A stretch of 64,000 bases of DNA from Thioalkalivibrio sulfidiphilus HL-EbGr7 (GTDB lineage: Bacteria; Pseudomonadota; Gammaproteobacteria; Ectothiorhodospirales; Ectothiorhodospiraceae): the NCBI RefSeq assembly GCF_000021985.1, contig NC_011901.1:3048501-3112500 (forward strand). The letters are read 5' to 3'. Numbering within the stretch: position 1 is the first letter of the stretch; every line of letters begins with the position of its first letter. This document shows positions 1 to 64,000 of this stretch, one piece after another. Position numbers and translations under genes: made by a program. The notes below the pieces were generated by a model. It worked only from the letters and a program-made list of their open reading frames with translations, did not search any database and had not been told where the DNA came from.

Positions 1-504
1 GATCAGACTCTGCACCACGTCGTCGGAGAGCACGATGAGTTCGGGGATGGATTCGTTGATGACGTTGAAGTACTCGCTGGTGGCGAGCACCGCTTCACGA
101 CCGCCGATGATGCTGTCGATGTTGGCGCGATAGACGGCCCAGGCCGTCTCCACCGCGGCCAGTTCGCTGGCGATTTCCTCGGGCACGGCGGGCACGCCGG
201 TGAGAGGGTTGCCCGCCTGCAGTGCGCTCAGACTGCGGTCGAACTCATCACGCAGTTGCTGGAGCTGCGTGAAGGCCGCGTCATTGCCTGCCGCGGATTC
301 CAGGGCGAAGGTCGCGATTCGCTGCGAGGTCAGTCGCTGCTCGGCCGCCTCGGCCACGTGGCTGCGGTTCTGTGCCAGCTGCACGGTGTAGTAGACGAAC
401 GCCACCACCGTCAGCAGCATGAACACGATGAGCAATCCGCCCAGGATGGCGAAGGTTCGGTTAATACCGAGCTTCAGCCCGCTGTCGCTTGAAGACCCTT
501 TCAT
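1..504 (-). CDS. pilJ: PilJ-type methyl-accepting chemotaxis protein, N-terminal part (cut by window edge)
   Basis: The frame opens at ATG 504 after a GGGGAG-like ribosome site and runs off the window, giving 168 residues. A short basic N-terminus leads into a transmembrane helix at about residues 21-41 (ILGGLLIVFMLLTVVAFVYY), then a helical sensor region with no stop. This is the architecture of PilJ, the receptor of the Chp/Pil chemosensory pathway that controls type IV pilus output; its HAMP and signalling domains would lie to the left, outside the window. The identity rests mainly on position: it is the last gene of a leftward pilG-pilH-pilI-pilJ series. The gap to pilI (505-638) carries only a weak GC-rich hairpin near 590-620. 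Confidence 0.85.
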   Translation of the reverse strand, partial: MKGSSSDSGLKLGINRTFAILGGLLIVFMLLTVVAFVYYTVQLAQNRSHVAEAAEQRLTSQRIATFALESAAGNDAAFTQLQQLRDEFDRSLSALQAGNPLTGVPAVPEEIASELAAVETAWAVYRANIDSIIGGREAVLATSEYFNVINESIPELIVLSDDVVQSLI

Positions 505-638
505 AACAGTGCTCCCCACCCCAAAGGTGTTCTTTGTGTTGAGACCACCCCATTCCCTGCGGGGCGACGCTCGAGGTTTATTCTTATTCTATGCCCCGCT
601 CTGCCTGGCGGCGGGGTTTGGCCTGACCCGTTCCGGGA

Positions 639-1184
639 TCAGGTGGATACATTCAGAAAGCGTTCGTCCTGGGCAAGCCGCCAGGGGCTGAACACGGCCA
701 GGTGTTCCTGGCCCGCATGGAAGGCACCGTCCAGATAGGGGCGCAGGGCCGGATCGGCCTCGGGCAGTTCCATGACGCGATCATCGGTCCAGTAATGCTT
801 CATGCCCTGCACGGACTCGACCACCAGGCCCGCGTAGACACCCTGGTAGTTCACCACCAGCAGGCGATGGCGCCGGGAGTCACGGGGGAGGTTTTCTCCG
901 AACAGGAAGCCCTGCAGATCCATCACCGGCAGCAGGTTGCCGCGCATGTTGGCCATGCCGCAGGCCCAGGGTTTCACACCGGGGATGCGGGTCACCGGAG
1001 GCGGGGTGACAATCTCCGCCACCTGACTCATGGGGGCCAGCAGTTGCTGCCCCCGCAGCCCGAACAGCACGCCCTTCCAGGCCTCCTTCTGCACTGACTG
1101 CATGGGCAGCTTGCCGGCCAGCTCCTCACCCTTGCGGGCCAGAAGCTGGAGATATTCGAAGGGATTCTGAAGGACGGCGGACAT
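639..1184 (-). CDS. pilI: PilI, CheW-like adaptor of the pilus chemosensory system
   Basis: This 181-residue protein is a single CheW domain that would couple the receptor PilJ to the ChpA kinase. The start MSAVLQNPFEYL at 1184 is preferred over an upstream ATG at 1262, because it lies 4 nt after the pilH stop and the extra residues would overlap pilH. The core segments VLFGLRGQQLLAPMSQVAEI and GNLLPVMDLQGFLFG are typical of the CheW beta-barrel. It is co-oriented with pilH and pilG and is probably in the same transcript. Confidence 0.88.
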   Translation of the reverse strand: MSAVLQNPFEYLQLLARKGEELAGKLPMQSVQKEAWKGVLFGLRGQQLLAPMSQVAEIVTPPPVTRIPGVKPWACGMANMRGNLLPVMDLQGFLFGENLPRDSRRHRLLVVNYQGVYAGLVVESVQGMKHYWTDDRVMELPEADPALRPYLDGAFHAGQEHLAVFSPWRLAQDERFLNVST

Positions 1185-1188
1185 TGCC

Positions 1189-1551
1189 TCAGGCGACCAG
1201 GGCCTTGACGCGCTCGAGAAGATCGCGCTCCTTGACCGGCTTGACGATGTAGTCCTTGGCACCCCGGCGCATGGCCCAGACCTTGTCGGTCTCCTGGTCC
1301 TTGGTGGTGACCACGATCACCGGGATGCTGCTGGTGGCGGCATCGTTGGCCAGCTGGCGGGTGGCCTGGAAGCCATTGAGGCCAGGCATCACCACGTCCA
1401 TCAGCACCAGCGCAGGCTTGTGCTGTTTGGCCATGGCGACACCCTCTTCACCGCTGGAGGCGGTCATCACGCTGTAGCCGTTCTTCTCCAGGATGGTCTT
1501 GAGTACGTGAATCTCGGTGGGCGAATCGTCAACTACCAGGATCTGCGTCAT
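1189..1551 (-). CDS. pilH: PilH, CheY-like response regulator
   Basis: A stand-alone receiver domain of 120 residues. The acidic pair D8-D9, phospho-acceptor D52 (in LVLMDVVMPG), T81/T82 and K103 (YIVKPV) are all present, so it should be phosphorylatable. It has no output domain, as expected for PilH, which acts by protein contact on the type IV pilus retraction side of the Pil-Chp pathway. It lies 4 nt upstream of pilI and about 125 nt downstream of pilG. Confidence 0.9.
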   Translation of the reverse strand: MTQILVVDDSPTEIHVLKTILEKNGYSVMTASSGEEGVAMAKQHKPALVLMDVVMPGLNGFQATRQLANDAATSSIPVIVVTTKDQETDKVWAMRRGAKDYIVKPVKERDLLERVKALVA

Positions 1552-1676
1552 CGCGGGTGTTCTCCATTGATCAATCTGATGTTTACGTCATCCCGACGGC
1601 TTACAGTGTGTGCCTGCATCCCGGTCTGAACCGGCAGCACGCGGCGTGATCACACCACCCCGCCGGGTAGTTGTCC

Positions 1677-2090
1677 CTAGTGCTTGACATGCATCCTGAT
1701 GGCGCCCAGCAGATCGTCGCGGGTAAAGGGTTTGGTCAGGTACTGCTCCGACCCCACGATCCGACCACGGGCCTTGTCAAAGATACTGTCCTTGCTGGAC
1801 AGCATGATCACCGGTGTCTGCTTGAAAAGACGGTTGTGCTTGATCAGCGCGCAGGTCTGATAACCGTCCAGACGCGGCATCATGATGTCCACGAAAATGA
1901 TGTCAGGCTTGTGCTCGGCGATCTTGGCCAGGGCCTCGAAGCCATCGGTGGCGGTCACCACCTCACACCCCTGTTTCTTGAGCAGGGTTTCAGCAGTCCG
2001 GCGGATCGTCTTGCTGTCGTCAATGACCATGACCTTGAGCCCAGCAAGCTCGTCCTGCTCTCCGGCACCGCCATGGGTTTCTTCGCTCAC
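1677..2090 (-). CDS. pilG: PilG, CheY-like response regulator
   Basis: A receiver domain of 137 residues with an extra N-terminal segment of about 18 residues rich in Glu and Gly. D24-D25, phospho-acceptor D68 (IIFVDIMMPR), S98/S99 and K120 (YLTKPF) are intact. It heads the leftward pilGHIJ run; in characterised systems PilG promotes pilus extension. The upstream region 2091-2384 is shared with divergent gshB and must hold both promoters; I could not single out a convincing -35/-10 pair there. Confidence 0.9.
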   Translation of the reverse strand: MSEETHGGAGEQDELAGLKVMVIDDSKTIRRTAETLLKKQGCEVVTATDGFEALAKIAEHKPDIIFVDIMMPRLDGYQTCALIKHNRLFKQTPVIMLSSKDSIFDKARGRIVGSEQYLTKPFTRDDLLGAIRMHVKH

Positions 2091-2384
2091 AGCACCCCCA
2101 ACATCCGTTGACTGTCAAATTTGGCCCGAATTTAACCCATGACCTTGGTTTTATCAAACAAGATACCCCCAAGCCGTAAAGACAGTTAGCGACTTTATGT
2201 TAGGTGAGTTCTAAGCGCCCCGGGCGGCCATCGGTCAGGGGAAACGTGCCCTTCATCACACTTGGCGCCAGACTGGCGTGCGTTGTGGAACCCACAGCGG
2301 GTGGATTATCTTGGTCAAATTCCCCGCCCATCTTGCCGGAGCCTTCCTTCCTTGCCAGCCACCACGCCCAGCATCGGGGTCGTC

Positions 2385-3317
2385 ATGGACCCTATCGCAC
2401 ACATCAATATCAAGAAGGACTCCACCTTCGCCATGCTGCTCGCCGCCCGGCGCCGCGGCTGGCCGGTGTTCTACATGGAACAGCAGGACCTGTGGCTGGC
2501 CGAAGGACGCGTGCACGCCCGCATGCGTGCGCTCGAGGTACGCGACCAGGCCGTTGACTGGTTCACGCTGGGCGAAGCGATGGAGCGACCCCTGGCCGAG
2601 CTGGACGCGGTGCTGATGCGCAAGGACCCGCCCTTCGACATGGAGTATCTCTACAGCACCTACCTGCTGGAGCTGGCGGAACGTGAGGGCTGCCTGGTGG
2701 TGAACCGACCCCGGAGCCTGCGGGATGCCAACGAAAAACTCTTCACCGCCTGGTTTCCCCAGTGCTGCCCCGAGACCGTGGTCAGCCGCGACATGGCTCG
2801 CCTGCGCCGCTTCCTGGGCGAACAGCAGGACATCGTGGTCAAGCCCCTGGACGGCATGGGCGGCGCCTCGGTGTTCCGCATCCGTCAGGGCGACCCCAAC
2901 ACCGGCGTGATCCTCGAGACCATCACCCAGCATGGCAAGCGCACGGTGATGGCCCAGCGCTTCCTGCCGGAGTACGTAGAGGGTGACAAGCGCATCCTGC
3001 TGGTGGACGGCGAGCCGGTGCCCTACGCCCTGGCGCGCATCCCCGCCAGCGGCGAGGCCCGCGCCAACCTGGCCGCCGGCGGCCGTGGCGAAGGCGTGCC
3101 GCTCACCGAACGGGACCGCTGGATCTGCCAGCAGGTGGCGCCGGCGCTGCGGGAACGGGGCCTGCTGTTCGTGGGCCTGGACGTGATCGGCGACTACCTC
3201 ACCGAGATCAATGTCACCAGCCCCACCTGCATCCGGGAACTGGACGCCCAGTACGGCCTGGACATCGGCGGGCAGCTCATGGACGCCATCGCGAGACACC
3301 TGGAGGCGCGCCGGTGA
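2385..3317 (+). CDS. gshB: Glutathione synthetase
   Basis: A 310-residue ATP-grasp ligase that joins gamma-glutamylcysteine and glycine, the second step of glutathione synthesis. The start MDPIAHINIKKDSTFAML at 2385 matches the family N-terminus; an upstream ATG at 2262 would add an unrelated tail. Visible family segments are DIVVKPLDGMGGASVFRI (ATP-grasp), RFLPEYVEGDKRILLVDGEP and EINVTSPTCIRELD near the C-terminus. Length is close to the usual 315-320. It overlaps apbE by 4 nt (GTGA), and divergence from pilG is the usual arrangement in Pseudomonas-like genomes. Confidence 0.96.
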   Translation: MDPIAHINIKKDSTFAMLLAARRRGWPVFYMEQQDLWLAEGRVHARMRALEVRDQAVDWFTLGEAMERPLAELDAVLMRKDPPFDMEYLYSTYLLELAEREGCLVVNRPRSLRDANEKLFTAWFPQCCPETVVSRDMARLRRFLGEQQDIVVKPLDGMGGASVFRIRQGDPNTGVILETITQHGKRTVMAQRFLPEYVEGDKRILLVDGEPVPYALARIPASGEARANLAAGGRGEGVPLTERDRWICQQVAPALRERGLLFVGLDVIGDYLTEINVTSPTCIRELDAQYGLDIGGQLMDAIARHLEARR

Positions 3318-4357
3318 GCACCTGGCAGCGGCTGATGCCAGCCGTCCTGATCCTGCTGCTCGCCGCCTGCGGTCCCCGCCCGGAGGTGCACACCGAACGG
3401 CTGCTGGCCTTCGGCACCGTGGTGGAGCTGAGCATCTACACCCATGACCGGGAGCTGGTCCGGGAGGCAGCCCGGGTGGTGGGCGAGGACCTGGACTACA
3501 TGCACCGCGCCTGGCATGCCTGGGAACCGGGCCCCCTGGGGCGCACCAACCAGCTGCTCGCCACGGGCGCGGAATTCTCGGCCAATCCTTCGGTGCTGCC
3601 GCTGATCCTGGAGGGCCAGCGCCTGGAGGCGGACAGCGACGGCCTGTTCAACCCCGCCCTCGGTGCGCTGTTCGCCCTGTGGGGTTTCCATGGCGATGAG
3701 CGCGAAGAGCACGCCCCGCCCGATGAGGCCGAGATCCGCGCCCTGCTGGAGACCCGCCCCAGCATGGCAGACATCCGCGTCGACGGCATCCGCATGCGCA
3801 GCGACAACCCCGCGGTGCGCCTGGACCTGGGCGGCTTCGCCAAGGGCTACGGTGTGGATCGGGCCGTGGAGCGCCTCAGGGAACTGGGCATCGAGCACGC
3901 CATCCTCAACGCCGGCGGCGACCTGCGCGCCATCGGCCGCCCGGGCAACCGCCCCTGGCGCATCGGCATCCGCCACCCGGACGGCGAGGGGGTGCTGGCC
4001 TCCCTGGAGCTTGCCGGCGACGAGAGCGTGTACACCTCCGGCGACTATGAGCGACATTTTATTTATGCAGGCGAACGCTTCCACCACATCCTCGACCCGC
4101 GCACCGGCCGGCCCGCCCGGGAGGCCCGCTCGGTGACCGTGATCCACAGGGATGGCGCCCGGGCGGACGCCGCCGCCACCGCCCTGTTCGTGGCGGGCCC
4201 GGCGCGTTTCGCCGAGATCGCCGCGCGCCTGGGCATCGAACAGGCCATGCTGGTGGACCCGCAGGGCGCGGTACTCATGACACCCGCCATGGCCGAACGC
4301 ATCCGCTTCGAGCAACAGCCCGCACCGCCGGTCATCCTCGTGGAGCCGGCGCGATGA
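3314..4357 (+). CDS. apbE: FAD:protein FMN transferase, lipoprotein (ApbE)
   Basis: A 347-residue ApbE-family protein that transfers FMN from FAD to Thr residues of flavoproteins such as Rnf/Nqr subunits, in the periplasm. It begins with GTG overlapping the gshB stop. The N-terminus is a lipoprotein signal with lipobox LLAAC (C19). Core motifs are DLGGFAKGYGVDRAV, LNAGGDLRAIG and the C-terminal GARADAAATALFV. It is translationally coupled by ATGA to the NusG-II-like gene downstream, a pairing often seen with flavin-based electron-transport loci, although no rnf or nqr genes are in this window. Confidence 0.94.
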   Translation: MSTWQRLMPAVLILLLAACGPRPEVHTERLLAFGTVVELSIYTHDRELVREAARVVGEDLDYMHRAWHAWEPGPLGRTNQLLATGAEFSANPSVLPLILEGQRLEADSDGLFNPALGALFALWGFHGDEREEHAPPDEAEIRALLETRPSMADIRVDGIRMRSDNPAVRLDLGGFAKGYGVDRAVERLRELGIEHAILNAGGDLRAIGRPGNRPWRIGIRHPDGEGVLASLELAGDESVYTSGDYERHFIYAGERFHHILDPRTGRPAREARSVTVIHRDGARADAAATALFVAGPARFAEIAARLGIEQAMLVDPQGAVLMTPAMAERIRFEQQPAPPVILVEPAR

Positions 4358-4731
4358 CCCGGGGTGATGGACTGGTGGTGATCTGCGCCTGCCTGCTGGT
4401 GGGTCTCTCCTACGTCCAGTTCTGGGGCGCGCCCGATGACGGCACCACGACCGCAACCCGGGAGGTCCGCATCCTGAGCGGCGGCACGGAGTTCGCCCGC
4501 CTGCCCCTGGACCGGGACGCCCTGGTGGAGGTGCCCGGTCCCGCCGGCATCACCCGCGTGGAGATCGCCGACGGCGCCGCCCGCTGTGCCGCCTCCCCCG
4601 GCAGCCAGGGCATCTGTCAGCGGGCCGGCTGGCTGCGGGAGGCCGGCGACATGGCGGTGAGCCTGCCGAACCGGGTGCTGATCGAGGTACTGGGCGAGGC
4701 GGAGCGCAGCTTCGACAGTGTGAATTACTGA
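4354..4731 (+). CDS. NusG domain II-containing protein, membrane-anchored
   Basis: A 125-residue protein with one N-terminal transmembrane helix (about residues 6-24) and a small beta-domain. Two cysteines in a C-x8-C spacing (CAASPGSQGIC) and the segment VSLPNRVLIEV match the NusG_II family, which is found beside apbE and Gx-type membrane proteins. The start ATG overlaps the apbE stop. Its biochemical role is unknown; a part in flavin-linked membrane redox maturation is inferred only from neighbours. Confidence 0.8.
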   Translation: MTRGDGLVVICACLLVGLSYVQFWGAPDDGTTTATREVRILSGGTEFARLPLDRDALVEVPGPAGITRVEIADGAARCAASPGSQGICQRAGWLREAGDMAVSLPNRVLIEVLGEAERSFDSVNY

Positions 4732-4733
4732 AC

Positions 4734-4810
4734 AGAGGCAAGAGGCAAGAGGCAAGAGACGAGAGACAAGAAATCCCCGCTTGCCGCTTGTCTCTTGTAT
4801 CTTGTCTCTC
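4734..4810. repeat. Heptamer hairpin repeat (GAGGCAA/GAGACAA family)
   Basis: The left arm is five tandem heptamers (GAGGCAA x3, GAGACGA, GAGACAA) and the right arm is CTTGCCG, CTTGTCT, CTTGTAT, CTTGTCT, with a short loop AAATCCCCG. The arms can pair. It fills the whole gap between the NusG-II gene and the next start codon. Confidence 0.9.
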
Positions 4811-5323
4811 ATGCTTTTATCCACGACACGCGAGGATCATCTGATCGCCTGGCTGGCGGCCCTGGCCATTGCCATCCACGTGCTGGAGGCGGCGCTGCCA
4901 AGCCCGATTCCCGGGGTCAAACCGGGGCTCGCCAACGTGATCACGGTGCTGGCGCTGCTGCTCTACGGCTGGCGGGTGGCGGTCTGGGTCTCGCTGCTGC
5001 GGGTACTGGCCGGCAGCCTGCTGGTGGGCAGTTTCCTGAGCCCCACCTTCCTGCTGAGCCTGACCGGCGCCCTGGCGAGCCTGGCGGCCCTGGGTCTGGC
5101 CACGGCCGTCGCGGGCCGGCACCTGAGCGCCCTGGGGCTGTGCGTGCTCGCCGCCCTGGCGCACATGCTGGGCCAGTTCCTGGTGGCCTACACCCTGATC
5201 ATCCCCCACCCGGCCCTGCTCAAGCTGTTGCCCGTTCTGCTCACCGCTGCACTGCTGTTCGGGCTGGCAAGCGGTACAATCGCGCGCATGATGTATCCGC
5301 AACGCCCGCCCGCCGCCCCATGA
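4811..5323 (+). CDS. Gx transporter family / heptaprenyl diphosphate synthase component I-like membrane protein
   Basis: A very hydrophobic 170-residue protein with about five membrane segments. The motif PSPIPGVKPGLANVITVLAL near residues 31-50 is characteristic of the HepS-I/Gx family. The ATG at 4811 directly follows the heptamer repeat, so any ribosome-binding sequence must come from the repeat arm (no clear AGGAGG). It is coupled by ATGA to tonB and follows apbE and the NusG-II gene, a common co-occurrence. Despite the name, an enzymatic role in prenyl synthesis is doubtful; a substrate-uptake role is possible. Confidence 0.8.
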   Translation: MLLSTTREDHLIAWLAALAIAIHVLEAALPSPIPGVKPGLANVITVLALLLYGWRVAVWVSLLRVLAGSLLVGSFLSPTFLLSLTGALASLAALGLATAVAGRHLSALGLCVLAALAHMLGQFLVAYTLIIPHPALLKLLPVLLTAALLFGLASGTIARMMYPQRPPAAP

Positions 5324-6198
5324 GCGTGTCCGCCGCCACCGTCACACCCAGCGATCGTCTGGGTCTGACCCTGTTCCTGGCCGCGGCGATCCACGGCATT
5401 GTGATCCTGGGCGTGGGCTTCGGCATCGAATTCTCCGGCCGGGACCGCACCCCGCCCACCCTGGACGTGGTGCTGGTGCAGACCCAGTCGCCCACGCCGC
5501 CCGAGCAGACCGAGCGCATCGCCCAGGCGGACCAGCAGGCCAGCGGCCAGGCGGAGGAACCGGATCGGCCCAGCGCACCGGTAACCGCCCCCCTGCCCCT
5601 GCCCACCGACGGCATGGCCCCCGAACAGGCCACCCCCAGCGCACCGGACCCCACCCCGGCGGAGCAGACCCCGGTGCTGACCCGCGAGCAGTCCCCCACC
5701 CCGGCCCCCAGCCCGGAGGTGGTCGAGGAGACCCCGGTCCGGGAGCAGGCCACCACCGACCGCCTGGTGGAACGCAGCCTGGAGATGGCCCGACTGGCCT
5801 CGGAACTGTCCGAGGAGCGCCGCCGTTACGCCCAGCGCCCGCGGGTCCATTACATCGACGCCCTGAGCGCGCGCAGTGCCGTGGAGGCCAGCTACGTGGA
5901 TGCCTGGGTGCGCAAGGTGGAGCGGGTAGGCAACCTCAACTACCCGGACGAGGCACGCCGCCGGCGACTGGATGGCACCCTGATCCTCAACGTGCTGATC
6001 AACCACGACGGCCAGGTGCTCAACGTGCAGGTGGCGAACAGCTCCGGGGAGCAGGTGCTGGATGATGCCGCCCGGCGCATCGTGGAACTCTCCAGCCCCT
6101 TCTCGCCCTTCCCGGTGGAGATGCGCCAGAAATACGACCAGCTCATGATTACCCGCACCTGGGTGTTCCAGAGCGATTCCCGCATACGCATGCGCTAA
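5320..6198 (+). CDS. tonB: TonB family energy-transducing protein
   Basis: A 292-residue protein with the TonB layout: one N-terminal transmembrane helix (about 15-35, with a His in AAAIHGIVILGVGFGI), a long Pro/Thr/Glu-rich spacer (about 55-140) that would span the periplasm, a helix, and a C-terminal TonB domain (YPDEARRRRLDGTLILNV; DDAARRIVELSSPFSPFP). TonB passes proton-motive energy from ExbB/ExbD to outer-membrane receptors; no exbBD lie here. The start overlaps the preceding stop by ATGA. Confidence 0.9.
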   Translation: MSVSAATVTPSDRLGLTLFLAAAIHGIVILGVGFGIEFSGRDRTPPTLDVVLVQTQSPTPPEQTERIAQADQQASGQAEEPDRPSAPVTAPLPLPTDGMAPEQATPSAPDPTPAEQTPVLTREQSPTPAPSPEVVEETPVREQATTDRLVERSLEMARLASELSEERRRYAQRPRVHYIDALSARSAVEASYVDAWVRKVERVGNLNYPDEARRRRLDGTLILNVLINHDGQVLNVQVANSSGEQVLDDAARRIVELSSPFSPFPVEMRQKYDQLMITRTWVFQSDSRIRMR

Positions 6199-6199
6199 G

Positions 6200-6232
6200 T
6201 TCAATTCAAGGTTCAAAATTCAAGATTCAAAG
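6200..6232. repeat. Heptamer repeat half-arm (ATTCAAA/GTTCAAA family)
   Basis: TTCAATTCAAGG followed by TTCAAAATTCAAGATTCAAA just after the tonB stop. It is the same sequence family as the fuller hairpin at 47958-48027, but the opposite arm is missing. Confidence 0.7.
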
Positions 6233-6309
6233 GTTCGGTGCGGGGGCGCCTTGCGGGGGGCAGACCCCAGGCCGGATACTATTCATTACCTCAGCGCACA
6301 CACAGACCC

Positions 6310-6870
6310 ATGACTGCCAGCAGCAATTTCACCAACCAGTTCCTGATCGCCATGCCCGGCCTGGAAGACCCGAACTTCTTCCATTCGGTGACCTACATCT
6401 GCGAGCACAACGAACAGGGGGCCATGGGCATCGTCATCAACCAGCCCACGGACCTGACCCTGAAGACGGTGCTCGAGCACATGGACATCGAGTCCGATGC
6501 CAAGGCCGCCGAGATCCCCGTGTTCCACGGCGGCCCGGTGCAGACCGACCGCGGCTTCGTGCTGCACAGCCCCGCGGGCGCCTGGTCGTCGAGCATGCCG
6601 GTCTCCGAGGGCGTGCAGGTGACCACCTCCCGGGACATCCTGGAGGCCATGGCCCGGCACGAGGGGCCGAAAGACGTGCTGGTGGCCCTGGGCTATGCCG
6701 GCTGGGGTGCCGGGCAGCTGGAGCAGGAGATCGCCGACAACGCCTGGCTCACCACCCCCGCGGACCTGGACATCCTGTTCCGCCTGCCGCCGGACCAGCG
6801 CTGGCAGGCGGCGGCGGCGCGCCTGGGGGTGGATCTCTCGCTGATCAGCGGCGATGCCGGACATGCATGA
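6310..6870 (+). CDS. algH: YqgE/AlgH family protein
   Basis: A 186-residue UPF0301 protein. The start MTASSNFTNQFLIAMPGLEDPNFFHSV at 6310 is typical; an upstream ATG at 6238 lies in repeat-like sequence. Conserved blocks are NEQGAMGIVINQP, VFHGGPVQTDRGFVLHS and LVALGYAGWGAGQLEQEI. AlgH was linked to alginate regulation in Pseudomonas, but its biochemical function is unsettled. It overlaps ruvX, the usual partner in gammaproteobacteria. Confidence 0.93.
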   Translation: MTASSNFTNQFLIAMPGLEDPNFFHSVTYICEHNEQGAMGIVINQPTDLTLKTVLEHMDIESDAKAAEIPVFHGGPVQTDRGFVLHSPAGAWSSSMPVSEGVQVTTSRDILEAMARHEGPKDVLVALGYAGWGAGQLEQEIADNAWLTTPADLDILFRLPPDQRWQAAAARLGVDLSLISGDAGHA

Positions 6871-7354
6871 CGGCGCTAGAGACAAGTGTCTAGAGGCAAG
6901 AGACAAGATTATTAATACGGCGCTGGGGTTGGATTATGGCGGCAGGCGCATCGGCGTGGCTGTCGGGAGCCGGGAGAGCGGGTCGGGGTCGCCGCTGGGG
7001 GCGGTGTCCAACCGGGATGACGGGCCTGACTGGGCGGCGCTGGACCGCTGGGTGAGGGAATGGCGGCCGGATGTGCTGGTGGTGGGACAGCCGCTGAACC
7101 TGGACGGCACGCCCCACCCGCTCGCACCCCGCATCCAGCGCTTCTGCGAACAGCTCACGGAACGGTATACACTGCCCGTGGCCCGGGTGGACGAACGCTT
7201 CAGCTCCTTCGACGCCGAGGAACGGCTGCGCGAGGCACGCGCCAGCGGCCGGCGCGGCCGCAAGGTGCAGAAGGGCGATATCGATGCCCTGTCCGCCGCC
7301 ATCCTGCTGGACAACTGGTTTTCTGAACACGTCGGGAACACGACCCATGAATGA
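6854..7354 (+). CDS. ruvX: Holliday junction resolvase-like protein YqgF/RuvX
   Basis: An RNase H-fold protein of about 166 residues, involved in 16S rRNA 5' processing and proposed junction resolution. Motifs seen are [14 protein letters not shown] (first catalytic Asp), [23 protein letters not shown] and [17 protein letters not shown]. The start is odd: family members begin just before GLDYG, but the only in-frame ATGs (6854, 6863) lie upstream of a degenerate GAGACAA repeat at 6876-6908. The predicted N-terminus is therefore partly repeat-encoded, unless ATT or TTG near 6909-6932 is used. It overlaps algH and ends 4 codons into pyrR. Confidence 0.88.
6876..6908. repeat. Heptamer repeat arm lying inside the ruvX 5' end
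   Basis: Units TAGAGACAAGTGTC, TAGAGGCAA and GAGACAA belong to the same family as 4734-4810 and 10138-10204. In the ruvX frame they read [11 protein letters not shown]. Confidence 0.75.
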
Positions 7355-7856
7355 AGACATCCAGGCCCTGCTCGATGCCATGGCCGAGGCGCTCAAGCAG
7401 CGCCTGAGCGCCCAGGGCACACCGGACCCGGTGATGGTGGGCATCCACACCGGTGGCGTGTGGGTGGCCGAGGCCCTGCACCGGCGCCTGGCCCTGCGCC
7501 AGCCGTTGGGGATGCTCGACATCTCCTTCTACCGGGATGATTTCAGCCGCATCGGCATGCACCCCCAGGTCAAGCCCTCGAACCTGCCCTTTTCCGTGGA
7601 CGACCGGCACATCATCCTGGTGGACGACGTGCTGTTCACCGGGCGCACCATCCGCGCCGCCCTGAACGAGATCTTCGACTTCGGCCGGCCCGCCTCGGTG
7701 ACCCTGGCCGTGCTGGTGGAGCGGGGCGGCCGCGAACTGCCCATCGAGGCCCAGGTGGTGGGCAAGCACCTGAGCCTGCGTCCGGACCAGCAGGTCAAGC
7801 TGCGCGGACCGGATCCGCTGCGCCTTGAGATCGTCAGCATCGGAGGTGACCAGTGA
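7347..7856 (+). CDS. pyrR: Bifunctional pyr operon regulator / uracil phosphoribosyltransferase
   Basis: A 169-residue PRTase-fold protein. The PRPP-binding motif [19 protein letters not shown] is intact, and [14 protein letters not shown] matches PyrR. In Gram-positives PyrR binds pyr mRNA to attenuate transcription; in gammaproteobacteria the regulatory role is less certain and UPRTase activity may dominate. The start [12 protein letters not shown] at 7347 overlaps the ruvX stop, and pyrB starts by GTG 4 nt before the end, so ruvX-pyrR-pyrB-pyrC' is one coupled operon. Confidence 0.92.
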
Positions 7857-8863
7857 GCGAGGCGCTGCTCAGCACGCGGGCCATCCCGGCGGCCGGCCCC
7901 CTGCCCTCCAGCCTGCAGTTCAACGAGGAGGGGCGCCTGCGTCACCTGCTCACCATCGAGGGCCTGCCCCACGCCCTGATCACCGAGATCCTGGACACGG
8001 CGGAGTCCTTCGCCAGCATGAATGCCCAGGCGGTGAAGAAGGTGCCGCTGCTGCGTGGCAAGACCGTGGTGAACCTGTTCTTCGAGGCCAGCACCCGCAC
8101 CCGCACCACCTTCGAACTGGCCGCCAAGCGCCTGTCCGCGGACGTGCTAAACATGAATATCTCCACCTCCGCCACCACCAAGGGCGAGAGCCTGCTGGAC
8201 ACCCTGCGCAACCTGGAGGCCATGTACGTGGACATGTTCGTGGTGCGCCACGAATCCAGCGGCGCGGCGCACTTCTTCGCCCGCCACGTGGCCCCCCACG
8301 TGTCGGTGCTCAATGCCGGCGACGGGCGCCACGCCCATCCCACCCAGGCGCTGCTGGACATGTTCACCATCCGCCGCCACAAGCAGGACTTCACGCGCCT
8401 GCGGGTGGCCATCGTGGGCGACATCCTGCATTCCCGGGTGGCCCGCTCCCAGATCCACGCCCTGAACATCCTCAACACCGGCGAGATCCGCGTGATCGCG
8501 CCCCAGTCCCTGCTGCCGGCCCAGGTGGAATCCCTGGGCGTGCACGTCTACAACGACATCCGCCAGGGTCTCAAGGACGTGGACGTGATCATCATGCTCA
8601 GGCTGCAGCGCGAGCGCATGGAGTCGGGCCTGCTGCCCTCGGAACACGAGTTCTTCCAGCTCTACGGCCTGACCCAGGAACGCCTGGCCCTGGCCCATCC
8701 GGACTGCATCGTCATGCACCCGGGCCCGGCCAACCGCGGCGTGGAGATCGACTCCCGGGTGGCGGACGGGCCCCGTTCCGTGATCCTGGAGCAGGTGACC
8801 TACGGCATCGCCGTGCGCATGGCGGTGATGTCCATGATCATGGGTGGGAGCGTGACCCCATGA
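7853..8863 (+). CDS. pyrB: Aspartate carbamoyltransferase catalytic subunit
   Basis: A 336-residue ATCase, which condenses carbamoyl phosphate and aspartate in de novo pyrimidine synthesis. The carbamoyl-phosphate motif [19 protein letters not shown] and [14 protein letters not shown] are present. An N-terminal extension of about 35 residues before the core matches the Pseudomonas-type (class A) ATCase, which assembles with a pseudo-dihydroorotase. GTG start inside pyrR; ATGA overlap with that partner gene. Confidence 0.96.
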
Positions 8864-10140
8864 GGCTCCTCATCGAGAACGCGCACCTGCTGGATCCGGC
8901 CCAGGGCATCGACCGGGTCACGGACATCTACATCCAGAAAGAGAACGTCGTCGCCCTGGGCGAGGCACCCAGGGACTTCGAGCCCCAGCGGCGCATCGAC
9001 GCCGCCGGACGCCTGGTGATCCCCGGCGTGGTGGACATGGCGGCGCGCCTGCGCGAGCCCGGCCAGGAACACAAGGCCACCGTGGCCTCCGAAACCCGTG
9101 CCGCGGCCAGCGCCGGCATCACCACCCTGGTCTGCCCGCCGGACACCAACCCGCCGGTGGACTCCCCGGCGGAGGTGGAGCTGATCACCCGTCGTGCCAA
9201 GCAGGCCTGTGGCGTGCGCGTGCATGCCCTGGGCGCGCTCAGCTCGGGGCTGGCCGGCGAACAGCTCTCGGAGATGGCGGCACTCAAGCGCGCCGGCGTG
9301 CTGGGGGTCAGCCAGGCGCTCAAACCCATGGCCAGCCACCTGCTGCTGCGCCGGGCCATGGAGTACGCCGCGAGCCACGGGCTCACGGTGTACCTGCACC
9401 CCATCGACTGGTCCCTCAACGCCAAGGGCTGCGTGCACGAAGGCCCGGTGGGCACGCGCCTCGGCCTGCCCGGCATACCGGCGGCCGCCGAGACCGCCGC
9501 CCTGGGCACCATCCTCGCGCTCACGGAACAGACCGGCGCACGGGTGCACCTGTGCCGCCTGTCCACGGCCCGGGCTGCGCAGATGCTCGCCCGCGCGCGC
9601 CACGACGGACTGCCCATCAGCGCCGACGTGGCCGCGCACCAGCTGTTCCTCACGGACATGGACGTGGCGGACTTCAACAGCCTGTGCCACGTGATGCCGC
9701 CCCTGCGCAGCCAGCGCGACCGGGATGGCCTGCGCCAGGCGGTGGCAGACGGCGCCATCTCCGCCATCTGCTCCGACCACCAGCCCCACGAGGCGGACGC
9801 CAAGCTGGCGCCTTTCGCCCAGACCCTGCCCGGCATCTCGTCCCTGGAGACCCTGCTGCCACTGACCCTGCGGCTGGCGGAGGAAGGGGTGCTGAGCCAC
9901 GCCGAGGCCGTGCGCCGGATCACCGCCAACCCGGCAGAGATCCTGGGCCTGCCCGTGGGCACCCTGGCGCCGGGCCACCGGGCGGACCTGTGCATCATCG
10001 ATACCGAGTCAAGCTACCGGCCCGAGGCGGAGACCTGGCTCAGCCAGGGCCGCAACAGTCCGTTCTTCGGCTGGGAATTCGCCGGCCGGGTCACGCATAC
10101 CCTGGTGGCCGGACGCATCATTTTCGAATCAAATCACTAG
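8860..10140 (+). CDS. Dihydroorotase-like PyrC', probably catalytically inactive ATCase partner
   Basis: A 426-residue amidohydrolase-fold protein of the DHOase family. Where active enzymes carry the metal-binding DxHxHxR, this one reads [17 protein letters not shown], so both histidines are replaced. It is therefore the pseudo-DHOase that, in Pseudomonas-type operons, is needed to hold the PyrB dodecamer together. The remaining fold motifs ([44 protein letters not shown]) are preserved. It overlaps pyrB by ATGA. An active pyrC would be needed elsewhere in the genome. Confidence 0.92.
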
Positions 10141-10204
10141 AGACAAGTGGCGAGATACAAGAGACAAGAAAACCAACGGGAATGGCTTTTCTTGTCTCTT
10201 GTAC
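10138..10204. repeat. Heptamer hairpin repeat (GAGACAA family)
   Basis: Left arm units TAGAGACAAGTGGCGAGATACAAGAGACAA, loop of about 24 nt, right arm TTCTTGTCTCTTGTA. It begins at the pyrC' stop codon and ends about 20 nt before the next gene. Confidence 0.85.
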
Positions 10205-10225
10205 CCAGCCACCGGGACCTTTCTT

Positions 10226-11095
10226 ATGCACAAACCCCATCGCGGCACCATCTTTGTGGAGGACGCCAAGGTCCTCGCCCACGAGGCCTTCGCCGGCGAG
10301 CAGCACATCCTGCGGGTGCAGGCGCCGCGCTGCGCCGAGAAGGCACAGCCGGGCAGTTTCGCGCACCTGCAGTGCGATCCCATGCTGCCCATGCGCCGCC
10401 CCCTGTCCATCATGCGCACCGACCCGCGCGTCGGCTGGGTGGAGTTTCTATACAAGGCAGTGGGTGAAGGCACCCGGCTGCTGTCACGCCGCAAGGTAGG
10501 CGAGACCCTCAGCGTAATGGGTCCCATCGGCAAGCCCTTCCAGCCCCACGGCGACCGGCCGCTGACCCTGCTTCTGGGCGGTGGCGTGGGCATCCCGCCC
10601 ATGGTGTTCCTGGCCTCCAGCCTGCGCAGCAACCCGATCTACCAGCCCCTGGTGATCATGGGTTCCGAAGTGCCCTTCCCGTTCAAGCCGCGCCCCTCGG
10701 AGATCCTGGTGCCGGGCATGCCCGAGGGGGTGATCGCCACCATGCCGCTGCTGGAGGACTGGGGCGTGCCCTGCCGGCTTACCAGCGGCGCCGGCTTCCC
10801 GGGCTGCCATGAAGGCTACGTCACCGACCTGGCCCGGCTGTGGCTGGACACCCTGAGCGAGGAGAAACGCCGCCAGGTGGAGATCTTCGCCTGCGGCCCC
10901 CACCCCATGCTGGCGGCCTGCGCCCGGCTGGCCGAGCAGTACCGCATCCCCTGCCAGGTGTCCCTGGAAGAGTTCATGGCCTGTGCCGTGGGCGGTTGCG
11001 CCGGCTGCGTGGTGGAGGTGAAGACGGACCAAGGCCCCGCCATGAAGCGCGTGTGCGTGGACGGGCCGGTTTTTGACGCGAAAACGGTGTTTTGA
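10226..11095 (+). CDS. Dihydroorotate dehydrogenase electron-transfer subunit-like flavoprotein (PyrK family)
   Basis: A 289-residue ferredoxin-reductase-type protein. It has a FAD-binding domain (MRRPLSIMR), a nucleotide-binding domain (LLLGGGVGIPPMVFLA; FACGPHPMLAAC), and C-terminal cysteines for a 2Fe-2S cluster (CAVGGCAGC then VC about 15 residues on). This is the PyrK layout, in which electrons pass from dihydroorotate dehydrogenase to NAD+. No pyrD type 1B gene is adjacent, so the partner is unknown; the pyr context supports the call. Start MHKPHRGTIF at 10226. Confidence 0.8.
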   Translation: MHKPHRGTIFVEDAKVLAHEAFAGEQHILRVQAPRCAEKAQPGSFAHLQCDPMLPMRRPLSIMRTDPRVGWVEFLYKAVGEGTRLLSRRKVGETLSVMGPIGKPFQPHGDRPLTLLLGGGVGIPPMVFLASSLRSNPIYQPLVIMGSEVPFPFKPRPSEILVPGMPEGVIATMPLLEDWGVPCRLTSGAGFPGCHEGYVTDLARLWLDTLSEEKRRQVEIFACGPHPMLAACARLAEQYRIPCQVSLEEFMACAVGGCAGCVVEVKTDQGPAMKRVCVDGPVFDAKTVF

Positions 11096-11096
11096 A

Positions 11097-11192
11097 GAGG
11101 GAAGCGAGAATTGAAGTGAGAAGTGGGAATTGGGAAGTGCGAAGTTAAGGCCTTTCAATATTCACACTTCCAGATTCACACTTCGTGCTTCA
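11097..11192. repeat. Heptamer hairpin repeat (GTGAGAA/GTGCGAA family)
   Basis: Left arm GTGAGAA, GTGGGAA, TTGGGAA, GTGCGAA; right arm ATTCACA, CTTCCAG, ATTCACA, CTTCGTG. It sits between the convergent pyrK-like gene and the pilU paralogue, where it may also end transcripts. Confidence 0.85.
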
Positions 11193-11193
11193 G

Positions 11194-12402
11194 TTAGTCC
11201 TCTTTATCCAGGCTGGTCTCCGAGAGCGGTTTCAGGTCATCGAAGTGGGTGGCGGGCTTGCGACCGCCATCGGCGGGAGGCTCCAGGTTGACCATGTCAC
11301 TGGGCATCTGCAGGGAATCGTCGGTGGACTTCAGGGACTTCACGCCGCCGCCGAAATGGATGCGCCATTCCAGGTCGCCCCGGGAGTCCGCCTTGGACAG
11401 GGCCTCGGGCAGGGTGATGGTGCCCGCCTTGTAGAGCTCGAACAGTGACTGGTCGAAGGTGTGCATACCTACCGACGCGCCCTTCTCGATGATGTCCTTG
11501 ATGCCGCTGATCTCCCCCTTGCGAATCAGTTCCGAGATGTAGGGCGTGTTGAGCAACACCTCGGTGGCCGGCATGCGCTTGCCATCCTTGGTGACCACCA
11601 GGCGCTGGGACATGATGCCCTTGATGTTCAGGGACAGGTCCATGAGGATCTGGCGGCGGGAGTCCGGCGGGAAGAAGTTGATGATACGGTCCAGGGCCTG
11701 GTTGGCGTTGACCGCGTGCAGGGTGGAGAGCACCAGGTGGCCGGTGTCGGCGTAGGTGAGCGCCGCCTCCATGGTTTCACGGTCACGGATCTCGCCGATC
11801 ATGATCATGTCCGGCGCCTCGCGCATGGCCTCGCGCAGGGCGTTCTCGTAGGAGAGCGTATCGAGACCCACTTCCCGCTGGCCCACGATGGACTTGCGGT
11901 GGGTGAAGGAATACTCGATGGGATCCTCCACCGTGAGGATGTGTCCATAGCTGTTGGCGTTGCGGTAATCCAGCATGGCCGCCAGCGAGGTCGACTTGCC
12001 CGAGCCCGTGGAACCCACCACCAGCACCAGGCCGTTCTTGTTGAGCACCAGGTCCTTGAGCACGTGGGGCAGGTGCAGCTGCTCGATGCTCGGCACATCG
12101 GACTTGATGTAGCGGATCACCATGGAGACCTCGCCGCGCTGCACGTAGATGTTCACGCGAAAGCGACCCAGCTCCTCCACCGAGATGCCGATGTTCATCT
12201 CCCGGGTACGTTCGAACTCCTGGATCTTGCGCTCGTCCATCAGCTCGTAGGCCATGTCCCTGACCGAGCCCGGCGCCATGGTATGCCGGCTGATGGGACG
12301 CATCTCGCCCTCGATCTTCACGCTCGCAGGCGCCCCCACGGTGAAGAACAGGTCGGACGCATTCTTCTGCGCCATGAGTTTCAGGTAGGGTTCGATGGAC
12401 AT
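11194..12402 (-). CDS. PilT/PilU family type IV pilus ATPase (second PilU)
   Basis: A 402-residue secretion-type hexameric ATPase with Walker A VVGSTGSGKSTSLAAML, an Asp box (TVEDPIEYSF), Walker B (MIMIGEIRDRETMEAAL) and a His box (GHLVLSTLHAVNANQ). Start MSIEPYLKLMAQKNASDLFF at 12402; the ATG at 12423 lies in repeat sequence. The C-terminus is longer than PilT and acidic, as in PilU. It is the third member of a tandem leftward series with the genes at 12523 and 13755. Confidence 0.9.
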   Translation of the reverse strand: MSIEPYLKLMAQKNASDLFFTVGAPASVKIEGEMRPISRHTMAPGSVRDMAYELMDERKIQEFERTREMNIGISVEELGRFRVNIYVQRGEVSMVIRYIKSDVPSIEQLHLPHVLKDLVLNKNGLVLVVGSTGSGKSTSLAAMLDYRNANSYGHILTVEDPIEYSFTHRKSIVGQREVGLDTLSYENALREAMREAPDMIMIGEIRDRETMEAALTYADTGHLVLSTLHAVNANQALDRIINFFPPDSRRQILMDLSLNIKGIMSQRLVVTKDGKRMPATEVLLNTPYISELIRKGEISGIKDIIEKGASVGMHTFDQSLFELYKAGTITLPEALSKADSRGDLEWRIHFGGGVKSLKSTDDSLQMPSDMVNLEPPADGGRKPATHFDDLKPLSETSLDKED

Positions 12403-12411
12403 GGATTCAGT

Positions 12412-12520
12412 CTCAAGTGGCAAGTCTCAAGTGGCAAGGAAAGTCGTAGCAATGACCACCTTTGGCGAAGTACCAAGATAAAGATGGCTTCCTTGCCACT
12501 TGAGACTTGCCACTAGCCAC
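12412..12520. repeat. Heptamer hairpin repeat (GTGGCAA/GTCTCAA family)
   Basis: Left arm GTCTCAA, GTGGCAA, GTCTCAA, GTGGCAA; loop of about 50 nt; right arm CTTGCCA, CTTGAGA, CTTGCCA, CTAGCCA. It fills the gap between the two pilU-like genes. Confidence 0.9.
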
Positions 12521-12522
12521 TA

Positions 12523-13689
12523 TTATTTCAACATACCGGATTCTTCCGGCGTCTCTTCCACTTCCAGGTGCGCGACCTCGTCCATGAGATTCGTCTGACG
12601 GGCGCGCTTGCTGTCGAGCTTGATGCGCAGGCGCAGGTCGTTGACCGAGTCGGCGTTGCGCAGGGCATCCTCGTAGGTGATATGGCCTTCCTCGAAGAGC
12701 TTGAACAGGGCCTGGTCGAAGGTCTGCATGCCCAGCTCGTTGGACTTGGAGATGAGTTCCTTCATCTCGTGCACCTCGCCCTTGAAGATCAGGTCCGACA
12801 TGAGCGGGCTGTTGATCATGATCTCCACGGCGGGCGACCTTCCCTTGCCGTCGGCCTTGGGGATCAGCCGCTGGGAGATGACACCCTTCAAGTTCAGGGA
12901 CAGGTCCATGAGCAGCTGCTGGCGCCGCTCCTCGGGGAAGAAGTTGATGATGCGATCCAGGGCCTGGTTGGTGCTGTTGGCGTGCAGGGTGGAGAGACAC
13001 AGGTGACCGGTCTCGGCGAAGGCGATGGCGTAGTCCATGGTCTCGCGGTCGCGGATCTCACCAATCAGGATCACGTCGGGGGCCTGGCGCAGGGTGTTCT
13101 TCAGGGCCACCTCGTAGCTCTCGGTGTCCACCCCCACCTCACGCTGGGTCACCAGGCAGTTGATGTGGGAGTGCACGAACTCGATGGGGTCCTCGATGGT
13201 GACGATGTGACCATAGCTATTGGCATTGCGGTAGCCCAGCATGGCGGCGAGCGAGGTGGACTTGCCCGATCCGGTACCGCCCACGAAGATCACCAGGCCA
13301 CGGCGGGTCATGGCGATGTCCTTGAGCTGCATCGGCAGGCCCAGCTGCTCGAAGGTGGGAATCTCGGTGGTGATCACACGCAGCACCATGCCGGCGGTGC
13401 CGCGCTGGGTGAAGGCGTTGACGCGAAAGCGCGATACCCCCGGCAGGCTGATGGCGAAGTTGCACTCCTGGGTGCGTTCGAACTCCGAGGCCTGCTTGTC
13501 ATTCATGATGGAACGCACCAGCACCTGGGTGTGGGCCGGAGACAGGGGCTGGTTGGTGATGGGCGTCATGCGTCCGTCCACCTTGATGGACGGCGGCGCA
13601 CCCACGGTGATGAACAGGTCGGAGCCCTTCTTGCTGAGCAGGGTCTTCAGCAAGTCGTGCATGAAACGTATTGCCTTATCGCGATCCAT
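12523..13689 (-). CDS. pilU: PilU, type IV pilus retraction accessory ATPase
   Basis: A 388-residue PilT-like ATPase with Walker A FVGGTGSGKSTSLAAML, Walker B (VILIGEIRDRETMDYAI) and a His-box (CLSTLHANSTNQALDRIINF). Compared with PilT it has the distinct C-terminal LRLRIKLDSKRARQTNLMDE tail typical of PilU. PilU works with PilT during pilus retraction. It lies 65 nt downstream of pilT in the same direction and is probably cotranscribed. Confidence 0.92.
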   Translation of the reverse strand: MDRDKAIRFMHDLLKTLLSKKGSDLFITVGAPPSIKVDGRMTPITNQPLSPAHTQVLVRSIMNDKQASEFERTQECNFAISLPGVSRFRVNAFTQRGTAGMVLRVITTEIPTFEQLGLPMQLKDIAMTRRGLVIFVGGTGSGKSTSLAAMLGYRNANSYGHIVTIEDPIEFVHSHINCLVTQREVGVDTESYEVALKNTLRQAPDVILIGEIRDRETMDYAIAFAETGHLCLSTLHANSTNQALDRIINFFPEERRQQLLMDLSLNLKGVISQRLIPKADGKGRSPAVEIMINSPLMSDLIFKGEVHEMKELISKSNELGMQTFDQALFKLFEEGHITYEDALRNADSVNDLRLRIKLDSKRARQTNLMDEVAHLEVEETPEESGMLK

Positions 13690-13754
13690 TTGATGAAGCC
13701 TCGTCTACCTGAGCACTGGGATTGCCAGGGCCCCGGCCTGTGGTGTCAGTCGGC

Positions 13755-14789
13755 CTAGAGGGCGTCCGGGTTGGCGGCCTTGCGGCGTGCGTCTTCCTTG
13801 CTGATGATGCCCTTGGCGAGCAGCTCCTTGAGACTCATGTCCAGGGTCTGCATGCCCATGCCCTGGCTGGTCTGGATGGCCGAGTACATCTGGGCGATCT
13901 TGTTTTCACGGATCAGGTTGCGGATGGCCGGGGTGCCCAGCATGATCTCGTGGGCCGCCACGCGCCCGCCGCCGATGCGCTTGAGCAGGGTCTGGGAGAT
14001 CACCGCCCGCAAGGACTCCGACAGCATGGCGCGCACCATGTCCTTCTCCGCGGCGGGGAACACGTCCACGATACGGTCGATGGTCTTGGCGGCGGAACTG
14101 GTGTGCAGGGTGCCGAACACCAGGTGACCGGTCTCGGCGGCGGTCAGGGCCAGTCGGATGGTCTCCAGATCGCGCATCTCGCCCACCAGGATGGTGTCCG
14201 GGTCCTCACGCAGGGCCGAGCGCAGGGCCTCGTTGAAGCCCAGGGTGTCGCGGTGCACCTCGCGCTGGTTGACCAGGCACTTCTTGCTCTCGTGCACGAA
14301 CTCGATCGGGTCCTCCACGGTGAGGATGTGCCCGTACTCGGATTCGTTCTTGTGGTTGATCATGGCGGCCAGGGTGGTGGACTTGCCGGAGCCGGTGGGC
14401 CCGGTGACCAGCACGATGCCGCGCGGGTAGTCGGAGATCTGCTCGAAGATCTTCGGGCAGTTGAGTTCTTCGAGGGTGAGGATCTTGCTCGGGATGGTTC
14501 GGAACACCGCGCCGGCGCCGCGGTTGTGGTTGAAGGCGTTGACACGGAAGCGCGCCAGGCCGGGGATCTCGAAGGAGAAGTCCGTTTCCAGGAACTCCTC
14601 GTAGTCCTTGCGCTGCTTGTCGTTCATGATGTCGTACACCATGCCGTGGACAGCCTTGTGGTCCAGGGCGGGTACGTTGATCCTGCGCACGTCGCCGTCG
14701 ACGCGGATCATGGGCGGCAGCCCGGCGGAGAGGTGCAGGTCCGAGGCGCCATTCTTGACCGCAAACGCAAGCAGCTGCGTAATGTCCAT
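13755..14789 (-). CDS. pilT: PilT, type IV pilus retraction ATPase
   Basis: 344 residues, the standard PilT length. Walker A is LVTGPTGSGKSTTLAAMI and Walker B is TILVGEMRDLETIRLAL; the His box is LVFGTLHTSSAAKTIDRI. The C-terminal PilT signature AIRNLIRENKIAQMYSAIQ, followed by GMGMQTLDMSL, is present. PilT powers pilus retraction and twitching. It faces yggS across 14790-15021, a 231-bp shared promoter region in which I see only a short GGGGGAT ribosome site for pilT. Confidence 0.96.
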   Translation of the reverse strand: MDITQLLAFAVKNGASDLHLSAGLPPMIRVDGDVRRINVPALDHKAVHGMVYDIMNDKQRKDYEEFLETDFSFEIPGLARFRVNAFNHNRGAGAVFRTIPSKILTLEELNCPKIFEQISDYPRGIVLVTGPTGSGKSTTLAAMINHKNESEYGHILTVEDPIEFVHESKKCLVNQREVHRDTLGFNEALRSALREDPDTILVGEMRDLETIRLALTAAETGHLVFGTLHTSSAAKTIDRIVDVFPAAEKDMVRAMLSESLRAVISQTLLKRIGGGRVAAHEIMLGTPAIRNLIRENKIAQMYSAIQTSQGMGMQTLDMSLKELLAKGIISKEDARRKAANPDAL

Positions 14790-15021
14790 TCAATCCCCCA
14801 AGTCGAGTGAACCGGTTCGTGATCCGGCTTTGCGTCGAGTCTGCCCCTTCCAGCGCGGAGGGTGAAGCCGCATCGCGCATGAACGGTAGTTAACGCCGGG
14901 TGGACGGCGATAGCCACAAGAGGACGGCCAACGGGAACCGGGCCGGGAGACTCAGGCACGGGAAACGCCGGAGCCGATTCGGCATTTCCCCTGTTACGTG
15001 AACCGAATATAGCATAGCCCC

Positions 15022-15732
15022 ATGAGCACCATTGGCGACAGACTCGACACCGTCAGGACCCGTATCCATGAGGCCGCCCTGCGTCATGGACGCGACCCCG
15101 CCACGATCACCCTGCTGGCGGTGAGCAAGACCCAGCCCGCCGAGGCATTGAGGGAGGTCATGGCCTGCGGTCAGCGGGCCTTCGGCGAGAACTACGTCCA
15201 GGAACTGGCCGACAAGGCCGATGCCCTCGCGGATCTGCGTCCCGAGTGGCATTTCATCGGCCCGCTGCAGTCCAACAAGACCCGCCTGATTGCCGGCCTC
15301 GCCCACTGGGTGCACAGCATCGAGCGGGACAAGATCGCCCGGCGCCTGTCGGAACAGCGCCCCGGGGAGGCCGTCGACCTGCAGGTCTGCCTGCAGGTGA
15401 ACCTGGACGCGGAGGCGAGCAAGTCCGGGCTTGCCCCCGAGGCCCTGCCGGCCCTGGCCGAAGTAGTGGCGGGACTTCCCCGGCTGCGCCTGCGCGGCCT
15501 GATGGCCATCCCCGCCCCCAGCGAGGACTTCGCCACCCAGCGACGCGCCTTTGCCCGCCTGCGCGAGATGCAGGAAGACCTGATCCGCCGGGGCCATCAG
15601 CTGGATACCCTGTCCATGGGCATGAGCGGCGACCTGGAGGCGGCCATCGCGGAAGGCGCCACCATCGTGCGCGTGGGCACCGCCATCTTCGGCAGCCGCC
15701 GGGTGGCAGGCCGCGGCGGGCAGGGTTTATGA
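15022..15732 (+). CDS. yggS: YggS family pyridoxal phosphate homeostasis protein
   Basis: A 236-residue PLP-binding TIM-barrel protein (PLPBP). The PLP lysine is K36 in LLAVSKTQPAEAL; FGENYVQELADK, HFIGPLQSNKTR and MGMSGDLEAAI are the other family blocks. It controls vitamin B6 and amino-acid homeostasis without a known catalytic reaction. yggS-proC-yggT is the classic order found beside pilT. Confidence 0.96.
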   Translation: MSTIGDRLDTVRTRIHEAALRHGRDPATITLLAVSKTQPAEALREVMACGQRAFGENYVQELADKADALADLRPEWHFIGPLQSNKTRLIAGLAHWVHSIERDKIARRLSEQRPGEAVDLQVCLQVNLDAEASKSGLAPEALPALAEVVAGLPRLRLRGLMAIPAPSEDFATQRRAFARLREMQEDLIRRGHQLDTLSMGMSGDLEAAIAEGATIVRVGTAIFGSRRVAGRGGQGL

Positions 15733-15769
15733 TCCTTCCCCTGTTCGCCAACGTCCCAACGGAAAGCTC

Positions 15770-16597
15770 ATGAACGAACCCATCGCCTTCATCGGCGCCG
15801 GCAACATGGCGCGCAGCCTCATCGGCGGCCTGGTCGCCGACGGCTGGCCCGAGGACGCCCTGTGGGCCGTGGACCCCAACCCGGGCCAGCGTGAAACCCT
15901 GGCGACCCAATGGCCGGGCCTGCACCTGGGCGAGGATGGCGCAGAGGCCATCAGCCACGCCGACGTGGTGGTGCTGGCGGTCAAGCCCCAGGTGCTGGAC
16001 GAGGTATGCCGTGCCCTGGCCGGGGCCGTGCAGGCACGCCGTCCACTGATCGTCTCCATCGCCGCGGGGGTGCGCAGCGCCGACATCGAGCGCTGGCTGG
16101 GCGGCAATCTCGCCGTGGTGCGCTGCATGCCCAACACCCCTGCCCTGGTGGGCTGCGGCGCCACCGGACTGGCGGCCAATGAACGGGTCAGCCCGACCCA
16201 GAAGGCCGTGGCCGAATCCATCCTGCGCGCCGTGGGACTGACCGTGTGGCTGGACGACGAGTCCGCCCTGGACGCGGTCACGGCCCTGTCCGGCAGCGGT
16301 CCCGCCTACCTGTTCCTGGTCATGGAGGCCCTGGAAGACGCCGGCGTGCAGCTGGGCCTGCCCCGGGAGACCGCCCGGCTGCTGGCCCTGCAGACCGCCT
16401 TCGGCGCCGCCAAGCTGGCCCTGGAATCCGACGAGGACGCCGCCACCCTGCGCACCCGGGTCACCTCCCGGGGCGGCACCACGGAACGCGCCCTGCAGGT
16501 GCTGGAGACCGGCGGCCTGCGCGAACTCATGGCCCAGGCCCTCACCGCCGCCCGGGACCGTTCCCGGGAACTGGCCGATCAACTGGGTCGCGACTGA
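15770..16597 (+). CDS. proC: Pyrroline-5-carboxylate reductase
   Basis: A 275-residue NADP-dependent reductase that makes proline. It has the N-terminal Rossmann motif FIGAGNMARSLIGGL, the segment AVVRCMPNTPALVGCGATG, and the C-terminal signature AVTALSGSGPAYLFLVMEAL with VTSRGGTTERALQVLE. It starts 37 nt after yggS. Its stop codon is followed directly by the left inverted repeat of a MITE. Confidence 0.96.
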   Translation: MNEPIAFIGAGNMARSLIGGLVADGWPEDALWAVDPNPGQRETLATQWPGLHLGEDGAEAISHADVVVLAVKPQVLDEVCRALAGAVQARRPLIVSIAAGVRSADIERWLGGNLAVVRCMPNTPALVGCGATGLAANERVSPTQKAVAESILRAVGLTVWLDDESALDAVTALSGSGPAYLFLVMEALEDAGVQLGLPRETARLLALQTAFGAAKLALESDEDAATLRTRVTSRGGTTERALQVLETGGLRELMAQALTAARDRSRELADQLGRD

Positions 16598-16870
16598 CCC
16601 TAGTGTCGTGTCCGGTAAATACCTTACCATTCAGCGCGTCTGTGCCGACGCGTGGCCAGGCACGCTTGCGCAGGAATGGACACCCCCATTTCAATCAAGC
16701 GTAACACCGCCACACGTCCGCACAGCCACGCCCAATGGGAGCCCCGCAAAAGCGCCAATGCGGCGTTGCACACCTTGCCAAGGGCTTGCCATTGCCTGCG
16801 GTGTGCGCCTTGCCTTGGCGCTTTTGCGAGGCTCTGAATGGCAAGATATTTACCGGACACGACACTAGGG
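16598..16870. mobile_element. 273-bp MITE-like element with 39-bp terminal inverted repeats
   Basis: The left end CCCTAGTGTCGTGTCCGGTA and the inverted right end agree over about 39 bp with only three or four mismatches. Inside is a second long palindrome (16746-16829) with arms CGCAAAAGCGCCAA and TTGGCGCTTTTGCG. No transposase is encoded. Both ends read CTAG, so a TA or CTAG target duplication is possible. It separates proC from yggT, which are otherwise adjacent genes, so it is an insertion into an operon. Confidence 0.88.
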
Positions 16871-16880
16871 AGCCCCACCC

Positions 16881-17435
16881 ATGCCCGGACCCCTCCAGGA
16901 GATCAGCATCTTCCTCATCTCCACCCTGCTCAGCCTGTACGTGATTGCCCTCATGCTGCGCATGCTGCTGGCCATGGTGCGGGCGGATTTCTACAACCCG
17001 GTGTCCCAGTTCCTGGTCACCGTCACCAATCCACCGGTGCGCGCCCTGCGCCGCGTCATCCCGCCCATCGGCCGTCTCGACACGGCGGTGGTGCTGCTCA
17101 TGATCGCGCTGAAGATGCTGGAACTCTGGCTGGTGGCCTGGATCGGCGGCGCGAGCCCCGGGCTCGGTCTGGTGCTGGTGGTGGCGGTGTTCCGCCTGCT
17201 GCAGCTGCTGATTTATGTGTTCATGTTCAGCATCATCATCGAGGCGGTGATGAGCTGGTTCATGGCCGGCGGCATGCGCGGCAATCCGGTGGCCTCGCTG
17301 GTGGCGAGCCTGAACCGCCCCATCCTCACCCCCATCCGTTCCGTGATGCCCAACCTGGGCCCGGTGGACCTCTCCCCCCTGGTGGCCATAATCGGCCTGA
17401 ACATTCTGCTGATCCTGCTGCGCTCGATCTTCTGA
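16881..17435 (+). CDS. yggT: YggT family integral membrane protein
   Basis: 184 residues with two YGGT repeats, each a hydrophobic hairpin ending in a conserved patch (NPVSQFLVTVTNPPVRALRR and NPVASLVASLNRPILTPIR). Four transmembrane segments are expected. Its role is unclear, though related proteins are linked to osmotic tolerance and envelope function. It follows proC in most gammaproteobacteria; here a MITE lies between them. Confidence 0.92.
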   Translation: MPGPLQEISIFLISTLLSLYVIALMLRMLLAMVRADFYNPVSQFLVTVTNPPVRALRRVIPPIGRLDTAVVLLMIALKMLELWLVAWIGGASPGLGLVLVVAVFRLLQLLIYVFMFSIIIEAVMSWFMAGGMRGNPVASLVASLNRPILTPIRSVMPNLGPVDLSPLVAIIGLNILLILLRSIF

Positions 17436-17574
17436 TTCCGGTATCCCTGCACATTCCAAAACACTGATGGCGCAACATCCCGTCGGCCTTTTGGCTACAC
17501 TGATAGACAAGGGATACCTACTGTTCCCTTAAGCCAAGCGATCGAACCAGGGCACACTGGAGGAGCATCACAAC

Positions 17575-18024
17575 ATGAAACGACGTCATGTCTTCAAGGC
17601 ATTCCTGTTGCTGGTAATGGCAGGCGCACTGTCCGGCACCGTCCACGCCGGCGGGCAGCAGGACTTCGGCGATTACGTGGTCCATTTCAACGCACTGAGC
17701 ACCGACTTCCTGTCACCGGATGTTGCACGCTCCTACAACATCACCCGCAGCCGCAACCGCGCGCTGATCAACATCAGCATCATGAAAAAATCCCTGGGTG
17801 TAGGCACGGAGCCGCAGCTGGCGGTGGTCACTGGCAAGGCCGTGAACCTGCGCGGCCAGACCCTCCCGCTGCAATTTCGCGAGGTCCGGGATAGCACGGC
17901 CATCTACTACCTGGCCGAGGTGGGCATCGATGATGGCGAGACCCTGGATTTCATGATTGAGGCCACTCCCCGAGACAGCGGACCCCTGACGGTACGCTTC
18001 CGCCAGCAGTTCTTCACCCGCTGA
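17575..18024 (+). CDS. DUF4426 domain-containing secreted protein
   Basis: 149 residues with a clear Sec signal peptide (MKRRHVFKAFLLLVMAGAL, cleaved near VHAGG) and a beta-rich domain (GDYVVHFNALSTDFLSP; RSRNRALINISIM) matching DUF4426, which is frequent next to yggT-proC-metW/X loci. Function is unknown. A GGAG ribosome site lies upstream (ctggaggagcatc). It ends opposite the TauE-like gene across a strong hairpin. Confidence 0.8.
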   Translation: MKRRHVFKAFLLLVMAGALSGTVHAGGQQDFGDYVVHFNALSTDFLSPDVARSYNITRSRNRALINISIMKKSLGVGTEPQLAVVTGKAVNLRGQTLPLQFREVRDSTAIYYLAEVGIDDGETLDFMIEATPRDSGPLTVRFRQQFFTR

Positions 18025-18038
18025 ACCTCAAGCCTGCG

Positions 18039-18062
18039 CGGCCCGGGTATAAGCCCGGGCCG
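18039..18062. terminator. Bidirectional hairpin between convergent genes
   Basis: A perfect 9-bp stem, CGGCCCGGG and CCCGGGCCG, with a 6-nt loop, followed by TTT on the + strand. It lies exactly between the stops of the DUF4426 gene and the TauE/SafE-like gene. Confidence 0.75.
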
Positions 18063-18064
18063 TT

Positions 18065-18760
18065 TCAGCCTGCCACTACCTGCCACAGCATCAGCAGCCC
18101 GAAACCGGCCACGAAACCACCGGCCAGGTAACGCACCCAGCGTTGCCGCAGCCATGCGCCGAGCCGGGCGGCCATGACCCCCATGAGCAGCAGGTTGGGC
18201 AGGGTCCCCAGGCCGAAGGCCAGCATCAGCAACGCACCCTGGACCACGCCACCGGCACTCAGCGACCAGATCAGCACGCTGTAGACCAGTCCGCAGGGCA
18301 GCCAGCCCCACAGCCCGCCCAGGGCCAGGGCCTGGGCGGGCGTGCGCACCGGCATCAGACGTCGTCCCAGGGGCTCGATCCTGCGCCAGAGCACGCCGCC
18401 CGCCTGTTCCACTTTGGCGAGCCCTGCCCACCAGCCCGCCAGGTAAAGGCCCAACGCGATCATGAACAGCGCGGCCAGCACCTGCAGCCCCTGTTGCGCC
18501 AGGTGCACATCCACCAGTCGCGCGGCGAACCAGCCCGCGCCACCGGCCAGCGCGCCGGCCAGCGTATAGCTCGCGATGCGCCCCAGGTTGTAGGAAAACA
18601 GCAGTGGCCAGGGCGTTGTGCCTGCAGGCGTGCGGGTGCCGAGGCTCAGGGCGGTGACGATGCCGCCGCACATGCCGGCGCAGTGCACGCCGCCGAACAG
18701 ACCCACCAGAAAGGCGGCCAGCCACGTGCCGTGTTCAAGCACGCCACACCGCCCGCGCAC
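18065..18760 (-). CDS. Sulfite exporter TauE/SafE family (UreH-like) membrane protein
   Basis: About 231 residues with six predicted transmembrane segments. The N-terminal motif AAFLVGLFGGVHCAGMCGGIVTALSL with its paired cysteines is typical of the DsbD-like/UreH subfamily often found with cytochrome cbb3 or copper genes. A second pattern GLWGWLPCGLVYSVLIWSLS is the mirrored repeat. Substrate is unknown; heavy-metal or thiol export, or cytochrome assembly, are the common suggestions. The start could also be the GTG six codons downstream. Confidence 0.8.
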   Translation of the reverse strand: MRGRCGVLEHGTWLAAFLVGLFGGVHCAGMCGGIVTALSLGTRTPAGTTPWPLLFSYNLGRIASYTLAGALAGGAGWFAARLVDVHLAQQGLQVLAALFMIALGLYLAGWWAGLAKVEQAGGVLWRRIEPLGRRLMPVRTPAQALALGGLWGWLPCGLVYSVLIWSLSAGGVVQGALLMLAFGLGTLPNLLLMGVMAARLGAWLRQRWVRYLAGGFVAGFGLLMLWQVVAG

Positions 18761-18907
18761 CCGGAACGCGCAGCACGCTCTCGTGCCGATATTTTCGGGA
18801 TAAACCGTCTCGCCAATGGAAAATCATCGTGCTATGTTAATCCGCGTTCAGCTTGAACTCACCCGTTAAACTCGCGCATTCAACGCAACCAATCAGGGAG
18901 CCACTCC

Positions 18908-19264
18908 ATGGCAGCCAAGAAGAAAGCCACGACCAAGACCCAGGCCGCAGCCGCCGCTCAGCCCAAGCCCCCCACCAAGACCGAAATCCTGAACCACATT
19001 GCCACCCAGACCGGCCTGTCCAAGAAGGACGTGGGCGCGGTGATGGATTCCCTGCAGGGCCTGATCGAGAAGAGCGTCAAGCCCCGCGGCGTGGGCATGT
19101 TCACCCTGCCCGGCCTGCTCAAGATCAAGGTGGTGAAGAAGCCTGCCACCAAGGCGCGCAAGGGCCGCAACCCCGCCACCGGCGAGGAGATGATCTTCAA
19201 GGCCAAGCCCGCCCGCAAGGTGGTCAAGGTGCTGCCGCTGAAGAATCTGAAGGACATGATTTAA
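18908..19264 (+). CDS. HU-family DNA-binding protein with Lys/Ala-rich N-terminal tail
   Basis: 118 residues. The first 23 residues are a basic tail (MAAKKKATTKTQAAAAAQPK), followed by an HU/IHF fold: KTEILNHIATQTGLSKKDVGAVMD, a dimer core, and the DNA-contact arm ARKGRNPATGEEMIFKAKPARK. Such tailed HU variants occur in several proteobacteria as abundant nucleoid proteins. A GGGAG ribosome site precedes the ATG and a strong terminator follows, so it looks like a single-gene, well-expressed unit. Confidence 0.9.
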   Translation: MAAKKKATTKTQAAAAAQPKPPTKTEILNHIATQTGLSKKDVGAVMDSLQGLIEKSVKPRGVGMFTLPGLLKIKVVKKPATKARKGRNPATGEEMIFKAKPARKVVKVLPLKNLKDMI

Positions 19265-19273
19265 GGCAAGGCG

Positions 19274-19328
19274 CTTCGGCCTCATAAAAAAAGCCCGGCA
19301 TTGCCGGGCTTTTTTTATGAGGCCGAAG
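19274..19328. terminator. Strong bidirectional terminator after the HU-like gene
   Basis: An extended palindrome CTTCGGCCTCATAAAAAAAG ... with core stem AGCCCGGC/GCCGGGCT (19292-19310), then seven T on + and seven A before it, so it works on both strands. Confidence 0.92.
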
Positions 19329-19436
19329 GCCGAAGGCCGAAGGCCAGAGACAAGAGACAAGAGACAAGAGACAAGAGACAAGAAAAATCGACTGCATCTT
19401 ACTTGTCTCTTGTCTCTTGTCTCTTGTCTCTGGCGC
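19323..19436. repeat. Heptamer hairpin repeat (GAGACAA x5 / CTTGTCT x4)
   Basis: GCCGAAG octamers lead into five copies of GAGACAA, a 30-nt loop, and four copies of CTTGTCT. The right arm runs into the terB-like coding sequence and supplies its last codons and stop. Confidence 0.92.
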
Positions 19437-19926
19437 CTTCCTCAATCTTGAGCTTGGTCCTGATGTACACCGGGTGCGGCACGTACAGCAGGTCCGCGAT
19501 CTTGCGCACCGTGTATTCCTGGTGCTTGTCCAGTTCGCCCTTGGCATAGGCCACCTGCCAGAGATCCTCCATGATGCGCGCGCGCTGATCAGGCTCGAAG
19601 TTCTCGTTGATCAGGCGCACGAAGGGATGCAGGGACAGCATCTCGTCGCTCTCGGCGCGGGCCAGGTCGAGCAGCTCCCGGGTCTCATCGGCACTCAACT
19701 GGAACTGGCGTTCCAGGATTTGAGCCATGGCCTCCAGTTCCTTGTCGTGGACATGGAAATCCGCGCGGCTGACCTCGAACAGCAGGGCGGCCGTGGCCAG
19801 GTGCAGGGCATGGGCAGGATCGGCATCCGGCCGCCGGTTTTTCCCGGACGCAAACCGCGGCGCCGGCACGCTGGCCGCCGGTGCCGCGATGTGCTCGTCG
19901 AAGAAGCGTCGAATACGATCCAGCAT
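19399..19926 (-). CDS. TerB-like (tellurite resistance/DjlA-type) helical protein
   Basis: 175 residues. Residues about 40-150 form the all-helical TerB fold (HLATAALLFEVSRADFHVHD; ELDKHQEYTVRKIADLLYVP) with acidic residues at each helical repeat that may bind metal. The last 11 residues (ARDKRQETRDK) are encoded by the adjacent GAGACAA repeat, so the native C-terminus has probably been replaced or extended. The start overlaps the hspQ stop (TGATG), so it is translated from the hspQ transcript and would share heat-shock control. Confidence 0.8.
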   Translation of the reverse strand: MLDRIRRFFDEHIAAPAASVPAPRFASGKNRRPDADPAHALHLATAALLFEVSRADFHVHDKELEAMAQILERQFQLSADETRELLDLARAESDEMLSLHPFVRLINENFEPDQRARIMEDLWQVAYAKGELDKHQEYTVRKIADLLYVPHPVYIRTKLKIEEGARDKRQETRDK

Positions 19927-20237
19927 CAGTTCACGCGCATGCGGTGACGGTAGACACCGTTCACGAAGCCGGTGAAGAAGGCCTCGGTATAGGGGTGCTC
20001 GATGGGTTCGCTGGCGTCCCCGGGTTCCAGGTTCTGCTGGGCCACGTAGGTCTCCACCGCCTCACCGTCCACCAGCACGTGATACCAGGGTTCGTCCCTG
20101 GGCGGCTGGCTCTGGGCCACCTGGGCATACCATTCCTCGGTACCCTGAAAGACGGGATCCACGTCCACCACCACGCCCCGATAGCCGAACAGGCGGTGAT
20201 GTATGATCTGTCCGATGCTGAAAGTTGCCTGGCTCAT
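19926..20237 (-). CDS. hspQ: Heat shock protein HspQ
   Basis: 103 residues (MSQATFSIGQIIHHRLFGYRG; DEPWYHVLVDGEAVETYVAQ; EAFFTGFVNGVYRHRM) matching HspQ/YccV, a hemimethylated-DNA-binding-like protein that modulates Lon and DnaA turnover in E. coli. The annotated start at 20237 leaves a sigma32-like promoter immediately upstream at 20281-20308. It overlaps the terB-like gene by TGATG. Confidence 0.94.
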   Translation of the reverse strand: MSQATFSIGQIIHHRLFGYRGVVVDVDPVFQGTEEWYAQVAQSQPPRDEPWYHVLVDGEAVETYVAQQNLEPGDASEPIEHPYTEAFFTGFVNGVYRHRMRVN

Positions 20238-20276
20238 GGCGTCAGTACCCTCCGTCCGGGCGCGTTCACTCTTACT

Positions 20277-20936
20277 ATGAATATGGGGACATCCATGCCG
20301 ATTTCGAGTCCCTCTGGCGTCAACGGTTCCCTCCTGCTGCTGAGCGGCGGTATCGAGAGCGCCACCCTGCTGGCCCTGGAATCCCGGCAGCGGCCCGTGA
20401 CACCCCTGGTGGTGGACTACGGCCAGCGGGGCGCGCTGCGTGAGCGGGACGCCGCCCGGGCGCAGTGTGAAAGCCACGGCCTCACGCCGGTGGAACTGGA
20501 CCTCTCGGCGACGGGTGGGACCTTCCGCGACGGGCTGCTCAAGCGCCCCCACGTCCCCCTGCCCCACCGCAACCTGGTGATCCTGTCCCTGGCGGTGAGC
20601 TATGCCGCCCGGGGCGGCATCGACCGGGTTGTCCTGGCACTGAACCGGGACGACCTGGCCGCCTATCCCAGCGCCTCACCGGGCTTCCTGGAACACTTCC
20701 GCGCCCTGATCCACGACCTTCAACCGGGCCTGGAGATCACCACGCCGCTGATTGACCGGGACAAGGCCGGGGTGATCCGCCTGGGTGTCTCCCTGGGCGT
20801 GGACTTCGCCCGCACCTGGAGCTGCCTGCTGGGCTACGAGACCCACTGCGGCGCCTGTCCCCAGTGCCTGCACCGCAGGGCGGCCTTCCGCGCGGCCGGC
20901 ATCGCCGATCCCACCCGTTACCGGCATGACAGCTGA
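20277..20936 (+). CDS. QueC-like ATP-pyrophosphatase (7-cyano-7-deazaguanine synthase family)
   Basis: 219 residues with an N-type ATP-pyrophosphatase loop LLLLSGGIESATLLAL, in which the canonical SGGxDS Asp is Glu, and a C-terminal zinc motif (WSCLLGYETHCGACPQCLHR, four cysteines). QueC makes preQ0 for queuosine and deazaguanine DNA modification. No queD, queE or queF is near. The Asp-to-Glu change and the shortened middle make a related but different amidation or thiolation substrate possible. Possible starts are 20277, 20283 and 20295; the first two overlap the hspQ promoter. Confidence 0.75.
   Translation: MNMGTSMPISSPSGVNGSLLLLSGGIESATLLALESRQRPVTPLVVDYGQRGALRERDAARAQCESHGLTPVELDLSATGGTFRDGLLKRPHVPLPHRNLVILSLAVSYAARGGIDRVVLALNRDDLAAYPSASPGFLEHFRALIHDLQPGLEITTPLIDRDKAGVIRLGVSLGVDFARTWSCLLGYETHCGACPQCLHRRAAFRAAGIADPTRYRHDS
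20281..20308 (-). promoter_or_regulatory. Sigma32-like promoter of hspQ-terB
   Basis: On the minus strand CTCGAAA, 13 nt, CCCCATAT. This matches the heat-shock consensus CTTGAAA-N11-16-CCCCATNT with one mismatch, about 44 nt upstream of the hspQ start. It lies within the first codons of the divergent QueC-like gene. Confidence 0.72.
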
Positions 20937-21009
20937 GCCGAACATTAGCCTCAATCCGCGGCCTCATGTGGGTTTGGGCAGCCATGACCCCTTCCATTGA
21001 AGAACAGCA

Positions 21010-21085
21010 CCTCTCACGGAGCCACGGGGACACGGAGAAAGGCTTTTGCTTTGAAAACCCCGTGTCCCCGTGGCTCCGTGAGAGG
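21010..21085. repeat. Long near-perfect inverted repeat (GGAGCCACGGGGACACGG family)
   Basis: The arm CTCTCACGGAGCCACGGGGA-CACGG is repeated in inverse after a 25-nt loop. It is about 25 bp per arm with no visible mismatch. Confidence 0.9.
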
Positions 21086-21127
21086 ATCGCTTTTCTCCTT
21101 TACACCTTGGGACCGCCGAGCGGCGCG

Positions 21128-21200
21128 CAGTGCCATAGGGCGGGCCGTGCCCGCCATCAGCCGAAGGTTCGCCGATCAGCAGGCGGGCCCTATGCGCTGT
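21128..21200. repeat. Inverted repeat (CATAGGGCGGGC family)
   Basis: CATAGGGCGGGCCGTGCCCGCC and, inverted further right, GCGGGCCCTATGCGC. A related fragment is at 60684-60716. Confidence 0.7.
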
Positions 21201-21287
21201 TTATCCTGGCCCCGGACGACGGGCCGGCGGGGACATGAGCAAGCGGCTTCGCTATCATTGGGCGCCACCCCACAAGCACACGATGCC

Positions 21288-21533
21288 ATGAAGCCCTACC
21301 AGGACGTCCCCCGCCACGTGACCGAGCGCCTGGAGATCGCCATCCTCACCGGCGAGACCCTGGCCCTGCACTGGGCCGACGAGCACAGCGACCAGGCCTG
21401 GATGGGTCGGGTGACCCCCCTGGAAGTGATCGAGCAGGCAGGGCGCCGGTATCTGAGCGCCACCAACGAACAGGGCGAGCCGGTCATGATCCGCCTGGAC
21501 CTGATCCGCAACCTGCCCACCCCCGTGAAGTGA
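21288..21533 (+). CDS. Small protein resembling Rho-binding antiterminator Rof
   Basis: 81 residues. The pattern ERLEIAILTGETLALHW, a central turn and EPVMIRLDLIRNL resembles the small Sm-like Rof fold, which binds Rho and reduces termination in E. coli. Similarity is weaker than that of the Rof-like gene at 55278. It is 7 nt upstream of the YkgJ-family gene and probably cotranscribed with it. Confidence 0.5.
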   Translation: MKPYQDVPRHVTERLEIAILTGETLALHWADEHSDQAWMGRVTPLEVIEQAGRRYLSATNEQGEPVMIRLDLIRNLPTPVK

Positions 21534-21540
21534 GAACCCC

Positions 21541-21957
21541 ATGAGCCGACTGGCCAAGATTCCGGTGAAGACCGCCACCCCCATCGAGATCACCCCGGAG
21601 AACAAGTGCGGTTTCTGCACCAACTCCAAGTGCTGCACCTACATCACCCAGGCCATCGACACGCCGCGCACCAAGTACGACTTCGAGCACCTGCTCTGGC
21701 AGGTCTCCCACGAGAACGTGCGCGCCTACAAGGACGAGGACGGCTGGTACCTGCTGATGGAGACCCGCTGCACCCACCTGCAACCCGGCGGACGCTGCGG
21801 CATCTACGAGGCGCGGCCGCAGATCTGCCGCGACCATTCCAACGACTACTGCGAATACGACGCCCCCGCCGAGGAGGGCTTCGACCTGTACTTCCCGGAT
21901 TACCAGACGCTGCTGAAGTACTGCAAGAAGCGGTTCAAGAAGTGGAAGAGAGGGTGA
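21541..21957 (+). CDS. YkgJ/YcgN family cysteine-cluster protein
   Basis: 138 residues with at least nine cysteines, eight of them in paired motifs: CGFCTNSKCC, CTHL, CGIYEARPQICRDHSNDYC. This is the CxxCxxxCC zinc/iron-chelating cluster of the YkgJ family (UPF0153). Function is unknown; a metal- or Fe-S-binding role is usually assumed. A highly basic C-terminus (YCKKRFKKWKRG) ends just before a long heptamer repeat. Confidence 0.85.
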   Translation: MSRLAKIPVKTATPIEITPENKCGFCTNSKCCTYITQAIDTPRTKYDFEHLLWQVSHENVRAYKDEDGWYLLMETRCTHLQPGGRCGIYEARPQICRDHSNDYCEYDAPAEEGFDLYFPDYQTLLKYCKKRFKKWKRG

Positions 21958-22098
21958 GGGAAGTGAGAAGTGAGAAGTGAGAAGTGAGAAGTAAAAGGCC
22001 TAAACTTCCTACTTCCTACTTCCTACTTCCTACTTCCTACTTCCTACTTCCTACTTCCTACTTCCTACTTCCCAATTCCCAATTCCCACTTCTCACTT
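21958..22098. repeat. Longest heptamer repeat: GTGAGAA x4 and CTTCCTA x8-9
   Basis: The left arm is four GTGAGAA units, the loop AGTAAAAGGCCTAAA, then an uninterrupted run of CTTCCTA heptamers followed by CTTCCCA, ATTCCCA x2, CTTCTCA. Unit number differs between arms, which suggests slippage. It lies between the converging YkgJ-like gene and yrfG. Confidence 0.93.
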
Positions 22099-22794
22099 CC
22101 GAGGTGGTTCCAATTCCCTGAAGTCCTCGATCCCCACGAACTCCCCCGTATCCACCTCCGAGCGTCGCGTGTCCGGTCGGCGCACGGCGCGCAGGTGGGC
22201 GATGCCGAAGTCACGGGCGGAGCGGAGCACGTCCAGGTTGTCGTCCACCAGCAGGGTCTCCCCGGGCGCATAGCCCTCGCGCACCCGCAGGGCCTCCCAG
22301 AAGCCCGGCTCCTCCTTGGCCCGGCCCAGGTCATGGGCGCTGACCAGGCGGTGGAAATGGGCGCCGATGCCGGTGCGTTCCAGTTTCAGGTCCAGGCTGC
22401 CCCGGTGGGCGTTGGTGACCAGCATCACCCGCCGGCCGCTTTCCCGCAGCGCGGCCAGGAAGGCCTCCGCGTGCTGGTGCACGGCGATCAGGTGCATGAC
22501 CTCGCGCTTCAGCGCCACGATGTCCAGGTCCAGCTCCCGGCTCCAGTAGTCCAGGCAGTACCAGACCAGGCGGCCGCGCACCGCAGCCGTGCGCTCGCGC
22601 ACGAAGGCATGGGCCTCGGCCTCGTCCATGCCCCGGGCCTGGGCCAGGCGGCGGGGCACGTGTTCCAGCCAGAAATAGTTGTCGAAATGCAGGTCCAGCA
22701 GGGTGCCGTCCATGTCCAGCAGCACGGTGGAGATGCGCGCCCAGTCCAGCGCCGGGGAACGGGGGAGGTCGTCGTTTCTGCTCATGGCGGACAT
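22093..22794 (-). CDS. yrfG: GMP/IMP nucleotidase YrfG (HAD family)
   Basis: 233 residues. HAD motif I is VLLDMDGTLLDLHFDN, motif II is VMLVTNAHRGSLDLK, and the motif III/IV region is GRAKEEPGFW plus GETLLVDDNLDVL. The LHFDNYFW segment after motif I is specific to the YrfG group, which dephosphorylates purine nucleotides. It sits back-to-back with nudE, as in many gammaproteobacteria. An alternative start is three codons downstream. Confidence 0.9.
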   Translation of the reverse strand: MSAMSRNDDLPRSPALDWARISTVLLDMDGTLLDLHFDNYFWLEHVPRRLAQARGMDEAEAHAFVRERTAAVRGRLVWYCLDYWSRELDLDIVALKREVMHLIAVHQHAEAFLAALRESGRRVMLVTNAHRGSLDLKLERTGIGAHFHRLVSAHDLGRAKEEPGFWEALRVREGYAPGETLLVDDNLDVLRSARDFGIAHLRAVRRPDTRRSEVDTGEFVGIEDFRELEPPRK

Positions 22795-22882
22795 TGTGTC
22801 TCAAATCCGGCCACGACCCCAGTATCCCGCGTTGCCTGGGTTACAATAAGGCCCGGAACCATGGGCCTTCCGGGAGACCCGA

Positions 22883-23425
22883 GTGCGCAAGAAACCCCGC
22901 ATCCTGAGCAGCCGCACCGTGGCGCGCAGCCGCCTGTTTCACGTGGAGGAACTGGAGCTTCAATTCTCCAACGGCGTGAGCACCCGCTACGAGCGCCTGG
23001 TGGGCTCGGGCCGGGGCGCGGTGCTCATCGTGCCCGTGATGCACGACGGCACCGTGCTGCTGATCCGGGAATATGCCGCCGGCACCGACCGCTACGAACT
23101 GGCCCTGCCCAAGGGGCGCATCGAGACGGGCGAGGACCTGCTGCTGGCCGCCAACCGGGAGATCATGGAAGAGATCGGCTATGGCGCCCGCACCCTCACC
23201 CATCTCACCTCCCTCACCGTGGCACCCGGTTATCTCAGTCACACCACCCACGTGGTGCTGGCCCAGGACCTGCACGAGCAGCGCCTGGAAGGGGATGAGC
23301 CCGAGGAGATCGAGGTGGTGCCCTGGCCCCTGTCCGACATCGAGCAACTGCTCTCGCGCGATGACTTCACCGAGGCACGCAGCATCGCAGCCCTGTACCT
23401 GACCCGGGAGAGACTCAAGGCATGA
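22883..23425 (+). CDS. nudE: ADP compounds hydrolase NudE (Nudix)
   Basis: 180 residues, GTG start. The Nudix box reads GRIETGEDLLLAANREIMEEIGY and fits G-x5-E-x7-REVxEE. NudE cleaves ADP-ribose, Ap3A and NADH. It is coupled to cysQ (23422) by a 4-nt overlap, which links it to PAP/nucleotide turnover. Confidence 0.93.
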   Translation: MRKKPRILSSRTVARSRLFHVEELELQFSNGVSTRYERLVGSGRGAVLIVPVMHDGTVLLIREYAAGTDRYELALPKGRIETGEDLLLAANREIMEEIGYGARTLTHLTSLTVAPGYLSHTTHVVLAQDLHEQRLEGDEPEEIEVVPWPLSDIEQLLSRDDFTEARSIAALYLTRERLKA

Positions 23426-24252
23426 AACCCGACGACCTGCCCGAAGGACTCACCCTGGAGCACCTGCGCAACAATGCCTGCCTGATCGCCCGCCAGGCCG
23501 GCGAAAGCATCCTGGCCATCTATGAACAGGGCTTCGAGGTCCTGGAGAAGGACGACCGCTCGCCGCTCACCGAGGCGGACATGGCGGCCCACCGCCTCAT
23601 CGTCTCTGCGCTGAAGGAACTGACCCCCGGCCTGCCGGTACTCTCCGAGGAATCGGAGCAGATCCCCTACGCGGTACGCGCCGGCTGGCGCACCTACTGG
23701 CTGGTGGATCCGCTGGACGGCACCCGGGAGTTCGTCAAGCGCAACGGCGAGTTCACCGTCAACATCGCCCTGATCCATGAGCACGAGCCCGTGCTCGGCG
23801 TGGTGCACGCGCCGGTGCTGGGGGTCTGTTACCGGGCCGCCCGGGGCCTGGGCGCGCAGCGCATCGCCGCCGAGGGGGAACCCGAGGCCCTGCACATCAG
23901 CCGGCGCCGGACCAGGCCGGTGGTGGCCGGCAGCCGCTCCCACGGCACCGAGCGCATGGCGGACTTCCTCGCCGGCCTGGGCGAACACGAATACCTGTCC
24001 ATGGGCAGTTCCCTGAAGTTCTGCCTGGTGGCCGAAGGCCGCGCCGACATCTACCCGCGTCTCGGCCCCACCAGCGAGTGGGACACCGCCGCCGCCCAGT
24101 GCATCGTCACCGAGGCCGGCGGCCAAGTGCTCGATCTGCAGGGCCACCCCCTGAGCTGCAACACCGGCGAATCCCTGCTCAACCCGGAGTTCATCGTGGT
24201 GGGTGATGAGCGCTGGCTGGAACGGCTGGGGATCGTGCGGGGAGAGGTGTGA
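23422..24252 (+). CDS. cysQ: 3'(2'),5'-bisphosphate nucleotidase CysQ
   Basis: 276 residues of the inositol-monophosphatase fold. Metal-binding motifs are LSEESEQ, WLVDPLDGTREFVKRNGEFT and SEWDTAAAQCIVTEAGG. It removes the 3'-phosphate of PAP produced in sulfate assimilation. It overlaps nudE by ATGA. Residues RSHGTERMADFLAGLG and MGSSLKFCLVAEGRADIYPR are family-specific. Confidence 0.96.
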   Translation: MKPDDLPEGLTLEHLRNNACLIARQAGESILAIYEQGFEVLEKDDRSPLTEADMAAHRLIVSALKELTPGLPVLSEESEQIPYAVRAGWRTYWLVDPLDGTREFVKRNGEFTVNIALIHEHEPVLGVVHAPVLGVCYRAARGLGAQRIAAEGEPEALHISRRRTRPVVAGSRSHGTERMADFLAGLGEHEYLSMGSSLKFCLVAEGRADIYPRLGPTSEWDTAAAQCIVTEAGGQVLDLQGHPLSCNTGESLLNPEFIVVGDERWLERLGIVRGEV

Positions 24253-24280
24253 GGGGATAGGCGTCAACAGTTCTGATCAC

Positions 24281-24366
24281 GCAAAGGACGCAGAGACGCG
24301 GAGAACGCAAAGGATTTCAAATAATAAACCCTGCGTTCTCCGCGTCTCTGCGTGCTCTGCGTTTCT
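24281..24366. repeat. Long inverted repeat (ACGCAGAGACGCGGAGAACG family)
   Basis: Arms of about 22-30 bp (ACGCAGAGACGCGGAGAACG and its inverse) around a short AT-rich loop (ATTTCAAATAATAAAC). It is between the converging cysQ and ppsR genes. Confidence 0.9.
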
Positions 24367-24393
24367 GTGCGGGAGGCCAACACCTCAGACACC

Positions 24394-25216
24394 CTACAGC
24401 CGCTTCTTCAGACTCGCCTGGTGCACCAGCGTGGCGGCGATCTCTTCCACGGACATGAAGGTGATGTTGAGAAAGGGGATCTGTTCCCGGCGGAACAGGG
24501 CCTCGGCGGCGGCCAGTTCCCTTGCGGCACTGCTCGGCGCTGGCGTAGCGGCTGTTGGGGCGGCGCTCGCTGCGGATCTGCTGCAGGCGCTCCGGATCCA
24601 CGGTCAGACCGAACAGCTTGTTGCGGTAGGGCACCAGCAAGCCCGGCAGGTCGCCGGTCTCGAAGTCGTCCTCGGTGAGCGGGTAGTTGGCCGCCTGGAT
24701 GCCGAACTGCAGGGCCAGGTACAGGCAGGTGGGGGTCTTGCCGCTGCGCGAGACGCCCATGAGGATCACGTCCGCCATGGGATAGTCCCGCACCACCGCA
24801 CCATCGTCATTGGCCAGGGCGTAGTTCAGGGCGTTGATACGCCGGGTGTAGGTGTGCAGGTTGCCCATGCCGTGGGAACGACCCGCCACGTGGTTGGCGG
24901 ACACCCCCAGGGCCTGTTCCAGGCCGCTGGTGTAGGTCTCGAACAGGTCGAACACCACCCCCTTGCAGCGGCTCGCCAGGGCCTCGCGCAGGCGCCGGTC
25001 GATCAGGGTGCTGAACACCAGCGGCGGCGCACCGTCCTGGTCCGCGGCCCGACTGATGCGCAGCAGCGCCGCGTCCAGCTTCTCCTCGCTGTCCACGAAG
25101 GGCAGGTTGACCGGGCTGAACTGCACCTGGTCGAACTGGGTGAGCAGGGTATGCCCGAGGGTCTCGGCGGTGATGCCGGTGCCGTCGGAGACGTAGAAGA
25201 CGGAACGGGTCGACAC
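24394..25216 (-). pseudogene. ppsR: Phosphoenolpyruvate synthase regulatory protein PpsR, frameshifted
   Basis: A DUF299/PSRP kinase-pyrophosphorylase that inactivates and reactivates PpsA by threonine phosphorylation. Residues from VFYVSDGTGITAETLG through P-loop GVSRSGKTPTCLYLA to RPNSRYASAEQC are normal. At 24519-24521 there is CCC where CC is needed on the plus strand; after it the frame reads unrelated residues. Removing one base restores a perfect family C-terminus (PFLNITFMSVEEIAATLVHQ, ending at the TAG at 24394-24396). I prefer the GTG at 25216; the ATG at 25267 is in repeat sequence. It could be a true mutation or a sequencing error. Confidence 0.85.
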
Positions 25217-25221
25217 GGGTC

Positions 25222-25332
25222 TAGAAGTACGAAGTGTGAATTGGGAGGTGCGAAGTGATGCTCGCACGCCACCGCTGAGGTTCCTCTCCCGGGCGTCCCC
25301 TTCTCACTTCCCAATTCACATTTCGCACTTCA
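25222..25332. repeat. Heptamer hairpin repeat (GTGCGAA/GTGTGAA family)
   Basis: Arm GTACGAA, GTGTGAA, TTGGGAG, GTGCGAA on the left; CTTCTCA, CTTCCCA, ATTCACA, TTTCGCA, CTTC on the right, with a loop of about 45 nt. It spans the gap between ppsA and ppsR. Confidence 0.85.
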
Positions 25333-27705
25333 GTTCTCCCCCTGCCCCGCCAGCTGCATCCAGGTGTCCACCACCGTGTCCGGATTGAGCGAGATGCTCT
25401 CGATCTTCTGCTCCATGAGCCACTGGGCGAGGTCCGGGTAGTCTGACGGACCCTGGCCGCAGATGCCCACGTACTTGCCGGCCCGGTGAGCGGCCTCGAT
25501 GGCCATGGACAGCATCTTCTTCACCGCCGGGTCGCGCTCGTCGAAGCTGCCGGCCACCAGGCCGGAGTCGCGGTCCAGGCCCAGGGTCAGCTGGGTGAGG
25601 TCGTTGGAGCCGATGGAGAAGCCGTCGAAGTGCTTGAGGAATTCGTCGGCCATCACGGCGTTGGAGGGGATCTCGCACATCATGTAGATCTTGAGACCGT
25701 TTTCGCCGCGCTTGAGTCCCATCTCGCCCAGCAGCTTGATCACCCCCTCGGCCTCGGCCAGGGTGCGCACGAAGGGCACCATGATCACCACGTTGGTGAG
25801 CCCCATGTCCTCGCGCACCCGGCGCACCGCCTGGCATTCCAGCTCGAAGCAGGCGCGGAAGTCGTCGGAGAGATAGCGCGAGGTGCCCCGGAAACCGATC
25901 ATGGGGTTTTCCTCGTCGGGCTCGTAGCGATCGCCGGCCAGCAGGTTGGCGTATTCGTTGGACTTGAAGTCCGAGAGGCGCACGATCACCGGCTTGGGCG
26001 CGAACGCGGCGCCCAGGGTGCTGATGCCCTCCACCAGGCGGTCCACGTAGAAGCTCACCGGGTCCTTGTAGCCGGCGATGCGCTTGTCCACCTCGGCGCG
26101 CAGCTCATCGGGCAGGGTGTGGTATTCCAGCAGCGCCTTGGGGTGCACGCCGATCATGTTGTTGATGATGAACTCCAGGCGCGCCAGGCCCACGCCGTGG
26201 TTGGGGATGCTGCTGAAGTGGAAGGCACGGCCCGGGTTGCCCACGTTCATCATCACCTTCACGGGCAGATCGGGCATGCTGTCGGTGCGGGTGCGCAGCA
26301 CGTCGAAGTCCAGCTTGCCCTCGTAGACACGACCCTCGTCGCCCTCGGCGCAGACCACCGTGGCCTCGGCGCCGTCGGGAATGGTATCGGTGGCGTTGCC
26401 GCAGCCCACCACGGCGGGGATGCCCATCTCGCGGGCGATGATGGCGGCGTGGCAGGTGCGACCGCCGCGGTTGGTGACGATGGCCGCGGCGCGCTTCATG
26501 ATCGGCTCCCAGTCCGGGTCGGTCATGTCGGTGACCAGCACGTCGCCGGGCTGCACCTTGTCCATCTCGTCCAGACCCGAGACCACGCGCACCTTGCCGG
26601 CACCGATCTTCTGACCGATGGCGCGGCCCGTGGCGAAGATCCTGCCGCCCTTCTGCTTGAGGCGGAACCGCTCGATCACCTGGCCGTCGGCACGGCTCTC
26701 CACGGTCTCGGGCCGGGCCTGAACGATGTACAGACCACCGTCCACGCCGTCCATGGCCCATTCGATGTCCATGGGGCGCCCGTAGTGCTTCTCGATGATC
26801 ACCGCCTGGCGGGCGAGATCCATGACCTGCTCATCGGTGAGACAGAAACGGTAGCGCTCGGCGGCCTCCACCTCCACGGTTCGGGTGTGCTTGCCGTCCT
26901 CGCCGAAGATCATCTTGATGGCCTTGGAGCCCATGTTACGGCGCAGGATGGCGGGCCGGCCGGCGGCCAGGGCGGGCTTGTAGACATGGAACTCGTCCGG
27001 GTTCACGGCGCCCTGCACCACGGTCTCGCCCAGGCCCCAGGCGCCGGTGATGAACACCGCGTCGCGGAAACCGGATTCCGTGTCCAGGGTGAACATCACG
27101 CCACTCGCGCCCACGTCACTGCGCACCATGCGCTGGATGCCGGCGGACAGGGCCACCTCGGCGTGATCGAAGCCCTGGTGCACCCGGTAGGAGATGGCGC
27201 GGTCGTTGTAGAGGGAGGCGAACACCTCGTGGATGGCCTTGAACACGCCTTCCTCGCCGCGCACGTTGAGGAAGGTCTCCTGCTGGCCGGCGAAGGAGGC
27301 GTCGGGCAGGTCCTCGGCGGTGGCCGAGGAACGCACGGCCACGGTGCACTCGCCCTCGGTCTCCGCCTCCAGGCGCTTGTACGCTTCCCGGATGGCGTCG
27401 GTGAGCGGCTGCGGGAACGGCGTCTCCACCACCCACTGACGGATGGTGCGCCCGGCCTCGCGCAGGGCGTTGATGTCGTCCACGTCCAGCTTGTCGAGCA
27501 GCCCGTTGATGCGCTTGTCCAGGTCCTCGTGGCGCAGGAACTCGCGATAGGCCTCGGCCGTGGTGGCGAAGCCGCCGGGGACCTTCACCCCGGCCTCGGA
27601 CAGCCCGCTGATCATCTCGCCCAGGGAGGCGTTCTTGCCGCCCACCCGGGGCACGTCGTGCATGCCCAGCTCCTCGAACCACAGCACATAATCGCTCATG
27701 TCCAA
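25330..27705 (-). CDS. ppsA: Phosphoenolpyruvate synthase (pyruvate, water dikinase)
   Basis: A 791-residue three-domain enzyme that converts pyruvate and ATP to PEP, the entry to gluconeogenesis. The N-terminal ATP-binding domain starts [12 protein letters not shown]; the swivelling phosphohistidine domain has [21 protein letters not shown] (catalytic His); the C-terminal TIM barrel ends with [20 protein letters not shown]. Length is normal for the family. The regulator gene ppsR lies immediately downstream in the same direction, which supports both calls. Confidence 0.97.
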
Positions 27706-28070
27706 CCTCCGCCTCTTGCCCGGAACCGGCCCGCAGACCGGCTGAATGTAATGTTCGACTGCGTATGGGAGCCCGTGACCGAACCTGTTACTTCAGCCTA
27801 GGCCACGTCCCCCGACTGCGCCAGAAAAGCATACAGACATGAATCCTGCCACCCTGTTCCCGCCTCTTGAAGAATGAGACGGCCACGGCCCAAGACATCT
27901 ATATGACCTAGGCAACAGTATACGGACGATCAGCGCCCGAAACACCCGCATCCGGGCAGGGCTGCTTCACATCCAGGGGAACCATCCCGGACCCATGCGG
28001 ACAAAAATACTCGTAGACATCCGCACTTAAGCCTCACACCCGCCCGCAAGTCCACACCAAGGTCAAGGTC
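27706..28070. other. Divergent intergenic region between ppsA and the protease operon
   Basis: 365 bp with no plausible frame. It must contain the promoters for ppsA (-) and for the operon starting at 28071 (+). I saw no repeat or convincing sigma70 pair; AGGTTGGACAT near 27700-27712 provides the ppsA ribosome site. Confidence 0.6.
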
Positions 28071-28589
28071 ATGCCCCGCATCATCCCCTGGATCCTGATC
28101 CTCGCCGCCTGGACCCTGCCGCTCCAGGCAGAGACCCCGGAGCCCCCCAGGGACCTCGCCGAACTGAGCATCCACGGCTGGGTGGAACAGGTGGTGCTCA
28201 AGCCCGAGAACATCCGGCTCAATGCCAAGATGGACACCGGCGCCACCACCTCCTCCCTGAACGCCCTGAACAAGGAGATCTTCGAACGCGACGGCGAGGA
28301 GTGGATCGGCTTCGACATCGTCAATCCCAGGGACGAGAACGACAAGGTGCGCCTGGAGCGCAAGATCGTGCGCTACGTGCGCATCATCCGCCACGACGGC
28401 AACCATCAGCGCCGCCCGGTGGTGAACATGGGCATCTGCATGGGTGAGCACTACCGGGAGTCGGAGATCAGCCTCATCGACCGCACCGAGCTCACCTACC
28501 AGGCCCTGATCGGCCGCAACCACATGGAAGGCCTGGTCCTGGTGGACTCCGGCCACAAGAACCTGCAAGCGCCCCGCTGCCCGGACTGA
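28071..28589 (+). CDS. ATP-dependent zinc protease-like (DUF785, retropepsin-fold) secreted protein
   Basis: 172 residues with a signal peptide (MPRIIPWILILAAWTLPLQA) and an aspartyl-protease-like core: LNAKMDTGATTSSLNAL holds the DTGA catalytic-type motif, and YQALIGRNHMEGLVLVD is the second family block. These are the RimB/DUF785 single-domain retropepsin-like proteins. It is the first gene of a conserved three-gene unit with a 7TM transglutaminase-like protein and an ATP-grasp ligase. The target peptide is unknown. Confidence 0.82.
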   Translation: MPRIIPWILILAAWTLPLQAETPEPPRDLAELSIHGWVEQVVLKPENIRLNAKMDTGATTSSLNALNKEIFERDGEEWIGFDIVNPRDENDKVRLERKIVRYVRIIRHDGNHQRRPVVNMGICMGEHYRESEISLIDRTELTYQALIGRNHMEGLVLVDSGHKNLQAPRCPD

Positions 28590-28601
28590 GCCGATCTCCC
28601 C

Positions 28602-30122
28602 GTGAAAAGACTGCATCTGACCCTGCTGGTGCTGGGACTGCTGGCCACCAGCCTCGCCCTCGTTGTCTACAAGGTCAACGTGCTGGGCTTCCCGCTCAAA
28701 CCCGCCCAGACCGTGGACAACTGGGTCGTGGAGGCGCGGGTGGCCTTCGAGCCCAGCGGCGGCGCGCTCACCGCACGCCTGGCCCTGCCCGACGACCCGC
28801 CGGGCTTCGGCATCCTGGACGAGAACTTCATCTCCCGGGGCTATGGCCTGACCACCGCCCAGCAGGGCGAGAACCGGGAGGCCCAGTGGACCACCCGCAC
28901 CCCCAGCGGCCGGCAGGTGCTCTACTACCGAGCCACGGTCTATGAGCTGAACCGGGAACGCCCCGCGCCCCCCTACCCCGGCCCGGTGTCGGTCCCCGAC
29001 TACGACGAACCCTACCGCTCCGCCGCCCTGGCCCTGCTGGACAGCGTGCGCGATCGTTCCGCCGACATCACCAGCTTCGCCTCGGTGCTGGTGAGCGACC
29101 TGAACTCCCCCGCGCCGGACGAGAACGCGGCGCTGTTCATCCAGCGCAATGCCTCGGATGCCGACAAGGTGCGCACCACCATCGAACTGCTCGCCGGCGC
29201 GCGCATACCGGCGCGTATGGTGCATGGCATCACCCTCACCGACTGGGCCCGGCAGGCCGCGCCGCTCGCCTGGCTGGAGGTGCACAACACCCGGGAATGG
29301 GTGCCCATCAACCCGCACACCGGCACCGCCGGCTACCCCGACAACTTCCTGGTGTGGTGGTACGGCGACCGCGAGCCCCTGCTGGTGGACCGGGCCAACC
29401 GCCCGGAGATCAGCTTTGCGGTGACCCGCAACATCCACGACGCCATCGACGTGGCCGAACAGCGCGCCCAGCTGATGGACTCTCGCGTGGTGGACTTCTC
29501 CCTGTTCGGCCTGCCGGTGCAGACCCAGAACATGTACCGGGTGCTGCTCATGGTGCCCGTGGGCGCGCTGATCATCGTGCTGCTCAGAAACGTGGTAGGC
29601 ATCCAGACCTTCGGCACCTTCATGCCGGTGCTGATCGCGCTGTCCTTCCGCGAGACCCAGTTGCTGGGCGGCATCATCCTGTTCACCCTGATCGTCTCCC
29701 TGGGCCTGGCCATCCGCTTCTACCTGGAACACCTCAAGCTGCTGCTGGTGCCGCGGCTGGCCTCAGTGGTGATCGTGGTGATCATGCTCATGGCCGGCAT
29801 CAGCATCCTGAGCCACAACTTAGGCATCGAGCAGGGCCTGTCGCTCGCCCTGTTCCCCATGGTGATCCTGGCCATGACCATCGAGCGCATGTCCCTGGTG
29901 TGGGAGGAACACAGTCCCGCGGATGCCATCAAGCAGGGGCTCGGCAGTCTCGCCGTGGCGGCGGTGAGTTACCTCATCATGATCAACCGCCAGCTGGAGC
30001 ACCTGATCTTCGTGTTCCCGGAACTGCTGCTCATCGTGCTGGCGCTCACCCTGCTGCTGGGCCGCTACACCGGCTACCGGCTCACGGAACTGCTGCGCTT
30101 TCGCGCGCTGAAGGCTCCGTGA
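28602..30122 (+). CDS. Inactive transglutaminase fused to seven transmembrane helices
   Basis: 506 residues, GTG start. One N-terminal helix (about 5-25) is followed by a periplasmic domain of transglutaminase fold: ATTIELLAGARIPARMVHGI and WLEVHNTREWVPINPHTG are recognisable, but the usual catalytic Cys is absent, the position reading as NASDADKVRTT. Residues about 315-500 form roughly seven hydrophobic helices (LLMVPVGALIIVLLRNVVGI; FGTFMPVLIALSF). It overlaps the next gene by TGATG. The domain pair is known as a genome-context family; its role is not established. Confidence 0.82.
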   Translation: MKRLHLTLLVLGLLATSLALVVYKVNVLGFPLKPAQTVDNWVVEARVAFEPSGGALTARLALPDDPPGFGILDENFISRGYGLTTAQQGENREAQWTTRTPSGRQVLYYRATVYELNRERPAPPYPGPVSVPDYDEPYRSAALALLDSVRDRSADITSFASVLVSDLNSPAPDENAALFIQRNASDADKVRTTIELLAGARIPARMVHGITLTDWARQAAPLAWLEVHNTREWVPINPHTGTAGYPDNFLVWWYGDREPLLVDRANRPEISFAVTRNIHDAIDVAEQRAQLMDSRVVDFSLFGLPVQTQNMYRVLLMVPVGALIIVLLRNVVGIQTFGTFMPVLIALSFRETQLLGGIILFTLIVSLGLAIRFYLEHLKLLLVPRLASVVIVVIMLMAGISILSHNLGIEQGLSLALFPMVILAMTIERMSLVWEEHSPADAIKQGLGSLAVAAVSYLIMINRQLEHLIFVFPELLLIVLALTLLLGRYTGYRLTELLRFRALKAP

Positions 30123-31096
30123 TGCTGGGGCGCTGGTTCATCACACCGGGAGAACTGCGCCGCCTGGGGGTGCTGGGCATGAATGCGCGCAACGGCGCGT
30201 TCATCGCCCGGTACAACGAGCGCGCCAACTACCCGCTGGTGGACGACAAGCTGCAGACCAAGCGCCTGGCCCTGGACGCTGGCATCGCCGTACCGGAACT
30301 CTACGGCGTGATCGAGACCCAGCAGCAGATCAAGCGCCTGGGCCGGATGCTCGAGGGCCGCGAGGACTTCGTCATCAAGCCCGCCCACGGTGCGGGTGGC
30401 GACGGCATCCTGGTGATCACCGGACGCATGGGGGAAGGGTTTCGCCGCGCCAGCGGCAAGCTCATGGACCTGGAGGCCATCGCCCACCACTGCGCCAACA
30501 TCCTGAGCGGCATGTACAGCCTGGGCGGGCAACCCGACCACGCCATGATCGAATACCGGGTGCAGTTCGACCCGCTGTTCGAGCAGGTCAGTTTCCAGGG
30601 CGTGCCCGACATCCGCACCGTGGTCTACCGGGGCTACCCGGTGATGGCCATGGTGCGCCTGCCCACCCGGCAGGCGGACGGCAAGGCCAACCTGCACCAG
30701 GGCGCCGTGGGCGCCGGCGTGGAGATGGGCAGCGGCGAAACCCTCACCGGCGTCTGGCACAGCCGCATCACCACCCGCCACCCGGACACCGGCGCGGACA
30801 TCGCCGGCATCCCCATCCCCGACTGGGACACACTGCTGGAACTGGCCGCCCGCTGCCACGACCTCACGGACCTGGGTTATCTCGGTGTGGACGTGGTGCT
30901 CGACCGTGACCACGGCCCGCTGATTCTGGAGCTGAATGCCCGCCCGGGTCTGGCCATCCAGATCGCCAATCGGGAAGGCCTGATGCACCGCATCCGCGCC
31001 GTCGACCAGCGCCTGGCGGACATCGAGGACACGGAAGACGCCAGGGCCCGCGCCGCCTGGGCGCAGGTGCGTTTCGCGGTCAGCCAGGCAGTTTGA
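30122..31096 (+). CDS. Alpha-L-glutamate ligase-like ATP-grasp protein
   Basis: 324 residues of the RimK-related ATP-grasp fold: DDKLQTKRLALDAGIAVPEL, the P-loop-like FVIKPAHGAGGDGILVI, and the metal-binding end LGVDVVLDRDHGPLILELNA-RPG. RimK enzymes add glutamates to protein or peptide C-termini; the acceptor here is unknown. It is translationally coupled to the 7TM protein and follows the protease-like gene, so the unit may attach, sense and trim a peptide at the envelope (inference). Confidence 0.85.
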   Translation: MLGRWFITPGELRRLGVLGMNARNGAFIARYNERANYPLVDDKLQTKRLALDAGIAVPELYGVIETQQQIKRLGRMLEGREDFVIKPAHGAGGDGILVITGRMGEGFRRASGKLMDLEAIAHHCANILSGMYSLGGQPDHAMIEYRVQFDPLFEQVSFQGVPDIRTVVYRGYPVMAMVRLPTRQADGKANLHQGAVGAGVEMGSGETLTGVWHSRITTRHPDTGADIAGIPIPDWDTLLELAARCHDLTDLGYLGVDVVLDRDHGPLILELNARPGLAIQIANREGLMHRIRAVDQRLADIEDTEDARARAAWAQVRFAVSQAV

Positions 31097-31098
31097 TA

Positions 31099-32007
31099 TC
31101 AGGGCACATGCAGCACCGTCTCCGCGCTGTGCACGCCCCGCACGCGGCGCTCCAGCCAGCGCTGGGTGGCGCGCCAGTCGAGGCTGTGACGTGAAACGGC
31201 CTCCAGGGGCAGCAGCAGGAAATCCTCCCGGGCGTTGACCGTGACACGCTGCCCGCCGCCCGGTTCCTCATGCACGCGGATCGCCTGCCACTCGATGCGC
31301 CCGCCTTCCCGCTGCACCTGCGCGAGCACCCGGGCCAGGGTGTCCAGCTCCAGGGCCAGGGCGCGGCATTGCGCCTCGCGGGCCTCCCGGTCGCGCAGAT
31401 CCGGGTACTCGCAACGCACCCCCGTCTCCGACTCCCAGCCCGGGCGCCGATCCTGGCTGAAACTCCAGGCGCCATTGACCCAATCCGCCCCCTGCACCGC
31501 GCGGGCCGTGCCCTGGGCCCGGGTCTCGCCGCAGGGATAGTCGGCGCAGAAGCGCTGCAGCAGTTCCGCCTCGCGACGGGCCTGGTCGCGCATGCGCGGC
31601 CAGCTCACCAGCACGGGGCGGCCGTCCAGGAGCAGCATCACCTGCCCCTGGCGGTCCGCGCGCACCCGTACATCTTCAGCCACGTTCAGCCACTGCCAGG
31701 CCTGGTCCAGCTCCCGCAGTTGCAGGGCCGTGGCCTGGCGCCAGCGATCCAGCCTGCGATCCCGCGCCGCATCCGCCCCCCGCGCCAGCCCCGATTCGCC
31801 CAGCTCCTCCTCGTAGGCCTGCACCATGGCCTCAAGGGTTAGAGAAGCAAAGGCCATGTGGGACTGCACCGGCGCATCTTTCAGGGTCTCCACCACCTGC
31901 AGCAGGGCGGAGGGCTGCACGTACAGCTGGCGCGGTGCGTCGGCGTGGGCAGGGAGAACCCCGTGGCCCAGGGTTGTGAGGAGAATGAGGGAGAGGAATG
32001 TGCGCAT
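31099..32007 (-). CDS. Uncharacterised periplasmic protein
   Basis: 302 residues from MRTFLSLILLTTLGHGVLPAHA, a signal peptide, at 32007; the longer ATG at 32115 lacks a signal. The mature part is rich in Arg, Gln and Glu and strongly helical to residue ~190, with a cysteine set (CADYPCG, CEYPD, CRAL). I do not recognise the family. It converges with the ATP-grasp gene with only 2 nt between the stops and might belong functionally with that operon. Confidence 0.7.
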   Translation of the reverse strand: MRTFLSLILLTTLGHGVLPAHADAPRQLYVQPSALLQVVETLKDAPVQSHMAFASLTLEAMVQAYEEELGESGLARGADAARDRRLDRWRQATALQLRELDQAWQWLNVAEDVRVRADRQGQVMLLLDGRPVLVSWPRMRDQARREAELLQRFCADYPCGETRAQGTARAVQGADWVNGAWSFSQDRRPGWESETGVRCEYPDLRDREAREAQCRALALELDTLARVLAQVQREGGRIEWQAIRVHEEPGGGQRVTVNAREDFLLLPLEAVSRHSLDWRATQRWLERRVRGVHSAETVLHVP

Positions 32008-32226
32008 GGTTGGGGCCTTTGCCCGAATTCTAAAACAACGGGCGGCTGGCTGCTGTGCTGATGGGCACACCGGGGAGTCTGGGGGCTGGAGACTGGTACA
32101 CAAAAAAGCCAGCATTATCAGGCTGGCCTTTTGGGATGCGGCGGATTTGGAAAGATTTGATGGAATCTAACGACTTAACATCACTTGCGTAGGTGCGTCA
32201 GGGCCGTAGTCAAGTGGAAGATATGG
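32008..32226. other. Left boundary of the AT-rich island
   Basis: Composition drops sharply through this stretch. An AAAAAAGCCAGC...GCTGGCCTTTT hairpin (about 32102-32132) could end the transcript of the island. No target-site duplicate of the tRNA-Phe end was found here. Confidence 0.45.
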
Positions 32227-32667
32227 CTATGCACCAGCTCGCTTGGTTTTAGTATTAAACTTCGGTTTGTGCTTATACACCAAATACTCTTCAATTTCTG
32301 TTCTGCCGAACAATATTGGAACAACCACCACATGCAGCGTTTCCATGTATTCATTTACTTTCTGTTCAATATGTTCAGGGAATTTTTGTTTTGATGTTGC
32401 TTTCTCATAACCCTTAATATGTGAAAATAACTTTACTCCGATATTGCGTCTTAATGTGTGATTTACTGTGCGGCGAACATCGCGCATTCTTGCCTTAAGC
32501 GACCCACTTTCACCAACATAGACAATTTTTCCTTTCTCAAAAAAAGCATATATACTTGCCTTTTCAGTTATATGTTTTGCCCACTTTGTTGAAATATCAA
32601 ATGGTTTCCTATTTGATCTACAGAAAATGGTCTCTTCATATTCCTTGATTATTTTCTCTACGTTCAT
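32227..32667 (-). CDS. GIY-YIG nuclease-domain protein
   Basis: 146 residues, AT-rich codons. The GIY-YIG core is visible: ASIYAFFEKGKIVYVGESGSLKARMRDV (first and second Tyr motifs and Arg), a His-rich helix, and FGRTEIEEYLVYKHKPKFN carrying the metal-binding Glu and the final Asn. There is no extra DNA-binding domain. Such stand-alone domains occur in restriction enzymes, homing elements and defence islands. It is downstream of and co-oriented with the ABC-3C operon, but separated by 163 bp and a weak terminator. Confidence 0.78.
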   Translation of the reverse strand: MNVEKIIKEYEETIFCRSNRKPFDISTKWAKHITEKASIYAFFEKGKIVYVGESGSLKARMRDVRRTVNHTLRRNIGVKLFSHIKGYEKATSKQKFPEHIEQKVNEYMETLHVVVVPILFGRTEIEEYLVYKHKPKFNTKTKRAGA

Positions 32668-32699
32668 ATCTATTGCACATTAGGCTCGCATGAGGGGCG

Positions 32700-32718
32700 C
32701 GAAAAAAGCGCAGCTTTT
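32700..32718 (-). terminator. Weak terminator after the ABC-3C operon
   Basis: On the minus strand AAAAGC-TGC-GCTTTTTTC: a short stem with a T run, 110 nt after the ATPase stop. Confidence 0.45.
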
Positions 32719-32830
32719 GTGCGTCCAAATGATGAGAATGGTGACAGATTTATTTGCGCGCCTCGAAAATAACTCAGTCACCTTTGTTCCATTAATGTCT
32801 GTTATCAGCCATGTGGCCTGCCCGGTCTTT

Positions 32831-34726
32831 TTATTTGATCCTGAGCGTTCGTTTATCGTGCGTGTAGTGCGGCCCAATGACATAGTCATCGAGTTCTAAC
32901 TCGGGGTTCATCATTGATGTGGTGTAGATGACCTGGTGACGTTCACGTAGTTCGGTCGAATGTTCGACGATCAGGCGCTGGAATAAGTGACTTCTCTCAA
33001 CCTCCATTCCCTTGTCTTCGACGTTGTCGAGCAGAATGAATCGTGGATGGTTGAATAGCTCATCGTTACCAGCAGCCATGAACAGGCTGAAAATGGCTGT
33101 GTTCTTGAGGAAGACGTTGCTGCTTTCTGCGAAATTCATCTGCCCATCGACGAACATCGCATCATCCCGAAAATTGAGCTCAACGAGCTCCGGGTTCTTG
33201 AACTCTGGCTGGCGATCGAGGTCGCTTCTAAGCAACAAGCGCCCCCACTCAGAAACAGCATTAAGCGCCTTGCTTCGCCGGCTTACCGCCCGACGTTCTA
33301 GCGCTTTCCTGCGGTCCGAAAGATCCGTGATTTGTCCTTGCAGCTCCTGCTTACGCAGTGACAGAGATTGAACTTCTTCCGCAACGGACAACATGTCTGT
33401 CAGGTGGGTGAGTTCTTGATCAATCTGTCCGATGCGCTGATAGCGTTCTGCCAAGAAGGCTTCTCGTGGCGAAGAGCTCAGGTCAAATTTGGTCGAGTAC
33501 TCGGATAGGTTTTTCGAATAGCTCCTTTTAAGCCAGCGAAGTTCGACGCGATCCTTGGTGAGCCTTGCCTCATGTTCTGCGAAAAGTTGTTTTGACTCCC
33601 GCAATTGAATTTCGAGATCAAGCCGAACCTGGTTGTACTTCGATTTGTCTTCCTCAGGATCAGTATGCTGACCGCAAACATTGCAGACATGTGGGTCGGA
33701 TACTGGATGGAGATGCGACAGGCAAGCGGGACAACGGGTAAATTCTATTGCACCGATGGCCTGGAAAGTACTCTCAGCGACTTTAACTTGCTCGATGTGT
33801 TCTGCGAGAAATGCCTGATACTCTGTGAGCTCTCCTAACTCCAGCTCGTGTTTTGCAATGGATTCCTCCAAGGAGGCAATCGCTTTCTTCTCTTTAACCA
33901 GGCTTTGCTGTGCCGATTGCCGATCCTTCAGAAAGTCTTTGTTATCACCTTGCTCCACCAAAGAGTCGACATTTTCAATCTCTCGATATGCCGCCGACTT
34001 TTCTTCTTCCAATTGACGACATTGGCGATCGATTGCGTCCGGTCGATCAAACTGAGCTCCATGAGGTAGCGCCTGGATTAGTGATGACAACCTCTGGCTC
34101 ACCTTTGCGAATTCGGCATCCAACTCCCGGAGATTTAAGCTGATTTCATAGATCTCATAGCCGCTAATTCCGCAGATCAGGTCACCAACCGCTTCGCGAA
34201 TATCCTGTTTGTCAAATGACTCAAATCGGAACAAGCGAGTCGACGGCGTCCTTTGGTCTGAGTATAGCAGGCGCATAACTTGATGCATTGTGATGTTCGA
34301 AGCGCCGACACTTTGAGCTTCCGGAATATTCAGTGAGCGAAACATAACTTGAGAAAAGCTTTCGCGCCTCTCGGATCTTCGAATAGGGAAAGTCTCCCAG
34401 CCATCCAACGCATGCTTGTCTGCTTGATCGAATGGGCCAAAAAATACTTTGATGGGCGTGGTCTTGTTCCCGATTTTTCTTAAGAGAGTTAGCTTTCCAT
34501 GGTTTGTAACCACCTCTGCCTGCACCTCGTCACAGTGTGCGGCGGCATCCTTCCAAGAATCGAACTCACCACCAAGTGCGTAGAAGATGAAATCGGCGAT
34601 CGTTGATTTTCCTGAGCCATTCTCGCCACGGATGATGTTGACGCCTTCATGAAACTCTTGGTCATAGGCAACGTGGCCATGACGCAACACGCGCAGTCTG
34701 TTAAGTGTGAATCGTGGGCAATCCAT
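32831..34726 (-). CDS. ABC-3C system ATPase: Rad50/SMC-like with zinc-ribbon coiled coil
   Basis: 631 residues. Walker A is G34-ENGSGKST; a long coiled coil spans about 195-480 and is interrupted by a four-cysteine zinc motif C332-PAC-335 and C348-NVC-351, like a zinc hook. The C-terminal half has an ABC-signature region (NFAESSNVFLKNTAIFSLFM) and Walker B RFILLDNVEDKG (D567). LLDNVEDKG is typical of ATPases of three-component conflict systems. It starts 3 nt after the middle-component gene. It is a likely nucleic-acid sensor controlling the effector (family knowledge and inference). Codon and base use are unlike the flanking core genes. Confidence 0.82.
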   Translation of the reverse strand: MDCPRFTLNRLRVLRHGHVAYDQEFHEGVNIIRGENGSGKSTIADFIFYALGGEFDSWKDAAAHCDEVQAEVVTNHGKLTLLRKIGNKTTPIKVFFGPFDQADKHALDGWETFPIRRSERRESFSQVMFRSLNIPEAQSVGASNITMHQVMRLLYSDQRTPSTRLFRFESFDKQDIREAVGDLICGISGYEIYEISLNLRELDAEFAKVSQRLSSLIQALPHGAQFDRPDAIDRQCRQLEEEKSAAYREIENVDSLVEQGDNKDFLKDRQSAQQSLVKEKKAIASLEESIAKHELELGELTEYQAFLAEHIEQVKVAESTFQAIGAIEFTRCPACLSHLHPVSDPHVCNVCGQHTDPEEDKSKYNQVRLDLEIQLRESKQLFAEHEARLTKDRVELRWLKRSYSKNLSEYSTKFDLSSSPREAFLAERYQRIGQIDQELTHLTDMLSVAEEVQSLSLRKQELQGQITDLSDRRKALERRAVSRRSKALNAVSEWGRLLLRSDLDRQPEFKNPELVELNFRDDAMFVDGQMNFAESSNVFLKNTAIFSLFMAAGNDELFNHPRFILLDNVEDKGMEVERSHLFQRLIVEHSTELRERHQVIYTTSMMNPELELDDYVIGPHYTHDKRTLRIK

Positions 34727-34729
34727 GTC

Positions 34730-35236
34730 TTAGACCATCCTCCTCAATCCGGTTCTTTTTCGCAGATCTACCGAATCTCCTTCGGAGATTTGACTGAAAC
34801 TTCTTGCTAAGAACTCGATCACCTTGATGTCCCTCTCAGAAAGTCCACCCACAACGCGAGATTCGGCGAATTCCTCACCGGAACAGGAAAGCGAAGCATT
34901 GCCTTCATGGAGTGCATCTGAGCTCAAGAGGTTTCTGGCGGCCATGGCTTGAACGGCTTTCTTTTGAATGGACTCCATTTTGTGGAACAGAATGGATGGC
35001 GTCGGGTACGTCAAGAAGGACTTTTCGGGCTTTTGAATCTCCAGATCTTTGAATGTTGCTCGAACATCGGCGGGCATGTGTACGCTGTGCAGCAGCGGTG
35101 GATTGGCGAAGTAGAAATCGGATATGTACAGACGCTCCAACGGGGCCGTGCTCTTCTCCCAAAAATACAGCAACGCCGCAACTCGCCGGATCGCGTGGTA
35201 GATATCGAGCTGCGGATACCAGACCCTCGTCATCAT
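34730..35236 (-). CDS. ABC-3C system middle component (MC)
   Basis: 168 residues starting at ATG 35236, which overlaps the hydrolase stop (ATGA). The N-terminus MMTRVWYPQLDIYHAIRRVAALLYF and the block LERLYISDFYFANPPLL resemble the helical, winged-helix-like middle components that always stand between the CTD protein and the ATPase in ABC-3C loci. It has no enzymatic motif. Assignment rests on size, the LYISDFYF-type motif and gene order. Confidence 0.7.
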   Translation of the reverse strand: MMTRVWYPQLDIYHAIRRVAALLYFWEKSTAPLERLYISDFYFANPPLLHSVHMPADVRATFKDLEIQKPEKSFLTYPTPSILFHKMESIQKKAVQAMAARNLLSSDALHEGNASLSCSGEEFAESRVVGGLSERDIKVIEFLARSFSQISEGDSVDLRKRTGLRRMV

Positions 35237-36420
35237 TGTTCCGGGTCCCAACGGATGTAGCACTGCTCCGTCAAAAAGTACAAAGCAGCAAGAACCGTCT
35301 TATGGGAGAAATCGCGGTAATGCTGGTTCCGAGACCAGATCGGGTTAATTACTTTTTCTTGCAGCGCATCTTGCACATTATCATCGGGCGCACTCTTGCA
35401 AATTAGAGGGTGATAGATGTGGGTCATGAAATGCTGTTCGACTTCGGAGAGCAGGCCGTCGTTCCGCTCGCGCTCTTCCGTATACAGACCCAGTTTCGCG
35501 TAGTTGCGAGCAAATTTGTTCTGATAGCGGTTAGCGTTTGAGTATTCGTGCTGCCTCCCGGCGTCGATCAGCTTTTGTAACAAGTCCCGTCGGTCGTCTT
35601 CGGATTGCTCGCCGTAGTCATCTGCAGGAAACCCTGCGCTGCCATTGCCGGTCGCTTTGGGGAGTATCTTGCGAATGCGCCGTTCCAAACTCACATAGAC
35701 GACGTCTTCTTTGTCCTTGGGTTTGCTGATGTTGATATGGTCCTTATCGACGGGAATAGGCTGTGTTCCTTGAACACCTGGGTCAGCAGAATCTCTCGGA
35801 ACGACGATCGCTGCTTTCTTGGTCTTGAAAGTCTCGACAAAGACCACTGTTTTGAACTCGCTGTTTCCATTGGCGAAGTTCCGATAATGCTGATTCAACT
35901 CAGTCAATGCTCCAGAATCGTCGGTAAGCAGCCCAACGTGCTTTGAGGAAAAATGCGGTAAGAAGGCATCAAGAACCGACGCCAATGACGAGCCTTTGTG
36001 AGGCGTAGCCAAGAACACAACCATTCGGAGCGAAGATGCAATCTGCTTCCAATCTTCGTCATCAGAATCAGATGCCGTCCGGATAATCTGCTTGGCGAGA
36101 ATTCCACCGAGACTATGGCATACGAAAACCAGCGGTCTTTCTCCGATTCCTCGACCAACCATGGCCTCGATCACATTGACCGCTCGCTCATAGAGGTTCA
36201 TCTCCTTTTTAGCCCATTTGCCAAACAAGCTGGCTGGATAGCCCAGAGAATGGACGGCCGCATTAGGAATGGTGTCGCAAAGCCACTCAGGCCAGAATTC
36301 ACCGGTGTCTTCAGATTGCCACGTCTCTTCAGGATCTCCCGTTAGGCCGTGGATGAAGACGATATCTGCGTCAGAATGGTCTGGTCCGCAGACGCTACGG
36401 AAGACTAACTCTTCAGGCAT
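35233..36420 (-). CDS. ABC-3C effector: alpha/beta hydrolase fused to C-terminal partner domain
   Basis: 395 residues. Residues 1-250 form an alpha/beta-hydrolase of the SERAC1/PGAP1-like lipase type: DIVFIHGLTGDPEETW (oxyanion region), nucleophile S103 in VFVCHSLGGILAKQ, FLATPHKGS, and H228 in DKDHINIS completing a Ser-Asp-His set (D210 is a candidate). Residues about 265-395 are a helical domain (LLSEVEQHFMTHIYHPLICK; ALYFLTEQCYIRWD) consistent with the ABC-3C C-terminal domain. It is first in the operon. A lipid- or ester-cleaving toxic effector released upon ATPase signalling is the likely role (inference). Confidence 0.78.
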   Translation of the reverse strand: MPEELVFRSVCGPDHSDADIVFIHGLTGDPEETWQSEDTGEFWPEWLCDTIPNAAVHSLGYPASLFGKWAKKEMNLYERAVNVIEAMVGRGIGERPLVFVCHSLGGILAKQIIRTASDSDDEDWKQIASSLRMVVFLATPHKGSSLASVLDAFLPHFSSKHVGLLTDDSGALTELNQHYRNFANGNSEFKTVVFVETFKTKKAAIVVPRDSADPGVQGTQPIPVDKDHINISKPKDKEDVVYVSLERRIRKILPKATGNGSAGFPADDYGEQSEDDRRDLLQKLIDAGRQHEYSNANRYQNKFARNYAKLGLYTEERERNDGLLSEVEQHFMTHIYHPLICKSAPDDNVQDALQEKVINPIWSRNQHYRDFSHKTVLAALYFLTEQCYIRWDPEQ

Positions 36421-36502
36421 GCTTCATGGCTCCCGGAGAAGTACAAGAAGAATTAATACAGCATCTTGGATGATAAGCTGTCTATAACAGTCGCTGCGTA
36501 TT
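36421..36502. promoter_or_regulatory. Leader of the ABC-3C operon
   Basis: 82 bp between the attC site and the hydrolase start, AT-rich on the minus strand (TTGTACTTCTCCGGGAGCC before ATG, with GGGAG as ribosome site). A promoter must lie here or beyond attC; TTATCATCCAAGATGCTGTATTAAT-like sequence gives a possible TATTAA -10 (about 36453-36458). Confidence 0.4.
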
Positions 36503-36595
36503 CTCATAACGACGAAGGTGAGCCGCTAGCTGCTCGTGGGCGCAGCGAAGCTGCAGCCCGTGGGTAACCAGTCGGCTCCACCGCCTTGTTAGAGC
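36503..36595. other. Integron attC recombination site
   Basis: Outer cores TCATAAC (36504-36510) and GTTAGAG (36588-36594) fit the inverted RYYYAAC...GTTRRRY pattern with small deviation. Inside, GGCTCCACC and GGTGAGCC form the second pairing block, and GGGCGCAGC/GCTGCAGCCC the central hairpin. It follows directly on the stop of the gene at 36599 (minus strand), as attC does at the 3' end of a cassette gene. Confidence 0.75.
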
Positions 36596-36598
36596 GCG

Positions 36599-37114
36599 TC
36601 ACAACCGACGTTCCTTCAGTTTGTCTAAAAGCAGGGTAATGCAATCATTTGCTTTCTGTGTACGCACAGCGTTAAATCCCTGCCAATTATAATTTGGCGA
36701 ATACCCAAGACACTCGTTAACTTCTTTAGATTTAAGACTGATTTTCTGCAACTTTGTAAGAAAATAAATGAGCGGCCAGGTTTCGCCATCTGTGGTATCT
36801 CTACCCCATAGAGCCAAAGCTAATTCTTCATTTATTACCTTAAAAACTGTAACACCCCTCATTACTACGTCTTGTTGTTTTCTGAAAAGAACAAGGGTTT
36901 GATTGTCAACCATATTTGCCCATGCGGCAGATTGTGCATATTTTGCGCCCCAGAGGTTAACGCTTTTATCTCCGTAAATGCTTCGGATTTTGGCTTGCTC
37001 GGCTTGCGTCAAATATTTAAATAAGAACTCTTGTCTTTTGGGTATACGAAGACCCGAAAGCTCATTGAACTCGGCCTGTTTGCTAGAGATTTGTTGTAAT
37101 GCGATTCTTGCCAT
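36599..37114 (-). CDS. Integron-cassette protein with EVE/PUA-like domain (tentative)
   Basis: 171 residues, AT-rich. A family is not certain. The segment LALALWGRDTTDGETWPLIY followed by FL, then NECLGYSPNYNWQGFNAV resembles the WG-x-D-GETW-YIYFL and GY-x-NY-GF patterns of EVE/YTH-like PUA-superfamily domains that read modified bases. The N-terminus (SGLRIPKRQEFLFKYLTQAEQAKI) would be a helical extension. The gene is bounded by attC at its 3' end and a 63-bp palindromic repeat 5 nt upstream of its start. Confidence 0.55.
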   Translation of the reverse strand: MARIALQQISSKQAEFNELSGLRIPKRQEFLFKYLTQAEQAKIRSIYGDKSVNLWGAKYAQSAAWANMVDNQTLVLFRKQQDVVMRGVTVFKVINEELALALWGRDTTDGETWPLIYFLTKLQKISLKSKEVNECLGYSPNYNWQGFNAVRTQKANDCITLLLDKLKERRL

Positions 37115-37118
37115 AGGA

Positions 37119-37181
37119 GAAACCAGGTCAGAGAGGAATTGTCGTTAATATCAGAGGCATTTGCGCTCTGACCCGGTTTCT
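37119..37181. repeat. 63-bp palindromic direct repeat, copy 1
   Basis: Ends GAAACCAGGTCAGAG and CTCTGACCCGGTTTC form a 15-bp inverted pair; the interior is GAATTGTCGTTAATAT-CAGAGGCATTTG. Copy 2 (37887-37949) differs at four positions. GGTCAGAG...CTCTGACC ends resemble REP/Y1-transposase-associated palindromes. Confidence 0.88.
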
Positions 37182-37230
37182 TTGGTGCACAAACAAATCT
37201 GACGCCTTTTTTCGACACTTTTTTCACTTT

Positions 37231-37245
37231 CTGACCCGGTTTCTT
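37231..37245. repeat. Partial third copy of the GGTCAGAG repeat
   Basis: CTGACCCGGTTTCTT, identical to the right end of the 63-bp repeats, lies directly before the integrase remnant. Confidence 0.75.
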
Positions 37246-37249
37246 GGGT

Positions 37250-37424
37250 TTCTTGCGCCACACGCTGCGCCACAGCTTCACCACCCATCTGCTCGAGAGC
37301 GGCTACGACATCCGCACGGTACAGGAATTGCAGGGGCACGCGGACGAGGCCACCACCCTGACCTACGCTCATGCGCTCAATCGCGGTGGGCTCGTAGTGC
37401 GCAGCCTGCTGGATGCAGGCTGAC
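37250..37424 (+). pseudogene. Integron integrase remnant (IntI C-terminal end)
   Basis: The frame reads [55 protein letters not shown] and stop. This is the tyrosine-recombinase C-terminus with box II RH (LRHSF), GH and nucleophile Tyr (LTYAHAL), and the LNRGG-VRS-LD ending specific to IntI. About 80 % of the gene, including the IntI patch and first Arg, is missing; similarity stops abruptly at the partial palindromic repeat. Its orientation would place attI and cassettes to the left, where the attC and minus-strand cassettes are. Confidence 0.85.
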
Positions 37425-37886
37425 GGGGATGCAACGGGCAGATCCATGAACGACCACACTCCCTGTCTGTCTTCTCTGACCTGACTTTAACGGCTGTGGG
37501 TGAGGCAGGCAAACGCGGGGACGGGGTCGTGTCTCCGCGCACGCACGGAGCCATGATTGGCTGCGGACAGGAGACCTACGTGTGCCTGCCGGGATCGCCC
37601 GCCAGGCGGGGCTCAAACGTTGGCAACGGAAGCACTCCAGCCGAAATGACATAGCACCGCATCACTCATTGATCACAAGGGTGGCGGAGTAACCCGAGCA
37701 AGCGCGGCCGGTGGTCGCATCGACGTTTGGAACATGCGCCCGCATGCCGTTGGTATATGTCGGACATTTATGCGGACATCAATCAACCGTTTCCTCGGAT
37801 TACCAATCCGCTAAGCTTATGATATTGTGGATAACATGCATGAGAAAGATACGGACAATAATGCGGACGTGAAAACGGCCCTGTGA
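37425..37886. other. Non-coding stretch with GGAC direct repeats
   Basis: No plausible gene. Two related 20-mers, CGGACATTTATGCGGACAT (37761-37779) and CGGACAATAATGCGGACGT (37852-37870), lie about 90 bp apart around an AT-rich segment with TTGTGGATAAC. They could be recombinase or replication-protein sites. Confidence 0.5.
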
Positions 37887-37949
37887 GAAACAGGGTCAGA
37901 GAGGAATTGTCGTTAATATTAGAGGCATTTGCTCTCTGACCCGGTTTCT
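37887..37949. repeat. 63-bp palindromic direct repeat, copy 2
   Basis: Same structure as 37119-37181. It ends 6 nt before the stop codon of the NYN gene on the other strand. Confidence 0.88.
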
Positions 37950-37955
37950 TCGTTG

Positions 37956-38594
37956 TCACCAAGCCTGGGGCTTATGCAACGAAGTCCCAGGTATGGGGTC
38001 CGGCAACAAACTCTGTTCAAGCGCCCATCTGCGGATGGGCCTTACGAAATCCGCATAGCGCTTGAGTTGCGCGGATGTCTTTCGTTTCGGCGCACCTGGT
38101 GTCACCAGGCCGATGACTTTATCGTGATGGGTCTTAACCAACCTCAGTGACTCTGCCAGATCGGAGTCATTGGATACGATCACCGCGCAATCATATGCAT
38201 CTTGCCAGGCATCATTGAGCACATGCAGGGCCAGGTTCACATCCGAGCCCTTTTCCTCATTTTTCCAGACATGTACCAGCCGAGGAGGCGGATTCGCGTT
38301 CTCCATGGAGACGCGATGTCGCAGAAAGTGGCCGTAGTAGACCTCCACCTTGGGGGAGTGCTTTTGAATAGCCCTCAGATAGGTAGCCTGTCGAATCGAG
38401 ACATCCGGGTCCTGTGCCGTGGGTTGAACCTTCGCGGTGAAATACTTAATGCGAACAAGGTTGTTGCGCTCACCCAGAACCCTGACGAACAGGGCTTCCA
38501 GATCCAGCCACTTATAGTCCGTACCCTTCAGTGAGCCATAGTAAAAATTGAACCCATCGATATAGACGATTGTGCGAAGCTGGCTGGATGACAT
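37956..38594 (-). CDS. NYN (PIN-like) domain RNase-type protein
   Basis: 212 residues from MSSSQLRTIVYIDGFNFYYG (ATG 38594, after CAGGACAGGGAA); an upstream ATG at 38666 would read through a terminator hairpin. NYN acidic residues are visible: D in VYIDGFN, D in GSDVNLALHVLNDAW, D in CAVIVSNDSDLAE. LabA/PF01936-like proteins of this length act as metal-dependent RNases or toxins. It lies at the island end beside tRNA-Phe; GC is intermediate. Confidence 0.82.
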   Translation of the reverse strand: MSSSQLRTIVYIDGFNFYYGSLKGTDYKWLDLEALFVRVLGERNNLVRIKYFTAKVQPTAQDPDVSIRQATYLRAIQKHSPKVEVYYGHFLRHRVSMENANPPPRLVHVWKNEEKGSDVNLALHVLNDAWQDAYDCAVIVSNDSDLAESLRLVKTHHDKVIGLVTPGAPKRKTSAQLKRYADFVRPIRRWALEQSLLPDPIPGTSLHKPQAW

Positions 38595-38606
38595 TTCCCT
38601 GTCCTG

Positions 38607-38633
38607 AAAAAAGCAGGGGCCCCTGAGGGCCCC
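38607..38633 (-). terminator. Rho-independent terminator upstream of the NYN gene
   Basis: On the minus strand GGGGCCC-TCAG-GGGCCCC followed by TGCTTTTTT. It lies between tRNA-Phe and the NYN start, so it can end the tRNA transcript or attenuate NYN expression. Confidence 0.8.
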
Positions 38634-38730
38634 GCGCCCGGCAGTCGAAACCACCGGGGTAGTCATGCTCTTTGTTAGACCATTGCCATGATGTCGTCAA
38701 GAAATGTCAGGGCAATGTCGCAGGCTTAAA

Positions 38731-38806
38731 TGGTGGCCAGGGACGGAATCGAACCGCCGACACGGGGATTTTCAATCCCCTGCTCTACCAACTGAGCTAC
38801 CTGGCC
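38731..38806 (-). tRNA. tRNA-Phe (GAA)
   Basis: A 76-nt cloverleaf with 7-bp acceptor GGCCAGG/CCTGGCC, D-arm GCTCAGTTGGTAGAGC, anticodon loop TTGAAAA (GAA), T-loop GGTTCGATTCC and encoded CCA. The 3' end points into the island, the side where integrative elements usually insert, but no duplicated tRNA end was found. Confidence 0.97.
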
Positions 38807-38907
38807 TGATCTGACTGACACCACCCGTGTCGGGCCTTGAGATGGCCTGGGGCGGGGTCGAAGGGGCTGTATTAAAGCGGGCGCGGGGCCCGGCGTCAAG
38901 AAGGCAG

Positions 38908-38980
38908 TGGCGAGTGGCAAGTCTCAAGTGGCCAGGGAACCCGGTTTTCCTTGAGACTTGCCACTCGCCACTTGCCACTG
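38908..38980. repeat. Heptamer hairpin repeat (GTGGCAA/GTCTCAA family)
   Basis: Left GTGGCGA, GTGGCAA, GTCTCAA, GTGGCCA; right TTGAGACTTGCCACTCGCCA and CTTGCCA. It is between yggX and tRNA-Phe. Confidence 0.88.
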
Positions 38981-38981
38981 T

Positions 38982-39254
38982 TCATTTGCTGGGGGCTACA
39001 TAACCCTCGGGCTTGGTGGAGCCGCCGCTGAAGAAGAACTTGTCCATTTCCTCTTCCAGGAACTTGCGGGCCTTGGGGTCCACGGGGGTGAGGCGGTATT
39101 CGTTGATCAGCATGGTCTGGTGCTTGACCCACTTCTGCCAGGCCTCCTTGGAGACCCCTTCGTAGATCTTCTTGCCCAGTTCCCCGGGGTAGGGGGGGAA
39201 GTCCAGGCCTTCGGCCTCTTTACCCAGCAGTACGCAGTTCACCATGCGAGCCAT
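38982..39254 (-). CDS. yggX: YggX, Fe(2+)-trafficking/oxidative damage protection protein
   Basis: 90 residues ([48 protein letters not shown]) with the single conserved Cys7. YggX protects Fe-S clusters and trafficks iron. It lies 12 nt after mutY, the standard mutY-yggX operon, fitting protection of the MutY Fe-S cluster. Confidence 0.97.
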
Positions 39255-39266
39255 GTGTCTTTCCTT

Positions 39267-40313
39267 TTAGAGATCCAGTTTTTCAAGCAGTTGGGCCACC
39301 GGGGCTGCGAGCCCGAGGCCTGATGAGGTCCGGGTGTTATACCAGACCCGCCCGGGCGCTTCCATCACACAGCCGGCAGGGTCTTGCAACGAGACCCGCA
39401 GCGGGGTGATGCGCAGGCGGAAGTGGGTGAAGGTGTGGATGAAGGGATTCCAGGCCTCCAGCCGTTGCGGCTCCAGGCCCAGGGACGCGCGGCACCAGGC
39501 CAGGGCCGATGCCTCGTCATCCACCTCGGGGAAGCCCCAGAGTCCACCCCACAGCCCCCGCGCCGGGCGCTGTTCCAGCAGCACCCCTTCCGGCGTGGTG
39601 ACCATGAGCATGCAGGTCTCGCGCAGGGGCTGGACACGCTTCGGGCGCGGCGCGGGCAGCTCGCCGGTGCGGCCCTCGAGACGCGCACGGCAGTCTTCCG
39701 CGACAGGACAGCGGCCGCAGGCGGGGCGGCTGCGGGTACAGACCGTGGCGCCCAGGTCCATGATGGCCTGGGTGTACTCGGCCACCCGTTCAGCGGGGGT
39801 GTGGGCCTCGGCCAGGCACCACAGATCGCGCAGCACCACCGTCTCGCCGCTCCAGCCCTCCACGGCCCGGTGCCGGGCCAGTACCCGCTTGACGTTGCCG
39901 TCCAGGATGGGCTGGCGCTGCCCGCAGGCGAGCGCAAGGATGGCCCCGGCAGTGGAGCGGCCGATGCCCGGCAGGGACTGTAGGGCCTCGATGTCTTCGG
40001 GGAAACGCCCGCCGTGCTGATCGCGGACCACCTGGGCGGCCTTGTGCAGGTTGCGGGCCCGGGCGTAGTAGCCGAGCCCGGACCAGTGATGCAGCACCTG
40101 GTCCAGGGGCGCGTCGGCGAGGCTCGCCACGTCCGGGAAGCGCGCCATGAAGCGCTGGTAATAGGGGATCACGGTGCCCACCTGGGTCTGCTGCAGCATG
40201 ATCTCCGAGACCCAGACCCGGTAGGGGTTGATGTCCTGTTGCCAGGGCAGGTCGTGGCGGCCATGGCGATCGAACCAGGCGAGCAGGCGTTGGCTGAAAT
40301 CGGATGCGGACAT
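39267..40313 (-). CDS. mutY: Adenine DNA glycosylase MutY
   Basis: 348 residues; removes A opposite 8-oxoG. The helix-hairpin-helix [17 protein letters not shown], catalytic Asp in [12 protein letters not shown], Glu in [12 protein letters not shown], and the 4Fe-4S loop [17 protein letters not shown] are intact. The C-terminal Nudix-like domain ([21 protein letters not shown]) recognises 8-oxoG. Start [14 protein letters not shown] at 40313; the ATG at 40385 overlaps the upstream gene. Confidence 0.97.
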
Positions 40314-40332
40314 GAGGGCGTTGGCAGTCGTC

Positions 40333-41022
40333 TCAGCGGCCCCGGTGGGCCCAGGCGACGCGCTCCAGGCGCGGCATGGATTCACGGAATTGCCGCTCCA
40401 CGGAGCGGCGCACCATAGGCGGACCGATCAGGGGCGGTATCCACACGTCGGGTTCCACCCAGCCGGAGAACACCAGGCGCGTCTGGCGTTGCGAGACCGC
40501 CTCGGTGCGCCAGGAGAAATGCCCGGCGCGCACGTCGCTCTGGGCGGGCACGCTCTGGGCACTGCTCCAGGCGCCACGACCGGGTGCCCGTCGCACGTCC
40601 AGGACATGCTCCAGGCGGCGGCAGAAGAACAACACACAGCCCTCCATGTGGGCACGCACCCGCTGCACGCCATCGCCGAAGTCCTGCTCGATGCCGCTGT
40701 CGATCACCAGGGGGAAGATCAGGCCCAGCCGCTCGTAGTCGTGGATGGCCGCGATGACCCCCGACTCCGGGGCGGCCAGCAGCACATCCAGGTGGATATC
40801 CATGCGCGCACCGTCGAAGCGCACCTGCACCGGCTGGCCGGTAGCAGCAGGTGTCGCAGCCGCGATGGCCGACGCGCACAGCGTGAGCGCCATCACAAAA
40901 CAAAGCACCAGCCATCGGCGCGACCGACGAAGGGTCTCGTACGATCGGCGAACGGGGCCGGTCTGGATTGCTCCGGGGGAAACACCGGGAGTACCGTGAA
41001 ATCGCAGCATCATCATCAGCAA
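40333..41022 (-). CDS. SRPBCC-fold lipid-binding-like secreted protein
   Basis: Up to 229 residues. A signal-like helix ([21 protein letters not shown]) lies at about 35-55, so the true start may be the GTG at 40953 or ATG 40890 rather than 41022. The mature part ([57 protein letters not shown]) fits the START/polyketide-cyclase (SRPBCC) fold. Ligand unknown. It is upstream of mutY with 19 nt between, so probably the same transcript. Confidence 0.7.
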
Positions 41023-41036
41023 CGAGGTAAGCCGTC

Positions 41037-41522
41037 ATGGACAAGACCGGCATCTACAGCAAGACCCCCAAGGGCCTCGAGGAAATCGACACCCGGGCCC
41101 TCAAACTTCCTCCCAAGCTTCGCCAGCTGCTCATCATGGTCGATGGCCAAACCGACGTCGCCAGCCTGGTCGATCGTTTCGAGCAGGAGAACGCCGTGGG
41201 TCACATCATCGCCCTGGAACACATGGGCCTGATCACCCTCAGCCGTGGTACCGCGGTACACGACGTGTCGGAATTCGGCGACGGGGCCAACGACCCGGTG
41301 GGCCGCGAAGAGGACGTCAGCGCGCTGCGGCTCGAACTCAGTCACCTGCTGCTCGACAGCCTCGGTCCCATGGCCACCGACATGGCCATGAAGGTCGAGG
41401 CCTGCAAGAGCCGCGCGGAACTGCGCGCCCTGTGCGAGACCTGCCGCAACATGGTCACCGGCATGGTCGGCAAGGCACGGGGCGACAAGTACTGGGCCCA
41501 GGTGGAGGCCCTGCTCGGCTGA
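41037..41522 (+). CDS. Conserved hypothetical protein, PATAN/PqqD-like N-terminus
   Basis: 161 residues. The first 70 (YSKTPKGLEEIDTRALKLPP; LIMVDGQTDVASLVDRFEQE) look like a small winged-helix domain; the C-terminal half is a helical bundle with a CETC pair. A GAGGTAAG ribosome site precedes the ATG. Function is unknown. The gene is alone on its strand and ends in a strong hairpin. Confidence 0.7.
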   Translation: MDKTGIYSKTPKGLEEIDTRALKLPPKLRQLLIMVDGQTDVASLVDRFEQENAVGHIIALEHMGLITLSRGTAVHDVSEFGDGANDPVGREEDVSALRLELSHLLLDSLGPMATDMAMKVEACKSRAELRALCETCRNMVTGMVGKARGDKYWAQVEALLG

Positions 41523-41525
41523 ACG

Positions 41526-41557
41526 CATGTGGCCGGTGCGGGTGCACCGGCCACATG
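41526..41557. terminator. Perfect 14-bp stem hairpin between convergent genes
   Basis: CATGTGGCCGGTGC and its exact inverse around a GGGT loop. There is no T run, but its position between the two stop codons supports a terminator or transcript-stabilising role. Confidence 0.65.
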
Positions 41558-41604
41558 GGTGGTTCCTTCACGGCGATGTGATCGCACAGCGCCCGGGTGG
41601 TCTG

Positions 41605-43743
41605 TCATCGCAGGCCAGGCAGCCGGGGCAGGCGGTCGCGCAGCTGCTGTTCGATATCCTCGCGTCGTTCCTCGATACGCGGCGTCACCTGCTCCTCGAT
41701 ACGGCGCTCCGCCTCTTCCCGCACCCGGCCTTCCAGGATCGGCCTGAGATCCAGGCTGAAGGACGGATCGCTGAAGGAACCGCGGATGCGAATGGGCAGG
41801 TTCACGCCGCGCAGCTCATCCAGGCTGCGACCGCCCTGGCCTTCCAGGGTGGCCACCAGGGTGGTGTCCACCCGGTAGTCCAGCTGTTCCCGGGGCAGGT
41901 CCGCGGTGCCCTGGCCGCGCACCCTCAGCAGGGGCGAGGATGCCGCCAGATCGTTGTTGGTGACCACGCCGTTGGCGATGGTGAAGCTGCCGCGCAGCTC
42001 GGAGAAGTCGGTCTGGTTGGGTTCGTCGCTGCGCTCCACGGTTCGGCCCCGAAATCGGGCCTCGGCGTCGCGGATGATCTGGGCGATGTTGATGCCCTTG
42101 ACCGCGCCATTGGCAAACTCGAAACGCCCGTCCCCGTTCAGGGCGGAGACCATCTGCTTGACGCTGTTGCCCCGGGTGGTGATGCGCGCGTTGAGCTGGG
42201 TGGTGCCGGCCAGCTTGCCCTCGCCCTCGGTCAGGTCATCCAGCAGCGGGCCGATCTGCACCCCCTGGAGCCTGGGCTCGAAGCTGTAGCGGGGCGTGTC
42301 GCCACGCACGTCCAGGCTCATGAGCGCCTCCACGGAACCGTTGTAGAGGTTGGCGGTGAGCGGCTTGACCTCCACCAGGCCGTCCCGGGCGGTGAGGGTC
42401 AGGGAGATGCGCGCCAGGTTCAGGCGGTTGATGATCATCTCTCCGATGGTCAGCTGCGCATTGAGGTTCAGGTTGCGCAGCATCTCGACGGGCAGGTCGA
42501 TGGGATCATCGGGCCAGCCCTCCCGGGCCGGGGCATCCGGGCGGGGCGCAGCAGCCTCCTCGGCCGGCGGGGGCAGGTAGCGGTCCAGATTGATGCGGTC
42601 CACGTCCAGCTCGGCACGGATGGCCGGGCGCTCGAAGTTGCTCACCCGGGCGCTGCCGCGCAGGCGTGTGTCATCCAGCTGAATCAGCAACTGGGACAGG
42701 CTGGCTGCCTCGGCATTGGCCTCGAAGGCCAGGTCCACGGCGACCTTCTTGAGCACCTCGGGATCGGCGGTCTCGGGCGCGGCCTCGCCGAGCTGGGTGA
42801 GCAGTTCGCGGACGCTGAAGGTGTTGGAACGCAGCTCGCCGGTCGCCACGGGCTTCTCGCCGGTGAGGTTGTTCACCCGCACCAGGCCGACCAGCTGCAC
42901 CCCCAGGCTCTCCAGGGTCAGGCGTTCCAGGCTCGCCACGTCCTCGGCCAGGTTTACGGCCGCGTCCGCCTCGAGCTTCACCTCCATGGCCCGGGGCAGG
43001 GCCTCGCCCTCGGCCTGGAGCCTGGCCACCAGTCGGCGCAGGGCGTAGCGCTGGGCGTCCAGGTCCACGTTCACCAGGGCATTGAGATCCACCGAGGCGC
43101 GCAGGGCGGGATCCTCCTGGATCAGGGTCAGGGACAGCGAGAGGGGGGTCTCGACGCCCAGGCGGATGCGGCCCAGCTCAAGGTTCAGGGGGTCCACGCG
43201 CAGGGCGGTGCCCGCCTGGGCATCCCGCCAGGAGACCCGGGCGTCCAGGATCTCCACGCCGCCGATGTCCAGGTCCTTGAGGCCGGGGCCTTCGCCCGCA
43301 CCCTCGTGACGCTCACGGTCCTCGCGGCCGTCTGCTTCCGCCTCGGCCACCAGGTCGTCCCAGTTGCTGCGGCCCTGGGCGTCGCGCTCGAGGTTCAGGT
43401 TCAGACCCACCAGGCGAATGCGTTGCACCTGCAATTCCCGGCGCAGCAGGGGCATCAGGGCCACGGACAGTTCCACCTCGCCGATGCGCGCGAAGGGTTC
43501 GTCGGCGAAGCCCTCCGCGTTGGACAGCCAGGTCTCGCCCAGGGACAGCCCCAGCCAGGGGAACAGGGACAGACCGATCTCGCCCTCGATGACCAGATCC
43601 CGGCCAGTCTGCTCCTTGACCACCGCGCTGATGCGGTCCTTGTAGGCGTTGGGGTCGAAGGTGGCGATCAGGTAGACGGCCAGCACACCGGCCAGCACCA
43701 CCAGCAGGACCAGGGCGATCAGGACGCGCTTTAACCATTTCAT
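41605..43743 (-). CDS. asmA: AsmA family outer-membrane/lipid homeostasis protein
   Basis: 712 residues from MKWLKRVLIALVLLVVLAGV at 43743. One N-terminal transmembrane helix is followed by the AsmA/TAM-like beta-groove domain (FDPNAYKDRISAVVKEQTGR; SLFPWLGLSLGETWLSN) and the C-terminal AsmA_2 part (LLDDLTEGEGKLAGTTQLN; NGDGRFEFANGAVKGINIAQ). AsmA-like proteins are thought to carry phospholipids across the periplasm. Low-complexity DGREDRERHEGAGEG near residue 165 is an unusual charged insert. Confidence 0.92.
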   Translation of the reverse strand: MKWLKRVLIALVLLVVLAGVLAVYLIATFDPNAYKDRISAVVKEQTGRDLVIEGEIGLSLFPWLGLSLGETWLSNAEGFADEPFARIGEVELSVALMPLLRRELQVQRIRLVGLNLNLERDAQGRSNWDDLVAEAEADGREDRERHEGAGEGPGLKDLDIGGVEILDARVSWRDAQAGTALRVDPLNLELGRIRLGVETPLSLSLTLIQEDPALRASVDLNALVNVDLDAQRYALRRLVARLQAEGEALPRAMEVKLEADAAVNLAEDVASLERLTLESLGVQLVGLVRVNNLTGEKPVATGELRSNTFSVRELLTQLGEAAPETADPEVLKKVAVDLAFEANAEAASLSQLLIQLDDTRLRGSARVSNFERPAIRAELDVDRINLDRYLPPPAEEAAAPRPDAPAREGWPDDPIDLPVEMLRNLNLNAQLTIGEMIINRLNLARISLTLTARDGLVEVKPLTANLYNGSVEALMSLDVRGDTPRYSFEPRLQGVQIGPLLDDLTEGEGKLAGTTQLNARITTRGNSVKQMVSALNGDGRFEFANGAVKGINIAQIIRDAEARFRGRTVERSDEPNQTDFSELRGSFTIANGVVTNNDLAASSPLLRVRGQGTADLPREQLDYRVDTTLVATLEGQGGRSLDELRGVNLPIRIRGSFSDPSFSLDLRPILEGRVREEAERRIEEQVTPRIEERREDIEQQLRDRLPRLPGLR

Positions 43744-43895
43744 GGTCAGATGACTCCAGCGAACCAATGGATGAACGATTGTGCCATTCAGTGTAACGCG
43801 CGCTGAGACGGCTTGCAGAGACGACAACCTGTCATGAGCTCGCGCCTCGTGTATACAATGGCCTGACACCCAGCGCATCGACGAGACCCTGCCCC

Positions 43896-44348
43896 ATGGC
43901 CACCGGCAAAGCCAACCTGAGACGCAAGCCCCACATCCTGTTCGTCAGCCAGGCCACCTCGGCGCGTACGCCCATGGCGGCGGCCTACGGCGCCCAGATG
44001 CTCGGCGACCTGGTGGAGGTGCGTGCCGCGGGCATGGAGGTCACCGCCATCGACCCGCGCACCCGGGATGCACTCAAGCAGGAAGGCCTGAAGGCCGAGG
44101 GGCTGGACTCACGGCGCCTGGACGAGGATCTGCTGGAATGGGCTGACCTGGTGGTGACCCTGTGCGCCGATGCCCAGCGTATCCGCCTGCCGGAACGGGA
44201 CAGCTTCGTGCACAAGAACTGGCCCATCGACAGCCCCGCGCGCCAGGCCACCGGCAGCGAGGACAGCAAGCCTTACCTGCGCACCCGGGACGAGATCAAG
44301 CGCCGGGTCCATCAGCTGGCCACGTCCATCAAGCTGATGCACCGGTAA
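43896..44348 (+). CDS. Low-molecular-weight phosphatase/ArsC-fold protein lacking the catalytic Cys
   Basis: 150 residues. The P-loop CX5R(S/T) reads S18-QATSA-R24-T (FVSQATSARTPMA): the nucleophilic Cys is Ser (codon AGC) while Arg24 is kept. The acid region HKNWPIDSPARQATGSED is similar to ArsC-type proteins. It should lack normal tyrosine-phosphatase or arsenate-reductase catalysis and may be a phosphate-binding regulator. It lies alone, upstream of a repeat and the convergent moaC. Confidence 0.75.
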   Translation: MATGKANLRRKPHILFVSQATSARTPMAAAYGAQMLGDLVEVRAAGMEVTAIDPRTRDALKQEGLKAEGLDSRRLDEDLLEWADLVVTLCADAQRIRLPERDSFVHKNWPIDSPARQATGSEDSKPYLRTRDEIKRRVHQLATSIKLMHR

Positions 44349-44349
44349 A

Positions 44350-44510
44350 ACAGTGGCTAGTGGCAAGTCTCAAGTGGCAAGGAAGATCAAAAAGTTTAAC
44401 CCCCTCTCCCTCAGGGACAAATCCGCCGGGAGCGGATTTGAACAGCCGCCAGGCTGGCCCGAAGGGAGGGTGGTCTCCCTTGCCACTTGAGACTCGCCAC
44501 TAGCCACTGC
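44350..44510. repeat. Heptamer hairpin repeat with a second element in its loop
   Basis: Outer arms GTGGCTA, GTGGCAA, GTCTCAA, GTGGCAA and the inverse at the right. The loop (44397-44480) carries an unrelated sequence with its own hairpin AAATCCGCCGGGAGCGGATTT, which appears to be an inserted repeat. Confidence 0.85.
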
Positions 44511-44985
44511 CTTTCAAATCCCACGTACCCGACTTGCCGCCGGACTTGTGCACCAGGCGCACGCCGCCCATGGTCATGAACCGGTCCACCGCCTTGCACA
44601 TGTCGTAGACCGTCAGCAGGGCCACCTGCACGGCGGTCAGCGCCTCCATCTCCACGCCGGTCTGGCCGCGGGTCTCGGCGGTGACGCGACAGTGCACCGA
44701 GGGGGGCGAATCCGCCGTGGAGAGCTCCACCTCCACGTGGGTCAGGGAGATGGGGTGGCACAGGGGCACCAGCTCGGAGGTCTTCTTGGAGGCCATGATG
44801 CCGGCCACCCGGGCGATACCCAGCACGTCCCCCTTCTTGTGGGTCCCGGAACGGATCAGGGCCAGGGTCTCCGGCTCCATGGTGATGTGGCCCTCGGCGA
44901 CGGCCACCCGGTGGGTGACGGACTTGTCGCCCACGTCCACCATGTGGGCCTCGCCCTTGGCGTTGAAGTGGGTCAGCGTGCTCAT
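44500..44985 (-). CDS. moaC: Cyclic pyranopterin monophosphate synthase MoaC
   Basis: 161 residues, standard length. [58 protein letters not shown] and [11 protein letters not shown] hold the conserved active-site His, Lys and Asp. It completes cPMP formation in molybdenum-cofactor synthesis. It is divergent from moaD with a 54-bp gap that must hold both promoters. The last codons lie in the repeat end. Confidence 0.97.
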
Positions 44986-45039
44986 AGCGGGTATACTTCC
45001 GGTTGGTTATTCAAGCTTTCGAGAGTGTAAGCCTAAACC

Positions 45040-45273
45040 ATGTCCATCACCGTGCGTTACTTTGCCAGCCTGCGCGAGCGCGTCGGCCGCGCCGAGGATC
45101 AACTGGAGACCGACGGCAACGACACCGCCGGTGGCGTCTGGGCCCGGGCCGTGCCCGAGCAAGCCATGCCCGACCGGGTGCTGATCGCCATCAACCAGGA
45201 ATACGCCGATGCGGACCACCCGGTGCGCGACGGCGACGAGGTGGCCTTCTTCCCACCGGTCACGGGCGGCTGA
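45040..45273 (+). CDS. moaD: Molybdopterin synthase small subunit MoaD
   Basis: 77 residues of beta-grasp fold ending in the required Gly-Gly (FFPPVTGG), which is thiocarboxylated to donate sulfur to cPMP. SITVRYFASLRERVG is the typical N-terminus. moaE starts right after its stop. Confidence 0.95.
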   Translation: MSITVRYFASLRERVGRAEDQLETDGNDTAGGVWARAVPEQAMPDRVLIAINQEYADADHPVRDGDEVAFFPPVTGG

Positions 45274-45274
45274 G

Positions 45275-45709
45275 ATGGGCGTCTCGCTGCACCCCGAACC
45301 CTTCGACCCCTGGGCCCGCCTGGCGGCCCACCAGGCCCAGCTGCCCGCCGGCAGCTTCGGCGCCACCGCCGTGTTCGTGGGCACCATGCGGGATTTCAAC
45401 GAGGGCGACGACGTGCGCGGCATGACCCTGGAGCACTATCCGGGCATGACCGAGAAACACCTGGAAGGCATCGTCGCCGAGGCCCGCAGCCGCTGGCCCC
45501 TGGACGACTGCCTGATCGCCCACCGGGTCGGCCCCATCGAGCCGGGCGAGCCCATCGTGCTCACCGCCGTCTGGTCCGCCCACCGCAAGGCCGCCTTCGA
45601 GGCCTGCCGTTACCTGATGGAAGAGCTCAAGCACCGCGCCCCGTTCTGGAAGCGCGAGACCCTCAAGGACGGGCAGGTGCGCTGGGTGGAGAAGAACACG
45701 GAAGGGTAA
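45275..45709 (+). CDS. moaE: Molybdopterin synthase catalytic subunit MoaE
   Basis: 144 residues. GATAVFVGTMRDFNEGDDV, MTLEHYPGMTEKHLEGI, HRVGPIEPGEPIVLTAVWSA-HRKAAFEA and KHRAPFWKRE (catalytic Lys) identify it. Start MGVSLHPEPFDPWA at 45275, 1 nt after the moaD stop. It forms the heterotetramer that converts cPMP to molybdopterin. Confidence 0.96.
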   Translation: MGVSLHPEPFDPWARLAAHQAQLPAGSFGATAVFVGTMRDFNEGDDVRGMTLEHYPGMTEKHLEGIVAEARSRWPLDDCLIAHRVGPIEPGEPIVLTAVWSAHRKAAFEACRYLMEELKHRAPFWKRETLKDGQVRWVEKNTEG

Positions 45710-45715
45710 CAATCA

Positions 45716-45957
45716 AGTGAGAAGTTGGAATTGGGAAGTGCGAAGTTAACCCGAATGTTTCATGAATTCGCGCGATGATCGCGCAGGATATTGGCCGCAC
45801 AGGGGATTTTCCGAGGGAGCGCCGTATCGGGCTATACGGCCGACTGAGGAAAATCCCCTGTGCGGACAAGAGACAAGCGAGGGCGTGCGCAATTCATGAA
45901 ACATTCGGGTTAAGGGTCTTTCAATTCCGACTTCCCAATTCACACTTCCGACTTCCC
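45716..45957. repeat. Heptamer hairpin repeat (GTGAGAA/GTGCGAA) interrupted by another element
   Basis: Left arm GTGAGAAGTTGGAATTGGGA and GTGCGAAG; right arm CAATTCCGACTTCCCAATTC and ACACTTCCGACTTCC. The loop is occupied by the 168-bp element at 45746-45913. Confidence 0.85.
45746..45913. mobile_element. 168-bp MITE-like palindromic element nested in a repeat
   Basis: Ends TTAACCCGAATGTTTCATGA-ATT and the exact inverse. An inner perfect hairpin, CCGCACAGGGGATTTTCC with its inverse, surrounds GCCGTATCGGGCTATACGGC. It has no coding capacity. TTAA at both ends could be the target site. Confidence 0.85.
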
Positions 45958-47340
45958 TCATTGCAGTATCAGAAAGAACGCCCCTTCGTCCCGCCGGATG
46001 TTCAGCAGCAAGCGCTGGCCATTGCTGCCCGCGGCGCGGCGCATCTCCTCCAGGTTGCTCACCGGCTGACGGTTCACCGACAGGATCACGTCCCCCTCCC
46101 GAATCCCCGCGCGCGCGGCGGGACTGCCGCTTTGCACGCCGGTCACCAGGACCCCCTGCACGCGGCCGTGCAGGGGCGAGGCCTCGGTGATCTCGCTGAA
46201 ACTCGCACCCTCCAGGCGACGGTTGAACTGGGCGCCCTCGGTGGTGGCGGCGCGGATCTCCGCCACCACGGCGGTGAGGGTGCGGCGGCGGTTGTCGCGC
46301 ACCACGTCCAGCTGCACCTCGCTGCCCACCCGCAGCAGGCCGATGGCGTTGCGCAGTTCCGTGGCATTGCGCACCCGGCGCTCGTTGACCCGCAGCACCA
46401 CGTCGCCCTCCTTGAGCCCGGCACGCTCGGCGGCGGAGCCGGGCTCCACCTGGGCGATCACCGCGCCCTGGGTCTGGGAGATGCCGAAGGCCTGGGCCAG
46501 CTCCGGGGTCAGATCCTGCACCGTCACCCCCAGGCGGCCGCGGCGCACCTCGCCATGCGCCACCAGGTGGTCCTTGACCTGCAGGGCCATGTTCACGGGA
46601 ATGGCGAAGCCGATGCCGATGTTGCCGCCGCCCCCGGAGAGGATGGCGGTGTTGATGCCCACCAGCTCGCCGCGCAGGTTCACCAGGGCGCCGCCGGAGT
46701 TGCCCGGGTTGATGGAGGCATCGGTCTGGATGAAATCCTCGTAGGACTCGATGCCGAGCCCGCTGCGCCCCAGGGCGCTCACGATCCCGGAGGTCACCGT
46801 CTGGCCCAGGCCGAAGGGGTTGCCGATGGCGACCACGAAATCCCCCACCCGCAGGGCGTCGGAATCGGCCACCTTCACCGCGGTGAGGTTGTCACCCTGC
46901 ACCCTGAGCACCGCCAGGTCCGTGGCCGGGTCGGTGCCCACCACCTCGGCGTCCAGACGCCGGCCGTCGTGCAGGGTGACCACGATCTCGTCGGCCCGCT
47001 GGATGACGTGGAAGTTGGTGATGATGTAGCCCTGCTCAGCGTCCAGGATCACGCCGGAGCCGAGCCCCTGGGTCTGGCGCTCACGGGGCTGCTGGGGCAG
47101 GTCGAAGAAGCGCCGGAAGAAGGGGTCCTCCATGAGCGGATTGCGTTCCACCACCCGCCCGCGGGTGGCGATGTTCACCACCGCGGGGATGGTGCGATCC
47201 AGCATGGGGGCGAGCGAGGGCAGTGGCTCGCCATCCACCTCCACGGGCAGGGTGGCCGAGGCCATGGGCGCCATGGCCAGCAGCAGGAGGCAGAGGAAAA
47301 CGGTCAGAGTATTGCGAAGCTTGGAATGCACGGGATGCAT
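45958..47340 (-). CDS. degQ: DegQ/HtrA-type periplasmic serine protease
   Basis: 460 residues: signal peptide (LTVFLCLLLLAMAPMASA), trypsin-like domain with H111 (YIITNFHVI), D141 (ATDLAVLRV) and S215 (INPGNSGGALV), then two PDZ domains (GRLGVTVQDLTPELAQAFGI; SPAARAGIREGDVILSVNRQ). It handles misfolded envelope proteins. A short LA loop (GLGSG close to the active site) favours DegQ/DegS-like over DegP. It stands alone between repeats. Confidence 0.93.
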   Translation of the reverse strand: MHPVHSKLRNTLTVFLCLLLLAMAPMASATLPVEVDGEPLPSLAPMLDRTIPAVVNIATRGRVVERNPLMEDPFFRRFFDLPQQPRERQTQGLGSGVILDAEQGYIITNFHVIQRADEIVVTLHDGRRLDAEVVGTDPATDLAVLRVQGDNLTAVKVADSDALRVGDFVVAIGNPFGLGQTVTSGIVSALGRSGLGIESYEDFIQTDASINPGNSGGALVNLRGELVGINTAILSGGGGNIGIGFAIPVNMALQVKDHLVAHGEVRRGRLGVTVQDLTPELAQAFGISQTQGAVIAQVEPGSAAERAGLKEGDVVLRVNERRVRNATELRNAIGLLRVGSEVQLDVVRDNRRRTLTAVVAEIRAATTEGAQFNRRLEGASFSEITEASPLHGRVQGVLVTGVQSGSPAARAGIREGDVILSVNRQPVSNLEEMRRAAGSNGQRLLLNIRRDEGAFFLILQ

Positions 47341-47413
47341 GGGACCTCACCAGTCGATGACTCGCGGTTGATACCACCGAATGCCCCTGTGACTGCCGCG
47401 CGGCGGAGGAAGT

Positions 47414-47788
47414 TCACCGCTCGCTTTCGTTCTGCAACTCGCTGCGCTCCCGGCGGGTCTGTTCCATCTCCTTGGAGAGGAAATAGCTCAGGGCGATACG
47501 GATGGCGACGATGGCCGCCAGGATGCCCACGTTCTCCCAGGAGGGCGCCAGGGTGGACTTGATGATGTCGGCGGCGACGAAGAAATCCAGCCCCAGCAGC
47601 AGATGCGCGCCGAGGCGCTCGCGGATGAAATCGGTCTGCAGCAGCAGGTGGGCGTGGCCGCCCTGGCCGTCGAAGCGCAGGCGCAGGAAGCGCCAGGCCG
47701 CCTCCACCACTCCCACCAGCACGATCAGCACGCCGATCCCGGAGACCGTGTAGAGCAGCACCCACAACAGCGTATGAAAGATCTCCAT
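47414..47788 (-). CDS. DUF1622 family membrane protein
   Basis: 124 residues from MEIFHTLLWVLLYTVSGIGV at 47788; longer frames start in unlikely sequence. Three transmembrane helices and the motif ERLGAHLLLGLDFFVAADII are the DUF1622 signature. Function unknown. The C-terminal tail is charged and cytoplasmic. Confidence 0.85.
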   Translation of the reverse strand: MEIFHTLLWVLLYTVSGIGVLIVLVGVVEAAWRFLRLRFDGQGGHAHLLLQTDFIRERLGAHLLLGLDFFVAADIIKSTLAPSWENVGILAAIVAIRIALSYFLSKEMEQTRRERSELQNESER

Positions 47789-47851
47789 GTCACTCCCCTG
47801 AACCGCCCGCCACTCGTCATGCCGAAGCGATAAACCGGCTGACATCATCCC

Positions 47852-47959
47852 ATGGCCCCCATGACACATGCCAACCCGCAGCGCCTGCGGGTGGCGGAGC
47901 AACTGCTGGGCCTGTACCGGGAACTGGAAAAACGCATGGGGCAGTTCAAGACAGAGTAA
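47852..47959 (+). CDS. Possible small protein
   Basis: A 35-residue frame starting ATG 47852 (or 47861): helical and charged (RLRVAEQLLGLYRELEKRMG). It starts about 60 nt from the divergent DUF1622 gene and ends where a repeat begins. Coding status is unproven; no strong ribosome site is seen. Confidence 0.3.
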   Translation: MAPMTHANPQRLRVAEQLLGLYRELEKRMGQFKTE

Positions 47960-48027
47960 TTCAAAATTCAAGATTCAAAATTCAAAGGTGATTCGCGTCC
48001 AGGTTCCCTTTGAATTTTGAATCCCGA
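47958..48027. repeat. Heptamer hairpin repeat (ATTCAAA family)
   Basis: ATTCAAA, ATTCAAG, ATTCAAA, ATTCAAA on the left; CCTTTGAATTTTGAAT on the right; loop of about 20 nt. Convergent genes flank it. Confidence 0.88.
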
Positions 48028-48034
48028 TATGCCC

Positions 48035-48976
48035 TCACCCCAGGTGCGCCCTGGGGTCGAAGGGCATCTCCTTCTGCATGCGCTCGTAGAACTTGCGCGC
48101 CGCTTCGCTGCCGGCCGGCGGCGTGTGGATCTGCAGGGTCACGTACTGGTCACCGGGCGGCTTGCCCGCCAGGCCCTTGCCCTTCAGACGCAGGCGCCGG
48201 CCCGACTGGGAACCCGGCGGGATCTTCAGCTCCACGCGACCGCCCAGGGTGGGCACGTTGACCGTGGCGCCCAGGGCCGCCTCCCAGGGGGTCACCGGCA
48301 GGTCCAGGTGCAGGTCGCGGCCCTCCACCCGGAACCAGGGATGGGGTCGGATGGCCACCTCCAGGAACAGGTCCCCCGAGGGACCGCCTCCGGCGCCGGG
48401 ACCGCCCTGCCCCGCCAGGCGGATGCGCTGGCCCTCGGTCACGCCGGCCGGGATCTTCACCTGGAGCTTGCGGCCATTGCCCAGCTGAACCGGCATGGAG
48501 CCCCCATGGGCGGCCTGCTCCAGGGTGATCTCGATGCGCGCGGTCTGGTCCGCGCCCCGGGCCTGGAAACCACCCCCGGGACGACGTCCGCCGGCGCGGC
48601 GCGCACCCCCGCCGAACAGGGACTCGAAGAAATCGGAAAAGCCGGCCTCGCCACCGCCGAACCCTGGTCCGGCCCGACCGGCACCGGGTCCCGCACCGCG
48701 GAAACCACCGGAGAAGATGTCCTCCCAGCCCGGCGGCGGACGGAAGTCCTGACCCGACTTCCAGTTGGCGCCCAGGTCGTCGTAGGCGCGGCGCTTGTCC
48801 GCGTCGCCCAGCACCTCGTAGGCCTCGTTGATCTCCTTGAAGCGCTCCTCGGCGTTGGGTTCCTTGCTCACGTCCGGGTGGTACTTGCGCGCCAGCTTGC
48901 GATAGGTCTTCTTGATCTCGTCCTGGCTCGCGGTCCGGGAGACACCCAGCAGCTTGTAATAGTCTTTGTATTCCAT
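48035..48976 (-). CDS. cbpA: DnaJ-class co-chaperone (CbpA type)
   Basis: 313 residues: J domain ([37 protein letters not shown] with the HPD motif), a Gly/Phe-rich linker (about 95-140) and the C-terminal substrate-binding domains ([38 protein letters not shown]). It lacks the cysteine-rich zinc domain, so it is CbpA-like rather than DnaJ. It lies 110 nt downstream of hsp20 and is probably under the same heat-shock promoter. Confidence 0.92.
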
Positions 48977-49086
48977 GATCCGTCTACGATAGCGCAAACG
49001 ACTGCGCCGCGTGGGAACGCGGCGCAATCATGAACACGAACTCCGCCCCGGCGCGAACACCGGGACGGGAACCGACTCGGGCGGGA

Positions 49087-49518
49087 TCAGCCCTCCACGG
49101 AAATGCGCCGGGGCTGCACGGTTTCCTGCTTGGGAATACGCACCTCCAGCACGCCGTTGACGCTCTTGGCGCTGATCTTCTCCGCATCCGCCGTATCCGG
49201 CAGGGTGAAGCGGCGGTAGAAGCTGCCGCGCACCCGCTCCACGCGCTTGTAGTTCTCGCGCTCTTCCTTGGTCTCGGACCGACGCTCGCCGCGGATGGTG
49301 AGCACGCCGTTCTCCATGTGCACCTCGATGTCCTTGGGGTCCACGCCGGGGATGTCCGCGTGGATCACGTAGGCGTCCTTGTCCTCGCGGATGTCCACCG
49401 CCGGGGTCCAGTCGCTGGTGGCGGCGGACTCGCCCGCCTCGGCGCCCGGGTACAGGCGATCCAGTTCGCGGGTCAGCTGGTTGAGCAGACTCCAGGGTTC
49501 GTAACGCATCATTGCCAT
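49087..49518 (-). CDS. Hsp20/alpha-crystallin small heat-shock protein
   Basis: 143 residues. Alpha-crystallin domain: WTPAVDIREDKDAYVIHADI, VLTIRGERRSE, YRRFTLPDTADAEKISAKSV, NGVLEVRIPK, and a C-terminal anchor-like QPRRISVEG. It binds unfolding proteins. A good GGAGGT ribosome site precedes ATG and a sigma32-like promoter lies 75-103 nt upstream. Confidence 0.95.
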   Translation of the reverse strand: MAMMRYEPWSLLNQLTRELDRLYPGAEAGESAATSDWTPAVDIREDKDAYVIHADIPGVDPKDIEVHMENGVLTIRGERRSETKEERENYKRVERVRGSFYRRFTLPDTADAEKISAKSVNGVLEVRIPKQETVQPRRISVEG

Positions 49519-49592
49519 GGTATGACCTCCTATGCGTCCGGGCCGCCACGGCGGCGCCGGGGTTGTTCATCAGTGGTTCGCTGTTGCTCTCG

Positions 49593-49621
49593 ATGATGGG
49601 GTCGGTCGAGAAGATTTCAAG
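49593..49621 (-). promoter_or_regulatory. Sigma32 heat-shock promoter of hsp20-cbpA
   Basis: On the minus strand CTTGAAA, 13 nt, CCCCATCAT. This is a perfect -35 and a near-perfect -10 for RpoH (CTTGAAA-N11-16-CCCCATNT), 75 nt from the hsp20 start. Confidence 0.85.
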
Positions 49622-49749
49622 CGCGTGGCACGCCTGAAAATAGGACTGCGGGGACAGGCCGTCCTTGATCCAGATCAGTCTTTATAGACCAGCGCTGGAG
49701 AGGCGGGGGGGGATGATGCGAGGGGACGGCGAACAGCGGCCGGCCAGGG

Positions 49750-49968
49750 CTAGAGTCGCTCCAGGCGCAGGAGCTTGTGGTTCTCGTCGGTGACCAGGCA
49801 GAAACTGCCGCTGATGCCCGTGGGCGTCACGTGGCCGCGCAGCGCCGAGGCTGGGAAGCGCACGCCGCGGCCATCGCGGTCCACGACGCGCACCGCCGTC
49901 GCTGCGCCCTGGTAGTAGCGCAGGTATTCCTCACGGCTGATGTGCAGGTCGAAGTAGTAACAGGGCAC
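49750..49968 (-). CDS. DUF2835 family protein
   Basis: 72 residues (YYFDLHISREEYLRYYQGAA; FPASALRGHVTPTGISGSFC) matching the small DUF2835 family. Function unknown. It is 3 nt downstream of yicC, so cotranscribed. Confidence 0.85.
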   Translation of the reverse strand: MPCYYFDLHISREEYLRYYQGAATAVRVVDRDGRGVRFPASALRGHVTPTGISGSFCLVTDENHKLLRLERL

Positions 49969-49971
49969 GGC

Positions 49972-50838
49972 TCACTCCACGTTCTGCACCTGCTCGCGCA
50001 TCTGCTCGATGAGCACCTTCAGCTCCACCGCGGCCTTGGTGGTCTCCATGTCGTTGGACTTGGAACCCAGGGTGTTGGCCTCGCGGTTGAACTCCTGCAT
50101 GAGAAAATCCAGGCGCCGGCCCACCGGCTCGTCGCGCTCGAGGATCAGGGCCACCTCTTTCAGGTGTCCGTCCAGCCGGTCCAGCTCCTCGTCCACGTCC
50201 AGCCGCTGGGCCTGCAGGGCCAGCTCCTGCTCCAGCCGGCCCGGCTCCATGTCCACGCCCAGGTCGGCGATGCGCGCGCGCCATTTCTCGCGCAGGGCCT
50301 CCACCACCCTGGGCCGGCGCTCGCGCACCTGGGCCACCAGTTCCGAGATCGCCTTGCAGCGGGTCTCCAGGGTCTCGCGCAGGCGCTCCCCTTCCCGCGC
50401 CCGGGTGACGGCCAGTTCGTCCAGGGCGGCATCCAGCAGCGTCATGGCCTCGCCGTGCAGGGACTCGAGATCCGGGGCCGGCTCGCGCACCACCCCCGGC
50501 CAGCGCAGGATCTCCAGGGCCGTGATGCGTGCCGGGTTCATGACCCAGTGCTCCACCTGACCGCACACCTCGATGAGCCTTTTCGCCAGGGGTTCGTTCA
50601 CCTCCAGCCCCGCCTCGCCGCCGGCGGGCGCCTGGTGACGCAGGGACACCTCCACCTTGCCCCGCCCCAGTCGGGCCTGCACCCGCTCGCGCACCGCGTT
50701 CTCCAGGGCACGGAAGGCCTCCGGCAGACGCAGGCTCACCTCCAGGTAACGGTGATTGACGCTCTTCATCTCCCAGGCAAGGGTGCCGTTGGGGGTTTCC
50801 GCTTCGGCGCGGGAGAAGCCGGTCATGCTATGAATCAT
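49972..50838 (-). CDS. yicC: YicC endoribonuclease family protein
   Basis: 288 residues from MIHSMTGFSRAEAETPNGTL at 50838; the longer frame runs back into the heptamer repeat and is not native. Conserved WEMKSVNHRYLEVSLRLPE and LLDFLMQEFNREANTLGSKS-type C-terminal block (here RLDFLMQEFNREANTLGSKS). YicC-type proteins are ribonucleases acting on RNA substrates such as RyhB. It is divergent from rph, the usual arrangement. Confidence 0.95.
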   Translation of the reverse strand: MIHSMTGFSRAEAETPNGTLAWEMKSVNHRYLEVSLRLPEAFRALENAVRERVQARLGRGKVEVSLRHQAPAGGEAGLEVNEPLAKRLIEVCGQVEHWVMNPARITALEILRWPGVVREPAPDLESLHGEAMTLLDAALDELAVTRAREGERLRETLETRCKAISELVAQVRERRPRVVEALREKWRARIADLGVDMEPGRLEQELALQAQRLDVDEELDRLDGHLKEVALILERDEPVGRRLDFLMQEFNREANTLGSKSNDMETTKAAVELKVLIEQMREQVQNVE

Positions 50839-50852
50839 GGAGAGGTCCTTCG

Positions 50853-51000
50853 GACAAGTGACAAGTGACAAGTGACAAGTGGCAAGTGGCAAGTGGCAAG
50901 TGGCAAGTGGCAAGTGGCAAGTGGCAAGTGCTGAGTATAAAGCCCCAGACAACCCCGCAAGGGGTTTCCCTTGCCACTTGAGACTAGCCACTTGCCACTT
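50853..51000. repeat. Heptamer hairpin repeat (GTGACAA x4, GTGGCAA x7-8)
   Basis: A long left array of GTGACAA then GTGGCAA units, a loop containing CCCCGCAAGGGG, and a shorter right arm CTTGCCA, CTTGAGA, CTAGCCA, CTTGCCA, CTT. It fills the divergent yicC/rph region, so both promoters must overlap it. Confidence 0.93.
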
Positions 51001-51041
51001 AGGCTATAATCCGCCCCCCGCACGCCCCCAAGGAGTTACCC

Positions 51042-51761
51042 ATGCGACCCAGTGGCCGCCAGCCCGACCAACTGCGCGAAATCCGCTTCACCCGCCGGTT
51101 CACCAAGCACGCCGAAGGCTCGGTGCTGGTGGAGTTCGGTGACACCCGGGTGCTGTGCACCGCCAGCGTGGATGACCGCACGCCGCCCTGGCTGCGCAAC
51201 AAGGGCAGCGGCTGGGTGACCGCCGAATACGGCATGCTGCCCCGCTCCACCCACGAGCGCATGGCCCGCGAGGCCGCCCGCGGCAAGCAGGGCGGGCGCA
51301 CCCAGGAGATCCAGCGCCTGATCGGCCGCTCCCTGCGCGCCGCCGTGGACCTGGAAGGCCTGGGCGAACGCCAGATCACCGTCGACTGCGACGTGCTGCA
51401 GGCCGATGGCGGCACGCGCACCGCCTCCATCAGCGGCGGCTACGTGGCCCTCCACGACGCCATCACCCACCTGATGAAACAGGGCAAGCTCAAGCGCAAC
51501 CCCCTGTTCGGCGCCGTGGCCTCGGTATCCGTGGGCATCTACCAGGGCGTGCCGGTGCTGGACCTGGACTACGCCGAGGACTCCAACGCCGAGACCGACA
51601 TGAACGTGGTGATGAACGACGCCAACGCCTTCATCGAGGTGCAGGGCACCGCCGAGGGCCACGCCTTCCGCATGGACGAACTCAACAGCATGCTGGCACT
51701 CGCCCAGAGCGGCATCCAGGACATCATCGCCGCCCAGCGCGCGGCGCTGGAACAGGGTTGA
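51042..51761 (+). CDS. rph: Ribonuclease PH
   Basis: 239 residues; phosphorolytic trimming of tRNA 3' ends. [71 protein letters not shown] and [18 protein letters not shown] identify it. A GGAGTT ribosome site is present. Unlike E. coli K-12, the frame is intact to the family C-terminus. Confidence 0.97.
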
Positions 51762-51794
51762 ACCGAACGCCGCAGAGAAAAGGCAAAGGCGTTT

Positions 51795-51885
51795 GACAGG
51801 ATTAACATGATTTACAGGATTAAAAATACTCCATATTAAGGGCCTTTAAATCCTGTGAATCATGTTAATCCTGTCAGATCCTGTG
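51795..51885. repeat. Long inverted repeat (GACAGGATTAACATGATT family)
   Basis: TGACAGGATTAACATGATTT with ACAGGATT, and the inverse at the right (AATCCTGTGAATCATGTTAA, TCCTGTCA), around a 28-nt loop. It lies between rph and rdgB. Confidence 0.88.
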
Positions 51886-51914
51886 CTCTTTATCCGCCCA
51901 CAGAGTAAGCAACC

Positions 51915-52505
51915 ATGAAGATCGTGCTGGCCACCGGTAACGCGGGCAAGGTGCGGGAGTTGTCGGAGTTGCTCGCCGGCACCGGCATCACCATCCTGCC
52001 TCAGTCGGACTTCGGCGTGCCCGAGGCCGAGGAGAACGGGCTGAGCTTCGTCGAGAACGCCATTCTCAAGGCGCGCAACGCCGCCGCCCACACCGGCCTG
52101 CCCGCCATTGCCGACGACTCGGGCATCGAGGTGGACGCCCTCAACGGCTCCCCCGGCATCTACTCCGCCCGCTACGCCGGCCCCGGCGGCGACGCCGAGG
52201 CCAACAACCGCAAGCTGCTCAAGGCCCTGGAACACGTGGAGAGCTCCCAGCGCACGGCGCGGTTTCGCTGCGTGATGGTCTACCTGCGCCACGCCGACGA
52301 TCCCTCGCCGGTGATCGCCGAGGGCAGCTGGGAGGGCCGCATCGCCAGCGAGGCCCGGGGCCCGGGCGGCCACGGCTACGACCCCATCTTCGAGATCCCC
52401 GAACTGGAACTGACCGCCGCCGAGATCAGCCCTGCGGAAAAAAACCGCCGCAGCCATCGCGGGCAGGCGCTTCGGATCCTGCTGGAGCGGCTTCAGGGGC
52501 GCTGA
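51915..52505 (+). CDS. rdgB: XTP/dITP pyrophosphatase RdgB
   Basis: 196 residues of HAM1 fold: [74 protein letters not shown] and [14 protein letters not shown]. It removes non-canonical purine nucleotides. It normally sits in an rph-rdgB-hemW series; here a reverse-strand gene separates it from hemW. Confidence 0.97.
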
Positions 52506-52523
52506 AAAAAGACCAAAACCGTT

Positions 52524-52712
52524 TCTCTCGCAGAGGCGCAGAGACGCGGGGAAAAGATGATTGAATGGGTTTTCTTGGCGCCTTCGCGGCTTTGCGAGAG
52601 ACCTGGTTTTTTCCAACGAGGCTGCTCAAAGAAAAATCCGATCCTCTCACGGAAGCACAGGATTTTTTCTACAAGATTTTCCCCGCGTCTCTGCGCCTCC
52701 GCGAGAGAACAG
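52524..52712. repeat. Long inverted repeat (CTCGCAGAGGCGCAGAGACG family), compound
   Basis: Outer arms CTCTCGCAGAGGCGCAGAGA-CGCGGGGAAAA and its inverse at 52676-52708. The 130-nt loop holds further half-arms (CTTCGCGGCTTTGCGAGAG; CTCTCACGGAAGCACAGGAT), so several repeats have merged. Confidence 0.82.
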
Positions 52713-52734
52713 CCTTTGACTTTACCCCGCCAAC

Positions 52735-53715
52735 TCAGGCCAACGCACGATACCCCAACAGCACGTCCACCGCCTGACCGGTGCTGCCGTCGGTGCGCTG
52801 GAAGCGGCCTACCTGGGCGATGAGATCGTCCTCGTTGAGCGCCTTCTCGGTGTTGACGTAGGCGAGATGAATGGCGCTCACGCCCGCGGTCTCCAGGGAC
52901 TTCAGATGCTGGGTCCCGTCGGCATCCATGCGGAAGAGTCGCAGCCGGTCGAACACATTGTCGCGGGCGTCGATGACGCCGTCGCCGTTGCTGTCGAAAC
53001 GGGCCAGTTCGTCGAAGCCGTTGGCGGCACCGTGCTGGTCACCGAACAGTTCGCGCCCGTCATCGATCACCCCGTTGCCATCGCGGTCCAGGGCCAGGAA
53101 CCAGGAATTGCCCGACACGAAGCTCACCTGCTCCTTGCGGCCATCGCCGGTGATGTCGAAGGCCACGCCCTCATCCACCCCGGTGGTCGTCACACCCTCG
53201 CCGCCCAGGTCCAGCAGCAGGGGGTCGGCCCGCTGGGGCTGGTCCTGGATGTTCAGGCTGACGCTCAAGCTCTCCTGGCGGAAGGCCTCGAAACGGATGC
53301 GGAACTCGCCGGTGACGGCATTGCCCTCCACCTCCACGCTGATGAAGGTGGTGCGCTCGAAACGCATGTCCAGCTCCAGGCCCACCGTACCCCGGGCCGC
53401 CGCACCCTGGGCCGGCGGCGCGGACTCGCCCACGGGCTCGAGGCCACCTGCCGCCTGCTTCGACGCCTCGGCCGGGGCCTTGTCGTCATCACCGATGCGG
53501 AAGGTACGCTTGATGATCTGGAAGTCCGTGTCCTTCTCCAGGCGCGCCTTGACCTCTTCCAGCACCCGCACCTGCTCCGCCTCGGGCGGCTCGGCCGGCA
53601 CCCGCGCCGGCGGCACCGCCGGGACGGCCGGGGTGGCCCGCTGACCGGGACCGTTGGGCTGGGCGGGGATGGCCGGGGTGGCGCGCAGCGGCGCATTGGC
53701 AAGGGCGGCAAGCAT
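52735..53715 (-). CDS. EF-hand-like calcium-binding hypothetical protein
   Basis: 326 residues. Residues 1-48 are a Pro/Ala-rich segment without a signal peptide. Residues ~160-260 contain LLLDLGGEGVTTTGVDEGVA, then two DxDxDG-type loops, D210-RDGNGVIDDGRELFG and D241-SNGDGVIDARDNVF, as in the end domains of RTX proteins. Calcium binding is likely. No RTX nonapeptides are present. It may be exported by a type I system (inference). The gene interrupts rdgB-hemW synteny. Confidence 0.68.
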   Translation of the reverse strand: MLAALANAPLRATPAIPAQPNGPGQRATPAVPAVPPARVPAEPPEAEQVRVLEEVKARLEKDTDFQIIKRTFRIGDDDKAPAEASKQAAGGLEPVGESAPPAQGAAARGTVGLELDMRFERTTFISVEVEGNAVTGEFRIRFEAFRQESLSVSLNIQDQPQRADPLLLDLGGEGVTTTGVDEGVAFDITGDGRKEQVSFVSGNSWFLALDRDGNGVIDDGRELFGDQHGAANGFDELARFDSNGDGVIDARDNVFDRLRLFRMDADGTQHLKSLETAGVSAIHLAYVNTEKALNEDDLIAQVGRFQRTDGSTGQAVDVLLGYRALA

Positions 53716-53784
53716 GATTCGGGTCCTGCGCAGGGGATATCTGAACCGGATATCGGCCAGCCAGGGAAAATCTTTAAGCCGAGC

Positions 53785-53862
53785 GTAGGTCGGCCTTCAG
53801 GCCGACGAACGAGGCTCCGATGGACAGCGGCGTCGGCCTGAAGGCCGACCTGCGGGCCGTGT
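53785..53862. repeat. Inverted repeat (GTAGGTCGGCCTTCAGGCCG family), copy 1
   Basis: GCGTAGGTCGGCCTTCAGGC-CGACG then, after about 30 nt, CGTCGGCCTGAAGGCCGACC. Each arm is itself a palindrome (GGCCTTCAGGCC). Copy 2 is at 55537-55612. Confidence 0.9.
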
Positions 53863-53867
53863 CAGTA

Positions 53868-53912
53868 GGGCTTTCAACTTCCCACTTCCCCATTCACACT
53901 TCGCACTTCCAT
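53868..53912. repeat. Heptamer repeat right arm (CTTCCCA/ATTCACA)
   Basis: CTTTCAACTTCCCACTTCCC, CATTCACACTTCGCACTTCC. It is a single arm without its partner, directly before hemW. Confidence 0.8.
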
Positions 53913-53935
53913 TCCCGACCTCCCCTGCCCGCCCC

Positions 53936-55099
53936 ATGCTCCTGCCCCCCCTGAGCCTCTACATCCACCTCCCCTGGTGCGTGCGCAAGTGCCCCTACTG
54001 CGACTTCAACTCCCACGAGGCCCGGGAGGCGGTGCCCGAGGCGGCCTACGTGGATGCCCTGCTGGCGGACCTGGAATCTGAGCTGCCCCGGGTCTGGGGG
54101 CGGCGCCTGGAGTCGGTGTTCCTGGGGGGCGGCACGCCGAGCCTGTTCTCGCCGGAGGCCCTGGACCATTTGTTCTCGGAACTGCGGGCGCGCCTGCCCT
54201 GGCGGCCGGACATGGAGGTGACCCTGGAGGCGAACCCGGGCACCACGGACGCGGGCCGGTTCCGGGGCTACCGGGAGGCGGGGGTCAACCGGCTGTCCAT
54301 CGGCGTGCAGAGCTTCGATGACGACCAGCTCAGGCAGCTGGGGCGCATCCACGGCGCCCGGGAGGCGCGGGTGGCCTTCGAGGCGGCCCGTTCGGCGGGC
54401 TTTGAGAACATCAACATCGACCTGATGTTCGGCCTGCCGGGGCAGACCGTGGCGGGCGCGCTCAAGGATCTTGCCGAGGGCCTGGCCCTGGGCCCGGAGC
54501 ACCTGTCCTGGTACCAGCTCACCCTGGAACCCAACACCCGCTTCGCCGCGCAGCCCCCCGTGCTGCCCGAGGAGGACACCCTCTGGGACATGCACACGGC
54601 CGGTCAGGAGCATCTGGCCGAGGCCGGCTATACTCAGTACGAGGTCTCCGCCTACGCCCGCGCCGGCCGCCCCTGCCGCCACAACCTCAACTACTGGGAG
54701 TTCGGCGACTACCTGGGGATCGGCGCCGGGGCCCACGGCAAGATCTCGCTGCCGGCGGAAGGCCGCATCCTGCGGCGCTGGAAACACCGCCAGCCGCGGC
54801 AGTACATGGAGGCGGCCCGCTCGGGCGAGGCCGCCAGCGGCGAACACACCCTCACACGGGAGGAGACGGTGTTCGAATTCATGCTCAATGCCATGCGGCT
54901 CAACCAGGGCGTGCCCCTGGCGCTGTTCACCGAGCGCACCGGGCTCGCCCCCGAGGCCCTGGAGCCCATGCGCGGCGAGGCCGTGGCACGGGGCCTGCTC
55001 ACCGATGACCCCGAACGCCTGGAACCCACCGAACTGGGCCGGCGTTTCCTCAACGACCTGCAGGCCCTGTTCCTGGTCGACGGCGATGCAGCCCCTTGA
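53936..55099 (+). CDS. hemW: Heme chaperone HemW (radical SAM)
   Basis: 387 residues. SAM-cluster cysteines C15, C19, C22 (LPWCVRKCPYCDFNSHE), SVFLGGGTPSLFSPEAL, SIGVQSFDDDQLRQLGRIH, INIDLMFGLPGQTVAGALKD and the C-terminal HemN-like domain mark it. HxxxC of HemN proper is lacking at the N-terminus, so it is HemW, the heme-insertion chaperone, not coproporphyrinogen oxidase. The start overlaps no other gene; the next gene begins inside its end. Confidence 0.95.
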   Translation: MLLPPLSLYIHLPWCVRKCPYCDFNSHEAREAVPEAAYVDALLADLESELPRVWGRRLESVFLGGGTPSLFSPEALDHLFSELRARLPWRPDMEVTLEANPGTTDAGRFRGYREAGVNRLSIGVQSFDDDQLRQLGRIHGAREARVAFEAARSAGFENINIDLMFGLPGQTVAGALKDLAEGLALGPEHLSWYQLTLEPNTRFAAQPPVLPEEDTLWDMHTAGQEHLAEAGYTQYEVSAYARAGRPCRHNLNYWEFGDYLGIGAGAHGKISLPAEGRILRRWKHRQPRQYMEAARSGEAASGEHTLTREETVFEFMLNAMRLNQGVPLALFTERTGLAPEALEPMRGEAVARGLLTDDPERLEPTELGRRFLNDLQALFLVDGDAAP

Positions 55100-55274
55100 G
55101 TTCGTCAGCCTGATCTGCCCCCACTGCGGCGCGGGCTTCGACACCGAGGTGGACCTCACCACCCTGCCCGCCAGTTACGTGGAAGACTGCCAGACCTGCT
55201 GCGCCCCCATCCTGATCACCGCCACCGTGGACGGCGGTGGCATCGCCATCCACGCCCGTCGCGAGAACGACTGA
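55086..55274 (+). CDS. CPXCG motif-containing cysteine-rich small protein
   Basis: 62 residues, starting at ATG 55086 within the last codons of hemW. Two cysteine pairs, CPHCG near the N-terminus and CQTCC near residue 37, form a single zinc-ribbon-like unit. It is a known small family of unknown function in gammaproteobacteria. The 14-nt overlap implies translational coupling. Confidence 0.8.
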   Translation: MQPLEFVSLICPHCGAGFDTEVDLTTLPASYVEDCQTCCAPILITATVDGGGIAIHARREND

Positions 55275-55277
55275 ACG

Positions 55278-55526
55278 ATGACGTCGGATTACACCCCGAT
55301 CTCCTGCGAGCTCTACAGCGAATACGAACTGGCCATCATGCGTGGCCGTACCCTGAAGGTGAGATGGAAGGACCGCTACGGCATGGATCGGGTGGAGACC
55401 CTCAGGCCCACGGATCTGCGCACCCGCCGGCACGCGGAATTCATGATCGCCCGCAATCAGCTGGGACAGCGGCGGGTGTTGCGCCTGGATCGGATCGTTG
55501 AAACGCAGGAAAGGGGTGAGGCGTGA
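55278..55526 (+). CDS. Rho-binding antiterminator-like protein (Rof family)
   Basis: 82 residues: YTPISCELYSEYELAIMRGR with the YxPI-C-YDxxE-like start, then a strand-rich core and RRVLRLDRIVE. This fits Rof (YaeO), which binds Rho and blocks its RNA site in E. coli. It starts 3 nt after the CPXCG gene and ends before a palindromic repeat. A second, weaker homologue is at 21288. Confidence 0.7.
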   Translation: MTSDYTPISCELYSEYELAIMRGRTLKVRWKDRYGMDRVETLRPTDLRTRRHAEFMIARNQLGQRRVLRLDRIVETQERGEA

Positions 55527-55536
55527 GGAGGCAGGC

Positions 55537-55612
55537 GTAGGTCGGCCTTCAGGCCGACGACGGAGGCCTGGCGAGGCAACACTGTCGGCCTGAAGGCCGA
55601 CCTACGCCTCAC
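55537..55612. repeat. Inverted repeat (GTAGGTCGGCCTTCAGGCCG family), copy 2
   Basis: GCGTAGGTCGGCCTTCAGGC-CGACG ... TGTCGGCCTGAAGGCCGACC-TACGCC: arms pair over about 22 bp. It lies between the converging rof-like gene and rimO. Confidence 0.92.
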
Positions 55613-55616
55613 ACGC

Positions 55617-56957
55617 CTATCCTTTCCGCTTGCCGAACAAATCGTGTTCTGACGCCGCCGTGATCTCCACGTCCACGATCTGTCCGGCCTCGAGCCCCTC
55701 GCCGTCCTCGATCACCACCACGCCGTCGATCTCCGGGGCGTCGCTGCTTGAGCGGGCGATGATCGCGCCGTCCTCGTCCTCGCCGTCCACCAGCACCGTG
55801 AGCGTCCGGCCCACCCTGGCCTGCAGCCGGTCGGCGCTGATGGCCGCCTGCACCTCCATGAAGCGCTCCAGGCGCTCGGCCTTCACCTCCTCCGGCACCG
55901 GGTCCGGCAGGGCGTTGGCGGCGGCACCCTCCACCGGCGAGTAGGCGAAACAGCCCACCCGGTCCAGCTGCGCCTCCTCGATGAACGCCAGCAGTTCCTC
56001 GAACTCGTCCTCGGTCTCGCCGGGGAAGCCCACGATGAAGGTGCTGCGCAGGGTGATGTCGGGGCAGATCTCCCGCCAGGCACGGATGCGCTCCAGGGCC
56101 TTCTCCGAGGCGGCGGGGCGACGCATGGCCTTGAGCACCCGGGGACTGCCGTGCTGCAGGGGCACGTCCAGATAGGGCAGCAGCTTGCCCTCGGCCATGA
56201 GCGGGATGAGCTGGTCCACATGGGGGTAGGGGTAGACGTAGTGCAGGCGCACCCAGACCCCCAGGCTGCCCAGGGCCTCGGCCAGCTGCTGGATGTGGGT
56301 GCGCAGGGGCCGGCCCTGCCAGAAGCCGGTGCGGTATTTCACGTCCACGCCGTAGGCGCTGGTGTCCTGGGAGACGATCAGCAGTTCCTTCACCCCCGCG
56401 GCCACCAGGTTCTCCGCCTCCTGCATCACCTCGCCCACCGGGCGGCTCACCAGGTCGCCCCGGAACTGGGGGATGATGCAGAAGCTGCAGCGGTGGTTGC
56501 AGCCTTCGGAGATCTTCAGGTAGGCGTAGTGGCGCGGGGTGAGCTTCACGCCGCCCAGGGGCACCAGGCTCTCGAAGGGGGCATGGGACGGGGGCAGGTG
56601 ACGGTGCACCTCCGCCATCACCGCCTCGTAGGCGTGGGGACCGGTGACGGCCAGCACCCCGGGGTGGGCATCGCGCACCTTGTCCGCCTCGGCGCCCAGG
56701 CAGCCGGTGACGATCACACGGCCGTTCTCGGTGAGCGCCTCGCCGATGGCCTCCAGGGACTCCTCCACCGCCGCGTCGATGAAGCCGCAGGTGTTGACCA
56801 CCACCAGGTCGGCGTCCTCGTAGCTGGGCGAGATGCCGTAGCCCTCGGCCCGCAACTGGGTGAGGATGCGCTCGGAATCCACCAGGGCCTTGGGGCAGCC
56901 CAGGCTGACGAAACCCACGCGCCCGCCGCCAGCGGCCTGTTCAGACGATTTACTCAT
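55617..56957 (-). CDS. rimO: Ribosomal protein S12 methylthiotransferase RimO
   Basis: 446 residues. UPF0004 cysteines C21 ([12 protein letters not shown]), C57 (NTCGF), C86 (TGCLG) bind the auxiliary cluster; radical-SAM cysteines C153, C157, C160 ([13 protein letters not shown]). A TRAM domain ends the protein ([20 protein letters not shown]). [15 protein letters not shown] and [14 protein letters not shown] distinguish RimO from MiaB. It methylthiolates Asp of ribosomal protein S12. Confidence 0.97.
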
Positions 56958-57309
56958 GCACCGACCTCGACAAAATCCTGACGTTTATGCACATCAATGG
57001 GGCAGACAATTCGGCAGATGACCGGTTGATGAAAATGATGACAGCCCCCGCGCAGGGAATGCTAATAAAGCAAGCATTTCAGACACTTAAATAATTGGCT
57101 ATTTTTTAACCGATCCAACAGCTCCCCTGATCCGGCAAGCCCCGGGACCGGTTGACCCCATTTCTTCCACAAAGTTATCCACAGGTTTTGTGGAAAACCC
57201 CTGAAGCGCTTGGGGGACAAGCACTTACCCGGACTTCCTGTGCCTGGGGGCATGACTCTGGGGCAGCGCAGCATAGTGCCCGGCACCGGTCCTGTGAAGC
57301 CCTGACCCC
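56958..57309. other. Intergenic region between rimO and rpmE
   Basis: No gene is visible. It contains an AT-rich stretch (57078-57110) and, at 57175-57183, a perfect DnaA-box sequence TTATCCACA followed by an inverse-like TTTTGTGGAAAA. The rimO promoter should be here too. Confidence 0.55.
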
Positions 57310-57338
57310 TTGCCCCCGGGTTCCGGATTCAGTATATT
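57310..57338 (+). promoter_or_regulatory. Sigma70 promoter of rpmE
   Basis: TTGCCC, 17 nt, TATATT, ending 42 nt before the rpmE start. Both hexamers match the consensus in four or more positions with ideal spacing. Confidence 0.7.
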
Positions 57339-57380
57339 GCGCCTCTTTTCCTTGCCAGACATGGTTTTGAGGACGCTTCC

Positions 57381-57584
57381 ATGAAGCCCGATATTCATCC
57401 CGATTACCACGAAGTCGCCGTGACCTGCAGCTGCGGCAACAATTTCAAGACCCGCTCCACCTACCAGGGTTCGGAGCTCAACGTGGAAGTGTGTTCCGCC
57501 TGCCATCCGTTCTTCACCGGCAAGCAGAAGATCATGGACACCGCCGGCCAGGTGGACAAGTTCCGTCGCCGCTACGGCATGTAA
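57381..57584 (+). CDS. rpmE: 50S ribosomal protein L31
   Basis: 67 residues ([44 protein letters not shown]). It keeps the zinc-binding cysteines (C16, C18 and C37, C40), so it is the zinc-containing C+ form. It has a good promoter and a strong terminator, the latter inside the next gene. Confidence 0.97.
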
Positions 57585-57593
57585 TACCTGCTC

Positions 57594-58430
57594 ATGGTTC
57601 TCGCTCGAACCATGCAAAGGGCGCACGCACGGTGCGCCCTTTTTTTTGCCGCCCTGTTCGCCGCGCTGCTGCTGGCGACAGCCCCCGCCCTCGCCCAGCT
57701 GCCGGAGAGCTGCCTGCCCCCGGGCCAGGACCATGGCAAGGCGCGGGTGGACTTCGTCTATGACGGCGACACCGTCAGGCTGGTGGACGGGCGGCGCATC
57801 CGCCTGATCGGCCTGGACACGCCGGAGTTCCACCACCGGGACGAGCGGCGCGAGGCCGAGCCCTATGCCGTGGAGGCCCACGAGGCACTCAAGGCGCTGC
57901 TCGCCGAGCACGGCCAGCAGGTGCTACTCGTCCACGACCGGCAGCGCCACGACCGCTACCAGCGCACCCTCGCCCATCTCTACACCCCCGACGGCCGGAG
58001 CATCACCGCCCTGATGCTGCAGCAGGGCCTCGGCACCCGCCTGACCATCCCGCCCAACGACTGGAACGTGGACTGCTACCGGGACGCGGAACGGGAGGCC
58101 GGCATCGCCCAGCGGGGCATCTGGTCCCTGAGCCAGAATAGCCTGTTCGACGCCACCGAACTGCCCCGGGACGCCACCGGCTTCCGGCGCGTGGAAGGCC
58201 GCGTGACGCGCATCGGCGAGAGCCCCCGGGCGATCTGGATCAACCTGGAAGGCGACGTGGCCCTGCGCATCGACCGGGAGGACCTGCAATTTTTCCCGGA
58301 TCTGGATGTCACAAGCCTCATGGATGCGCGGGTACGGGGACGCGGCTACGTCTATAATCATCGCGGCCAGCTGCGCATCCGTCTGCGACACGCGGCGGAC
58401 CTCGAGATCCTCGCCGTGAACGGATCCTGA
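57594..58430 (+). CDS. Secreted thermonuclease (SNase) family protein
   Basis: Up to 278 residues; the second ATG (57612, MQRAHARCALFFAALFAALL) gives the better signal peptide, cleaved near PALAQ. The SNase OB-fold has DFVYDGDTVRLVDGRRIRLI and GLDTPE, ERREAEPYAVEAHEALK, HDRYQRTLAHLYTPDG and EREAGIAQRGIWSL. A second OB-like domain follows (VEGRVTRIGESPRAIWINLE). It is likely a calcium-dependent nuclease in the periplasm or outside. The rpmE terminator is within its signal-peptide codons. Confidence 0.88.
   Translation: MVLARTMQRAHARCALFFAALFAALLLATAPALAQLPESCLPPGQDHGKARVDFVYDGDTVRLVDGRRIRLIGLDTPEFHHRDERREAEPYAVEAHEALKALLAEHGQQVLLVHDRQRHDRYQRTLAHLYTPDGRSITALMLQQGLGTRLTIPPNDWNVDCYRDAEREAGIAQRGIWSLSQNSLFDATELPRDATGFRRVEGRVTRIGESPRAIWINLEGDVALRIDREDLQFFPDLDVTSLMDARVRGRGYVYNHRGQLRIRLRHAADLEILAVNGS
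57616..57647 (+). terminator. Rho-independent terminator of rpmE, inside the next coding sequence
   Basis: AAAGGGCGCAC, loop GCACG, GTGCGCCCTTT followed by a run of eight T. It lies 31 nt after the rpmE stop and overlaps codons 8-18 of the nuclease gene. Confidence 0.88.
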
Positions 58431-58485
58431 GCCCCGGCCCACGGCAGCCGCCCCGATCACCCACACCTGATCACGAAGCACCGCC

Positions 58486-59313
58486 ATGACAAAGCGCACC
58501 CTGAGTCTCCTGCTGATCCTCCTGGGCCTGGTCAGTCTGTTCATGGCCGGCTGTGCCACCAACCCGGTCACCGGCCGCCAGCAGCTCATGCTGGTCCCCG
58601 AAAGCCAGGCCATCTCCGCCTCCCGCCAGGCCTATGCCCAGATGCTCGCCCCCATCCGCGAGGAGGGCCGGCTCAACAGCGACCCGGCAGTGAAGGCACG
58701 CATTGACCGCATCACCGGCCGCGTGGTGGCCCAGGCCATCGCCTACCGTCCCGAGACCCGCAACTGGGAGTGGGAGATGCAGGTGATCGACAACGACGTG
58801 CCCAATGCCTTCGCCATGGCCGGCGGCAAGATGGGCATCTACACCGGCATGATCACCAAGCTCAACGCCACCGATGACGAGCTGGCCCAGGTGATCGCCC
58901 ACGAGGTGGCCCACGCCCTGTCCGCACACACCGCCGAGAAGATGTCCGTGGCACTGGCCACCAACCTGGCGGTGGCCGGCTTCGCCCTGTCCGGCGAACG
59001 CTCCCAGGTGGCCATGACCGGCGCAGTGTTGGCCGCGGCCCTGGCCGTGCAGCTGCCCAACAGCCGGCAGATGGAACGGGAGGCCGACGTGATCGGCATC
59101 GAGCTGGCCGCCCGTGCCGGCTACGACCCCCGGGCCGCCGTGACCCTGTGGCAGAAGATGGCCGCGTTGGCCAACGGCAGCCCGCCGCAGTTCCTGAGCA
59201 CCCATCCGAGCACCGAGAGCCGCATCCGCGACCTGCAACAGCTGGCGGTGAGGATGCAGCCCCTCTACGAGCAGGCCCGTGCCGGCACCCCGCCCAGCCA
59301 CCCGCTCAAGTAA
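58486..59313 (+). CDS. M48 family lipoprotein metalloprotease (YcaL/LoiP type)
   Basis: 275 residues. Lipobox at MAGCATNPVTGRQQ (C23), zinc motif H139-E140-VAH-143 (QVIAHEVAHALSAHTAEKM), third ligand Glu in QMEREADVIGIELAARAG. It should be an outer-membrane-anchored quality-control protease. GC-rich and typical of the core genome. Confidence 0.94.
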   Translation: MTKRTLSLLLILLGLVSLFMAGCATNPVTGRQQLMLVPESQAISASRQAYAQMLAPIREEGRLNSDPAVKARIDRITGRVVAQAIAYRPETRNWEWEMQVIDNDVPNAFAMAGGKMGIYTGMITKLNATDDELAQVIAHEVAHALSAHTAEKMSVALATNLAVAGFALSGERSQVAMTGAVLAAALAVQLPNSRQMEREADVIGIELAARAGYDPRAAVTLWQKMAALANGSPPQFLSTHPSTESRIRDLQQLAVRMQPLYEQARAGTPPSHPLK

Positions 59314-59315
59314 CC

Positions 59316-59360
59316 CGTACACCCGACACACCACACACCACACACCACACCCGATAACCG
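59316..59360. repeat. Heptamer arrays ACACCAC and CGATAAC
   Basis: About four units of ACACCAC followed by CCGATAA-CCGATAA, ending 14 nt before the malic-enzyme ATG. No inverted partner. Confidence 0.75.
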
Positions 59361-59373
59361 ATAACAAAACACC

Positions 59374-60612
<1,239 letters not shown>

Positions 60613-60852
60613 CCTGCCTCCTGCGGCACAGATCTGTGTCGCGAGCCCATGGGGCGGTCCATGGCCGCCTGCTGACCCGGAAGCGAGGGCTGACGGCGGG
60701 CACGGCCCGCCCTATGGCTGCGCTTGTCCAGGAAGACGACGGCGCGAGACAGGCCGAGAGGCCTCACCCATCGCGATGGGCCGGGAGGGGTTACCGGTCA
60801 CCGGCGTTATGTGTCTACACTTAGGTGAGGCCCAAAACCACGGGGGACCCCC
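60613..60852. other. Intergenic region between malic enzyme and mdh
   Basis: 240 bp without a gene. It holds a half repeat (60684-60716) and near 60800 TTATGTGTCTACACTTAGG, possibly part of the mdh promoter (TACACT -10). GGGGGAC precedes the mdh ATG as ribosome site. Confidence 0.5.
60684..60716. repeat. Fragment of the GGGCGGGC/GCCCGCCC repeat
   Basis: GAGGGCTGACGGCGGGCACG and GCCCGCCCTATGG, the same family as 21128-21200. Confidence 0.6.
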
Positions 60853-61776
60853 ATGGAAAAGATAGCGATCATCGGCGCCGGCCGGGTCGGCGAATCCACC
60901 GCGCAATTCCTGGCCAAGAACGACACCTGTCGTGAGCTGGTCCTGCTGGACGTCAGGGAAGGGGCGGCGGAAGGCGCGGCCCTGGACATCCAGGAGACCG
61001 CGCCCCTGTTCGGTTTCGACACCCGCCTCAAGGGCGGCACCGATGCCGCCATCCTCAGCGGCGCCGAGCTGGTGGTGATCACCGCCGGCATCCCCCGCAA
61101 GCCCGGCATGTCGCGCTCCGACGTGCTGGACACCAACGTGGCGATCCTGGACAAGCTCGTGGACGGGATCATGGAACACGCCCCGGATGCCATGCTGCTG
61201 CTGGTCTCCAACCCCGTGGACGTGCTCACCTACCGGGCCTGGCAGCGCACCGGCTGGCCGCGCAACCGGGTGTTCGGCCAGGCGGGAGTGCTGGATTCCT
61301 CGCGCATGGCCTCCTTCGTGGCCCTGGAGACCGGGCTCTCGGTCAATGACATCAACGCCATGGTGCTGGGTGGGCACGGCGATTCCATGGTGCCCATGCT
61401 GCGCTACTCCACCATCAACGGCATCCCGGTGCGCCATTTCCTGTCCGAGGAGGCCATCGCACGCATCGTCGAGCGCACCCGCCACGGCGGCGCCGAGATC
61501 CTGGCCCTGAAACAGACCTCCAGCGCCTACGACGCCCCCGCCGCGGCCATCGCCGCCATGGTCGACGCCATCGCCCTGGACCGTAAGCGGGTGCTGCCCA
61601 CGGTGGCCCTGCTGGAGGGCGAATACGGCGAGCGCGACGTGGCCATGGGCGTGCCCTGCATCCTGGGCCGCAACGGCGTGGAGTCGGTGATTGAACTGCC
61701 CCTGGAGCCCAGCGAACGCAAGGAATTCGATCAATCCCTGGCCGGCGTGCGCGACGACATCAACCGGCTCAAATAG
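60853..61776 (+). CDS. mdh: Malate dehydrogenase (lactate-dehydrogenase-like type)
   Basis: 307 residues. KIAIIGAGRVGESTAQFLAK (NAD site), AGIPRKPGMSRSDVLDTNVA with the double-Arg substrate loop of malate enzymes, LLVSNPVDVLTYRAW, and catalytic His in VLGGHGDSMVPMLRYS. It belongs to the LDH-like MDH group (thermophile/phototroph type) rather than the E. coli type. Adjacent malic enzyme suggests a shared malate function. Confidence 0.95.
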   Translation: MEKIAIIGAGRVGESTAQFLAKNDTCRELVLLDVREGAAEGAALDIQETAPLFGFDTRLKGGTDAAILSGAELVVITAGIPRKPGMSRSDVLDTNVAILDKLVDGIMEHAPDAMLLLVSNPVDVLTYRAWQRTGWPRNRVFGQAGVLDSSRMASFVALETGLSVNDINAMVLGGHGDSMVPMLRYSTINGIPVRHFLSEEAIARIVERTRHGGAEILALKQTSSAYDAPAAAIAAMVDAIALDRKRVLPTVALLEGEYGERDVAMGVPCILGRNGVESVIELPLEPSERKEFDQSLAGVRDDINRLK

Positions 61777-61781
61777 GCCCC

Positions 61782-64000
61782 ATGCGACTGCACCCCACCC
61801 TTGCTGCCGTCTTCTGGCTGCTGCTCCTGTCCCTGGCCTGGGCGCCCGCCCAGGCCCAGGCCCAATTCCAGACACTGAACAGCGGACAGGTCAGCGGTGA
61901 GACCCTGCGGGTGGGCATCTACGTGAACCCGCCCCTGATCGGCATCGATGCCGAGGGCCCCCGGGGCCTGGTTATCGACCTGCTGGAAGATGCCGCGCGC
62001 CAGGAGGGCTGGAAGATCCATTACGTGGCCGCCTCCTTCGCGGAGCTGCTGGAGATGGGCCAAAACCGGGAGATCGACCTGATCGCCGCCATCGCCTACA
62101 CCCCGGAGCGGGCCCAGGTGCTGCAGTTCAACCGCGAGGCCATGCTCACCAACTGGGGCGTGATCTACAGGCACCGGGACGTAGTCGTGGATTCCGTCCT
62201 GGACCTGGCCGGCGCGCGCATTGCCGTGAAGGCCGGCGACACCCACGCCCGGGCCCTGGAGTCCCTGCTGCGCGAGTTCAACGTGCAGGCGGAGCTCCAT
62301 CCCGTGGCCGACTACCGGGAGGTGATGCAGCTGCTTGCCCATGGCGAGGTGGACGCCGCCGCCGTGAACCGCCTGGTGGGACGCCAGTTCCGGGTGCCGG
62401 AGGGCATCCCCACCCACATCATCTTCAACCCGGTGGAACTGCACTTCGCCAGCGCCCGCCCGGAGATGGCGCCGGTCCTGCAGGCCATCGACCGGCACCT
62501 CAGAGAGCTCAAGACCCAGCCCGGCTCTATGTATCACTTGAGCATGAACCGCTGGCTGGGCGATACCGGAGAGATGCCCAGACAGCTTCCCGGCTGGCAC
62601 CCGGTGATTCTTGCCGGCATCGTGCTGCTCACGCTACTGGTCATCGGCCTGGCCCTGTTCCTGCGCCAGCAGATCCGCCACCACACCCGGGCCCTGCGCG
62701 CCCAGTCCGAGGCCCTGGCCCAGGAGGTCCGGGAGCGCGAGCAGGCCCAGGAACGGCTCAACGAACTGGCCTACTCCGACAGCCTGACCCATCTGCCCAA
62801 CCGCACGCTGTTCCAGGACCGCCTGCACCAGGCCATGGAATACGCCAAGCGCCACGAGCGGCTGATCGCCCTGCTGTTCATCGACCTGGACGACTTCAAG
62901 CGGGTCAACGACAGCCTGGGGCATGCGGCCGGCGACCGGCTGCTGCAGGAGATCGCCCGGCGCTTCGGCCGGGTGCTGCGCGAGACCGACACCCTGGCGC
63001 GCCTGGGGGGCGACGAGTTCACCGTGATCCTCACCGACATCCAGCGCCCCGAGGATGCGGTCACCTTCGTGCGCAAGCTGCTGGACACCCTGCGCGCGCC
63101 CTTCATGCTGGGCGAACAGAGCATCACCATGAGCGCCAGCATCGGCATCACCCTCTATCCCAGCGACGACACCGCGGAGGCGGACCTGCTCAAGGACGCC
63201 GACACCGCCATGTACCAGGCCAAGTCCCGGGGCAAGAACACCTTCGACTTCTACGCGCCGGAACTGACCCAGAGCGTGCGCGCCCGGTTGACCATGGAGG
63301 GAGATCTGCGCGCCGCCCTGGACACGAACCAGTTCCTGCTCCACTACCAGCCCATCGTCTCCCTCAACGGCGCGGGCGTGCAGGGGCTCGAGGCCCTGGT
63401 GCGCTGGCAGCACCCGGTGCGCGGCCTGGTGCCGCCGGACGAATTCATCCCCGTGGCCGAGGATTCCGGGCTGATCCACGAGATCGGCGACTGGGTGATC
63501 GATGCCGCCTGCGCGCAGCTGGCCCAGTGGGACGCACGGGGGCTTTCACACCTGACCCTGGCCATCAACCTCTCCCCCGTGCAGTTCCGCCGCGACGGCC
63601 TGGTGAGCCGCATCGCCCGCCGCCTGCGCCAGCACAGCATCGCCAGCGAGCGCCTGCACCTGGAGATCACCGAGTCCCTGCTCATGGAGCAGAACCGCCA
63701 CGTGGCGGAGACCCTGCAGACCCTGGATGCCATGGGCATCGGCCTGTGCATCGACGACTTCGGCACCGGCTATTCGGCGCTCAACTACCTGCGTCACTTC
63801 CCCATCCGGCAGCTCAAGGTGGACAGGAGCTTCGTGGAGGACATGCTGCACGCCGAGGACACCCGTGCCCTGGTGCGCGCCATCGTGCTCATGGCCCACG
63901 CCCTGCGCCTGGAGGTGGTGGCCGAGGGCGTGGAGGAGAAATCCCAGCTGGAGCTGCTGCGGGAGATGGGCTGCGACCAGGTGCAGGGCTACCTGCTGTC
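61782..64000 (+). CDS. PBPb-GGDEF-EAL sensor protein (cut by window edge)
   Basis: At least 739 residues, running off the window. Signal peptide (LAAVFWLLLLSLAWAPAQA), periplasmic SBP_bac_3 domain (about 40-250; LRVGIYVNPPLIGIDAEGPR), transmembrane helix (~270-288, ILAGIVLLTLLVIGLALFL), short coiled coil, GGDEF with intact LARLGGDEFTVIL and an inhibitory RxxD (RETD) five residues before it, then EAL (GLEALVRWQHP, LEITESLLM, CIDDFGTGYSALNYL). Both active sites look intact, so the direction of c-di-GMP change cannot be inferred. A small-molecule ligand is likely. It starts 5 nt after mdh. Confidence 0.92.
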   Translation, partial: MRLHPTLAAVFWLLLLSLAWAPAQAQAQFQTLNSGQVSGETLRVGIYVNPPLIGIDAEGPRGLVIDLLEDAARQEGWKIHYVAASFAELLEMGQNREIDLIAAIAYTPERAQVLQFNREAMLTNWGVIYRHRDVVVDSVLDLAGARIAVKAGDTHARALESLLREFNVQAELHPVADYREVMQLLAHGEVDAAAVNRLVGRQFRVPEGIPTHIIFNPVELHFASARPEMAPVLQAIDRHLRELKTQPGSMYHLSMNRWLGDTGEMPRQLPGWHPVILAGIVLLTLLVIGLALFLRQQIRHHTRALRAQSEALAQEVREREQAQERLNELAYSDSLTHLPNRTLFQDRLHQAMEYAKRHERLIALLFIDLDDFKRVNDSLGHAAGDRLLQEIARRFGRVLRETDTLARLGGDEFTVILTDIQRPEDAVTFVRKLLDTLRAPFMLGEQSITMSASIGITLYPSDDTAEADLLKDADTAMYQAKSRGKNTFDFYAPELTQSVRARLTMEGDLRAALDTNQFLLHYQPIVSLNGAGVQGLEALVRWQHPVRGLVPPDEFIPVAEDSGLIHEIGDWVIDAACAQLAQWDARGLSHLTLAINLSPVQFRRDGLVSRIARRLRQHSIASERLHLEITESLLMEQNRHVAETLQTLDAMGIGLCIDDFGTGYSALNYLRHFPIRQLKVDRSFVEDMLHAEDTRALVRAIVLMAHALRLEVVAEGVEEKSQLELLREMGCDQVQGYLL

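What the first reader, a model, noticed from the sequence alone, without database searches (positions are those of the whole stretch)
28071..31096. Envelope protease - 7TM pseudo-transglutaminase - ATP-grasp ligase operon
A secreted retropepsin-like protein, a membrane protein with a periplasmic transglutaminase-like domain lacking its Cys, and a cytoplasmic RimK-like ligase are translationally coupled. This combination suggests synthesis, sensing and cleavage of a peptide or amino-acid chain. The three families are linked in genomes, but the substrate is not established to my knowledge.
Basis: partly seen in the sequence, partly recalled or inferred. Interest (0 to 1): 0.52.

Follow-up and report, generated by a model that had tools for sequence, protein, structure and literature searches.

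The report
rloABC envelope-stress operon
Three adjacent genes encode a secreted protease, a membrane protein and a peptide-forming enzyme; they belong to a bacterial stress system described in 2025, and comparing relatives suggests that it makes an acidic amino-acid chain, passes it outward and cuts it.

Summary
28071-28589 encodes a retropepsin-like protease with a signal peptide, 28602-30122 an inner-membrane protein whose periplasmic transglutaminase-like domain has lost Cys, His and Asp, and 30122-31096 an ATP-grasp ligase. This is the rloABC operon, characterised in Pseudomonas aeruginosa in 2025 (PMC12239564): RloA cleaves polyglutamate in vitro, and deleting rloB or rloC rescues a strain without its three RloA proteases. 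The in vivo substrate is unknown. Linkage is not sporadic: in 185 genomes of the class, 36 of 39 with RloB have RloC, against 0 of 146 without. The adjacent gene 31099-32007 is not a partner. A secreted AstE/AspA-type hydrolase is an occasional fourth gene (12 of 58 operons). New here: RloB has a sister clade with intact Cys and His and no RloA beside it, with RloC adjacent or fused, usually followed by a TPR protein and often a modelled 16-strand outer-membrane barrel. I read RloB-RloC as a synthase-exporter of a glutamate-type chain, trimmed by RloA in the rlo type and processed by the active domain and exported in the sister type. The chain and its export are inferred.

The parts
28071..28589 (+). 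rloA: secreted retropepsin-like aspartic protease, 172 aa; signal-peptide-like residues 1-20, DTGA with catalytic Asp55
   Evidence: PF05618 E 7.8e-36; nearest NCBIfam model RloA3 at 126 bits, under its cut-off of 210; PDB relatives 9g59, 9g58, 2pma; Asp55 in 58 of 58 aligned operon RloA proteins
28602..30122 (+). rloB: one N-terminal membrane helix, periplasmic transglutaminase-like domain without catalytic Cys, His and Asp, C-terminal 7TM domain; 506 aa
   Evidence: PF14400 and PF14402; triad columns; model pLDDT 89; outer-domain fold 3isr Z 15.7, TgpA Z 7.8
30122..31096 (+). rloC: cytoplasmic ATP-grasp ligase, 324 aa; start overlaps the rloB stop by one base
   Evidence: TIGR02291 476 bits, PF14397 E 2.2e-91; pocket residues invariant in 147 RloC domains

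Best explanation
The locus is an rloABC operon. Most likely RloC, in the cytoplasm, uses ATP to join acidic amino acids (probably glutamate) into a chain. RloB, docked to RloC, passes the chain through its membrane domain; its periplasmic transglutaminase-like domain, no longer catalytic, holds the emerging chain, and RloA cuts it. The chain acts in the periplasm as a charged polymer or a tag on the envelope, so its build-up without RloA is harmful at low osmolarity. In a sister family the same B-C core keeps the transglutaminase Cys and His, has no adjacent RloA, and is usually followed by a TPR protein and often by an outer-membrane barrel, so there the product probably leaves the cell. Shown here: gene content, membership, lost triad, invariant ligase pocket, B-C fusions. 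Shown in print: polyglutamate cleavage in vitro and genetic epistasis. Inferred: the nature of the chain, its passage through RloB, docking in unfused systems, and the cause of the stress phenotype.
For: Family matches. Published genetics and biochemistry. RloC co-occurs with RloB: 36 of 39 RloB genomes, 0 of 146 others. RloB and RloC are one polypeptide in 25 loci, which joins the ligase to the membrane protein and puts the RloB C-terminus in the cytoplasm. ATP-grasp pocket residues are invariant across all types that have RloC (147 domains). In the sister clade a TPR gene follows in 46 of 49 unfused and 20 of 21 fused loci with enough downstream DNA, a barrel gene in 36 of 49 and 9 of 21, and neither in 53 rlo loci; barrel model pLDDT 89.8, 16 long strands. 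In a third clade without RloC anywhere, a RimK-type gene lies beside RloB in 3 loci (L092, L093, L095). Basic residues that I place at the published polyglutamate contacts are kept: R115 and R138 in 57 of 58, R101 in 50 of 58, Lys or Arg at 53 in 57 of 58.
Against: No chain has been seen in any of these organisms. The 7TM domain has no clear structural relative and no shown transport; homology to the polyglutamate-capsule subunit CapC was not supported. RloC's amino acid is unproven; TIGR02291 is a 'hypothetical equivalog'. Three genomes with inactive RloB and RloC have no secreted RloA (G120, G167, G558). One sister-type genome (Henriciella) has a secreted RloA-like protein elsewhere. The loss of Cys is one change on the tree, so the contrast with RloA is a single event.
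Confidence: 0.5

Rival explanations
1. RloB-RloC adds glutamate-type residues to a protein, lipid or peptidoglycan acceptor at the membrane, and RloA removes them, as RimK and RimB do to ribosomal protein S6. There is no free polymer and no export of a chain.
For: RloA cuts a polyglutamate tail from a protein in vitro, and the authors consider modified proteins as substrates. RimB and RimK are the nearest paralogues. Shape and beta-lactam phenotypes point to the cell wall.
Against: No acceptor is known. RloC is cytoplasmic while RloA acts outside, so a modified acceptor would still have to cross. A TPR-barrel exit in the sister clade is easier to explain with an exported product.
Confidence: 0.3
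2. RloB is a receptor: its dead transglutaminase-like domain senses a peptide or polymer in the periplasm and regulates RloC in the cytoplasm; RloA tunes the signal.
For: A pseudoenzyme domain outside a membrane bundle is a common sensor layout (recalled). The lost triad fits a binding role.
Against: The sister clade keeps Cys and His in all 80 scanned loci, so the domain is not basically a sensor; conserved Gly/Pro motifs lie in the membrane part.
Confidence: 0.15
3. The three genes are neighbours by chance and do not work together.
For: None found.
Against: 58 of 79 surveyed RloB loci have A-B-C together; B-C gap at most 15 bases in 55 of those 58; published epistasis.
Confidence: 0.01

Closest known systems
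rloABC operon of Pseudomonas aeruginosa (Lormand et al. 2025, PMC12239564; listed as PA1768-PA1767-PA1766 in PMC7314104)
   Same: Same three families, same order, secreted protease with DTG, inactive transglutaminase-7TM protein, ATP-grasp protein.
   Different: Sequences are diverged: the Pseudomonas-tuned NCBIfam models for RloA and RloB match below their cut-offs. P. aeruginosa has three secreted RloA proteases; the window's genome has one plus a RimB-like one.
RimB-RimK (ribosomal protein S6 glutamylation)
   Same: Retropepsin-like protease paired with an ATP-grasp ligase; RimK makes poly-alpha-glutamate (introduction of PMC12239564).
   Different: Both cytoplasmic, no RloB. The window's genome has a separate RimB-like protease at 481868 and a RimK at 479750.
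Poly-gamma-glutamate synthase CapB/CapC (PgsB/PgsC)
   Same: Amide ligase with a membrane subunit that makes a glutamate chain (recalled).
   Different: Profile comparison of the 7TM domain with CapC gave at most 9% probability.
Synthase-dependent exopolysaccharide secretion (alginate type)
   Same: The sister operons have an inner-membrane synthase, a TPR protein and an outer-membrane barrel; AlgE is among the barrel's Foldseek matches, along with many porins.
   Different: The synthase is an ATP-grasp ligase, so the product is an amide chain and not a sugar polymer (inferred). No homology is claimed.
Anbu operon (ATP-grasp, alpha-E, transglutaminase-like, Anbu; PMC6376114, passages read)
   Same: An ATP-grasp protein beside a transglutaminase-like protein.
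   Different: From the passages read: a four-gene set with Anbu, a proteasome/HslV homologue, and no retropepsin or 7TM-transglutaminase protein described.

Membership tests
rloABC operon | Secreted retropepsin-like protease with DTG motif | tested here: met
   PF05618, DTGA at 55, signal-peptide-like N-terminus by eye
rloABC operon | Inactive transglutaminase domain fused to 7TM | tested here: met
   PF14400, PF14402; Cys, His and Asp absent
rloABC operon | ATP-grasp protein RloC | tested here: met
   TIGR02291 over cut-off
rloABC operon | Order A-B-C in one direction, closely spaced | tested here: met
   12-base gap, then one-base overlap
rloABC operon | NCBIfam cut-offs for the named RloA and RloB proteins | tested here: not met
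   RloA3 126 of 210 bits, RloB 461 of 900; I take these models to be tuned to close Pseudomonas orthologues, so this bars the exact names, not the operon type
rloABC operon | Polyglutamate cleavage and role in low-osmolarity growth | not testable with these tools
   Published for Pseudomonas only
RimB-RimK | Cytoplasmic protease without signal peptide beside RimK | tested here: not met
   Gene 1 has a signal-peptide-like start; gene 3 is TIGR02291, not RimK
CapC/PgsC | Homology of the 7TM domain with PF14102 | tested here: inconclusive
   hhalign probability at most 9%, shallow profiles
Active transglutaminase-like enzymes | Cys-His-Asp triad in the window protein | tested here: not met
   Asp, Leu and Asn at these columns; the fold is kept (3isr Z 15.7, TgpA Z 7.8)

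The most novel reading that the evidence does not exclude
The rlo operon is the periplasm-confined branch of a wider, uncharacterised envelope-spanning machine that makes and secretes a poly-amino-acid chain: ATP-grasp ligase and 7TM protein (sometimes one polypeptide) as synthase-exporter, a live transglutaminase-like domain that cuts or attaches the chain as it emerges, a periplasmic TPR scaffold and a 16-strand outer-membrane exit barrel. The layout parallels synthase-dependent exopolysaccharide secretion, but the product is an amide-linked chain. In the rlo branch the domain's catalytic role passed to the secreted retropepsin RloA. The sister type occurs in at least six phyla.
Probability: 0.35. 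Interest if true: 0.76.

Novelty: new member of a known kind. Interest (0 to 1): 0.5.

Why it matters
The rlo operon matters for osmotic tolerance, biofilm and antibiotic tolerance in P. aeruginosa (published), yet what its enzymes act on is unknown. The sister operons give a way in: a single-polypeptide membrane protein and ligase, a probably active cysteine-type domain that can be probed, and an outer-membrane exit, so the product may be found outside the cell, where it is easier to purify. If the product is a secreted peptide polymer, it would be a synthase-dependent secretion route for a non-ribosomal amino-acid chain.

Tried and rejected
CapC/PgsC homology of the 7TM domain: suggested by eye from a G..MP motif. 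hhalign with RloB profiles (30 rows; 159 rows; scanned sister clade; third clade) against CapC-domain sequences from the ten loci that passed the cut-off never exceeded about 9% probability. Not supported; the profiles were shallow, so not excluded.

Fold of the 7TM domain: Foldseek gave only a transglutaminase-type match (3isr, three chains) at E <= 0.001. VIA listed NqrD (Z 7.2-7.3) and AcrB-type bundles (Z 5-6), which the tool warns can be a common helical arrangement. No claim is made.

Fourth partner 31099-32007: rejected.

'RloA replaced the transglutaminase many times independently': rejected. On the tree of the 7TM part the Cys changes once, and the independent-pairs test has no power.

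Literature: nothing in the held library on an RloB family with an active triad, TPR protein and barrel (searches; listings seen). The likely source of these families, Iyer et al. 2009, is not held and was not read, so a prior description there is possible. Most subscription journals and all preprints are outside the library.

Promoter and terminator scans of 27690-28080 found nothing; palindromes after the operon were not pursued.

Full report
WHAT IS THERE. Gene 1 (28071-28589) matches PF05618 and, in NCBIfam, the RloA3, RloA2, RloA and RimB models, each below its cut-off. It starts with a signal-peptide-like stretch (by eye) and carries DTGA at residue 55. Gene 2 (28602-30122) matches PF14400 and PF14402, and NCBIfam's RloB model at 461 bits (cut-off 900). 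Gene 3 (30122-31096) is over the cut-off for TIGR02291, 'alpha-L-glutamate ligase-like protein'. The stop codon of gene 2 and the start codon of gene 3 share one base.

WHAT IT IS. This is the rloABC operon, characterised in P. aeruginosa in 2025 (PMC12239564; read: outline and abstract, introduction, two of four parts of the results, the rlo-operon section, discussion, and passages). There the secreted RloA proteases are retropepsin-like dimers that cut polyglutamate in vitro. A strain without its three RloA proteases cannot grow at low osmolarity, and deletion of rloB or rloC cures this. The authors leave the physiological substrate open. The same genes are listed as PA1768-PA1767-PA1766 in a suppressor screen (PMC7314104, one passage), and loss of an 'inactive transglutaminase' gene raises vesicle production in Shewanella (PMC12096838, passages).

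IS THE LINKAGE REAL. PF14402 (RloB) was found in 39 of 185 genomes of the class. The same 185 were searched with TIGR02291: a strong RloC match (E below 1e-40) is present in 36 genomes, all among those 39, and in 0 of the other 146 (best there 3.5e-13). A larger draw gave 79 of 369 genomes and 81 matches. I fetched 80 of the 81 (one, in G597, was left out by oversight). One of the 80 (G077, a 20-bit match) gave no RloB with my profile, which leaves 79 loci. In 58 of the 79, RloA, RloB and RloC stand together; in all 58 they run in one direction, the B-C gap is at most 15 bases in 55, and the A-B gap at most 50 in 52. Some of the other loci are cut by contig ends.

FOURTH PARTNER. Clustering of neighbours shows one recurrent extra gene in the rlo type: an AstE/AspA-type hydrolase in 12 of 58 loci. 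I annotated only some of them: PF24827 for L108 and L079, NCBIfam for L109, and L093 of the third clade. In nine it lies just downstream of rloC on the same strand; in L060 (cut by the contig end), L079 and L109 it lies upstream. Most begin with a signal-peptide-like stretch (by eye). The window's operon lacks it; the genome's one PF24827 match lies far away at 589781.

THE SISTER CLADE. Eight of the 79 surveyed RloB proteins keep a full Cys-His-Asp triad. A scan of genome contigs with four of them returned 80 loci. The scan's patterns contained the His and the Asp motif, but not the Cys. All 80 have the Cys and the His; 68 have the Asp and 12 another residue (Gly or Cys) in that column. Transglut_core scores 60.5 and 64.2 bits for two of them, against 21.9 for the window protein. 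None of the 88 entries has an RloA-type gene within 3 kb, whereas 66 of the 71 survey loci without the full triad have a PF05618-type gene within 3 kb, and 0 of those 66 have the Cys. In one of the 66 (L093) that neighbour is RimB-like, without signal peptide (by eye). Five loci have neither (L042, L049, L067, L091, L112).

GENE CONTENT OF THE SISTER CLADE. 63 entries have B and C unfused (or C cut off by the contig end) and 25 have B and C in one polypeptide. Of loci with at least 4.5 kb downstream of B, a TPR gene is present in 46 of 49 unfused and 20 of 21 fused, and in 0 of 53 rlo-type; a roughly 400-residue barrel gene in 36 of 49, 9 of 21 and 0 of 53 (the six duplicates are counted twice here). 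The TPR proteins mostly begin with one hydrophobic stretch (by eye). Of five barrel-cluster proteins tested against Pfam only L047 and its duplicate L126 matched a barrel family, weakly, but an AlphaFold2 model from 26 sequences gives 16 long strands at pLDDT 89.8, and Foldseek lists porins, FadL and AlgE. Phyla: Pseudomonadota, Myxococcota, Nitrospirota, Bacteroidota, Spirochaetota, Campylobacterota (two loci without a phylum; many records are metagenome bins with uncertain labels).

GENOME-WIDE CHECK. Fourteen genomes known here only with the sister type were searched for PF05618: six from the survey and eight chosen from the 80 scanned loci. Six have none, seven have only RimB-like proteins without a signal peptide (by eye), and one (Henriciella) has a secreted RloA-like protein elsewhere. 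Two genomes, G033 and G584, have both RloB types; the RloA-type gene sits beside the inactive one. Against a simple hand-over: three genomes with inactive RloB and RloC have no secreted RloA (G120, G167, G558).

TREE. On the 7TM part alone (86 of 159 rows, quick method) three groups appear: a third clade (7 rows), the rlo type with four 'other' rows (34), and the sister clade (45) with the fused proteins as one branch. The Cys needs one change and protease adjacency five. So the contrast is a single evolutionary event, and its direction is not shown.

THIRD CLADE. L049, L050, L090-L093, L095 and the truncated L096 have RloB without RloC beside it. In the seven genomes that have only this type, TIGR02291 finds nothing or only weak, RimK-level matches. 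A RimK-type gene lies beside RloB in L092, L093 and L095. This hints that RloB can work with a glutamate ligase of the RimK kind.

RESIDUES AND FOLDS. In 147 RloC domains from all types that have RloC the main ATP-grasp pocket residues are invariant in every row that covers them (in the 324-aa protein K86, D257, E270, N272, among others; their role is recalled from ATP-grasp enzymes). In 58 operon RloA proteins R115 and R138 are kept in 57, R101 in 50, and residue 53 is Lys or Arg in 57; I place these at the published polyglutamate contacts by motif only. Caveats: the L061 protease has no DTGA/DSGA match and the signal of L105 is unclear; the two disulfide Cys of published RloA are not uniformly kept (C123 in 44 of 58). 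The outer domain of the RloB model matches a putative cysteine protease (3isr, Z 15.7) and TgpA (Z 7.8).

MECHANISM. B and C nearly always going together, their fusion, and an unchanged ligase pocket argue that RloC works at RloB. The fusion also puts the C-terminus of RloB in the cytoplasm. RloA acts outside, so what the ligase makes must cross the membrane, and RloB is the only membrane protein of the set. The published epistasis (protease loss cured by ligase or RloB loss) is what one expects if RloB-RloC makes something that RloA must remove. Polyglutamate is the best guess from the RloA data. Whether it is free or attached is open; attachment is the main rival.

NOVELTY. The window's operon is a new member of a published system. 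The sister operons are, as far as the held library shows, undescribed, but Iyer et al. 2009 could not be read.

Noticed in passing
window 32831-36420 (-): Lamassu-like / ABC-three-component defence genes: an AAA/SMC-type ATPase (PADLOC LmuB, E 1.8e-45), a middle component (PF20291, MC5) and an alpha/beta hydrolase with CTD9 (PF20285).
   Followed up: partly
window 32227-32667 (-) and 37956-38666 (-): A small GIY-YIG protein (PF20815) and a NYN-domain protein (PF01936; PADLOC HEC-09, E 1.1e-43) flank that set; perhaps a defence island.
   Followed up: no
L221 517-1923 (Aliikangiella coralliicola genome): One 469-aa frame matches both the RloA/RimB-type protease profile and the ATP-grasp profile: apparently a RimB-RimK fusion.
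   Followed up: no
L078 1929-3930: A rimB/rimK-like pair lies divergently beside rloA, so rim and rlo genes are neighbours there.
   Followed up: no
L031-L035 and L037-L041: Proteobacterial proteins of over 1000 aa with two tandem CapC (PF14102) domains at the N-terminus, in five genomes of one family.
   Followed up: no
window 25330-27705 (-): A PEP-synthase-like gene (PPDK_N, PEP-utilizers) is divergent from rloA.
   Followed up: no
literature: The names rloA-C also denote restriction-linked genes and the anticodon nuclease RloC (recalled), so name searches may mix them.
   Followed up: no
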